Origin: Candidatus Magasanikiibacteriota bacterium
Lineage (GTDB): Bacteria; Patescibacteriota; Patescibacteriia; Magasanikbacterales; UBA922
Assembly (NCBI GenBank): GCA_018661775.1
Contig: JABJHO010000048.1
Coordinates: 1 to 46,147, forward strand
DNA length: 46,147 bases
Direction of reading: 5' to 3'
Shown: one piece after another, positions 1 through 46,147 of the stretch
Layout: each line of letters begins with the position of its first letter
Numbering within the stretch: the first letter of the stretch is position 1
Program-made: the position numbers and the translations under genes
Notes under the pieces: model-generated
Databases searched by the model: none
Told to the model about the DNA's origin: nothing
The model's input: the letters and a program-made list of their open reading frames with translations, nothing else

Positions 1-204
1 CCCTTTTGCATACACTTTTTCAGGTTTTGCTACCACTTCTTCTGTAGTGGCTTGGTAAATAACTTTTTGTGACATTTGCACAGTCGCATACCCATCTTGC
101 GTGTATATTGTCTTTGTATATGCAGCACACAGCACACACGCTACCAGTACTGAGACACTGAACAACCCAACCCAATGCCATATATTTTTTCCTCCTTTTT
201 CCAT
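1..204 (-). CDS. N-terminal part of a single-TM membrane protein (runs off the window start)
   Basis: Reverse-strand frame from ATG at 204 is open to position 1: MEKGGKNIWHWVGLFSVSVLVACVLCAAYTKTIYTQDGYATVQMSQKVIYQ...; one hydrophobic segment near the N-terminus. Not in the ORF track because it is truncated. Confidence 0.6.
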   Translation of the reverse strand, partial: MEKGGKNIWHWVGLFSVSVLVACVLCAAYTKTIYTQDGYATVQMSQKVIYQATTEEVVAKPEKVYAKG

Positions 205-210
205 ATATAT

Positions 211-831
211 TTAAATAATATCTTGCTCACGGACAACAACTTCGCCTTGACGCAACACACGGAGTTTGTTTTTTTGTACGGAGACTATAGTTGAATCCAC
301 TTTATGCGGCACATCACCAGCGTCTATAATGATATCTGGTTGAGATGTCTGATCATTAAACATGGCATGCACATGTGCAATATCGTAAGGACTTGCCATA
401 GAAGAAATATTTGCTGACGTTGCTACAAGTGGTGCCGCCAGCTCTTCTGAAAGCGCTGCAGCAAATGGATGGTCGGTAATTCGAAACGCCAATGTATTGT
501 TTTGACTTTTTACCCCATCGGCCAAATCATTTTCTTGTGCAACATCTGCCACCACTGTCAATGGGCCTGGCCAAAATTTATTTGCAATGTTTTCTAATAA
601 TTCATCCCACACAACATATTCTTGTGCCATGGTAATATTTGCCATTATAACAAGTAATGGTTTCTCTTTTTGTCGCTGTTTAATAGAAAAAATAGTATCT
701 ACTGCTTTTTGATTTGTTCCGTCACAACCAAGCCCGTAACAGGTTTCTGTTGGGTATATAATAGTTTTTCCTTTTTTGAGCTCTTTGGCAATGTGTGCAA
801 TATCTGCATCTTTTTGTAGAATAGTTTTCAT
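211..831 (-). CDS. tsaC: L-threonylcarbamoyladenylate synthase (Sua5/YciO/YrdC family)
   Basis: KGKTIIYPTETCYGLGCDGT, KQRQKEKPLLVIM, FWPGPLTVV and PLVATSANIS motifs typical of YrdC. Confidence 0.9.
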   Translation of the reverse strand: MKTILQKDADIAHIAKELKKGKTIIYPTETCYGLGCDGTNQKAVDTIFSIKQRQKEKPLLVIMANITMAQEYVVWDELLENIANKFWPGPLTVVADVAQENDLADGVKSQNNTLAFRITDHPFAAALSEELAAPLVATSANISSMASPYDIAHVHAMFNDQTSQPDIIIDAGDVPHKVDSTIVSVQKNKLRVLRQGEVVVREQDII

Positions 832-834
832 ATA

Positions 835-1932
835 TTATTGCGTGTATTTCCATGATAAGTACGCGGTTACAAAACCATCCAAGTCGCCATTGAGCACATC
901 ATCTGGCTGCGCGGTTTCGTATTTGGTTCTATTATCTTTTACCATTTTGTACGGATGCAGCACATACGACCGAATCTGGTTCCCCCATTCTGCTTTTTTA
1001 TACTCCCCTTTTAGTTTACGTTGTTCTTCTACCTCTTCCTCATCCTGCTTTTGTTGTAATTTTGACTGTAGCATACGCATTGCAGTTTGCTTGTTTTGCA
1101 ACTGTGACCGTTCATTTTGACATTGCACCGTAATACCTGTTGGACTGTGCACAATGCGTACGGCTGAGTATGTGGTGTTCACACTTTGCCCACCTTTTCC
1201 ACTAGACATAAACGTATCTATGCGCAAATCTTTTTCGTCAATTATCACTGCTTCTTCTTCTGCAACTTCTGGAATAACCTCAATATTTGCAAAAGACGTG
1301 TGGCGCATTTGTTCGGCATCAAATGGCGAAATTCTTACCAATCTGTGTGTTCCATGTTCTGATTGCAAATGACCATACACGTTTTTTCCACGTACCGAAA
1401 GTGTTGCCGACTTAATCCCCGCTTCTTGTCCGCGCGTTTCGTCAAGTAATTGCACATGCCACTTCTTTTTTTCGGCGTATCGCATAATCATGCGCAACAA
1501 CATTTCTGCCCAATCTTGCGCTTCTGTTCCACCACTTCCCGAATACATGGTTACAATTGCATTATGTTTATCGTATTTCCCAGAAAAAAGCATCACAAAA
1601 GATGCGTCGGTATACTCTTTTTCAAGTGTAATAATACGCTCGCCAAGCTCTTCTTCTAATTCCACATCAGGTGTTTTCTCTAGGTCGTCTAACAGTGCCA
1701 GCAGTTCAGTAATCGTAAACTGCAACCTATCCCAAAGCTCTACTTCTGATTTAAGTTGCTCATGTTCTTGGGAAATATTTTTTGCTTCTTCATGATTCTC
1801 CCAAAAATCTGGCGCTTGCATTAATATCTCGCATTGCGCAATTCTTTCTATTTTTTCTGGCAAACCCAATAAGCCTCTAGCTTTTTCTACCTTTTCTTGC
1901 AATGCAATAAGTTTTTGCTGATGTTCTTTCAT
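835..1932 (-). CDS. prfB: peptide chain release factor 2
   Basis: GSGGTEAQDWAEMLLRMI, SPF tripeptide (RISPFDAEQMRHTSF), GGQ (SSGKGGQSVN), WGNQIRSYVLHPY. Confidence 0.93.
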   Translation of the reverse strand: MKEHQQKLIALQEKVEKARGLLGLPEKIERIAQCEILMQAPDFWENHEEAKNISQEHEQLKSEVELWDRLQFTITELLALLDDLEKTPDVELEEELGERIITLEKEYTDASFVMLFSGKYDKHNAIVTMYSGSGGTEAQDWAEMLLRMIMRYAEKKKWHVQLLDETRGQEAGIKSATLSVRGKNVYGHLQSEHGTHRLVRISPFDAEQMRHTSFANIEVIPEVAEEEAVIIDEKDLRIDTFMSSGKGGQSVNTTYSAVRIVHSPTGITVQCQNERSQLQNKQTAMRMLQSKLQQKQDEEEVEEQRKLKGEYKKAEWGNQIRSYVLHPYKMVKDNRTKYETAQPDDVLNGDLDGFVTAYLSWKYTQ

Positions 1933-1973
1933 ATACTGGTATTTTAGCTATAATTACGAAAAAATGCAATATA

Positions 1974-2007
1974 AAAAAAAACCACGCACAAAGCGTGGTG
2001 TTTTTAT
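1974..2007 (-). terminator. Rho-independent terminator of groSL
   Basis: CCACGC-acaaa-GCGTGG hairpin flanked by A and T runs immediately downstream of the groL stop codon. Confidence 0.75.
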
Positions 2008-2016
2008 GTCTCTGGT

Positions 2017-3977
<1,961 letters not shown>

Positions 3978-4010
3978 ATGACGATATATAATAAATAAAT
4001 AAACATTCTT

Positions 4011-4037
4011 TTATCACTCGTAATATTTGAGTGATAA
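4011..4037 (-). promoter_or_regulatory. CIRCE-type operator (HrcA site) upstream of groSL
   Basis: TTATCACTC-N9-GAGTGATAA, a perfect 9-bp dyad with 9-nt spacer; matches CIRCE TTAGCACTC-N9-GAGTGCTAA except for one symmetrical base-pair change. Confidence 0.85.
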
Positions 4038-4046
4038 GTACTATCT

Positions 4047-4074
4047 ATTTTACACGAAATAAAAATTGCGTCAA
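4047..4074 (-). promoter_or_regulatory. sigma70-type promoter of groSL
   Basis: Minus strand TTGACG-N16-TAAAAT; predicted start abuts the CIRCE dyad. Confidence 0.7.
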
Positions 4075-4134
4075 CTCCGATTTGAATAAACAAAATAAAA
4101 AAGCCCAAAAGTAGTAACACACCCAACATGCCGT

Positions 4135-4246
4135 CTACAGGTTGATCTCATGATGCCTGTCAGTAACACGAGATCAGGTAGCGAACACTTGCGTAATGTT
4201 ACCACTCTTAGACTCTTCGTCTTACGAAAAACTAGTGGTATTTTTG
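4135..4246 (+). ncRNA. candidate structured RNA (unassigned, strand uncertain)
   Basis: Intergenic; CTAC..TGATCTC/GAGATCA.GTAG stem, ACAGG/CCTGT that would form an H-type pseudoknot, then an ACCACT...AGTGGT hairpin followed by ATTTTT. Confidence 0.3.
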
Positions 4247-4280
4247 CTCTTTCTTTATTGTGGTCTATATTTTCCCATTT

Positions 4281-5708
4281 TTATTTTTTCTTGTCAAGTC
4301 CCAACCCCAGTGTTTGGTGCGTATTGTTACAACAAAAGTGGACAAACTGTGGACAGTTTTTTGCACAGTAGATAAGCATACCCATGTACACAGCTACTAT
4401 AAGTATACCAGCATGTGAAGAAAAAAGATAGTGGTCAAACAAACCAATAACACAAATTGGTAACACAAAAATACACACAAGAGTATTGCGTTTTTGTACA
4501 CTATCTAAACCTGAAAAACGCAACATTGTTGCAATAAGTAAAAAACAAACTATACACGCAAGCAGCATACCAACAATACCAAGTTCTGCGAGCATAAGTA
4601 AGAACACATTGTGTACCGGCTGATACGCCCAACCTGGTAATCCAGGACTATTTACCTGCATTGCCGCAGTATACCCGCCTGGACCGGTACCAAACCACAT
4701 ATATGGTGGTAAAATGGTAAACCATTGCTGATATCCACTTACTCTTTCAGAAATTGAGCGCATTTCATACACAGCAGTAACGCTCACCCTCTCATAAACC
4801 TGTGGGAAGAAAACCGCCAAACAATACACCGTGCAACAGAAAAAAACGATAAAACTTTTTACATAAACCTGTAAAAAACGTTTGGTTTTATTTGTATACA
4901 ACGCAAGGTACATACCAAAGCACACAAACCACACCACAAAGGCAAGTAGTGCTGCCCTACTAAATGACACCCACAAACCCAAAAAAAGTACTCCCCACAA
5001 ACTGTACACCAGTGTTTTTACCACACCACGCCGAGGTAATCCGGCATAAACATAATATGCCACAGAAAGAATGAGCGCTGTGCACATATACCCACCAAAG
5101 ATATTGGGATGCGGAAAAGCACCATACGCGCGCAACCATCTACCAACCCCCTCTGCTACCACAACAGACACTCCCGCATGTTGTGGTAACTTTTCTGCAA
5201 TACCTAGGATTGTACTAGCTAATACTTCTTGCTGTGTTGCTTGCCATATACCAAATAGAGACTGAGTTGTGGCCGAAACACAAAAGGTATAAAAAAGTTG
5301 CTGCAGTGATGCTGGGCCAGATATAACTACACAAGCAAGCAGAATAGCACCAAGCACATACACACTATACTGCAAAGAAAGTGCAGGATATACAGCCCAA
5401 AATGGTGAGCACACAATATACAGTACAAACAAAAGACATAACACCTTAACTTTTGGATGCGCAAAACGTAGAAGTTCTTTTTTTAGTGTACTGCACCCTT
5501 GCTTTGTAACATACCAAAAAAGAAACAGTACTGCTGTGATCCACACCAAACACTGCGACAAGTAAAAACCATGTGTCCCATATGTCCACATAAACCCCTC
5601 AATACGTGGCTGGGAAACAATATATATAGTTTGCCAGGGTAACACAAAAATCGTGAGCATGGTAAGCCACGCCAGAACCTGAGACAAAGATATCTTTTTT
5701 ATGTGCAT
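4281..5708 (-). CDS. O-antigen ligase/polymerase-like multi-TM protein (Wzy/WaaL family)
   Basis: About 11 hydrophobic segments; GRWLRAYGAFPHPNIFGGYM and FGTGPGGYTAAM...PVHNVFLLMLAELGIVG motifs. Confidence 0.8.
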   Translation of the reverse strand: MHIKKISLSQVLAWLTMLTIFVLPWQTIYIVSQPRIEGFMWTYGTHGFYLSQCLVWITAVLFLFWYVTKQGCSTLKKELLRFAHPKVKVLCLLFVLYIVCSPFWAVYPALSLQYSVYVLGAILLACVVISGPASLQQLFYTFCVSATTQSLFGIWQATQQEVLASTILGIAEKLPQHAGVSVVVAEGVGRWLRAYGAFPHPNIFGGYMCTALILSVAYYVYAGLPRRGVVKTLVYSLWGVLFLGLWVSFSRAALLAFVVWFVCFGMYLALYTNKTKRFLQVYVKSFIVFFCCTVYCLAVFFPQVYERVSVTAVYEMRSISERVSGYQQWFTILPPYMWFGTGPGGYTAAMQVNSPGLPGWAYQPVHNVFLLMLAELGIVGMLLACIVCFLLIATMLRFSGLDSVQKRNTLVCIFVLPICVIGLFDHYLFSSHAGILIVAVYMGMLIYCAKNCPQFVHFCCNNTHQTLGLGLDKKK

Positions 5709-5717
5709 ACAAGCTCA

Positions 5718-6656
5718 TTACAGCACTGATGTGTATATCCTTTTCCATTGCTCCTGAAATAATTGTCGTCTGTCATTTTGATGAAGCTTAAGCAAATCAT
5801 CAGAGATTTGCACATCACGCTTGGCACCCTCTTCGAGCGGATAAGAAATCTGTGCTACCTTTTTTTCTTGTATTTTTTTTGCCAGCATCTCAATCTGTTC
5901 ACCATATGTACCACGCCAAGCTGTCTCAAAAAATACTGTAATACAATTGGATAAGTGATTGTCTTTGGCTAGTGGTAAAAGTGCGGCACGCTCTTGTTTG
6001 CCTACTCCTATATATTCTTGCACCCACTGGTTCTTCTGTAAAATTTTTGCGTAGTGATTATCTGGGTCATAGATCGGTATCAAAAAAATAATCCAATAGG
6101 CTAAATAAATGTCTGGCGATGAAATACGCATAGAGGAAAAGTTTGCTCCATCTTCTGTACAATAAAAACTCAGACAAATCCTATCTTTTGTGTGTTTTCC
6201 GTGAGCACGAAAACGTAACACATGTAGTAGCGCAGTAGCAAACAGCCGTACAATCCACAATCTATTATTTTTTACCACGACACACACATCAATATCGCTA
6301 TCATCATTTGCGGTCTTATCGAGCATATTACACACAAACACAGCCCGAAGAAATGGCACAAAGCGCAATACTTTTGCAGCTTTTTTTGCCACCGCCATTT
6401 TTCTTTTTACCCACCACACACGATCATGTCTTTTGTCTACCCCTTTGGTGTTTTGTACCAGCATGTAACACCCATCTTTCTTCTTAACTTTCTTGCTATG
6501 TGCAACAAGAGTATCCAAATCCTTGCACCAATCCTGGTATTTGATATTTGGACCACCCTTCCACATACACTTATACAACTCTTCGGCAGTGAGTGGGTGC
6601 GAAAATATGTCAAAAAAGGCAAGAGTTTTTATTATAGTATGAGTATTTTTGTTCAT
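5718..6656 (-). CDS. nucleotidyltransferase-domain protein with N-terminal winged-helix-like region
   Basis: NDDSDIDVCVVV resembles the GSxxx(D)xD motif of MNT-type nucleotidyltransferases; N-terminal TLAFFDIFSHPLTAEELYKCMW is wHTH-like. Confidence 0.55.
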   Translation of the reverse strand: MNKNTHTIIKTLAFFDIFSHPLTAEELYKCMWKGGPNIKYQDWCKDLDTLVAHSKKVKKKDGCYMLVQNTKGVDKRHDRVWWVKRKMAVAKKAAKVLRFVPFLRAVFVCNMLDKTANDDSDIDVCVVVKNNRLWIVRLFATALLHVLRFRAHGKHTKDRICLSFYCTEDGANFSSMRISSPDIYLAYWIIFLIPIYDPDNHYAKILQKNQWVQEYIGVGKQERAALLPLAKDNHLSNCITVFFETAWRGTYGEQIEMLAKKIQEKKVAQISYPLEEGAKRDVQISDDLLKLHQNDRRQLFQEQWKRIYTSVL

Positions 6657-6694
6657 AATATATGTAGTATTGCATAAGAACGCCTAAAAAACAA

Positions 6695-6720
6695 AAAAAG
6701 GCCGCGTTTGGCCTCTTTTT
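6695..6720 (-). terminator. Rho-independent terminator
   Basis: AAAAAGGCC-gcgttt-GGCCTCTTTTT, downstream of the PRC-barrel gene. Confidence 0.6.
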
Positions 6721-6735
6721 ATATTGATCACATAA

Positions 6736-7020
6736 TTATACTGACGGAAGTGGGTTTGGCTGAGAACCTGACGGGTTCTTGGTTTTTTCTCGAACCTCTT
6801 TTGGTACCGCTGTATCGTACACCACAATAACTCCCTCATCAAACCGAACAATTTGATCTCTGCTGATAAGAAATGTTTTTCGAGATAAAGATGGGCGAAC
6901 CTCATACTGCACAATATCCTGACCTTCTGTATTAAATACAATATCCACAACACCTCCAAGTTCACTTCCAGAAAGTGTTTGAACGGTAAATTTTTTAATT
7001 TGTTTAAATCGTAATCGCAT
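6736..7020 (-). CDS. PRC-barrel-like small protein
   Basis: MRLRFKQIKKFTVQTLSGSELGGVVDIVFNTEGQDIVQYEVRP...; start at 7020 preferred over 7047, which overlaps yidC. Confidence 0.65.
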   Translation of the reverse strand: MRLRFKQIKKFTVQTLSGSELGGVVDIVFNTEGQDIVQYEVRPSLSRKTFLISRDQIVRFDEGVIVVYDTAVPKEVREKTKNPSGSQPNPLPSV

Positions 7021-7030
7021 ATATGTATTA

Positions 7031-7852
7031 TTATGACACAATCTCACCTTCTATTGCACCAGAATTACTTGGAGAAGATGGTGGTGTTTCTTTATCCTTT
7101 TTCTTGGAAAGAATAACCTGTTGCAACGCCATAAACAGTGTAGAAAGAAACCAGTACAGTGACAATCCACCAGGCAATTGTGTACCAATTACCACCGTAA
7201 TCACAGGCATAAAGTACAACATCTGCTTGTTCATCATTGCTGCCATGCTCTCGTCTTTTCCACCTTCTCCTGCAGCTTTTGGTGGTTTTTTGCGAGACAA
7301 AGATTTTGCTTGCCAGTATTGTGCCGCACCCGCGAGTAATGCCAATACAATATTTGGCTTACTTAAATCAAACAGTCCAAGTGACATTGGGTCTATTGTT
7401 CCAGGATCCTGCACAAATGAATACAGCATGCTAAAATCATCACTCGTAAGACCGGCTTGTAGAACCCAGTACAATGCAATAAAAATGGGTAATTGAATAA
7501 GTAACGGGAGACATGAACCAAGGGGATTTACTTTGTGCTCTTTATACAATTTCATTGTTTCTTGTGCCAAATCCTGCTGATTGTCCTTATGTTTTTTCTT
7601 TAACGCGTCTAATTTTGGTTGCAGCTCTTGCAACGATCGCTGCGCTTTAATAGACGACGTGTTGAGTGGATACAGCACTAATTTTACAAGGACCGTAACA
7701 ATTAAAATAACAATCCCAACATCAGGAATAACAGTATACAACCAAACAAACCCATTAAAGAGTGGAATGTATAATATGGTCTGAAAAAATTCTATCATAA
7801 AAATACTAATAAATAATACAAGTATTGTATCAAATGAAGCCCCAAAAATCAA
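7031..7852 (-). CDS. yidC: membrane protein insertase YidC/Oxa1 family (short form; start may be 7798)
   Basis: VKLVLYPLNTSSIKAQRSLQELQPKLDALKKKHKDNQQDLAQETMKLYKEHKVNPLGSCLPLLIQLPIFIALYWVL. Confidence 0.93.
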   Translation of the reverse strand: MIFGASFDTILVLFISIFMIEFFQTILYIPLFNGFVWLYTVIPDVGIVILIVTVLVKLVLYPLNTSSIKAQRSLQELQPKLDALKKKHKDNQQDLAQETMKLYKEHKVNPLGSCLPLLIQLPIFIALYWVLQAGLTSDDFSMLYSFVQDPGTIDPMSLGLFDLSKPNIVLALLAGAAQYWQAKSLSRKKPPKAAGEGGKDESMAAMMNKQMLYFMPVITVVIGTQLPGGLSLYWFLSTLFMALQQVILSKKKDKETPPSSPSNSGAIEGEIVS

Positions 7853-7856
7853 TATG

Positions 7857-8133
7857 TGACCAAGAGCAGTACAATTTGTCTAAAAACCCCGAGCATTTGG
7901 TGAATGAAGAAAGAATTTGGAGGCGAGGTAAAACGGTGCCAAAGGCACATAAGCCATCTGTTTGAGGAACAAAGTGATGAGTTTTGGCTTATGAGTTTTA
8001 CCGAGTCCCAAATTCTCTGAATGAGCCATCCGCTCGGCACTTTTTGCTCAACTTTTTGGTGCCAAAAAGTGGATTAATAAGAATTCAATGTATTGGGGTA
8101 GTGTCATTCCAAACTAGATATAAGAAATCTGTA
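7857..8133. repeat. MITE-like structured repeat, copy 1 (left end eroded)
   Basis: About 90% identical by eye to 9072-9345; nested helices CCGAGC/GCTCGG, AGAATTTGG/CCAAATTCT, GGTAAAAC/GTTTTACC, ATAAGCC/GGCTTAT, plus GTGCCaaaGGCAC and CACTTTTTG/CAAAAAGTG hairpins. Confidence 0.85.
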
Positions 8134-8153
8134 ATAAAAGAAGTGAAAAAACA

Positions 8154-8183
8154 AAAAACCACCTGAAATACAGATGGGTTTTT
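8154..8183 (-). terminator. terminator of the 8235-8822 gene
   Basis: Minus strand AAAAACCCATCTG-tattt-CAGGTGGTTTTTT. Confidence 0.65.
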
Positions 8184-8234
8184 GTTTCTCCTCCTCTACA
8201 ATGATATACGTGTATCACGTGAGAAGGGTTATGG

Positions 8235-8822
8235 TTAAGGAGCAGAGAGCAGTTTTGGTTCAGGGACCACCTGATCTTCAGTGCAGTACACATCAATATA
8301 CGATGGCTGACCAAGGGCGTGAAGCTCTTCAGTCTCCTCTTGACGCGCCTTATCAATCCTTACAACTTTGCCTCCTCCATAAATCTTTGGAAGGACGAGA
8401 TACGAATCATCAGGATCGTGAACATGCGCTGTTGCATACATCATATCCGCTGACATCTTCTCATACTCCTTCCTCGTTATGGACTGACCAGAAAACTGTT
8501 CTAGTCTTTGCATTTTTGCGGTACGGTCCTGATAAAACCAATACTGCAATCCCGGGAAGCAGCCATAGCGGAAGAGACTCTCAAGCTCCTCAATTACCGC
8601 CCTTCGCTGCTCAGTGTACGTTCCGGTACTCTGAGAGCCAACAAAGATTACGACATGAAATCCAAACCCATACTCTTCTTCAATTAGGATCCAGATAATA
8701 TTACCATTCTTAGGCCGCTTGTTTGCAACCAACTGACCAGCTAGGGTCGGCCTGCTACCACCAGAACTCTCTAAGCGCTGTTTAGCACGCCGCGTTTTAG
8801 CCCGCCGGCTTTTGCGAGACAT
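8235..8822 (-). CDS. hypothetical protein, 195 aa, no recognised family
   Basis: Own promoter (8865-8893), SD-like GAAAGGGGACATATG, own terminator; highly basic N-terminus MSRKSRRAKTRRAKQRLESSGG. Confidence 0.7.
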   Translation of the reverse strand: MSRKSRRAKTRRAKQRLESSGGSRPTLAGQLVANKRPKNGNIIWILIEEEYGFGFHVVIFVGSQSTGTYTEQRRAVIEELESLFRYGCFPGLQYWFYQDRTAKMQRLEQFSGQSITRKEYEKMSADMMYATAHVHDPDDSYLVLPKIYGGGKVVRIDKARQEETEELHALGQPSYIDVYCTEDQVVPEPKLLSAP

Positions 8823-8864
8823 ATGTCCCCTTTCAATTTTATAAGTTTAAAAAACACTGTCTCC

Positions 8865-8893
8865 ACCATACCACAAAACATACTATTTGTCAA
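8865..8893 (-). promoter_or_regulatory. sigma70-type promoter for the 8235-8822 gene
   Basis: Minus strand TTGACA-N17-TATGGT. Confidence 0.7.
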
Positions 8894-9039
8894 GTATATT
8901 GTGTGAATTTTTAGCATATTATCCTGTTTTTTGTTTATTTTTAGCTTAATTAAACTATTTTTTGCACTTCATTTTAGGCAGCATGTATGAAATCTGCAAT
9001 GTAATAAAAAGAGACTACTAGTATAAACCATTCATTGGT

Positions 9040-9345
9040 GCAGAAATAGATCTCTCTTCACACTGTTCATTGAGATGACAAGAAAAATTGTGTGAAAACA
9101 CCGAGCATTTGGGGAATGAAGAAAGAATTTGGAGGCGAGGGAAAACGGTGCCAAAGGCACATAAGCCATCTGTCTGAGGAACAAAGTGACGAGTTTTGGA
9201 TTATGAGTTTTACCGAGTCCCAAATTCTCTGAATGAGCCATCCGCTCGGCACTTTTTGCTCAACTTTTTGATGCCAAAAAGTGGATTAATAAAAAATTCA
9301 ATGTATTGGAGTAGTGTCATTTCGAACTGAAAGTGAGAAATCTGC
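9040..9345. repeat. MITE-like structured repeat, copy 2, with degenerate terminal inverted repeats
   Basis: Left GCAGAaatagATCTCTCttcacactgttcattgAGATGACA versus right TGTCATttcgaactgaaaGTGAGAAATCTGC in inverted orientation; interior aligns with 7857-8133 at a constant offset of about 1212 bp. Confidence 0.8.
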
Positions 9346-9356
9346 ACACATGCCAC

Positions 9357-10466
9357 TTACCTCTCATACACCCTCACAGTTTCACAGGCAAGCTTGCTCC
9401 AAGAATACTTCTGCAAAAGTATTTTTGCCTCTTCTTTTACTGCATATCTTGCGTCAATATCACCTAAACCACGATGTATAGCTTCTGCCATACCCTCAAT
9501 ATGCAATGGGTCAACATATATTGCGGCACCGCCCAAGACTTCTGGTAAACAGGTGGCGGATGAAGACACCACCGGGATACCATATTGCATGGCTTCAAGC
9601 GGTGGAATACCAAATCCTTCATATAAGCTTGGAAAAACATACAGTTTTGCTTTTTTATATAACGCAACCAACTCTTGGTCTGGTACAAAACCGGTATACA
9701 CAACACTATTCAAACTATTGATTTTCTCTTGTAATTTTGTATAAAAATAATTTTCTTTTCCTACCAAAACCAATTGATGTGTGTTTCCATGCGTTTCTTG
9801 AAATACTTGCCACGCATCTACGAGTCGATCGAGGTTTTTGTGTGGATATGCGGCACCAACATAGATAACATACGGTTTTGAGATATGGTATTTTTCTAAT
9901 ACCTGTTTTGCATCCCGCCCAACCTGTTCTTCTTCAAGTGTAAATGGCGCTTGATACGTTGTTGTCATTTTTTCTTCTTTTACCCCCAAATGTTTTACAA
10001 CATCGTGCTTGGTAAATTCACTTGTAACAAGAATATGTTTTGCTTTTTTTACCGCATTTCGCAATACGATTCTGTGAATTTTATCTTTTATAAAAAACTT
10101 CACCGGCCCAAGTGTTGTGGCTTCTGGACGCGGAAAATGATACATGATTAAATCATGAATTGTGACCACGAATTTTCCTGTATAAAACAATGGCACATTC
10201 CAATGTGGAAAATGCATAAGGTCTAGCTTTTCTTTGTTGAGTAATTTTGGTAACTGGACTTGTTCGGCAACAGAATACCACGGAATATCAGCGAGTACCT
10301 TTTTTATTCTTTTGTGTGGCAAGACCTCATCCCAATTATCTTTGCGCAAAAAAAGCACGTACGTATGTGTTGTTTCTACCTCCAAAAGATGTTGGACTAG
10401 TTGTTGTGTATACCTGGCAAGCCCAAAACCACTCCCAAGCATTCGTGCGTCTATTCCTATTTTCAT
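9357..10466 (-). CDS. glycosyltransferase family 4
   Basis: MKIGIDARMLGSGFGLARYTQQL; KPYVIYVGAAYPHKNLDRLVDAW; SLYEGFGIPPLEAMQYGIPVVSS. Confidence 0.88.
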   Translation of the reverse strand: MKIGIDARMLGSGFGLARYTQQLVQHLLEVETTHTYVLFLRKDNWDEVLPHKRIKKVLADIPWYSVAEQVQLPKLLNKEKLDLMHFPHWNVPLFYTGKFVVTIHDLIMYHFPRPEATTLGPVKFFIKDKIHRIVLRNAVKKAKHILVTSEFTKHDVVKHLGVKEEKMTTTYQAPFTLEEEQVGRDAKQVLEKYHISKPYVIYVGAAYPHKNLDRLVDAWQVFQETHGNTHQLVLVGKENYFYTKLQEKINSLNSVVYTGFVPDQELVALYKKAKLYVFPSLYEGFGIPPLEAMQYGIPVVSSSATCLPEVLGGAAIYVDPLHIEGMAEAIHRGLGDIDARYAVKEEAKILLQKYSWSKLACETVRVYER

Positions 10467-10468
10467 AT

Positions 10469-11608
10469 TTACTGTTTAAGGAGTGTTAAAAATTGTTCTG
10501 CCGCAACATCCCAAGAATAGCGCTTTACTTGTGCTCTTCCTTTTTCTTTATACATATCTTGCAACGCTTCTGACCCAAGCACACGCACCATCCCTTCTGC
10601 CAACTCGTTTGTGTTGTATGGGTCTACCAGATACGCTGCAGAGCCAACCACCTCTGGCAAAGACGATCTGTTTGATGTAATAACCGGAACCTCACGTGTC
10701 ATTGCCTCGACCACAGGAAAACCAAAACCTTCATACAGGCTTGGATACACAAAGAGTGTTGCTAGGCCATATAACGCTTTTTTGTGTTCTTCTGGCACGT
10801 AACCAAGATAGCGCACTCCTGGCGTATCAACAATCTTTTTGAGAATAGCATCGCTTTTCCACCCCAGCTTCCCAGCAATGAGTAAGTGGTATCCTTTATC
10901 ATGTAATACTGCTTTTGTGTATGCATCAATAAGCCGCGTGATGTTTTTTCTTGGCTCAATGGTACCCAAAAATAATATATACTTTTCTGGTAATACATAG
11001 CATTCTTTTACAGATGTATTGTTATTAACATCGCTGAGACACCACCGAGAAACACCCGGGTATATTGGTGTAATTTTTTCTGGAGAAATACCAAACACCG
11101 TCTGCACATCTCTTTTTGCACTCCGAGATGGCGTAATCACATGACCAGCCCCTTCGCATTGTTTTTTTGGGCGTATAACGTGGTGCCATAGTTGTCTTTT
11201 TTTTGTAAGACATTCTTTGTAGAGTAAAAAAGACAGATCATGTATCGTAAGAATATGCGTACACTGTTTTGAAAGTGCACAAAATCCTATATTGGGAGAA
11301 AAAAAATAATCAACCTGCTTTACCAAACCACCAAGCTTTTTTACTAAAAGTTTATCGAGTTTTGGAAACGTAAGGTATAGTAATGAAAAATGTAACAGTT
11401 TGTTTGGTATTTTTGTGTAGACTACATGTACTGTATTGTTCTTATGTGGTGGAATATCTATTGGTACCGCTGCGCTTCTATTGGCAAACAAAATATATGT
11501 ATGACTGGTGTTTTGCCGAAATATTGCCGAAAGCAGCTCATATGTATACTCCCCAACTCCTGTTTTCTTCCGCTCAAGCAATGTTCGTATGTCTATACCT
11601 ATTACCAT
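10469..11608 (-). CDS. glycosyltransferase family 4
   Basis: MVIGIDIRTLLERKKTGVGEYTYEL; KYILFLGTIEPRKNITRLIDAY; SLYEGFGFPVVEAMTREVPVITS. Confidence 0.88.
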   Translation of the reverse strand: MVIGIDIRTLLERKKTGVGEYTYELLSAIFRQNTSHTYILFANRSAAVPIDIPPHKNNTVHVVYTKIPNKLLHFSLLYLTFPKLDKLLVKKLGGLVKQVDYFFSPNIGFCALSKQCTHILTIHDLSFLLYKECLTKKRQLWHHVIRPKKQCEGAGHVITPSRSAKRDVQTVFGISPEKITPIYPGVSRWCLSDVNNNTSVKECYVLPEKYILFLGTIEPRKNITRLIDAYTKAVLHDKGYHLLIAGKLGWKSDAILKKIVDTPGVRYLGYVPEEHKKALYGLATLFVYPSLYEGFGFPVVEAMTREVPVITSNRSSLPEVVGSAAYLVDPYNTNELAEGMVRVLGSEALQDMYKEKGRAQVKRYSWDVAAEQFLTLLKQ

Positions 11609-11612
11609 ATAC

Positions 11613-12737
11613 TTAGCTTATACTCACAGGTAATACGTCTAATCCTTTTTGGAACTCATTATGCTTTGCACAAACATATGACTGAAGTTTTTGTTTAAAT
11701 GAATCAACACAGAATGCTTCTGCGTGCGCTGCAATGACATTTCTATCCCACTGCGAATCATCAAAGTGCAGTACAGCATGAAGTAGGCTTTCCCAAGACT
11801 GCTCATGAAAAAATACCCCGGTTTTTCCTGGCACAACTGTTTCTCGTACCCCACCTTTTCCATACGCAATAACAGGACACCCACTTGCCATGGCCTCAAT
11901 CGGTGTAATACCTAAATCTTCTAGTTGTGGATGCAAAAACGCTCGTGCCCGTGTCATCACATCAGCTTTTTCTGTGTCAGTAATACGACCCAAAAACTTG
12001 ATATTTGGCTTAGCAATATTCTTTAAATGCTCCATTTCTGGCCCTGATCCAAAAATACGCAACTCCCAACCAAGCCTATTAAACACATGAATCAACAAAT
12101 CAAACCTCTTATATGGCACAAGCCTACCACCTGCAACAAAATAGTTTTCTATATTTTCTGTTGGGGTAAACATGTGTGTGTCTACCGGAGGATGAAACAC
12201 ATCACTAGATCTGCGATAAAACTTTTTAATCCTTCTATGAACGGTGTGCGAGTTCGCAATAAAATGGTCTACTCGCTCTGCGCTTGCTTTGTCCCACAAA
12301 CGTAACCGGTGAATGAGTCTTGGGAGTATTTTTTTAACCACACCACTACACTTGAGTGTTTGAATATACGAACTTGTGTCTGTCCACAAATATCGTGTCG
12401 GTGTATGACAATAAGAAATATGCACCGTATCAGGAGACGTTATCACACCTTTCGCAAAGGCACTGGTAGAAGAAAGCACCACGTCAAAGCCGTCTAACTG
12501 GTGTGATTCGGTTGCAAGTGGCATAAGTGGCAATAACCACCTATAGCGTGTTGTTATAAAAGGAAACTTTGCCATAAATGTTTGTCGAATCTCTGCTGCA
12601 GAAAACCCCTCAACACTCTCTTTTTTGTGAAACAGCACAAAAATAGGCGCTTCTGGCCATATCTCATGAAATGCTTTGAGGACCCGTTCGGCTCCACCAT
12701 CTTGTACTAAATAATCATGAACCAGTGCAATTTTCAT
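11613..12737 (-). CDS. glycosyltransferase family 4
   Basis: MKIALVHDYLVQDGGAERVLKAFHEIWPEAPIFVL; FVAGGRLVPYKRFDLLI; EDLGITPIEAMASGCPVIAYGKGG. Confidence 0.88.
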   Translation of the reverse strand: MKIALVHDYLVQDGGAERVLKAFHEIWPEAPIFVLFHKKESVEGFSAAEIRQTFMAKFPFITTRYRWLLPLMPLATESHQLDGFDVVLSSTSAFAKGVITSPDTVHISYCHTPTRYLWTDTSSYIQTLKCSGVVKKILPRLIHRLRLWDKASAERVDHFIANSHTVHRRIKKFYRRSSDVFHPPVDTHMFTPTENIENYFVAGGRLVPYKRFDLLIHVFNRLGWELRIFGSGPEMEHLKNIAKPNIKFLGRITDTEKADVMTRARAFLHPQLEDLGITPIEAMASGCPVIAYGKGGVRETVVPGKTGVFFHEQSWESLLHAVLHFDDSQWDRNVIAAHAEAFCVDSFKQKLQSYVCAKHNEFQKGLDVLPVSIS

Positions 12738-12743
12738 ATATAT

Positions 12744-14162
12744 CTACGCAACAATTCTTTTTTTACACAAAATAAAAGGGGTTTTGATAAAAATTATTAT
12801 ATCGAGCCAAATACTCCACTTTTCTATATAGAGCATATCAAGAGCCACCTCTTCTTCATAGGTTAAATCACTTCTTCCTGTAACTTGTGCCAAACCAGTC
12901 ATGCCAGGTTTTATCACAAACACACCCCGATGTTCTTTATTATATCCAAACACTTCACGAGGTTGGTGTGGGCGTGGCCCAATAAGACTCATTTCTCCTT
13001 TTATTACATTAATGCATTGTGGTAACTCGTCTATGCTCCACCTTCTGATAAACCTACCAAACGGTGTCACCCGTGGATCATTCGCAATTTTATAAATAGG
13101 CCCCTTCTTTGTATTGTGTGTTTGTATTAATGACTTTTCTCTGCGCTCGGCATCTTTTCCTGACGCACCAAACTGTGGTCCGGTAGAATCCTTTTGATAC
13201 ATTGAACGAAATTTAAGTGTAAAAAATGGTTTTTGCCTATATCCTACGCGTTTATTTTTATAGACTACTGGTCTGCCAGATTCAATTAAGATAATAAGTG
13301 TGGTAATGCACATTACAGGACTAACTATAATAAGCAAAAGGATACTCCCCACAATATCCATTATTCTTTTGATAATTTTCCCCCACCCTTCTAACGGCGT
13401 CCTTCTTAGAGACACTACGGGAATACCTGCCACAGGATACATGGCCATGTTGGCACTTTTTGTTGCAAACATATCAGCAGAATAGGTAAATACAATATTA
13501 TGCTCCCGAGCAAAATCAAGAATATGCAATGATTCTTCGGTGTTACGTTTTGGCCCAATATGGTATATCTCATCAACAGATATTGTAAGCAGCTTTTCTA
13601 ACGCAACGCCGCGCGCATCTTTGTAGCGTTTTATCACAGTACAACCAAGCGACCTGTTTGTCATAAAGTATGCTTGAATATCTTTTGCTGTTTCAGTGTC
13701 TCCAAAAATAACAATGCGCCTATGTCCAATTCCAGCATAATAGGCAATTTTTTTTACCCCAAGAAGAAGAAATCTTCCAAGAATAGTACAAAGTATAGCA
13801 AAAAAACAAGTCACCACTACAAGAAACCTAGAATCAAAGAATTGGAGCGTAAACATAATATACAATGCCACCAATGCCAAGCCACATATATTTGCCAAAA
13901 TAATAGCCGCAACCTCCTGAGCAAATCGCTTTTTTGCATGTGTTCGATATAGCCCCAGCATGGCATACAACACAAGCCACACAGGGAGAATAATTACTAT
14001 ATCAATAACGTACTCTTCAAGAGATACGTCAAATAATACCTCCCGTTTTTGTACTGCCCACCCTGACAAACGAAGGCTGTACGAAAATATTGCAGCCAAA
14101 AGAAGCATAGCACTGTCTATTGGAATTTTTATCATTGTGTAGAATATGTCAAACTGTTTCAT
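12744..14162 (-). CDS. polyprenyl-phosphate sugar-1-phosphate transferase (WbaP/WcaJ/CpsE-like)
   Basis: N-terminal TM bundle, CoA-binding-like domain, then KRIMDIVGSILLLIIVSPVM...KFRSMY...RFIRRWSIDELPQCINVIKGEMSLIGPRPHQPREV...KPGMTGLAQVTGRSDLTYEEEV. Confidence 0.92.
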   Translation of the reverse strand: MKQFDIFYTMIKIPIDSAMLLLAAIFSYSLRLSGWAVQKREVLFDVSLEEYVIDIVIILPVWLVLYAMLGLYRTHAKKRFAQEVAAIILANICGLALVALYIMFTLQFFDSRFLVVVTCFFAILCTILGRFLLLGVKKIAYYAGIGHRRIVIFGDTETAKDIQAYFMTNRSLGCTVIKRYKDARGVALEKLLTISVDEIYHIGPKRNTEESLHILDFAREHNIVFTYSADMFATKSANMAMYPVAGIPVVSLRRTPLEGWGKIIKRIMDIVGSILLLIIVSPVMCITTLIILIESGRPVVYKNKRVGYRQKPFFTLKFRSMYQKDSTGPQFGASGKDAERREKSLIQTHNTKKGPIYKIANDPRVTPFGRFIRRWSIDELPQCINVIKGEMSLIGPRPHQPREVFGYNKEHRGVFVIKPGMTGLAQVTGRSDLTYEEEVALDMLYIEKWSIWLDIIIFIKTPFILCKKRIVA

Positions 14163-14230
14163 AAATCCTAATAGGCTACATTATGTAAGATATATAAAAA
14201 TCATACCGTATAAAAGCAAAAGAGTCAATA

Positions 14231-14259
14231 TTGACAGTATACCATTTTTCTGCTATACT
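14231..14259 (+). promoter_or_regulatory. near-consensus promoter of rnpB
   Basis: TTGACA-N17-TATACT; predicted start coincides with the first base of the P1 helix. Confidence 0.85.
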
Positions 14260-14266
14260 ATGCACT

Positions 14267-14671
14267 ATCTACAAGAGGTGATCGCTTAATATACTATTAA
14301 GAGGAAAGTCCGAACTCCTCGTGGAAACACGGTCGCGGTAGTGGGTAACACCCACCCAATATGTGGTGACACATGTTGCGGGAAAGTGCCACAGAGACTA
14401 TACTATTTTACTGCATTGCAGTGAAAAAAAGGTGAAAAGTGTGTACATGTGTGTATTCCATTCGCATATGCATGGAATGCACGCTAGTACACTCGCGTAC
14501 TGGCAACAGTATTGCGTGGTAAACCCTGCCTGGAGCAAGAGCAGCCCTTTTCAACACTTGTTGAAATTGGAAAAGTTCGTTCGCAAAGAATACCACAGTA
14601 ATGTGGTATCAAGATACATGATCATCCTCTGGATAAAACTAGAGAACAGAATTCGGCTTATTCTTGTAGAT
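14267..14671 (+). ncRNA. rnpB: RNase P RNA (class A-like)
   Basis: 5' GAGGAAAGTCCGAAC, AAGTGCCACAGAGA, CTGGCAACAGTATTGCGTGGTAAACCCTGCCTGGAGCAAG, 3' ACAGAATTCGGCTTATTC; ends pair perfectly as P1 (ATCTACAAGA/TCTTGTAGAT). Confidence 0.95.
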
Positions 14672-14673
14672 AT

Positions 14674-14706
14674 TAAAAAACACCATGATACCATGGTGTT
14701 TTTTTG
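14674..14706. terminator. bidirectional terminator between rnpB and tRNA-Leu
   Basis: AAAAAACACCATG-atac-CATGGTGTTTTTTT. Confidence 0.8.
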
Positions 14707-14792
14707 TGCTCAGAAGAGGACTCGAACCTCCACGACCGTTGCCAGTCACAAGGCCCTCAACCTTGCGCGTCTACCAGTTCCGCCACCTGAGC
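14707..14792 (-). tRNA. tRNA-Leu(GAG), no encoded CCA
   Basis: GCTCAGGTGGCGGAACTGGTAGACGCGCAAGGTTGAGGGCCTTGTGACTGGCAACGGTCGTGGAGGTTCGAGTCCTCTTCTGAGCA; long variable arm; anticodon loop TTGAGGG. Confidence 0.95.
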
Positions 14793-14845
14793 GTGTCGTC
14801 TTCATAATACCTGAAAATATGTATTTGTGCAAGCAGATGAGCGAT

Positions 14846-15613
14846 TTAAAACTTTCTCCCCCTACCTACGATAATATTGAGTCGTTTTTTTGCCAAACTA
14901 ATCTTTATTTTCTTCTCTTTTGTTTGCCTTCCATCTGCCTCAACGGTAAACGGTGTGTCAGAAACCACAAGCATTTCTTCAAAGGGAAAAATACTCGGCT
15001 CTTCAAACTGCTTCTTTTTGAGGAATAATGTTTTTTTTACTGGACGCAAAAATGCTTCTAATTTTCCATCTTGTGGATGCACAACATAGTCTTTTCCCCC
15101 TTTTTCCCTCCAATGAAATGGTTGTAAATTACATACCACCAACTCCATTATATTGCGCCCCCTCGTACTTACCACAAAACGCTCGTCATATGCTACTCGA
15201 ATAGCGTGAGGAAGAATATGAAGATATGAAATAAAAAATCTATTATTTACCCAACCTACGTCCAGGCGCACCCTCCTCCTACGAGACAGCACATGACAGG
15301 CGTCAACACCGGTTGGGATACCAAGTACTTCAGCTATGGTGTTTTCTGGTCCAACAGGAATAAAACCAAAATAGACCTTACAGTAGGCCGCGTAAGACAT
15401 TACTCTTCCAAATGTTTTATCATTACCCACAATGACAACAGTTGTTGCTCCTTTTTTAATTTCTTCTGCGATGAGTTTTTCTGTGTTGGTAAATGGTTGA
15501 AGCCGCAATATCTTCCCTGCAATCCCAAAATCTGTTAACTGTGTTTCTATTTCTTTTATGAGAGAGTCATATTTCTTTTTCTTTATGAAATCGTCATACA
15601 GATATATATACAT
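14846..15613 (-). CDS. diacylglycerol/lipid kinase-like protein with degenerate nucleotide-binding motif
   Basis: ATTVVIVGNDKTFGRVMSYAA...GFIPVGPENTIAEVLGIP resembles GGDGT...PLGTANDFARxLGIP of YegS/DAGK proteins. Confidence 0.6.
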   Translation of the reverse strand: MYIYLYDDFIKKKKYDSLIKEIETQLTDFGIAGKILRLQPFTNTEKLIAEEIKKGATTVVIVGNDKTFGRVMSYAAYCKVYFGFIPVGPENTIAEVLGIPTGVDACHVLSRRRRVRLDVGWVNNRFFISYLHILPHAIRVAYDERFVVSTRGRNIMELVVCNLQPFHWREKGGKDYVVHPQDGKLEAFLRPVKKTLFLKKKQFEEPSIFPFEEMLVVSDTPFTVEADGRQTKEKKIKISLAKKRLNIIVGRGRKF

Positions 15614-15645
15614 AGCAGCGTATTAGACAGCCCTAATAGAACGTA

Positions 15646-16143
15646 TTATTCCACACCATCTTTAGATGACACCACATCGCTCACCATATCATCTGTTTTT
15701 TTCTTTTTGACTCGACCGGCACTACGTCTTTTTGGTGTTTCTTCTATTTTTACAACACTTTCTAATCCTTTCATTTGAATCTTACCAGAAAGTAAAGCTC
15801 CTGGGGCAACCGAAAGTGTCGCACACTGTATATCGCCAATTATTTGGGCACTTCCTGCAATTTCTAACGTGTCTTTGATAGCAAGAGATCCTTTTACGTG
15901 GCCAGCAATAACTGCACTTTGTGCACTAACATTTGCCACTATTTGAGACCCTTCTTCTGCGGTAAGCCTGTTTTTTGTTTTTACCGTTCCTGATACACTC
16001 CCCTTAATAATAATGTTCCCTTCTGAGCTAAAATTCCCTTCCACCTGCATTGACGGACCGACAATTGTTTCTAACCCCTTATCTGGCACCCCACCCTCTT
16101 GTTCTTCTGAAGTATCGTATATATCTGAATTTTTTTGAAACAT
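15646..16143 (-). CDS. bactofilin
   Basis: ETIVGPSMQVEGNFSSEGNIIIKGSVSGTVKTKNRLTAEEGSQIVANVSAQSAVIAGHVKGSLAIKDTLEIAGSAQIIGDI; beta-helical repeat pattern. Confidence 0.9.
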   Translation of the reverse strand: MFQKNSDIYDTSEEQEGGVPDKGLETIVGPSMQVEGNFSSEGNIIIKGSVSGTVKTKNRLTAEEGSQIVANVSAQSAVIAGHVKGSLAIKDTLEIAGSAQIIGDIQCATLSVAPGALLSGKIQMKGLESVVKIEETPKRRSAGRVKKKKTDDMVSDVVSSKDGVE

Positions 16144-16205
16144 ACCACAAAAATTAATATATTAATATATACAGTATACACCGAATACTTAAACGTAACA
16201 ACACA

Positions 16206-17891
16206 TCAGCTCGACTTTTTACGAGTACTATACTGATTTACAATCTTTTGTTCCTTTGTTATGGTTCTTTGTTCTGTTACACTGTGCGCATGTGTGCGTT
16301 TTTTTGGTATCCAAAAACCAAACTCACTCCCTTTTTCGGGCCCAAAACTCTTCCCCCAAACATACCCACCATGTGCACTCACAAACTGTCGACAAACATA
16401 TATACCAAGTCCAGTGCCATTCACGTTCACTCCTTCAACATTTTTTCCTCTATAAAATTTTGTAAACAAACTTGCCTCATCCTGCTTATCAAAACCTATA
16501 CCTGTATCTTTAATACGTATAACAACCCCATCGTCTTTTTGTGTGAATGTGATAGTGACACTCCCTTTCATGGTATATTTAATACCATTGTCAACAAAAT
16601 TAAATATTACATTACGTATTTTATCCTCGTCAACATACACAAGACCGATGTTCTTTTTTGGCTTCCAATGAATTTTAATTTTTTTCTTTTTTGCTTTGTC
16701 TTCTATCTCGTCTACCACACTAGAAATTACATGGTTCATGTCAGTCTCTTCAAAAAAATATTTTGTTCTTCCTTGTTCAATGTGACTAATGTTTAAAAAC
16801 TCATCAACCAGTTTTACCAAACGCTCATTACTTTCTTCCATGTCAGTAAGAACATGGGCAAGCTTTTTTTCTACTTTTCCGTAGGCCTGATCTTTAATGA
16901 GTTCTAAATACCCTTTTATAATCGATAGTGGTGTGCGCAATTGGTGTGCAGCAATAGAAAGAAATTCGGTTTTTTGCCTGTCAAGAACTCGAAGGCGCAT
17001 ATTTGCTTTTTCGAGAGATTTTGCCAAACGCGCCACTTGTTCTTTTTTTTGTATCTGCCCATAGACTGACTTAATCAGTAGTGCACTAATTATTGCAATA
17101 AAACACACCATAATAGTGCGAAGCACTATCTCCAGAATACTCTTAGACAAGAAGACATCTAATGTAAACACGAACAATGTCACACCCACAAGCATTTCTG
17201 TAGCTATCACTCGTACATCCAAAAAATTATACTTCGACACAGCATAAAACAGTAGTATAGGAAACACAAATCCACTAAAATATGCGAAAGGAGAATGTGT
17301 GTCTATACCGTACGCATAAAGAAATGCTGACCCCCCTCCAAAAATAACCACAGCAAACGCCAAAAAGACTAATACTACTTGTCGAGATTTCTTCTTTGTA
17401 CGAGCATTTTTGTATAGCCTGTAGAGGTTAAAGAAGAATAACCCTGTGCCAATAAAAAAATATAACAAGAAAACATGATGAAGAATCTGAGCTTGACTAT
17501 GTGCCCCCCAACTATATACATATAACCCATCCACAAAAAGTGGTGACCTGCTCATGAGAAGAAAAAGTACAGCAACACTATAGTTCAGTGCAAGGATTTT
17601 TTTTTGCCCCGTAATCTTTGAGAAAAAAATACTAAAATGATGCATGAGTGGTGGCATAAAAATTACACCGATATACACAAACCTATCCCAAAAAATAGCT
17701 GTTGCCACGTCCTGTGCCCCATGATAAAACATCATAAACGTCCCAAACATCCAAAAAAACATACTCAAACAAAACCCAAAAAGAAGTTGATTCATGACCG
17801 AACCCTTTCCTTTTACTAAAACAAATACACCAAACAGCGCAACAAAAAGTGCACAAGCAAACGGGAGTGTCGTAAAAATATCAGAAAACAT
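16206..17891 (-). CDS. membrane histidine kinase (N-terminal 7TM-like sensor, HisKA, HATPase_c)
   Basis: SIAAHQLRTPLSIIKGYLELI, NVIFNFVDNGIKYT, IKDTGIGFD, NGTGLGIYVCRQFVSAHGG. Confidence 0.92.
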   Translation of the reverse strand: MFSDIFTTLPFACALFVALFGVFVLVKGKGSVMNQLLFGFCLSMFFWMFGTFMMFYHGAQDVATAIFWDRFVYIGVIFMPPLMHHFSIFFSKITGQKKILALNYSVAVLFLLMSRSPLFVDGLYVYSWGAHSQAQILHHVFLLYFFIGTGLFFFNLYRLYKNARTKKKSRQVVLVFLAFAVVIFGGGSAFLYAYGIDTHSPFAYFSGFVFPILLFYAVSKYNFLDVRVIATEMLVGVTLFVFTLDVFLSKSILEIVLRTIMVCFIAIISALLIKSVYGQIQKKEQVARLAKSLEKANMRLRVLDRQKTEFLSIAAHQLRTPLSIIKGYLELIKDQAYGKVEKKLAHVLTDMEESNERLVKLVDEFLNISHIEQGRTKYFFEETDMNHVISSVVDEIEDKAKKKKIKIHWKPKKNIGLVYVDEDKIRNVIFNFVDNGIKYTMKGSVTITFTQKDDGVVIRIKDTGIGFDKQDEASLFTKFYRGKNVEGVNVNGTGLGIYVCRQFVSAHGGYVWGKSFGPEKGSEFGFWIPKKRTHAHSVTEQRTITKEQKIVNQYSTRKKSS

Positions 17892-17957
17892 AAAGCATTA
17901 TCAGCTACTAAAAAATTTATACTAGTATACCGTATTTATAAAAAATACACCATAAAA

Positions 17958-17989
17958 AAAGCAGCGATACAAGTACATCGCTGCAAAAA
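17958..17989 (-). terminator. terminator of the 17992-19242 gene
   Basis: GCAGCGAT-acaagtac-ATCGCTGC with T run on the minus strand. Confidence 0.75.
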
Positions 17990-17991
17990 TT

Positions 17992-19242
17992 CTACACAAT
18001 TCCGTCAATTGAAGCCAGTAATGAGCTATTACCAAAAGAAGAACCCTCTTCAAAACCCAGAGACTGCACATAGTTCCGAACTTTTCCCCAGCTCATTGGA
18101 ACACCAAACTGAACAGGTGATTGTGGCTTAATCGATAGGTCACGAAATTTTCGAATACACCACCACACTTCTGATACTGGAATATCCTTGCCACAAACAT
18201 GACTACTTGTGCTCCCAGACACAGCCCTACAGATGGTTTCAAGGGCACAGCCCCACATAACATTCTCTCCTCCAGCACCTATATCCCACTCAGCTCCGCC
18301 CCCGTTAGGACCAAAACCTTCTGGAATAATAGTGGGGTTATCAAACTCTCCACACCCTGCACGAAGAACCAAAGTATCCCCCCAATCGTCCTCTGGTCTA
18401 CAGGCTGAAGGGGTTGTTATGTCAAAAACGATACTATTTTTTGGTATGTCCCGAGGGTACACACGAACACCTGTGGTGGCGACAATGACAACGTTAACCT
18501 CTTCTTTGTGACAAATATCACTTGATATCTCATGTCCATTTTCAGTGTTGACTACCACGTCAACTACACCGCTACGTAGCTTTATTTTTTGAGATAAATG
18601 GTCCAAGCGCCCTTTGTTGCGTGCAATAAGCACCAACTTTGAAGGGGAGATATCTGTAAGCATTTGTGATAAAACACTGCCAATAGCGCCAGTTGCACCA
18701 AGTACTGCAATCTTTGCACCAGAGCCATTAATACCCGCATAGTCAAGCGCTTCTAAGAGTAATGCTGCTGTCCCGGCGTCACCGTGGGTACTGGAATACT
18801 TATTTAACATACCCGGGCCTTCTTGCATATAATGCTGTGAAAACTTCTCCCCATGTCCAGTAGCATTTTTTGTTAATGCCCCAAAACCAAGGTATGGGTG
18901 AAACCCTTTTGTAATTGCATCTTCCAAAATGCAACTAATACCTTGTTGTACAGGACCAAACGACTTTCTTCTTTTTACGTCCTCAAAAAAATGTTCTGCT
19001 AATAGTGGAAATATATAAAACTCCACATTAACCACATTCAGGTCGGGTAAGTGTGCCGGTGGTACGACAGGAAAAGAAAGCCATAGTATTGGCTCATGTG
19101 AATCTTCTAGAGAGCCTATCCAGGGTTTACCAAGTTTCTGTAACTTTTTATCTATGTGTTCTGTGGAAAGCTCGCCCGGTAATAGGGCATGAGCAAAGAA
19201 CAACACAGGATCTCTTCTTGTTTGTGTGTAGGCAATGCTCAT
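17992..19242 (-). CDS. NAD(P)-binding protein resembling long-chain acyl-ACP reductase (AAR)
   Basis: LGFGALTKNATGHGEK, THGDAGTAALLLEALDYAGI, KIAVLGATGAIGSVLSQML, LVLIARNKGRLDHL; start at 19242 supported by AAAGGAGGCTAAAATG. Confidence 0.5.
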   Translation of the reverse strand: MSIAYTQTRRDPVLFFAHALLPGELSTEHIDKKLQKLGKPWIGSLEDSHEPILWLSFPVVPPAHLPDLNVVNVEFYIFPLLAEHFFEDVKRRKSFGPVQQGISCILEDAITKGFHPYLGFGALTKNATGHGEKFSQHYMQEGPGMLNKYSSTHGDAGTAALLLEALDYAGINGSGAKIAVLGATGAIGSVLSQMLTDISPSKLVLIARNKGRLDHLSQKIKLRSGVVDVVVNTENGHEISSDICHKEEVNVVIVATTGVRVYPRDIPKNSIVFDITTPSACRPEDDWGDTLVLRAGCGEFDNPTIIPEGFGPNGGGAEWDIGAGGENVMWGCALETICRAVSGSTSSHVCGKDIPVSEVWWCIRKFRDLSIKPQSPVQFGVPMSWGKVRNYVQSLGFEEGSSFGNSSLLASIDGIV

Positions 19243-19388
19243 TTTAGCCTCCTTTGGTTGTAGAAAGAGCAGACAATACGTCAACGGAATAGTAATATAT
19301 TTTTAATTTTTTTTCAAGTAGGAAGGGTGGGGGGTGGTAAAAAAACTGTGGATAATTCTATACATTGCCATAGAAAACATCTTATTGG

Positions 19389-21092
19389 CTACATCTCATC
19401 TACCAGAGAAATTCCTAGAAGACTAAGGCCATTCTCCAAAACTATATACGTGCAGCGCAAAAGAGAAAGTCGAAACTGTTTTTGCTCTTCTTCGGATTGT
19501 AACACCGGACATTTTGTATAAAATGTATTAAAACATTGTGCCATGTCAAACAAGTACCTAGCAACATGTGAAGGATCATATGTTTCGGCAGCTTTTTTTG
19601 TTATATCGGGATACTGCCCCAAAAGAAGTAAAAGTCTTTTTTCTTCGTCAGTTATAGTGCTATACAGTTTAGTGTCCGCCAAAACACCACCACTAGATTT
19701 ATGTAAAATACTTGTAATACGTGCGCCGATATACAAAAGATATGGTCCACTTTCACCATGAATCTTTACTGCATCCTCAATATCAAATGCCACATCTTTG
19801 GTAATATCACTCTTTAGGGTTGTATATTTTATTGCTGCCATAGCTACTGCGCCTACTACCACCGACTTATTACTTACTACTGACTCTGCCATTACGTTTT
19901 CCACCTCTTCTCTTGTTATCTGAACAAGTGTATCACCAGTAATAACACTGCCGGTTCTTGAGCTCATTTTCTTATCTCCCTTAAGCTGTAAGAAGCCACC
20001 AGGTATGTGATGTTCTTTTCCAACACTCTCTGGCAGTGTTTGCTCCATTGCCTTAAAAACCACCTTAAAATATTCGGTCTGCTCTTTGCCAACAACATGA
20101 ATAATTTTTTCTGGAGAAAAATCTTTGATATGATTTTCTGCCAAAGCCAAATCCTTTGCTTCGTAGGTTGGAAAACCTTCACTATTTATAAACACCCTAT
20201 CGTGAAGTCCGTATTCACTTCCCTTAAAAATAATAGCGCCATCACTTTTTGTAAAAACATCTTTTTTTAGTCCTTTTTGTACAATCTCCACACCTCTTTC
20301 AAACATTTGTGATTCAAAGTACAAGGCATCAAAGCGTGTGCCAAACTCCTTGTACACCTCATCAAAATACGTAAGACTCCAGGCAACAGCTTCTTTGTAT
20401 ACCTCCTGGATACTCGGATCCTTTGTGTACACTCTTTTATTATACGCCACAATCTCAGCTTTTTCTTTTTCCCCTTTTTCAAAATGTTTAGAGCCCGACA
20501 CATACGCTTTCCCTAAAAAAGCAATCTTTTCTTTGGTTGTTTTATGTTCTAATGCATCAAATTCCTCTTTTACGTTATATATCCCCCACAAAGATTTTGC
20601 CACATGCATTCCTACGTCCCCTTGATAATTTACGCGCTTTACATCATATCCGGCATTTTCTAATACTCGTGCCACACTTTCTCCGGTAATTAGGTTTTTT
20701 ACATGGCCCAAATGAAATGCTTTTAGTGGGTTTGGACAACCATATTCAACAAGTATTTGTGTTTTTTTACTTTGTAGGTGCTTTCCGTAATCTTCTCCTT
20801 TTTCTAACACCTCTTCCATAATATAACTAGCCAAGAAGCTACGTTCAATAAAGAAATTTAGGTATGGTCCAGATACCTCTACTCGACTAATTACATCTGA
20901 CTCCATTTCAGTAATCTTTTCTTGCACGTCATGTGCAACGTCAACAGGGCTCTTTCCCAACTGTTTTGCAAACGGAAAGCATGCCAATGCAATATCACCC
21001 ATCACCATATTTGGTGGTGTTGAAAACACAAAAGGTCCCTCAAGTCCTGCTGACTCGAGCAATGGTTCGATATGAGAAACAATGCTATTCAT
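19389..21092 (-). CDS. argS: arginyl-tRNA synthetase
   Basis: VEYGCPNPLKAFHLGHVKNLITGESVARVLENAGYDVKRVNYQGDVGMHVAK; KMSSRTGSVITGDTL. Confidence 0.95.
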   Translation of the reverse strand: MNSIVSHIEPLLESAGLEGPFVFSTPPNMVMGDIALACFPFAKQLGKSPVDVAHDVQEKITEMESDVISRVEVSGPYLNFFIERSFLASYIMEEVLEKGEDYGKHLQSKKTQILVEYGCPNPLKAFHLGHVKNLITGESVARVLENAGYDVKRVNYQGDVGMHVAKSLWGIYNVKEEFDALEHKTTKEKIAFLGKAYVSGSKHFEKGEKEKAEIVAYNKRVYTKDPSIQEVYKEAVAWSLTYFDEVYKEFGTRFDALYFESQMFERGVEIVQKGLKKDVFTKSDGAIIFKGSEYGLHDRVFINSEGFPTYEAKDLALAENHIKDFSPEKIIHVVGKEQTEYFKVVFKAMEQTLPESVGKEHHIPGGFLQLKGDKKMSSRTGSVITGDTLVQITREEVENVMAESVVSNKSVVVGAVAMAAIKYTTLKSDITKDVAFDIEDAVKIHGESGPYLLYIGARITSILHKSSGGVLADTKLYSTITDEEKRLLLLLGQYPDITKKAAETYDPSHVARYLFDMAQCFNTFYTKCPVLQSEEEQKQFRLSLLRCTYIVLENGLSLLGISLVDEM

Positions 21093-21119
21093 AAATATAT
21101 AACAATTAAACTAGATATA

Positions 21120-22298
21120 TTACACAATCTTTACAAAAAAACGTTTACCTTTTTGAATAATGTCACCGGATCCTACCTGTGCATCAAAACTGCTTACTTT
21201 TTCGTCATTTATTTTTACACCACCGCCATCTACCGCTCTACGTGCCTCAGACTTACTGTTACAAAGTTTCGTTTCAACCAATACAGAAATAATATTATTT
21301 TCTTTTGGAGAAAATTCAGGCATTTTATCTGGGGTTTGTTTTTTTGCAAAAGTGTTTATAAAATACTCTTCAGCCTCTTTGGCGGCGACCTGACTGTGAT
21401 ACATAGAAACCAACTCTTTGGCTAGCTCAACCTTAGCGTCTCTAGGGTTTGCACCACCCTCAATCGCTTGTTTTGTTTCCAAAACCTTCTCCATAGAAAC
21501 ACGAGTAACTAAAGTCATATACCGAACAATATACTCATCTGGAATTTTCATTGCCTTACCAAACATGTCATTTGGTTCGTCAGTAAGATTTATTGTATTA
21601 CCCCAACTAGAGCTCATTTTACGACCATCAATACCTTCAACCAAAGGGTTTGTGAGAATATCTTGTGGTTCTTGCCCAAAATGTTCTTGTAATGTACGAC
21701 CGGCTAACAAGTTAAAACGCTGGTCTGTGCCCCCAAGCTCCACATCTGCTTTTACATGCACAGAGTCATACCCTTGCATGAGTGGATACAGCATTTCACG
21801 AAGTGACACTCTTGTGCCTGCTTCAAGTCTACGACGAACATTATCTCGAGCAATAAATTCTGCAACAGAAAAAGCGTTTGCGTGTTCGCCCACATCCGCA
21901 TAAGACAAATTACCAAGCCATTCGCTATTTCTTAAAACCTCGCATTTATCGATATCTAATATTTTTCCAGCCTGCTGTGCATATGTCTTAAGATTTTCTT
22001 CAACAACATCTTTTTGTAGCATTGGTCTTTCGCTATCTTTATCAGAGGTGTCACCAATAACACCAGTAAAGTCCCCAATAATAAATACAATCTTGTGGCC
22101 AAGCTCTTGAAAATCTCGCAACTTTAGTAATGGAATTGACCTGCCAACATGAATGTTGGGGCTGGTTGGATCAATACCAAGTTTTATTGTTAATTGCCGA
22201 CCGCTCAATAACTTCTTGCGCAAACTCTCTAGCGAAATTGCTTCATCCACTCCACGAGTGAGTAATGCTTCAATCTTTTTTGGGTCTGTGTTTATCAT
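21120..22298 (-). CDS. tyrS: tyrosyl-tRNA synthetase (with C-terminal S4 domain)
   Basis: LGIDPTSPNIHVGRSIPLLKL, GGTDQRFNLLAGR, GRKMSSSWGNTI, C-terminal S4-like segment; start MINTDPKKIEAL. Confidence 0.93.
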   Translation of the reverse strand: MINTDPKKIEALLTRGVDEAISLESLRKKLLSGRQLTIKLGIDPTSPNIHVGRSIPLLKLRDFQELGHKIVFIIGDFTGVIGDTSDKDSERPMLQKDVVEENLKTYAQQAGKILDIDKCEVLRNSEWLGNLSYADVGEHANAFSVAEFIARDNVRRRLEAGTRVSLREMLYPLMQGYDSVHVKADVELGGTDQRFNLLAGRTLQEHFGQEPQDILTNPLVEGIDGRKMSSSWGNTINLTDEPNDMFGKAMKIPDEYIVRYMTLVTRVSMEKVLETKQAIEGGANPRDAKVELAKELVSMYHSQVAAKEAEEYFINTFAKKQTPDKMPEFSPKENNIISVLVETKLCNSKSEARRAVDGGGVKINDEKVSSFDAQVGSGDIIQKGKRFFVKIV

Positions 22299-22302
22299 AG
22301 TG

Positions 22303-22719
22303 CTATGTAAATGAAAAAAATTCTGTAAGTATTGGTAACATGCCAAAGGTTATTAGTGTCATAAGTAAAAACATCCCAATAAGTAGTAGCGAAGCAACAC
22401 ATCCACAACGCGGAGAAAGTAGTGGGGCATTTTTTGGTATATGTCCTTCTGCTTTTAACTGATCAACGGATTTGAACTTTTGCCAATCCATACCAAATCT
22501 GTGCTTTAGTGTGCGTAAAAACATTTTTTCAACCCTTCCTGCTTTGAGATACCGAGGGTCCGACGACATAGGTGCGTGATCTGGTTGATTTGGGTCTTCC
22601 ATTGCATCCGGCACAAGATTGTGGTTTTTATCAAGGATATCAATACTACCCCCATCTTTTGGTGTGTGACTTTCAAAACCATGCTTGTTGTGAAACGGAT
22701 CAGTATCCATAGTGTTCAT
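22303..22719 (-). CDS. hypothetical protein with C-terminal TM
   Basis: Start codon overlaps the valS stop (TAATG); C-terminal hydrophobic GCVASLLLIGMFLLMTLITFGMLPIL. Confidence 0.6.
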   Translation of the reverse strand: MNTMDTDPFHNKHGFESHTPKDGGSIDILDKNHNLVPDAMEDPNQPDHAPMSSDPRYLKAGRVEKMFLRTLKHRFGMDWQKFKSVDQLKAEGHIPKNAPLLSPRCGCVASLLLIGMFLLMTLITFGMLPILTEFFSFT

Positions 22720-25355
22720 TACTGTAATTGTTCTTGTAATTTTTCTAATTTCTCTTTTGCTTCGGCAAGTTTTTTCTTTTCACCGCTCACTACTGCTTCT
22801 GGTGCTTTTTGCACAAAGTCTCCCGCCAATTTCTTTTCTAAACTCTGTATATATGGAGAAACACTATCTATTTCTTTTTGTATTCTTTTTTGCTCTTGCT
22901 CAACGTCAACCGCGCCAGCAAAATCAACAGAGAACTCTACCCCAGCCTCCACAAAAGAAGTGGTGTTTTCTGGGATAGTGTCAACCACGGTTAATGATTC
23001 CAAACGAGCAAGTGATAGTATAATATGTGTATTTTCTTCTATTACCGATGTGTTTGATCCTGATTTTACATAGCCAACTAGTTTTTTTCCTGGTGGAATA
23101 TTATTTTCTGCACGAAGATTGCGAATTTTTGTTACGCTTTTTTGGATAAGTAAAAAGTCTTGTGAGTCTTCTGCGATATTTTCCAAAGACTTAGGCCACG
23201 GCGCAACCATAAGCAAGTTTTCCTTTCCATATACTTCTTGCCAAATTGCTTCTGTAACAAACGGCATAAACGGATGCCAGAGTTTTAGCGTGGTATTTAA
23301 TATATAATTTAGTATAGCAGATTTTTCACCTTCTATCTTTGCAATTTCTACATACCAACCCGCAAGCTCGTTCCAGGTAAAGTCTCTAAGTCGCTCCCCT
23401 GCTTGCGAAAATCGGTATTGTTCAATATCTTCTGATGTTTGTGTAATAACATTCGTAAGTCGAGATAAAACCCACACATCGGTAAGCGTCTTTGGTTTTG
23501 GTGGTTCAACATCAATAGCGGGATCATTAATATTCAATAATATGAACCGCGAAATGTTCCAGAGTTTATTGGCAAAATTTCGATAACTCGCAATCTTCTC
23601 TTCTGAAAGCTTGGAATCATTTCCTGGTGTTGACCCAATCATGAGCGACAACCGAACCGCATCAGTCCCATACTTCTCACACACGTCGAGCGGGTTTATA
23701 ATGTTTCCCAGTGATTTGCTCATTTTTCTTCCTTTTTCGTCGCGAACAAGTCCGTGAAGATACACTGTTTTAAATGGTACCTCACCAAGTAGATACGTTG
23801 TCATGAGTACCATTCTAATCAGCCAAAACGTTAATATGTCATATCCAGTTTCAATAACATTGGTAGGATGATATGTCTTTAGATCGGTTGATTCGCCAGA
23901 TGAAGCAGGCCAACCGAGCGGAGAAAAACTGAACATACCAGCACTAAACCATGTGTCGAGCGTGTCTGGATCTTGCACCCACCCATCATCATTTGGTGGT
24001 TTAATACCAACATACACTTCCTCGTTGCGATACCATGCAGGAATTCTATGCCCATACCACAATTGCCTACTAATACACCAGTCAAGATAATTGTCTACCC
24101 AATTAAAATAATTCTTCTCAAACCGTTTTGGAATAATCTCAATTTGACCACTGTGTACAACATGCTGAGATATTTTTTGAATAGTAGTTTTTTCTCCTGT
24201 CGCAACCCCTTCAATTTTAGAATCTTTCACAACAAACTCTTTTTTGACTCCAACCCACCATTGTTTCATAATCTGTGGTTCGATAACACCACCTCCGCGA
24301 CTGTTTGTTGCAAGTTGGTGCACATATTCCTTGTCTGTTTTAATCAATAGCCCTTTTCTGTCTAGTTTCTCTACAACTTTTAATCGTGCTTCTTCTATGC
24401 TCATGCCAGCAAATTCTCCGGCAATGTCCATAAGTTTCCCATCTAAGTCTATAACCTGCTCCTTATCAAGTCCGTGTCTTTCTGCAATAAAAAAATCTTC
24501 TGTACTATGCCAAGGTGTTATAGTCATAACTCCTGAACCAAGCTCTGGATCAGCAGCCTCATCTTTAATAATAGTTGCAGTAATTGGTCCATTTATCCAC
24601 TCACATTCAAAAGTATCACCGTGTTTATACTTTATGTAGCGCTTGTCGTCTGGATGCATCACAACATATTTGTCACCGAATTTTGTTTCCGGACGGACCG
24701 TGCAAATTTCAAATGGTCCATATTGAAAATAATAAAATGGTGCTTTTTCTTCTTTTCTATCCACTTCAATATTCGACACATTGGATTGCATTTTTGGATC
24801 CCAGTTAACAATCCGATCGCCACGATAAATCAACCCATCTTTATACATCTCTACAAATGCTGTGCGCACTGCTAGGTTCCGACTATCATCGAGTGAATAA
24901 TACTCACGACTCCAGTCCATTGATGTTCCCATTTTCTTTGCTTGATTCACAATAGTATCATGTGAGTCTTGTGCAAACTGTTCCACACGTTTCAAAAATT
25001 TCTCACGACCAAGATCATGGCGCGTAATTTTTTCTTCACCCCACATAATCTTCTCGACTTTTTCTTGTGTCGCAATCGCAGCATGATCGGTTCCTGGTAC
25101 CCACAATGTTCTGTCCCCTTTCATGCGATGATACCTTACCATTGTGTCTTCAACAGCAAGCATAACAGCATGACCAATATGAAGAGTGCCAGTTACATTT
25201 GGTGGCGGAAGTACAAGAGAAAATGTTTCTGCGTCTTTATCGCACACACCTTTTTCAATGCATTTGTCTGGATTAAAAAACCCACTCTCTTCCCAGCGTG
25301 TATAAATACTATCTTCGTATTTTTGTGCATCGTATGCTTTGTCTAGTTCTTTCAT
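22719..25355 (-). CDS. valS: valyl-tRNA synthetase
   Basis: PPPNVTGTLHIGHAVMLAVEDTMVRYHRMKG; KMSKSLGNIINPLD; C-terminal coiled coil; start MKELDKAYDAQ. Confidence 0.96.
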   Translation of the reverse strand: MKELDKAYDAQKYEDSIYTRWEESGFFNPDKCIEKGVCDKDAETFSLVLPPPNVTGTLHIGHAVMLAVEDTMVRYHRMKGDRTLWVPGTDHAAIATQEKVEKIMWGEEKITRHDLGREKFLKRVEQFAQDSHDTIVNQAKKMGTSMDWSREYYSLDDSRNLAVRTAFVEMYKDGLIYRGDRIVNWDPKMQSNVSNIEVDRKEEKAPFYYFQYGPFEICTVRPETKFGDKYVVMHPDDKRYIKYKHGDTFECEWINGPITATIIKDEAADPELGSGVMTITPWHSTEDFFIAERHGLDKEQVIDLDGKLMDIAGEFAGMSIEEARLKVVEKLDRKGLLIKTDKEYVHQLATNSRGGGVIEPQIMKQWWVGVKKEFVVKDSKIEGVATGEKTTIQKISQHVVHSGQIEIIPKRFEKNYFNWVDNYLDWCISRQLWYGHRIPAWYRNEEVYVGIKPPNDDGWVQDPDTLDTWFSAGMFSFSPLGWPASSGESTDLKTYHPTNVIETGYDILTFWLIRMVLMTTYLLGEVPFKTVYLHGLVRDEKGRKMSKSLGNIINPLDVCEKYGTDAVRLSLMIGSTPGNDSKLSEEKIASYRNFANKLWNISRFILLNINDPAIDVEPPKPKTLTDVWVLSRLTNVITQTSEDIEQYRFSQAGERLRDFTWNELAGWYVEIAKIEGEKSAILNYILNTTLKLWHPFMPFVTEAIWQEVYGKENLLMVAPWPKSLENIAEDSQDFLLIQKSVTKIRNLRAENNIPPGKKLVGYVKSGSNTSVIEENTHIILSLARLESLTVVDTIPENTTSFVEAGVEFSVDFAGAVDVEQEQKRIQKEIDSVSPYIQSLEKKLAGDFVQKAPEAVVSGEKKKLAEAKEKLEKLQEQLQ

Positions 25356-25369
25356 ATACCGTCTGAATA

Positions 25370-25630
25370 TTATTTTTTTGTGTTGTTTTTTATCCACCAT
25401 CTTTTTACTGGCGCAATAGTGACTGTAGAGAAAATCCACCCAAAAGCCGGAACACAGGCATTAAGGAATGGTTGGTCATTTTCTATTACTACAAGCCAAA
25501 TACTTGCCACAACATAGGTGAGCAGAAAAATAAGTATTTTGCGAAAGAGGCTTGTTTCCCAGGCTTTATCTAATTCTACCCGAGCATTTCGCTGCTCTAG
25601 TGCAGTAAGTTTGTCTTGTGTGTCTTTCAT
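25370..25630 (-). CDS. small membrane protein, two TM segments, unknown function
   Basis: Hydrophobic FRKILIFLLTYVVASIWLVVI and AFGWIFSTVTI; open frame between valS and the divergent gene. Confidence 0.5.
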   Translation of the reverse strand: MKDTQDKLTALEQRNARVELDKAWETSLFRKILIFLLTYVVASIWLVVIENDQPFLNACVPAFGWIFSTVTIAPVKRWWIKNNTKK

Positions 25631-25711
25631 ACAATAAGAAAAACGTTGTGATTTATATAGTGTATTCTAATAAAAATTGCTAAAAAAAGCAATCTTTGAC
25701 ACACCTGTGTG

Positions 25712-25741
25712 TTGACCTCCTGTGTGTTTTTGTGATATGAT
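25712..25741 (+). promoter_or_regulatory. promoter of the DHH-like gene
   Basis: TTGACC-N18-TATGAT about 20 nt upstream of ATG 25762. Confidence 0.65.
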
Positions 25742-25761
25742 GTACTATTGTTTTGTCTTTT

Positions 25762-26718
25762 ATGGTAGCACAACTTTTCCCAAAAATAATTCAATCATTT
25801 GCAGACACCTCGTCTGCCATTATATGTGTCCCGAGTAAACCAACTCTAGATGTTGTTGCAAGCGCTTGCGCACTTACACTGTTTCTTGAACAACACAATA
25901 CTGTGGTTACCCTAGTATCACCACAACCCCTCAACTCAGCAACATATCCGTACATACCGCATGTTTCCCGGATACAAACCATATCTCAGCACACCAACAC
26001 ACCACCCACCAAACAACCTCCACTTATCTGCAGCATAGGCTGTGAAAATGATAAAGATGTGTTATCTGTGCTAGAACAATACCGTCTTTCTCAAAAAATA
26101 CACATTATCCACAATGAAAACGATACAAAATATCTTGCTGTTTCAGATATTATTACTCACCTTTTCATTTCAAGTAACGCAACACCGCCAAAAGAGGCCT
26201 GCACCATGCTTCTGGCTGGAATCATTACTAAAACCAACAAACTGAAACACCCGTTCGTAGGAAGCGATCTCTTGTCGCGCGTTGGCTGGCTTCTCAGTAA
26301 TGGGGCAGACAGAAAAAAAGTGGTACAAGATATCTACCAAAAAAAGTGTCTCACGAATACACGTTTCCACGGGTCACTCCTTGGATACACCTCCTACGAT
26401 ATGGTGCAAAAAATATTATGGATTACTCCACCAAAAGATATATGGCAAGCGAATTATACACCACACACACTCGACACACTTTTTGATGCATTGTATGAAC
26501 ATGTTTCCAGCGATATTACCATAATACTCCTGGTCCAAAAAGAAAACACACAAACATTTGCACTATTTCCAAAAACAGCACACCTTTTTATACCAAAACA
26601 GACTGATGGTTTTTTAGTACAAAAAAATGACACATACGTGTCTATCTTGTTTGAACATAGTACTGTTGGAGCAGCACAACAATATATACTTTCCAATCTA
26701 CTACCCAACACTATATAA
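25762..26718 (+). CDS. degenerate DHH-family phosphoesterase-like protein
   Basis: TLDVVASACALTLFLEQHNTVVTLVSP, TMLLAGIITKTNKLK, LLSNGADRKKVVQDIY follow the DHH subfamily layout, but catalytic DHH is absent (IIHNEND). Confidence 0.5.
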   Translation: MVAQLFPKIIQSFADTSSAIICVPSKPTLDVVASACALTLFLEQHNTVVTLVSPQPLNSATYPYIPHVSRIQTISQHTNTPPTKQPPLICSIGCENDKDVLSVLEQYRLSQKIHIIHNENDTKYLAVSDIITHLFISSNATPPKEACTMLLAGIITKTNKLKHPFVGSDLLSRVGWLLSNGADRKKVVQDIYQKKCLTNTRFHGSLLGYTSYDMVQKILWITPPKDIWQANYTPHTLDTLFDALYEHVSSDITIILLVQKENTQTFALFPKTAHLFIPKQTDGFLVQKNDTYVSILFEHSTVGAAQQYILSNLLPNTI

Positions 26719-28285
26719 GTGATCTACCAGTCATTTCTGGTGGCTGCTCAATTTCTAGCAAAGAAAGCATAGTTGGCGCAACGTCAGCGAGCATACCAAC
26801 AGGTGGCATAGTGCTCAAGTCACCGTCAACAACATCTCCTCCGGGACCTGCCATACCTTTTAAATTGTTTGCGATAATAAGAAAAGGTACGGGATTGTTA
26901 CTGTGTTCTTTGTCTCGTTCTCCGGTTCGTATATTTGTTACCTCTTCACCATTCCCGTGATCTGCTGTCATAAGCACTACACCACCTTTTGCTAGTGTAT
27001 GCTCCACAATCGACCCAAAGGCCAGGTCTATTGCTTCGCACCCTTTAATTGTGGCTGGTATGTCTCCAGTATGCCCAACCATATCTGCATTAGCAAAATT
27101 CAGCAGTATTACGTCATACACCTCTTCGTCGACCGCCTTTACCACTTCTTTTGCTATCTCAGCTGCCGACATCTCTGGCGCTTTATCATAAGATGGAACT
27201 TTTGGTGATGGAATAATCTTTCTTTCTTCTCCCGGGAATGGTTCTTCTATTGTACCATTAAGGAAAAAAGTAATATGCGCATATTTCTCTGTTTCTGCAA
27301 TATGAAATTGTTTTAAATTATTTTTACTCAACACTTCTGATAAACAATTGTGCACAATAACAGGCTGATACACCACCACCACAGGCAAAGACTTCTCATA
27401 CTGTGTCATGGTTACAAAAAAAAGATCTTTTATATACTCTCTTTCAAACTTTGGGAAACTTGGTAACACAAATGCTTTTGTCAATTCTCTTGCGCGGTCA
27501 GGGCGAAAATTAAAAAATATTACCCCATCTTTTGGGTTTATTTTTCCGAGCGGCTTCCCTTCTTTCCCAACAACCACCGGAACAAACTCCTCATCAAACA
27601 CCTCTTTATCATATGACTCCTGCACCGCTTGTGTGGGATCTTTTGTGTATGCGTCAGCAACCCCTTCTGCCATTGCTCTGTACGCTTTTTCTACACGATC
27701 CCACCTATTGTCCCGGTCCATTGCATAATACCTTCCAGAAATTGAGGCTATTTTTCCAATTTTTAGTTTCTTCATTTGCTCTTCAAGTCGCTTCACAAAA
27801 TCAATACCGCTATTAAACTTTGCATCTCTTCCGTCCAGAATCACATGCACAAACACATCTTTCACTTTTTGTTGTTTTGCTAACTGCAACAATGCCACAC
27901 AATGCTCATCACTTCCGTGCACATTTCCTGGACTTACAATACCTATAAGATGTAATGCGCTTTTATTTGCAATGACATGCGATGCACAATCTAAAAATTC
28001 CTGTTTCTTAAAAAATACTCCATCTTCTATTTCTTTGTTAATTCTTGGGAGTGTTTGGTAATACACACGACCAGCGCCAATATTCAAATGACCTACTTCG
28101 GAATTTCCCATTTCACCAAACCGAAGACCAACCTCATTTCCAGAAGCAGATAACGTCATAGCAGGGTATTCACGAATATACGCATCAAAGTTTGGTGTTT
28201 TTGCCAAATTAATCGCATTTCCTGGGTGATCTGGTGCAACACCCCATCCATCACAAATTGCCAAAACAAGTGGTCGCGGTCTCAT
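26711..28285 (-). CDS. gpmI: 2,3-bisphosphoglycerate-independent phosphoglycerate mutase (copy A)
   Basis: LVLAICDGWG, MGNSEVGHLNIGAGR, HVILDGRDAKFNSG, VLMTADHGNGEEV, EHSNNPVPF. Confidence 0.95.
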   Translation of the reverse strand: MRPRPLVLAICDGWGVAPDHPGNAINLAKTPNFDAYIREYPAMTLSASGNEVGLRFGEMGNSEVGHLNIGAGRVYYQTLPRINKEIEDGVFFKKQEFLDCASHVIANKSALHLIGIVSPGNVHGSDEHCVALLQLAKQQKVKDVFVHVILDGRDAKFNSGIDFVKRLEEQMKKLKIGKIASISGRYYAMDRDNRWDRVEKAYRAMAEGVADAYTKDPTQAVQESYDKEVFDEEFVPVVVGKEGKPLGKINPKDGVIFFNFRPDRARELTKAFVLPSFPKFEREYIKDLFFVTMTQYEKSLPVVVVYQPVIVHNCLSEVLSKNNLKQFHIAETEKYAHITFFLNGTIEEPFPGEERKIIPSPKVPSYDKAPEMSAAEIAKEVVKAVDEEVYDVILLNFANADMVGHTGDIPATIKGCEAIDLAFGSIVEHTLAKGGVVLMTADHGNGEEVTNIRTGERDKEHSNNPVPFLIIANNLKGMAGPGGDVVDGDLSTMPPVGMLADVAPTMLSLLEIEQPPEMTGRSLI

Positions 28286-28298
28286 GGTGTGGTGTTAA

Positions 28299-28817
28299 TT
28301 AACGAAGAAGTTTTTTTCCTATTGTATAAAATTCAGATGCAAATGTATCTAGTCGATCAAGCACATCTTTGCTCGTAACCTTATTTCCATCAAACGCTTT
28401 TCCTGTTGCATATACAATCCTTGGCAACTGCATCATGCGCCACTCATTCATGCAGATTTGTGTAAGATGCGTGGTAGAGAGATAGCTTCTATCTCCACCA
28501 GCCGCGCAGACTATACCAAAGAATTTCCCGGTTGCGTCACCACAGGAGTAGTCAAGGATTGCTTTGAGCGAACTATTGACCGTATAACAATGCACACCCA
28601 TGCCAAAAATAATATTATCTGCCCATTTGACGCTTTTTGCGATTTTATCCATATCGGCTTTTTGTTTATGGTAAAAAGGGGTAATATTCAACTTTCGTGC
28701 ATCAACAAAACGGACAGTAGCATCTTTTTTTGTTTTTAATCTTTTTTGCACCTCTTTGCACAAAATAAACGATCGAGAGTCAGGGCTTTGTGAACCTGAA
28801 ATAATAAGTGTTTTCAT
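28299..28817 (-). CDS. NADPH-dependent FMN reductase / flavodoxin-fold protein
   Basis: MKTLIISGSQSPDSRSFILCKEV, ADNIIFGMGVHCYTVNSSLKAILDY. Confidence 0.75.
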   Translation of the reverse strand: MKTLIISGSQSPDSRSFILCKEVQKRLKTKKDATVRFVDARKLNITPFYHKQKADMDKIAKSVKWADNIIFGMGVHCYTVNSSLKAILDYSCGDATGKFFGIVCAAGGDRSYLSTTHLTQICMNEWRMMQLPRIVYATGKAFDGNKVTSKDVLDRLDTFASEFYTIGKKLLR

Positions 28818-28839
28818 AATAAATAAATAAATAAATACA

Positions 28840-30405
28840 TTATATAAGTGAAATACCAGTCATTTCTTTGGGCACTTCTTTTCCAAGCAAGTGTAAGATA
28901 GTTGGTGCAACATCTGCCAAAGTTCCTGTTTTTTTGTGCAATCTTTTTTTTCTACTTCCTATAATAATACATGGAACAGGGTTGGTACTATGTTGCGTAA
29001 GCACTTCGCCAGTAGTCAAATCTATCATTCTTTCGGCATTGCCATGGTCTGACGTAATAATCATTTGCCCTTTTCTCTTTTCTATATAATCAACCAATAC
29101 TTTTATATTATTGTCCAAAATACGTACCGCCTCTTCTGTGGCCCCCAGGTTCCCTGTGTGAGCCACCATGTCGGCATTAGGGAAGTTTACACACACCATA
29201 TCATACCTATTACTTGTAAACGCGTCAAGGACTGCTTGTGTTACCTTTTTAATCATCATTCCTGGATTATTTGCATAAGAAACATCACCAGATGATGTTA
29301 TCATTTTTCTTTTTTCTCCGTTAATTGGCTCGGCAGAACCACCATTAATGAAGTACGTCACATGTGCATACTTTTCTGTTTCTGAAACATATAACTGCTT
29401 ACAGCTCTCGCCAACAGCAGCGGCTAAACAGTTGCGAACATCAGGGCCCGGAAAGGCGGTAAAGACACCCTCTAGATCTGGTCCAAAATCAGTCATTGCA
29501 ACAAATCGAGTGTTTTTTGGCACCACACAACGCGTAAATGATTTGGGTGTTTTTTTCTCAAAATCTTTTTGTACAAAGGTTTTTGTAATTTGCCGTGCCC
29601 TGTCACTTCTTGCATTAAAGAAAATAATAATGTCATTATCTTGTATTTCTGCAACAGGTTTTTTGTTTTTAGTAATAACAGTGGGACAGATATATTCATC
29701 GGTTTCTCCTCTGTTGTATGCCGCTTCTATGGCTCGCTCTGCACTTACTGCTGTACACGTACCCTCACCACACACCATAGTATTATACGCCTGTTCTGTT
29801 CTTTCCCATATTTTATTTCTATCCATGGCATAAAACCGTCCCATAATTGTTGCAATCTTTTCGTGTGGTTTCATCCGTAAACGCAGTTCGTGCAAATGTG
29901 TCATGGCAGAGTGAGGTGGAGAGTCTCTTCCGTCGGTAAATAAATGGAGGTACACCTGTTTGATTTTTTCTCTTCTACATAGTTCCAATACAGCATACAA
30001 ATGGTTTGGAGATGCATGCGCACTTTCTCTATTGGTCAAAAGACCCATAATATGTACGGCGGTATTATATTTTTTTGCATGAAATATTGCTTGTTTAAAT
30101 GCATTGTTTTTGTAAAATGTGCCATCTTCTATGGTAGCACTAATTTTCACTAAATCTTGTTTCACGGGACGCCCTGCACCAATCGTAAAATGACCCGCCT
30201 CCGAATTTCCTTGCTGGCCCGCAAAAAGCCCCACCGCCTTTCCGTGTGCCTTGAGTTTTGCACAAGGGTATTTTTTCATATACGAAAAAATATGTGGTGC
30301 AGTTTTTGAGGTAATAGCGTTCCCAGGATTACTTGCAGGAGCCAATCCAAAGCCATCCATTATCACAAGAAGTGTTGGTGTTTTTTTGTTCTTTTTTTTT
30401 GGCAT
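28840..30405 (-). CDS. gpmI: 2,3-bisphosphoglycerate-independent phosphoglycerate mutase (copy B)
   Basis: LLVIMDGFGLAP, QQGNSEAGHFTIGAGR, HLFTDGRDSPPHS, MIITSDHGNAERM, QHSTNPVPC. Confidence 0.93.
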   Translation of the reverse strand: MPKKKNKKTPTLLVIMDGFGLAPASNPGNAITSKTAPHIFSYMKKYPCAKLKAHGKAVGLFAGQQGNSEAGHFTIGAGRPVKQDLVKISATIEDGTFYKNNAFKQAIFHAKKYNTAVHIMGLLTNRESAHASPNHLYAVLELCRREKIKQVYLHLFTDGRDSPPHSAMTHLHELRLRMKPHEKIATIMGRFYAMDRNKIWERTEQAYNTMVCGEGTCTAVSAERAIEAAYNRGETDEYICPTVITKNKKPVAEIQDNDIIIFFNARSDRARQITKTFVQKDFEKKTPKSFTRCVVPKNTRFVAMTDFGPDLEGVFTAFPGPDVRNCLAAAVGESCKQLYVSETEKYAHVTYFINGGSAEPINGEKRKMITSSGDVSYANNPGMMIKKVTQAVLDAFTSNRYDMVCVNFPNADMVAHTGNLGATEEAVRILDNNIKVLVDYIEKRKGQMIITSDHGNAERMIDLTTGEVLTQHSTNPVPCIIIGSRKKRLHKKTGTLADVAPTILHLLGKEVPKEMTGISLI

Positions 30406-30493
30406 ATAGTCTTTCAAACAATCTTAGTATGCAGATGCAATAGGCATAGTATATTGGTGTGTTCTGAGTATCATTTTTACTCAACTCAGTATA

Positions 30494-31735
30494 CTATTTA
30501 CGCAATTCTTTTTCAATCTGCATTACCCTATTATACTTCTCAACCCGCTCACTTCGAGACAGTGATCCAGATTTAAGGTAATCAGCATTTACTGCCACAG
30601 CCAGATCCGCAATAAAGGTGTCAGCGGTTTCTCCAGACCTATGTGAGACAGATACCTTATAGTTGTGTTTTTTTGCTAAGTAAATCGCATCAATTGTTTC
30701 GGATAGTGAACCAATTTGATTGAGTTTTATGAGCACTGCATTGGCCACATTCATGTCTATCCCTTTTTGTATTCTTTCAACATTCGTTACAAATAAATCG
30801 TCCCCAACTATGCTTACTTGGCCACACATCTTTGTGCAATGTTGCCACCCTTCCCAATCATCTTGGTCTAGTGGATCTTCTACCGAAACAATAGGATATT
30901 TTTTTATCCAACGTTTTACCGTCTTAACTAAATCCTTTGCTGATATAAGAGGTGCACCTTGTTCAAGCGCATACTTTCCTTTGGTAAAAAACTCAGAAGC
31001 GGCAATATCCATAGCAAAAAATACGTGCTTCCCTGGGGTATACCCCGCCTCGTTCACCGCCTTCATTAATAAACGCAGGGCTTCCTCGTTTGTAGATAAG
31101 TTTGGCGCAAATCCCCCCTCATCCCCAACCCCAGTCACATGGCCACGTCGTTTTAACAATGCTTTTAGTGCATGAAACACCTCTGCGCCAATCCGTACTC
31201 GTTCGGCAAAAGATTTGTGGCGTGGCACAATCATAAACTCTTGAATCGAGAGTGTGTTGTCAGCATGTTGTCCACCATTAATAACATTCATGGTCGGTGT
31301 TGGTAATGACCAGGTTTTTTCTTGCAATCGGTACGCCTTGCGAATATATTTATACAACGGCATACCAGAAGATTGTGCCGCTGCTCGGGCGTTTGCCAGT
31401 GAAACAGCCAAAATAGCATTGGCACCAAGTGTTTTCTTGTTTTTTGTTCCATCAAGATCAAGCATTATTGTATCTATGGCTCGTTGTTTTTTTGCGTCTT
31501 TGCCTTTTAATGCTTTTGCTATGTGGGTTTCTATATTCCCCACTGCTTTTTTTACTCCTTTACCACCAAATCGTTTGGTTTTGTCTCGTAATTCCAACGC
31601 CTCATGAATACCGGTGGATGCACCACTTGGTACCGCAGCCACACCGCTTGCACCATTGTTCAATATTACCACTGCTTCTACCGTTGGATTACCTCGTGAG
31701 TCTAGTATTTCTCGCGCCGTGATTTTTTTGATCAT
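30494..31735 (-). CDS. eno: enolase
   Basis: KITAREILDSRGNPTVEAVV, GVGDEGGFAPNL, SVEDPLDQDDW, SVSHRSGETADTFIADLAV. Confidence 0.97.
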   Translation of the reverse strand: MIKKITAREILDSRGNPTVEAVVILNNGASGVAAVPSGASTGIHEALELRDKTKRFGGKGVKKAVGNIETHIAKALKGKDAKKQRAIDTIMLDLDGTKNKKTLGANAILAVSLANARAAAQSSGMPLYKYIRKAYRLQEKTWSLPTPTMNVINGGQHADNTLSIQEFMIVPRHKSFAERVRIGAEVFHALKALLKRRGHVTGVGDEGGFAPNLSTNEEALRLLMKAVNEAGYTPGKHVFFAMDIAASEFFTKGKYALEQGAPLISAKDLVKTVKRWIKKYPIVSVEDPLDQDDWEGWQHCTKMCGQVSIVGDDLFVTNVERIQKGIDMNVANAVLIKLNQIGSLSETIDAIYLAKKHNYKVSVSHRSGETADTFIADLAVAVNADYLKSGSLSRSERVEKYNRVMQIEKELRK

Positions 31736-31757
31736 AGTCATACCTTGTTGTAATACA

Positions 31758-32687
31758 TTATTGAATAGAAAACGTCGCACGCACCGTCAACCGCACCTCG
31801 CTCATCCCCGGCTCTACCGTGGGAGGAAAACTTCCACCTATTGCATCAAACTCTTCCATGCCTGCCGCTTTTGTTCTAAAAATAGGATTAGGATAATTTC
31901 CATACTCAAACTCCTCATAATCGGTCACCTTCTGTACCTTAACCCCCAACGACTCTTCTATGTGCTTCACTTTTTTGACCATATTTTTGAGCGCTGCAGT
32001 TCGTGCCTCTTCTAAATATACCGCCGTATCATCCACGGTAAACGAAATTTCTCCCACACTCGTAACACCAACCTGCCCTGCCAATGCAAGAATATGTTTT
32101 GTATTATCTAAATCACGAATTTTTATACGTACACGTTGCCGAGCCTCATACCCACGCAACACACGCCCTTCTTCTCTTGTGTAATCATACACTGGGTATA
32201 CCGTATATTGCTCAGTTTGAATATCGTCTTTTGCAATACCTTTCTCCATTAAACTACGTAATAAGACATTTGTTATTCTGGTATTCTTTTCTTGAGCTTG
32301 CGCAACCGTAGGAGCTTCTGATTGAATCCCCATAGTTGTTTCGGCAATATTTGGTAATACTTCTGCAGTACCCATTGCCTCAAGTGAAATAGTTCTCTGT
32401 CCCAAAACCTCTTGACCAATACTGTCATATGATTTTAATGAATTCCTGATTGTGCTTCCCAAAAAGAAGAGTGTATACACGAGTAGCACAAACAATAGTG
32501 TTATAGTTATCCGCGTAACAAATTCATACATAAATGAACCTGGTGCTCCACATAATTTGGAAAAAGATGAGCACCCAGAACCCGTACAAGACCCGCTCTT
32601 TGCACAGCAACTTGCTGTGCCGCACGAGCCAGAAGATACGGGTGTTGGCCTTTTGGTGCGTGTTTTTTTTGTTGAAGAAGGAGGCAT
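31758..32687 (-). CDS. SIMPL-domain (DUF541) protein with Cys-rich N-terminus and TM
   Basis: GTAEVLPNIAETTMGIQSEAPTVAQAQEKNTRITNVLLRSLMEKGIAKDDIQTEQYTVYPVYDY; N-terminal SCGTASCCAKSGSCTGSGCSSFSKLC then TM. Confidence 0.85.
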   Translation of the reverse strand: MPPSSTKKTRTKRPTPVSSGSCGTASCCAKSGSCTGSGCSSFSKLCGAPGSFMYEFVTRITITLLFVLLVYTLFFLGSTIRNSLKSYDSIGQEVLGQRTISLEAMGTAEVLPNIAETTMGIQSEAPTVAQAQEKNTRITNVLLRSLMEKGIAKDDIQTEQYTVYPVYDYTREEGRVLRGYEARQRVRIKIRDLDNTKHILALAGQVGVTSVGEISFTVDDTAVYLEEARTAALKNMVKKVKHIEESLGVKVQKVTDYEEFEYGNYPNPIFRTKAAGMEEFDAIGGSFPPTVEPGMSEVRLTVRATFSIQ

Positions 32688-32804
32688 AGAACAAAAATAA
32701 AGTATATATATTATATAGTATACACGAAAAAACAAAAAAATTACAGTTCGCTTTTTATTTGATATAACAAAGCACTGTGCACACCTGCAAACCAAAATAC
32801 CACC

Positions 32805-34010
32805 CTACTTTGTAATATGTTGTAACCCGGGTAGCACCGTCCCAGACAAGAATGCCAGCATGGCACCACCGCCAGTAGAAACAAAATCAATATCATCTAA
32901 CATGCCCACCTGATTCATACTTTGAATAGTTTCCCCACCGCCAATCATACCGTACGCATGACCTTTTGACCGCGCTGCAATTGTCCGTGCTATGGCATGT
33001 GTTCCCATATTATATGGTTTTTGTTCAAAATACCCCATTGCACCATTCCATAATATTGTTTGTGCTTTTTTTATTTGCCTCGAATAGCTCAGCACAGTTT
33101 GCGGTCCAATATCTAAAATCGCCTCATCCTTTTTGCAAATTACATGAGGTGTTTTTTTAATCGTTACCACGCGATAAGATGAACCATCTACGCTGCCAAC
33201 AAGAACATCTTGTGGCATACACACTTTTCTTTTCTTTCCCAAGGCACAGATTATGTCTTTGTGTGTCATGTCGGTAAGCGATGCGCCAACACGATATTTT
33301 TTTGCCCGAAAATAGGTATTTGCTATCACCCCACCAAACAACATAAAGCGAACTCTTGGTAATAACCGTTTTACTACAGGCATTTTCGTTTCTAGTTTTG
33401 CTCCACCAAGAACCGCTACGGCAGTACTATCTCTTTTGGAGAGAAAGCGGTCTAACGTAGACACCTCTTTTGCCAGTGAAATACCTGCATAAGATTTGAG
33501 TAAACCAGAAACACCAAACACAGAGGCGCTTCCTCTGTGTGCAACGGCAAATCCATCCAATACAAATATATCAGCAAAAGATGCAAGATCTTTGGCAAGT
33601 GTGCCAGAATTATGTTTTTCGTGCTTAGAAAACCGAATATTATCACAAAGCACCACGTCTCCTGGCTTCATGGTGCCAAAACGTTTTTGTAGAATAGTTT
33701 TTCTTTGTGGTGTGAGGTGCCAATTACCTGTTTGTATTTTTGGCACTGCCTTGCCCAAATGTTTTGACAACACTGCGGCAACCGGGTCTAATTGCAATGA
33801 TCGCACTACTTTTCCACCAGGCCTACCCAAATGTGACACAAGAATTATTTTTGCACCTTTTTTACGAAGAAATGTTATAGTTGCCAAAGAAGACACAATA
33901 CGCGCATCGTCCAAAATCTTGCCACGCTCTATTGGCACATTACAGTCAACACGAAGAAGCACTGTCTTGTTTTTTAGATTTCTCACCTGAGAAATGCGTG
34001 CAAGTTTCAT
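32805..34010 (-). CDS. pgk: phosphoglycerate kinase
   Basis: KTVLLRVDCNVPI, LVSHLGRPGGK, ILWNGAMGYFE, GMIGGGETIQSM. Confidence 0.96.
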   Translation of the reverse strand: MKLARISQVRNLKNKTVLLRVDCNVPIERGKILDDARIVSSLATITFLRKKGAKIILVSHLGRPGGKVVRSLQLDPVAAVLSKHLGKAVPKIQTGNWHLTPQRKTILQKRFGTMKPGDVVLCDNIRFSKHEKHNSGTLAKDLASFADIFVLDGFAVAHRGSASVFGVSGLLKSYAGISLAKEVSTLDRFLSKRDSTAVAVLGGAKLETKMPVVKRLLPRVRFMLFGGVIANTYFRAKKYRVGASLTDMTHKDIICALGKKRKVCMPQDVLVGSVDGSSYRVVTIKKTPHVICKKDEAILDIGPQTVLSYSRQIKKAQTILWNGAMGYFEQKPYNMGTHAIARTIAARSKGHAYGMIGGGETIQSMNQVGMLDDIDFVSTGGGAMLAFLSGTVLPGLQHITK

Positions 34011-34015
34011 ATATT

Positions 34016-35023
34016 TTATAGTGTTTCTCCTATTTTTTCTGTGAGCTCTACCAATCTGTGCGAATATCCCCACTCATTATCGTACCATGCCATGACTTTT
34101 ACCAAATCTCCATCAACCACACGAGTCATGGCCAAATCGACAATAGCCGAATGTGTGTTTCCGACAATGTCAGATGACACAAGCGGTTCATCAGTAGTTG
34201 CCACTATTCCTTTGTACCGTTCGCTTTTTGCTGATTCTACAAAAAATGCATTGAGTTCTTCTACCGTAGTTTTGTTTTCTAAAAGCAAGGTAATATCTGA
34301 AATTGATCCGGTAATAACAGGCACACGGACCGAGACGCCATCAAACTTACCCGCCAAATCTGGAATAATTTTTGTGGTTGTTTTTGCTGCACCGGTAGAC
34401 GTTGGGATCATATTGTTTAAAACCGAACGACCGTATCGTAAATCCTTACTACTTGGCCCATCTACCACACGTTGTGTTGCGGTTGATGCATGAATGGTGG
34501 TCATAAGCGATTTTTGTACACCAAATTTGTTATGAATCATGTCTATAACTGGTGCAATACAATTGGTGGTGCACGATGCATTAGACATAATAGGACCCGC
34601 GTCTTTTACCACTGCATCATTCACAGAACAAAGACATGTCTGAATCCCCTCGCTTTTTCCTGGTGCCGAAATAAGTACTTTTTTTGCCCCAGCCTCAATA
34701 TGCAGCTTTGCCCCCTCTTCTTTGGTAAAAAACCCCGTACACTCTATCACCACATCTACATCATGTTCTTTCCATGGTAATTTGCTCGGATCCTTTTCTG
34801 CGTACACATGATAGGTTGTACCATTTACCGTTAAAGAATCATCAGTATAAGAAATAGTCATATCAGACATACCCTGCGCACTATCGTATTGCAAAAGATA
34901 CGCTAAATTTTCTGGTGTTGTGAGATCATTTATTGCCACCACAGAAAATGATGCATTTTTTTCTATACATGCCTTAAGAAATTGTCGACCAATTCGACCA
35001 AACCCGTTGATTGCTACATTCAT
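34016..35023 (-). CDS. gap: glyceraldehyde-3-phosphate dehydrogenase
   Basis: VAINGFGRIGRQFLKACIE, SNASCTTNCIAPV, WYDNEWGYSHRLVEL. Confidence 0.98.
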   Translation of the reverse strand: MNVAINGFGRIGRQFLKACIEKNASFSVVAINDLTTPENLAYLLQYDSAQGMSDMTISYTDDSLTVNGTTYHVYAEKDPSKLPWKEHDVDVVIECTGFFTKEEGAKLHIEAGAKKVLISAPGKSEGIQTCLCSVNDAVVKDAGPIMSNASCTTNCIAPVIDMIHNKFGVQKSLMTTIHASTATQRVVDGPSSKDLRYGRSVLNNMIPTSTGAAKTTTKIIPDLAGKFDGVSVRVPVITGSISDITLLLENKTTVEELNAFFVESAKSERYKGIVATTDEPLVSSDIVGNTHSAIVDLAMTRVVDGDLVKVMAWYDNEWGYSHRLVELTEKIGETL

Positions 35024-35096
35024 ATAAGTCTGCTATGAATACCATGTGTATTCGTGAATAAATATACTCATATTGTAGCATACTGTTTTGTATAAC

Positions 35097-35126
35097 AAAA
35101 GAACACTCGTTACAAGTGTTCTTTTT
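35097..35126 (-). terminator. terminator of rpsB-tsf
   Basis: AAAAGAACACT-cgttac-AAGTGTTCTTTTT. Confidence 0.75.
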
Positions 35127-35139
35127 GTTTGTCTTATAG

Positions 35140-35787
35140 TTATGCTATCTGCTCTTCCACTTCTTGCGCAAAACTTTTCTGCTCTTTCTCAATTCCTTCA
35201 CCAAGTTCAAATCGAGCAAATCGTCGTACCGAAATTTTTTCTCCTATCTCTACTGTTTTTTCTGTAAGAAGTTGTGTAATTGTTTTCTCTTCGTCTTTTA
35301 TAAAAGACTGGTCTAATAAGCAAACTTCGCTATAAAATTTACTCATCTTACCCTCAATAATCTTCTCTATCATGTCGGCAGGTTTTCCTTGTTCTTGCAA
35401 TTGTACACGATACACATCTTTTTCTTTTTCTATAACATCAGCTGAAACTTCGTCAGAAGAAACAAAACGAGGTGCTGCTGCCGCAATATGCATGGCAATA
35501 TCTTCTACCAAAGACATAAAGCCGTCATTTTTTGCCACAAAGTCTGTTTCGCAATTTACTTCCACAAGCACACCGATTCTTCCTCCTGCATGGATATAGC
35601 TATACACCATACCTTCTGCTGCCACTTTTCCGGCACGTTTGGCTGCTTTTGCAATACCTTTTTTTCGTAAAATGTCTACAGCCTTTTCCATGTCACCCGC
35701 AGCTTCGTCGAGTGCCTTTTTGCAATCAAGCATACCAGCACCAGTTGCGTTACGAAGTTGTGCGATATCTGAAGTTGAAATACCCAT
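35140..35787 (-). CDS. tsf: elongation factor Ts
   Basis: IAQLRNATGAGMLDCKKALDEAAGDMEKAVDILRKKGIAKAAKRAGKVAAEGMV; VEVNCETDFVAKND. Confidence 0.97.
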   Translation of the reverse strand: MGISTSDIAQLRNATGAGMLDCKKALDEAAGDMEKAVDILRKKGIAKAAKRAGKVAAEGMVYSYIHAGGRIGVLVEVNCETDFVAKNDGFMSLVEDIAMHIAAAAPRFVSSDEVSADVIEKEKDVYRVQLQEQGKPADMIEKIIEGKMSKFYSEVCLLDQSFIKDEEKTITQLLTEKTVEIGEKISVRRFARFELGEGIEKEQKSFAQEVEEQIA

Positions 35788-35831
35788 AATACAATTTAAT
35801 TATAGTAAATAATATACGTACGATATGTTCA

Positions 35832-36575
35832 TTATGCTTTTTTTGCACTACCTGCATCAGCCATCGTAGCTTTTTCTGCTTGCTTTTTTACAAAGATCTC
35901 CTGCCCTTCTTTAATTGCTTGTGTTACCACATCAACAATCAGTATAATTGCCTTCAATGCATCGTCATTTCCTGGAATTGGATAGGCCACTTTTATTGGG
36001 TTTGCATTTGTGTCACATACACCAATAATTGGCACGCCCATTCTTCCGGCCTCTGTTACGGCTGTTTTTTCTTTTTGTACTGATGGAATAAACACAACAT
36101 CTGGAATCTTTTTTAGCTCACGCAATCCACCAATATAGAGGTCCATTTTTTCTAAACTTTTCTTAATGCCTAACTGTTCTTTTTTTGTATATTTTTCAAG
36201 CTCACCAGAAGCTTGTTGTGCTTTCAAAGTGTTGTATTTTTTGATCAACTTGTCCATTTCTTTAAAGTTTGTCAAAAGTCCACCAAGCCATCTGTCGGTA
36301 AGATATGGCATATTACATTCTGTGGCTGCTTTTTGCACCACCTCTTTTGCTTGTGGTTTTGTACTCACAAACAATATGTTTTTTCCTTCGGCTGCCATGT
36401 TTTTAATCTCTGGCACAATTAACTCCAATTGTTTTTTTGTTTCTTCAAGATTAATAATGTGTACATTATTTCTCTTCATAAAGATAAATGGCTTCATTTT
36501 TGGATGCCATCGTGATGTTTGGTGACCAAAATGGACACCAGCTTTAAGCATTTCTTCAATACTTGGTATAGTCAT
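35832..36575 (-). CDS. rpsB: 30S ribosomal protein S2
   Basis: MLKAGVHFGHQTSRWHPKMKPFIF; LTDRWLGGLLTNFKEM; GVPIIGVCDTNANP. Confidence 0.98.
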   Translation of the reverse strand: MTIPSIEEMLKAGVHFGHQTSRWHPKMKPFIFMKRNNVHIINLEETKKQLELIVPEIKNMAAEGKNILFVSTKPQAKEVVQKAATECNMPYLTDRWLGGLLTNFKEMDKLIKKYNTLKAQQASGELEKYTKKEQLGIKKSLEKMDLYIGGLRELKKIPDVVFIPSVQKEKTAVTEAGRMGVPIIGVCDTNANPIKVAYPIPGNDDALKAIILIVDVVTQAIKEGQEIFVKKQAEKATMADAGSAKKA

Positions 36576-36596
36576 AAACGTATTTCCTTTAACCTC

Positions 36597-36646
36597 CTTT
36601 CGCGTCCCTTCTTGGTGGCAAGAAAGAGGAAATTCTATTGCGAAAG
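36597..36646 (-). promoter_or_regulatory. structured 5' leader of rpsB
   Basis: Outer helix CTTTCGC/GCGAAAG enclosing TTCTTG/CAAGAA; the outer helix abuts the AAAGGAGG SD-like sequence. Confidence 0.5.
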
Positions 36647-36668
36647 TGAGAAATATAATAATGAGATG

Positions 36669-36697
36669 ATTATACTACACACACCAAAAAAAGTCAA
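36669..36697 (-). promoter_or_regulatory. consensus promoter of rpsB-tsf
   Basis: Minus strand TTGACT-N17-TATAAT. Confidence 0.85.
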
Positions 36698-36789
36698 TAT
36701 ATCTGCTTGTTACAGGAAAAAAATACACACCTATGTTGACGAATTGAAAATTATGGTATACTAGTCTCGCTCATTAACGCTGTTTTCCT

Positions 36790-37515
36790 ATGGAACAACA
36801 AAAACAATCCCACCCTATTCTCTACTCCTGCCTTGCTCTTATTGTGCTAGCAATTATTGGGTTTTTGTGCCTGGTAATGTATTATGCGTGGATTCAAAAG
36901 TACGGCACAACCATGAAAAAAAATGAATTATACACCAAATTTAGGCAAAAATCACAAGATATACCACAAATTACCTACAGAATATCAGACATTGGCACAC
37001 CAATGTTGCCAATGATTCACCCACACAACCCTTCATTTGGCAAAGAAGACGCCCCAATCACACTCCTTATTTTTATAGATTTTGACTGTCCATTTTGCAA
37101 AAAAGCCGTGCCGGGAGTCCACAAACTTATGACAGAATACAAAGAACCCGTGCGTTTTGTCTTTAAACAATTGCCTGTAGAATATTTGCACCCAGAAGCA
37201 ACAAAAGCAGCCATTGCAGCGCAATGTGCTCATGAACAAAAGGCATTCCTTCCTTATTATGATGCATTATTTGCCAACCCAGACAGAAGCGAAGAAACCC
37301 TGCTTTTGCACGCACAAAACCTAGGACTCAACACCAAAAACTTCCGCAATTGCCTTAGTTCACCACATATTACACGGCAGATAGAAAAAGACCTCAAAGA
37401 CGCAATTACACTTGACATTGCGGGAACTCCGGCGTATAGTATCAATCAGAAAAAAATAGAAGGCGAACCAAGCGCCGCAGAGTGGAAAACGCTTATAATT
37501 GACTCATTACAATAA
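36790..37515 (+). CDS. DsbA-family membrane-anchored thiol oxidoreductase
   Basis: N-terminal TM; LLIFIDFDCPFCKKAVPGVHKLM (CPFC active site), DIAGTPAYSINQKKIEG cis-Pro region. Confidence 0.88.
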   Translation: MEQQKQSHPILYSCLALIVLAIIGFLCLVMYYAWIQKYGTTMKKNELYTKFRQKSQDIPQITYRISDIGTPMLPMIHPHNPSFGKEDAPITLLIFIDFDCPFCKKAVPGVHKLMTEYKEPVRFVFKQLPVEYLHPEATKAAIAAQCAHEQKAFLPYYDALFANPDRSEETLLLHAQNLGLNTKNFRNCLSSPHITRQIEKDLKDAITLDIAGTPAYSINQKKIEGEPSAAEWKTLIIDSLQ

Positions 37516-37538
37516 CTATTTACACATAATATCTTCCT

Positions 37539-39104
37539 ATGAGTAAAGCCATATCGCCACGCACATTCTACTGTATATACGCCATTTCTTTGGTTGTTAT
37601 GCTTTGTGCCTCTTTTTTGTATAGCATTGCTCCTGCAAGCGCCCTCCTCCTTGACCCAAGATGTCACACACTGCAAGAATGTAAAGACGCAAGATTAAAC
37701 ACAAACACCGTAATTCAACGAGATAACGTAGCTGATTTTTTTTATACCGGCAGTGATGCTATAGAAACATGTGGAGATGGTAAGGGTTTTTGTGCCGCGG
37801 CAAGTGCAGCAGCCACAAAAATTTCATTCTCTGGTAAACAAAAATTCTTGCACATAGGAGATTTTATTCAATTTGCCTACAAGTATGGCATGGTGGTGGC
37901 GTCAATTCTGGCAGTCCTTATGATTATTGTTTCTGGTATTCAATGGACCGTTTCTGGTGGCAACACCTCCACTATTGGTGCCGCCAAAAAACGAATCGCC
38001 GGCGCAATTACCGGACTCATGCTTCTTGCACTTGCCTACACCATCCTCAATATCATAAACCCAGCCATGGTAAACCTTCGACTTCCGCAAGTATGGATTG
38101 TAAAAAAAGCAGAAATACCATCAACATACTGCCAAGATATTGCACAACCTAATGATGGTTTTACACCATACAAATCAATAGCAAAAAAACCTCCAGATCA
38201 AATCAAAAAAATTGTTGAAGATGAAAAAGCTATGGAAAAATTCATGAGTAAGTCAAGCACGAAACCAATCATAAAAAAAGGAGAAGATACAGTGTGTGGT
38301 CAAACCTATATAGCAAATCAAAAAAATGCTTGTATGGGGTTGAAATGTGCAACTCCTGGCGAAGCCTGTAATCCTGCAACACTCGAGTGTGAAAAATTTT
38401 ATATTGCCGCAAAAGTGGTGCCATCAGGATCCATATTTGCAAATGACCCCAAAGATATTGTTACACAAATAGACCTTGTTGAGCAATGCAATAATGGAGA
38501 ATCAAAAACAGTCAAACGAGGTACAGGTGACCTTGAAAACGGAACAGAACTTATTAAGTTTACTGAAAAATTTACACCTGATGATTATTGCAACAAGAAA
38601 GAAGGGGTTCTCGGCTATTACTTTTTGGCAATAATATCAGATGGTGGAGTGTTGGGCGACGTTGCTAGTCAAGATGACTACATGGCAATAGGAGTAGGAG
38701 GTCCAAATAAAACAATGAGTGTTAACCCTTCAAAAAGATTGTATGAAAAGTTTAAGGTCCACTATGATAGTTTTATAAACACTACGATACACGGTGGTGT
38801 TGTGTCCTCTTATAGTGAGAAGTTTTATGAACCTTGTAAAAATGACACAGAAAACCTATTTTGTGGTTGTCAGGCAATCCCTCACGCCGGAGACCCTTCA
38901 CACCTCAAAAACAGAGTAATGAGAACAGGAAAAATATCATTTTGGGGTCAAGCAAAAAAAGAGCTTAAACCATATTTAATTACAGAAGAAGAAATGAAAG
39001 ACGCTCTAAGCGGTAAGAAACCTATTGTTACAGACTTTAAATTTAACAGAAAAGAATTCCCGTACATATCCGAATCCCAACCAAACTTTAGCTGTGTCAA
39101 CTAA
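37539..39104 (+). CDS. VirB2/TrbC-like pilin-domain membrane protein with large Cys-rich C-terminal region
   Basis: [63 protein letters not shown] two-TM hairpin; about 12 Cys after it and 4 before it. Confidence 0.7.
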
Positions 39105-39153
39105 ACCCAACACGTTACTACCACACAAAACCAAAATGAATAACACATAATTT

Positions 39154-41997
39154 ATGCCAAAAAACAGTATTTCAGTTGTGAATGCTCGCGTACATAACCT
39201 AAAGAATGTATCGATAGAGATTCCAAAAAACAAACTCACCGTAATCACCGGACTTTCTGGTTCCGGAAAGTCGTCTCTTGCCTTTGACACCATTTATGCC
39301 GAAGGCCAACGTCGCTATGCCGAAAGTCTCAATGCCTATGCTCGGCAGTTTATGGATATTCAAGACAAACCTGATGTTGATGAAATAACCGGACTTTCCC
39401 CAACCATTGCCATTGATCAAAAAAATGTTTCACAAAACCCACGGTCAACCGTTGGAACCGTCACAGAAATTTATGACTATCTGCGACTTCTTTTTGCACG
39501 CCTCGGAACGCAATATGATCCGGAAACAGATACGCCCGTACAACACTTTACCGCAGGAGAGATAGTAGAAATGGTGCGCAAACAGTTGGTTGACGATACC
39601 GAACTCATGATGTTTGCCCCACTCATGCAAAACCAACTTATTAAACCAAAAGGACTTATTGCTAGCATTGAGCAGTCTGGGTACACCAAAGCACGAATAA
39701 ATGGTGTGCTGATGGATATTAAAGAAATCAAAAAATATAAGTTTGACCCAAAAAAGCAATATGATATAGACATCCTGATTACCATGCTTGATGGGGGAAA
39801 AAAATTGGCTATTCAAGAAAGTGTAGAAAAAACACTCGATTTGTCTAATGGGTTTATGATTCTTGTAAACGAAGACACAGGAGACGAAGACACTCTTTCG
39901 ACACTTCCCTACTCACCAGAAACACAACAAACATTTCAACCTATTGAGCCACGCAGTTTTAGCTTTAATAGTCCGTATGGCGCATGCAAAAGATGTACTG
40001 GTCTTGGGTATACACTCGACGTTGACCCAGAGCTTGTTATTCCAAACCCAAGACTCACACTTGCAGAAGGGGCAATTCAGCCATGGACACGAATTGTGGG
40101 AAACCAAAATCAATACCAAAAAATCTTGGAGCAGGTTGCAAAAGCAAATAAGTTTTCTGTAGATACACCAGTACAAGACCTGCCCAAAAAAGTAATGGAT
40201 ATTATTTTTTATGGAACCGACGGAAAAGAATACACGGTTGGCGCAAAAAAAATGATATTTGATGGTGTTGTACCAAACCTTGTGCAGCGCCACGCAACCA
40301 CAGATTCTGAATATATTAGAAAAGAAATAGAACACTACATGCGAGAGCGTATTTGCCCAGTGTGCGACGGCAAACGCCTCAAAAAAGAATCGTTGTTTGT
40401 GCGGATTGGTGATTATGGTATTGCAGACATTGTAGAAATGAGTATCGAAGATGCGCTCTTGTTTTTTCAAAAAGATCCTAAAAACACAAAAAATGGAGGG
40501 TTTTGGGAGTATATTGCAGAAAAAAATAAAGAAATTGCAGAATCAGTGAGTAAAGAGATTGTTGGTCGTATACAAAATTTATGTAAGGTTGGTCTTACCT
40601 ACCTTACGCTCAACAGATCTGTTACCACACTCTCGGGCGGAGAGGCACAAAGAATTCGACTATCTACCCAACTCTCGACCGGGCTTACCGATGTAATTTA
40701 TATTCTAGACGAACCATCTATTGGCTTGCATTCACGAGACAATGTGCGCCTCATAGACACGCTTAAAACGCTACGAGATTTGGGCAATACCGTCATTGTG
40801 GTAGAACATGACCAAGAAACAATAGAATCGGCTGATTTTGTTATTGATGTTGGTCCAGGAGCCGGATTTTATGGTGGTGAGATTCTTGCAACCGGTACTG
40901 CGGCACAAATAAAAAAGAATAAGAAATCGCTTACAGGACAATACCTTACCGGCGAAAAAAGAATTGAGATACCACAAAAAGTACGGAAAGGAAACAAAAA
41001 AACCATTGAAATTACCGGTGCCACAGCGTTTAACCTCAACAATGTTTCTACAAAATTTCCCCTTGGGACATTTACCTGCATTACTGGTGTGTCTGGTTCG
41101 GGAAAGTCTAGCTTGGTCATGGACACACTTGCAAAAGCATTATCTAAAAAATTCTACCGCGCAAAATCAGAACCAGGAAAGCATAAAAAAATTACAGGAC
41201 TTGATAATATTGATAAGGTTATTTCTATCAACCAAACACCAATTGGCCGAACACCACGAAGTAACCCGGCAACCTATACCGGTGTGTTTACGGCTATTCG
41301 TGATGTATTTACTAACCAACCAGAGGCGCGGATGAAAGGGTTTGATGCTGGAATGTTTAGTTTTAATGTAAAAGGTGGTGGACGATGCGAAGCATGTGCC
41401 GGAGAAGGGTATAGAAGAATACCTATGCAATTTTTAACCGATGTGTTTGTGGAATGCGGAGAATGCGCCGGAAAACGATACAACAAAGAAGCTTTGGAAG
41501 TCCACTACCGCGGAAGGAACATTGCTGATGTACTCGACATGACCATTGAAGAGGCTCATAAGTTTTTTAATGATGTGTCAAACATCGCTGATAAACTCAA
41601 AATCCTACGTGACGTAGGACTTGGGTATTTGCGACTTGGTCAGTCAGCTACCACGCTTTCTGGTGGTGAGGCACAGCGTATTAAGCTTGCCACAGAATTA
41701 TCCAGAAGATCAACCGGAAAAACACTCTATATACTTGATGAACCAACCACAGGACTTCATTTTGAGGATATTGTACGATTACTTCAAGTACTCAATAAGC
41801 TTGTAGACAAAGGGAATACCGTTATTTGTATAGAACACAACCTTGATGTAGTAAAAAGCGCGGATTGGGTTATAGACATGGGCCCAGAAGGAGGAAACAA
41901 GGGTGGGGATATTGTGGCACAAGGAACCCCAAAAGATATTACAAAAGTAAAAGAAAGTCTGACAGGAAAGTACCTCAAAGCACATCTTGCACGATAA
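39154..41997 (+). CDS. uvrA: excinuclease ABC subunit A
   Basis: Two Walker A motifs ([24 protein letters not shown]), two signatures ([22 protein letters not shown]), [12 protein letters not shown]...[10 protein letters not shown] zinc module. Confidence 0.98.
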
Positions 41998-42017
41998 GAG
42001 GGACCGGTACTTCAAAT

Positions 42018-42045
42018 AAAAAACAAGCAATAATGCTTGTTTTTT
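42018..42045. terminator. bidirectional terminator between uvrA and rplS
   Basis: AAAAAACAAGCA-ataa-TGCTTGTTTTTT. Confidence 0.85.
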
Positions 42046-42051
42046 AGTATA

Positions 42052-42465
42052 CTATTTTTTTGGTACAACTGACTTTTCCTCCTTCTGTTCTTCTACGTCT
42101 TTCTTTTTTTCTTTTGCCACTGTTTTAGTCTTTTGTTCTACACCCTTCTTTTTTCTTTCCTTAAGCTTCTTCTTGTAATCTCTTAAGTAATACGCTCTAC
42201 TTTGTCGTACGTCCATTTCACGAAGTTTCTCTATTTTTTCGACTATCGGTGAGTTAATAGGAAAAATCTTCTCTACTCCCACACCACCTGAGACCTTTCT
42301 TACGGTTACTGTTGCCCCTGGCTCTTTACCATGCTTCGTGGCAAGTACTGTACCTTCAAAAACCTGGACACGCTCTTTTTCTTCCCCTTTTTTGTTTACA
42401 TCTTTAATTTTCTGATGAACCCGGACAATCATGCCTGGTTTTATTTCATGTCGTGCATCTTCCAT
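42052..42465 (-). CDS. rplS: 50S ribosomal protein L19 with Lys/Glu-rich C-terminal extension
   Basis: IKPGMIVRVHQKIKD...RVQVFEGTVLATKHGKEPGATVTVRKVSGGVGVEKIFPINSPIVEKIE. Confidence 0.94.
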   Translation of the reverse strand: MEDARHEIKPGMIVRVHQKIKDVNKKGEEKERVQVFEGTVLATKHGKEPGATVTVRKVSGGVGVEKIFPINSPIVEKIEKLREMDVRQSRAYYLRDYKKKLKERKKKGVEQKTKTVAKEKKKDVEEQKEEKSVVPKK

Positions 42466-42502
42466 ACATTAATACATTATGCGAGAGGTTAGCGTAGGTT
42501 GC

Positions 42503-42520
42503 CAACATCGGACTATGTTG
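42503..42520 (-). promoter_or_regulatory. leader hairpin upstream of rplS
   Basis: CAACAT-agtccg-ATGTTG just downstream of the promoter at 42533-42561. Confidence 0.4.
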
Positions 42521-42532
42521 AATAATATCAAT

Positions 42533-42561
42533 ATAATACGCTATAGAGCCAAAATTGTCAA
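42533..42561 (-). promoter_or_regulatory. promoter of rplS
   Basis: Minus strand TTGACA-N17-TATTAT. Confidence 0.8.
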
Positions 42562-42570
42562 TAGCAATAT

Positions 42571-43158
42571 TTACTCACCCAGTGTATACCCAGAATCACG
42601 CAATATCAGTACAACCTCTTCAACTGCCTCCTGAAGATGGTCTCTCTTATTAATTACAGATTCATCATACACATGTTCTTCGTTTTGTATCTCCTCTTTT
42701 GCGTTGAGAAGTCTTTTTGTCAGTTCAGTCTCAGCAATACCAACGTCTCGTGACCGCAACCTTCTTTCTATTTCCTCGATTGATTCAGGCTTAAGAAATA
42801 TTGCCGTTGCCGCATAGTGTTCCCGATAATAAGCAACACCCACTGCATCAACATTAACAATAACAATCTTACCTTCTGCTATTTTTTTATCAAGGTCTGG
42901 TTTATACGAACCATAATAGCAGTCTCTATTTTTAATATATGTGTACTCAGCAATAACGCCCGTGGTGATGTGCCGCTCAAACTCCTCTTTGCTAAAAAAA
43001 TAATAATCCACACCATGCTTCTCTAACCCACGAGGCGCTCGGGTTGTGGCGGTAACAAGACGCGCGCACACAGGAAATCGCTCAATAAGTGCTTGGGTAA
43101 TAGTACTCTCACCACTCCCTGTGGGCCCACCCAAGGCAAAAACATTTTTTTCAGTCAT
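42571..43158 (-). CDS. gmk: guanylate kinase-like protein with altered P-loop
   Basis: ALGGPTGSGESTITQAL, TATTRAPRGLEKHGVDYYFFSKEEFE, CYYGSYKPDLDKKIAEGKIVIVNVDAVGV, AIFLKPESIEEIERRLRSR. Confidence 0.85.
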   Translation of the reverse strand: MTEKNVFALGGPTGSGESTITQALIERFPVCARLVTATTRAPRGLEKHGVDYYFFSKEEFERHITTGVIAEYTYIKNRDCYYGSYKPDLDKKIAEGKIVIVNVDAVGVAYYREHYAATAIFLKPESIEEIERRLRSRDVGIAETELTKRLLNAKEEIQNEEHVYDESVINKRDHLQEAVEEVVLILRDSGYTLGE

Positions 43159-43160
43159 AT

Positions 43161-44135
43161 TTATGTGAGTTTATCCAAGTATACCTGTAACTCCTCTGGT
43201 AAATCGGCATGTGTCGTAACAGGGTTTCCGGTCAAATCCATAAATGACAGTGTCGTTGCGTGTAAAAACAGTCTACGGAGAGGTTCATCGCTTTTCTTTT
43301 TGTACCTTTTAATCGCATACAAAGGGTCACCCACAACAGGGTGGTTATATGCAAGCATGTGAACGCGTATTTGATGAGTACGTCCGGTGTGTATTTTTAC
43401 ACGTAATAGTGTGAACCGAGAAAATTCTTTTTTCATCCAAAATTCTGTCAGTGCCTCTTTTCCTGTTTGGCGTCTTTTAATATTTTTTAACGACAACACG
43501 CCTTGTTTTGGGCGAGCCGCCATCCTCCCTTCTTTTCCTCTTTCTATAAGAAAATCTAATGTTCCGTGTGGGTTCCCAACGTTCCCATACACTAAAACCG
43601 TATACCCTTTCTCCACTGTACGATCTTTAAACTGCTGTTTAAGATGGTCAAACATTTTTTGTGTTTTTGCCACAACCATTACCCCAGAAGCAGCCTTATC
43701 GAGGCGATGAACAATACCCGGTCGTTCCGGACTATCTCCAATATTCTCTATTTGGGGGTAGCGATCCATAAGCCAGGTTACCAGTGTGTGTGGTTCCTCT
43801 GCTGGAGTCTGGTGCACCAATAGACCTGACGGCTTATGCACTACCACATAGTCATCAGATTCGGCCACCACGGTAATCCGTGAATAGTCAAAGACCTCTT
43901 CTTTTGGCTGTGCAGTGACAGTTGGTGTTAATTTCTTTTCCACAACCTCAACCACATCACCCACACCCACCAGAGTGCCTGTTTTTTTTACTAGATTACC
44001 GTTTATGGTTACATCACCACGTTTTACCTCTTTTTGTACCAAAGACCTGCTTTTTCCTGTTTGTGCAGCCAAAAAAACGTCCAATCTCTGCCCATCTTCA
44101 CCCTCTTCTATTTTTTTACTATATACGTTAATCAT
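43161..44135 (-). CDS. RluD-family pseudouridine synthase with S4 domain
   Basis: GQRLDVFLAAQTGKSRSLVQKEVKRGDVTING; PGIVHRLDKAASGVMVVAKT; IHTGRTHQIRVHMLAYNHPVVGDPLY. Confidence 0.93.
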   Translation of the reverse strand: MINVYSKKIEEGEDGQRLDVFLAAQTGKSRSLVQKEVKRGDVTINGNLVKKTGTLVGVGDVVEVVEKKLTPTVTAQPKEEVFDYSRITVVAESDDYVVVHKPSGLLVHQTPAEEPHTLVTWLMDRYPQIENIGDSPERPGIVHRLDKAASGVMVVAKTQKMFDHLKQQFKDRTVEKGYTVLVYGNVGNPHGTLDFLIERGKEGRMAARPKQGVLSLKNIKRRQTGKEALTEFWMKKEFSRFTLLRVKIHTGRTHQIRVHMLAYNHPVVGDPLYAIKRYKKKSDEPLRRLFLHATTLSFMDLTGNPVTTHADLPEELQVYLDKLT

Positions 44136-44242
44136 AATACATTCTATACATGCCATAATGGCTATTTTGTTGAGTATAGCACATATACTTGAAAAATCAA
44201 TACAGGTTTGTTATACTGTACCTGTTTTAGACACCATTTCAT

Positions 44243-44315
44243 GCGCCTGTAGCTCAGGGGTTAGAGCACCACGCTTATAACGTGGGGGTCGGCGGTTCAA
44301 AACCACCCAGGCGCA
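44243..44315 (+). tRNA. tRNA-Ile(UAU), no encoded CCA
   Basis: GCGCCTGTAGCTCAGGGGTTAGAGCACCACGCTTATAACGTGGGGGTCGGCGGTTCAAAACCACCCAGGCGCA; anticodon loop CTTATAA between CCACG/CGTGG; T-stem has one C/A mismatch. Confidence 0.88.
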
Positions 44316-44346
44316 CAAAAAAAGCACAAGTATTGTGTCTTTTTTA

Positions 44347-44375
44347 TTGAAAAAATCAACACAAAATGCTATACT
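44347..44375 (+). promoter_or_regulatory. promoter of the HD-domain gene
   Basis: TTGAAA-N17-TATACT; start codon only about 8 nt downstream of the -10. Confidence 0.6.
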
Positions 44376-44383
44376 CAGTTTAT

Positions 44384-45118
44384 ATGAATACAAAACAATA
44401 CAATACACTTATTACAAAAGCTAAACAAATCATGAGCAAATCACTCGACCCTATACACGATCTTTCTCATGTAGAGCGCGTAGTAAAAACAACAAAAAAA
44501 ATGTGTCACGACATGCAACTCAAAGAAACTGATAGACAAATACTTACGCTTGCCGCGTGGTGGCACGACACTAGTAGAACAAAAACAAGAAAACCTTCAA
44601 TTCTTCTTATGCCTTTTCTTGATGATGCGTTTTCTGCACTCCTTCTCTGGTTCTATGCCTGCCGCAATGGTATTTTTTTTCATCCAGTCGTACGAGTTGC
44701 CATACGTATTATTTTTTGCAAAACCATAGGTACTGGCAAATATCTTACTCGTACTATTTTACAAAAACAACATCGCCACCTTGTGGATATTCTTAAAGAT
44801 GCTGATACACTCGATGTATTGCATGTCGAAAGAGCAAAACAGGCATGTCTTTTGGCCGAACAATCAACAATGTATTGTTTTGGGTACAAAATGCTTGTAT
44901 GGTGGCATTTATCAACCAAAGCGCTAGAACTTAGAACATCCGTTGCAAAAAAATATCTCACTCAAATCCTAAAAGATTTTATGCTCTGGGTAAGACAAGA
45001 ACACATTCTTGCGTGGCATACAAAACAGTACGGAACCACGTGGGTAGAAAAACAGCTCAAAAAATGTGAAAAATATATTAGACTACTTGAACAAACACCT
45101 CACGGCATATGCCCATAA
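44384..45118 (+). CDS. HD-domain phosphohydrolase-like protein
   Basis: DPIHDLSHVERVVKTTKKM...LTLAAWWHDTSRTKT; KDADTLDVLHVERAK. Confidence 0.8.
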   Translation: MNTKQYNTLITKAKQIMSKSLDPIHDLSHVERVVKTTKKMCHDMQLKETDRQILTLAAWWHDTSRTKTRKPSILLMPFLDDAFSALLLWFYACRNGIFFHPVVRVAIRIIFCKTIGTGKYLTRTILQKQHRHLVDILKDADTLDVLHVERAKQACLLAEQSTMYCFGYKMLVWWHLSTKALELRTSVAKKYLTQILKDFMLWVRQEHILAWHTKQYGTTWVEKQLKKCEKYIRLLEQTPHGICP

Positions 45119-45750
45119 ACATCTTTTCGCAGATTGCGAGAATGCGAAAAAAAACAGAAATGCGTTTAGCCACCTATGAGCAAAATAGAGGTACTTTTTT
45201 TCTACTGATTACTCTTTCTTCTGCCATGGCAACCATTGGGCTTTTGTTAAATAACACGGCAATTATTATTGGTGCCATGGTCGTTGCACCACTTATTACA
45301 CCTATTTTTGGTTTTTCACTCTCTCTTATTACAAGCAACGTGCGTCGAATATATAGAACAGCATTTCTCTTGATTGCAGGATCAACATTTGGTTTTTGTG
45401 TAACTATTATTACGACTGCTCTTGTATTTTTGGTTGACCCAAACACTATTACACTTACCGCAGAAATTTCATCACGAGCAACACCCAACATATTATTTTT
45501 CTTTATTGCTCTTCTTAGTGGTATTGCCGGGGCATACGCATATGCCAAACCAGATGTACTTGCCTCTGTTGCCGGTATTGCCATTGCTGTAGCACTTATC
45601 CCTCCACTCTGTGTTTCTGGTATTAGTATGTTTTTGCGAAACTGGGAACTCCTCCAAGGAAGTGCCTCCTTGTATGGTATTAATCTTTTAGGAATTTGTC
45701 TTGGAAGTATTATGCTGTTCTTATATATTGGATTTGGAAAAGACACATAA
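45109..45750 (+). CDS. DUF389-family membrane protein
   Basis: FLLITLSSAMATIGLLLNNTAIIIGAMVVAPLITPIFGFSLSL; SSRATPNILFFFIALLSGIAGAYAYAKPDVLASVAGIAIAVALIPPLCVSGI. Confidence 0.9.
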   Translation: MPINIFSQIARMRKKTEMRLATYEQNRGTFFLLITLSSAMATIGLLLNNTAIIIGAMVVAPLITPIFGFSLSLITSNVRRIYRTAFLLIAGSTFGFCVTIITTALVFLVDPNTITLTAEISSRATPNILFFFIALLSGIAGAYAYAKPDVLASVAGIAIAVALIPPLCVSGISMFLRNWELLQGSASLYGINLLGICLGSIMLFLYIGFGKDT

Positions 45751-45981
45751 AGTGCAATGTATTAACCAGTTAAAACAAAAATATTTGTGAAAGTTATACA
45801 CAGGAAAAAAAACAATGGTGTATAAAAAAAACGTAAATTGATCTATACTATGTATAGGTCGATTATATTTTTATATAATATTTTACATTGATGCTTGTCA
45901 TGTAAAAAAGATGTCATTTGGTGTGCACCATGGTCTTATCAAATTACATCATTCATCAACTTAAGGAGGGGGGTGTACATT

Positions 45982-46147
45982 ATGCCAGCAAAAAAAGCAA
46001 CAAAAAGAAAACCGGCAGCTAAACGTAAAGTAGCTAAGAAAAAGCCAGCCGCTAAACGTAAAGTAGCTAAGAAAAAGCCAGCCGCTAAACGTAAAGTAGC
46101 TAAGAAAAAGCCAGCCGCTAAACGTAAAGTAGCTAAGAAAAAGCCAG
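45982..46147 (+). CDS. histone H1-like Lys/Ala/Pro repeat protein (truncated by the window end)
   Basis: ATG 45982 after AAGGAGG: MPAKKATKRKPAAKRKVAKKKPAAKRKVAKKK...; not in the ORF track. Confidence 0.85.
   Translation, partial: MPAKKATKRKPAAKRKVAKKKPAAKRKVAKKKPAAKRKVAKKKPAAKRKVAKKKP
46012..46147 (+). repeat. in-frame 33-bp tandem repeat encoding PAAKRKVAKKK
   Basis: 46012-46044 (two synonymous differences), then identical copies at 46045, 46078 and 46111, and a fifth copy starting at 46144. Confidence 0.95.

Follow-up and report, generated by a model that had tools for sequence, protein, structure and literature searches.

A dispersed intergenic element with a covarying fold in Magasanikbacterales, probably a non-autonomous mobile element

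The window analysed here, a stretch of 46,147 nucleotides of a Candidatus Magasanikiibacteriota contig, carries two copies of a dispersed element whose presence varies at orthologous sites and whose stems covary. The element is probably a non-autonomous mobile element of about 190–280 nt, conserved for the shape that one of its strands folds into; within this reading, an element acting at the DNA level (foldback or MITE-like) is slightly preferred over a family of RNA genes. The earlier note on this DNA had suggested "a MITE or mobile structured RNA", a suggestion supported by further copies, by covariation and by differences in presence and absence between sister species.

Copy 1 (7873–8131, + strand; repeat finder and genome search) is composed of a core at 7873–8083 followed by a 3' tail to 8131, and copy 2 (9085–9344, +; repeat finder) has its core at 9085–9295; the two cores form a gapless direct repeat of 211 nt with 95% identity, and the repeat goes on through the tails (8079–8131 and 9292–9344) over 53 nt at 83% identity. 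The duplication that the earlier note had placed at 7857–8133 and 9072–9345 is real, with the exception of its first 16 nt or so (7857–7872), which lie outside the repeat. The folded bodies, scored with the covariance model R1, occupy 7889–8037 in copy 1 (+; 180 bits, with covariation) and 9101–9249 in copy 2 (+; 173 bits). In copy 1 the body is closed by stem P1 (CCGAGC at 7889–7894 with GCTCGG at 8032–8037, +), inside which the first tandem G-A step, seen in the alignment and the loci, has its 5' side GGCGAGG at 7922–7928 (+) and its partner CCGAGTCC at 8001–8008; the alignment shows this step to be kept in homologues from another genus (G015). There follow the short junction hairpin P4 (GTGCC-AAA-GGCAC, 7936–7948, +; fold and alignment) and the long arm P5 (7949–7992, +; compensatory changes), whose apical motif, TGTTTGAG (7959–7966) ... 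GAGTTTT (7979–7985), recurs in the minimal types and in Ralstonia. Directly 3' of P1 stands CACUUUUUG, and the 3' module (8038–8071, +), conserved across families, consists of the tract CACTTTTTG (8038–8046) and then the hairpin AACTTTTTG/CAAAAAGTG. All eleven positions previously listed for the helix arms of copy 1 proved exact; in the case of the hairpin drawn between CACTTTTTG and CAAAAAGTG, the hairpin is present, its arms lying at about 8050–8059 and 8062–8071, so that the tract at 8038–8046 is a second copy of the 5' arm. Copy 2, as had been remarked, breaks two helices, with G-A at alignment pairs 41/112 and 65/100. Each copy ends in a REP-like repeat (GTCATTCCAAACTAGATATAAGAAATCTG at 8103–8131, +, in copy 1; 9316–9344, +, by the repeat finder, in copy 2), and a diverged repeat of the same kind (repeat family D3) lies upstream of copy 2 at 8969–8998 (+). 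The space between the copies holds an ORF of 195 aa (8235–8822, –), which has no match in Pfam or NCBIfam and no BLAST match at the corresponding spot of the sister species.

For the + strand the folding energy is –71 kcal/mol (z = –4.7; none of 200 dinucleotide shuffles is as good), and since the – strand reaches a nearly identical z of –4.68, energy alone does not tell the strand. In an alignment of nine copies, which was not fitted to the structure, seven of the 50 pairs change on both sides, amounting to 18 cells against 6.6 expected (0/500 shuffles); in an alignment of 15 copies from four genomes, which was so fitted and is favoured by it, two-sided changes affect 28 of the 50 pairs (at most 9 in the slid controls) and 115 cells against 37 in shuffles (again 0/500), with a covariation score of 0.44 compared to at most 0.09 for slid partners. 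The helices listed in the earlier note do covary. The loop of P4 is AAA, GCA or GTA and the apical loop AAA or GAA in all aligned copies, and in the divergent homologues the architecture is kept while the letters are new: from 5' to 3', a long stem, tandem G-A steps, a three-way junction, an arm with UGUYUGAGC..GCGAGUUU at its tip, a pyrimidine tract and a final hairpin, whose 5' arm repeats the tract. At pairs departing from the Watson-Crick majority, G-U outnumbers A-C by 14 to 5 (p 0.03); restricting the count to pairs that both strands are predicted to form gives 10 to 6 (p 0.23). This excess weakly supports the + strand as the folded one; it would fit RNA without separating RNA from single-stranded DNA.

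The search of the own genome (981 kb in 59 contigs) returned 19 full or partial matches, of which eight are complete bodies, one is truncated at a contig end and the rest are partial; the check for further copies proposed with the earlier note gave about ten long copies plus fragments at home, and homologues in other genera besides. Four of the copies (C24, C25, C39 and C54) are preceded by a shorter unit of about 100–120 bp having the first ~45 nt in common, and the REP-like repeat GTCATTTCGAAC...GTGAGAAATCTGTAATAA, which constitutes the 3' end of the element, is also found at the 5' side in several copies. A homologous copy is present in the sister species. Model R1 finds divergent homologues in two further genera, one copy in G009 (E 2e-13) and five in G015 (E 6e-7 to 4e-4), which differ strongly in letters; the G015 copies have the ends CGTTCACTCACTC / GAGTGAGTGAACG, and four copies in G045 show the same architecture in yet other letters. 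A minimal form, found at twelve loci spread over ten genomes within the same family, has the order P1, apical UGUYUGAGC...GCGAGUU, P1', then CACUUUUUG-UUACUUUUUG-GUGA-CAAAAAGUAA; with eight rows aligned in register, 6 of its 22 pairs are compensated (0/500 shuffles). The model of this form, R2, has matches in at least 12 of 384 genomes of the phylum, a lower bound as scoring covered 9 of the roughly 200 candidates in each genome, and among the matched genomes are members of at least seven other families belonging to other orders and classes; the closing stem and the tract-plus-hairpin module are common to the matches, and the bodies vary. Plain BLAST of the element found no match among plasmids; in phages it gave four 24-nt matches, judged to be chance, as was the one match among genome contigs, in Microbulbifer, situated inside an apparent coding sequence with no repeat around it. 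A literature search by the letters of the element returned only primers and the like.

Gain and loss were compared between the own genome (G000) and one other species of the genus (G001, taken in stretches of 20 kb). At the orthologous spot of the C25 copy and its short unit, the latter shows just GTGTCATATTGAAGCAGACGTAAGAAAACT, a REP-like remnant that lines up in register with the element's 3' repeat; at the yggU site it has the REP alone, as opposed to REP, short unit, hairpin and REP in G000 (C37); and in the gap between yidC and a glycosyltransferase gene, where the window has its two copies, it has only an 83-nt 3' fragment together with different genes. For the C36 copy there seems to be an orthologue in G001. 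Mobility is supported because presence and absence differ in this way between sister species: between the two species of the genus copies come and go, even if part of the difference could be due to loss.

The placement of the copies was read for 45 elements with both neighbours read: 19 gaps are anti-oriented, 13 co-oriented, 12 convergent and one divergent, so that convergent exceeds divergent (12 vs 1, p 0.003) and co-oriented does not differ from anti-oriented (13 vs 19, p 0.38), p values that are optimistic since neighbours were called from ORFs only and copies of the same genome are not independent. Divergent promoters are avoided, and no tendency of the elements to share the direction of the genes is seen. 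Within 120 nt, a REP-like core lies downstream of 20 of 48 elements and upstream of 3 of 48, against a background of 7.8%; REP-like GTCATTCC..GGAATC repeats, in either orientation, stand directly 3' of the elements at L024, L035, L122, L127, L124 and other loci. The neighbouring genes differ from copy to copy; none was seen to be common, and a conserved adjacent gene, of the kind expected for a riboswitch or leader, was rejected. It could be supposed that the element acts in cis in the 3'-UTR, protecting or ending the transcripts of the upstream gene as has been proposed for REP; the twelve-to-one avoidance of divergent gaps and the position of several copies soon after a stop codon speak for it, whereas the absence of an orientation preference with respect to the neighbours (13 vs 19), the antisense position of both window copies relative to their flanking genes, and an asymmetric and complex body, superfluous for a terminator, make it improbable. 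One minimal element (L036, 1410–1535) sits between putative pdxS and pdxT, 14 nt after the one and 19 nt before the other, with no obvious break of either gene.

A repeat with a similar end is found in proteobacteria, and it served as query outside the phylum. Its matches are intergenic and come from Ilyobacter, Pasteurella, Pseudoalteromonas, Burkholderia, Caballeronia and Ralstonia, with more than one copy in several cases. Multicopy elements lying between genes in Proteobacteria and Fusobacteriota have the 3' module too, and in Ralstonia also the tip. On one replicon of Ralstonia the tract is repeated ahead of the hairpin in all nine copies, and in eight of them a long stem is tipped by TGTYTGAGC..GCGAGTTT; in Ilyobacter the repeated tract is present in 7/7 copies and the TGTYTGAGC tip in none, and the pattern read backwards has zero occurrences. 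In Caballeronia the hairpins form inverted pairs about 473 bp apart, giving a foldback of about 580 nt with a hairpin at each end, a hint of something easier to see as DNA; the foldback at 186.6–187.2 kb of pNK81 (L136, 1490–2080) is 77% self-complementary, and eight inverted hairpin pairs are present on the replicon. A match there to Rfam Bp1_684 lies beyond the hairpin, outside the body, and was set aside. In Pseudoalteromonas, on a plasmid, the body of the element matches RF01731 (TwoAYGGAY), and four of the five such matches are followed by a tract-plus-hairpin module of the same kind. Common descent across phyla is plausible, not proven, given that short hairpins can converge.

TwoAYGGAY has been described as probably an RNA, of unknown function (Weinberg et al. 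2010, PMC2864571); two tandem G-A steps are reported for it, and it has been proposed to bind CsrA (PMC4333381). Compared by eye, the window element shares with it the long stem, the three-way junction, the short hairpin followed by a longer arm, and the tandem G-A steps; it differs in failing the RF01731 model and in carrying the apical UGUYUGAGC..GCGAGUUU in place of the two AYGGAY terminal loops. At 43 bits or more, RF01731 has no match in the window, in the divergent loci or in the 384 genomes of the phylum; the 14 controls gave none either, and the model does match the Pseudoalteromonas plasmid. Loose E-values on the element loci bring up only weak, below-threshold Rfam matches. The element resembles TwoAYGGAY in architecture and fails the defining tests of that family. 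The Rfam check of the window yielded RNase P and two tRNAs only, the element being left unmatched; at 14266–14792 the class A RNase P RNA (+) and a tRNA-Leu (gag) on the opposite strand are placed end to end, about 30 nt apart.

It is against this background that a multicopy structured non-coding RNA has to be weighed, each copy of which would be transcribed as a free RNA of the TwoAYGGAY type and titrate a protein, its dispersal being a by-product; P1 and the U-tract after it would be the terminator. Strong covariation, CACUUUUUG directly 3' of P1, the G-U excess on the + strand, and the match of the Pseudoalteromonas relatives to an Rfam RNA with proposed CsrA binding (PMC4333381) are all in keeping with such an RNA; yet no neighbour is conserved, copy number and position change fast, Ralstonia and Ilyobacter have UUUCUUUG as the tract, a poor terminator, and the AYGGAY loops are absent in the window element, and on balance we regard it as rather unlikely.

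The mobile element preferred here can be set beside known ones. Like a foldback MITE, it is short, non-coding, multicopy and intergenic, folds back, has no enzyme of its own and varies in presence and absence; unlike one, its fold is complex and asymmetric and its inner helices covary. No parent transposon was found for it; nor was a clean target-site duplication defined, which counts against a mobile element. The REP-like repeats directly 3' of the element recall the REP/BIME system (RAYT, Y1), but a REP is much smaller than this body and the own genome has no Y1 transposase (PF01797; five controls positive). The models of reverse transcriptase (PF00078, RVT_1) and TnpB (PF07282) have no match in this genome either; that no enzyme able to move the element was identified among these three families speaks against a mobile element. 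Compared by description only, BRE of Bordetella is likewise a dispersed, partly transcribed and suspected mobile betaproteobacterial repeat, though of about 90 bp, GC-rich and often tandem (PMC3110155).

The own genome does encode two tyrosine recombinases resembling ordinary XerC/D-type proteins, one of which (L101, 1462–2310, –; contig C1 of G000) lies near a uppS-like gene and has an IntI-like sequence that seems to lack the insert specific to integrons. Their presence, the XerC/IntI-like sequence of one of them, and the REP-like repeats flanking several copies on both sides would suit an attC-like or Xer-like recombination site, folded as single-stranded DNA by such an enzyme, with the REP-like repeats as partners; this is very improbable, even more so than the 3'-UTR element, as tyrosine recombinases are nearly universal (matched in 14/14 controls), no gene-cassette array was seen and attC core sites were not recognised by eye.

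For the non-autonomous mobile element, a possible scheme is the following. Exposed either as RNA or in the form of single-stranded DNA, the + strand would fold into P1–P3, a three-way junction with P4 and P5, and the 3' hairpin; the apical UGUYUGAGC..GCGAGUUU, the tandem G-A steps and the repeated pyrimidine tract might be the features recognised, and a protein supplied in trans would copy or move the element into intergenic, REP-containing sites, lineage-specific bursts swapping the letters while the fold is kept. More tentatively, and with the balance somewhat against it, the shared fold, the apical motif and the repeated-tract 3' hairpin may join the window element, the minimal forms of the phylum, the Ralstonia and Ilyobacter repeats and the TwoAYGGAY RNAs into one very old, bacteria-wide mobile superfamily, moved by machinery not yet described.

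A multicopy family that keeps its fold and changes its letters is unexpected in a streamlined genome of one megabase. If the link to TwoAYGGAY is true, what Rfam lists as a structured RNA of unknown function would be the body of a mobile element; such motifs would then be read differently, and the mover would become a concrete target of search.
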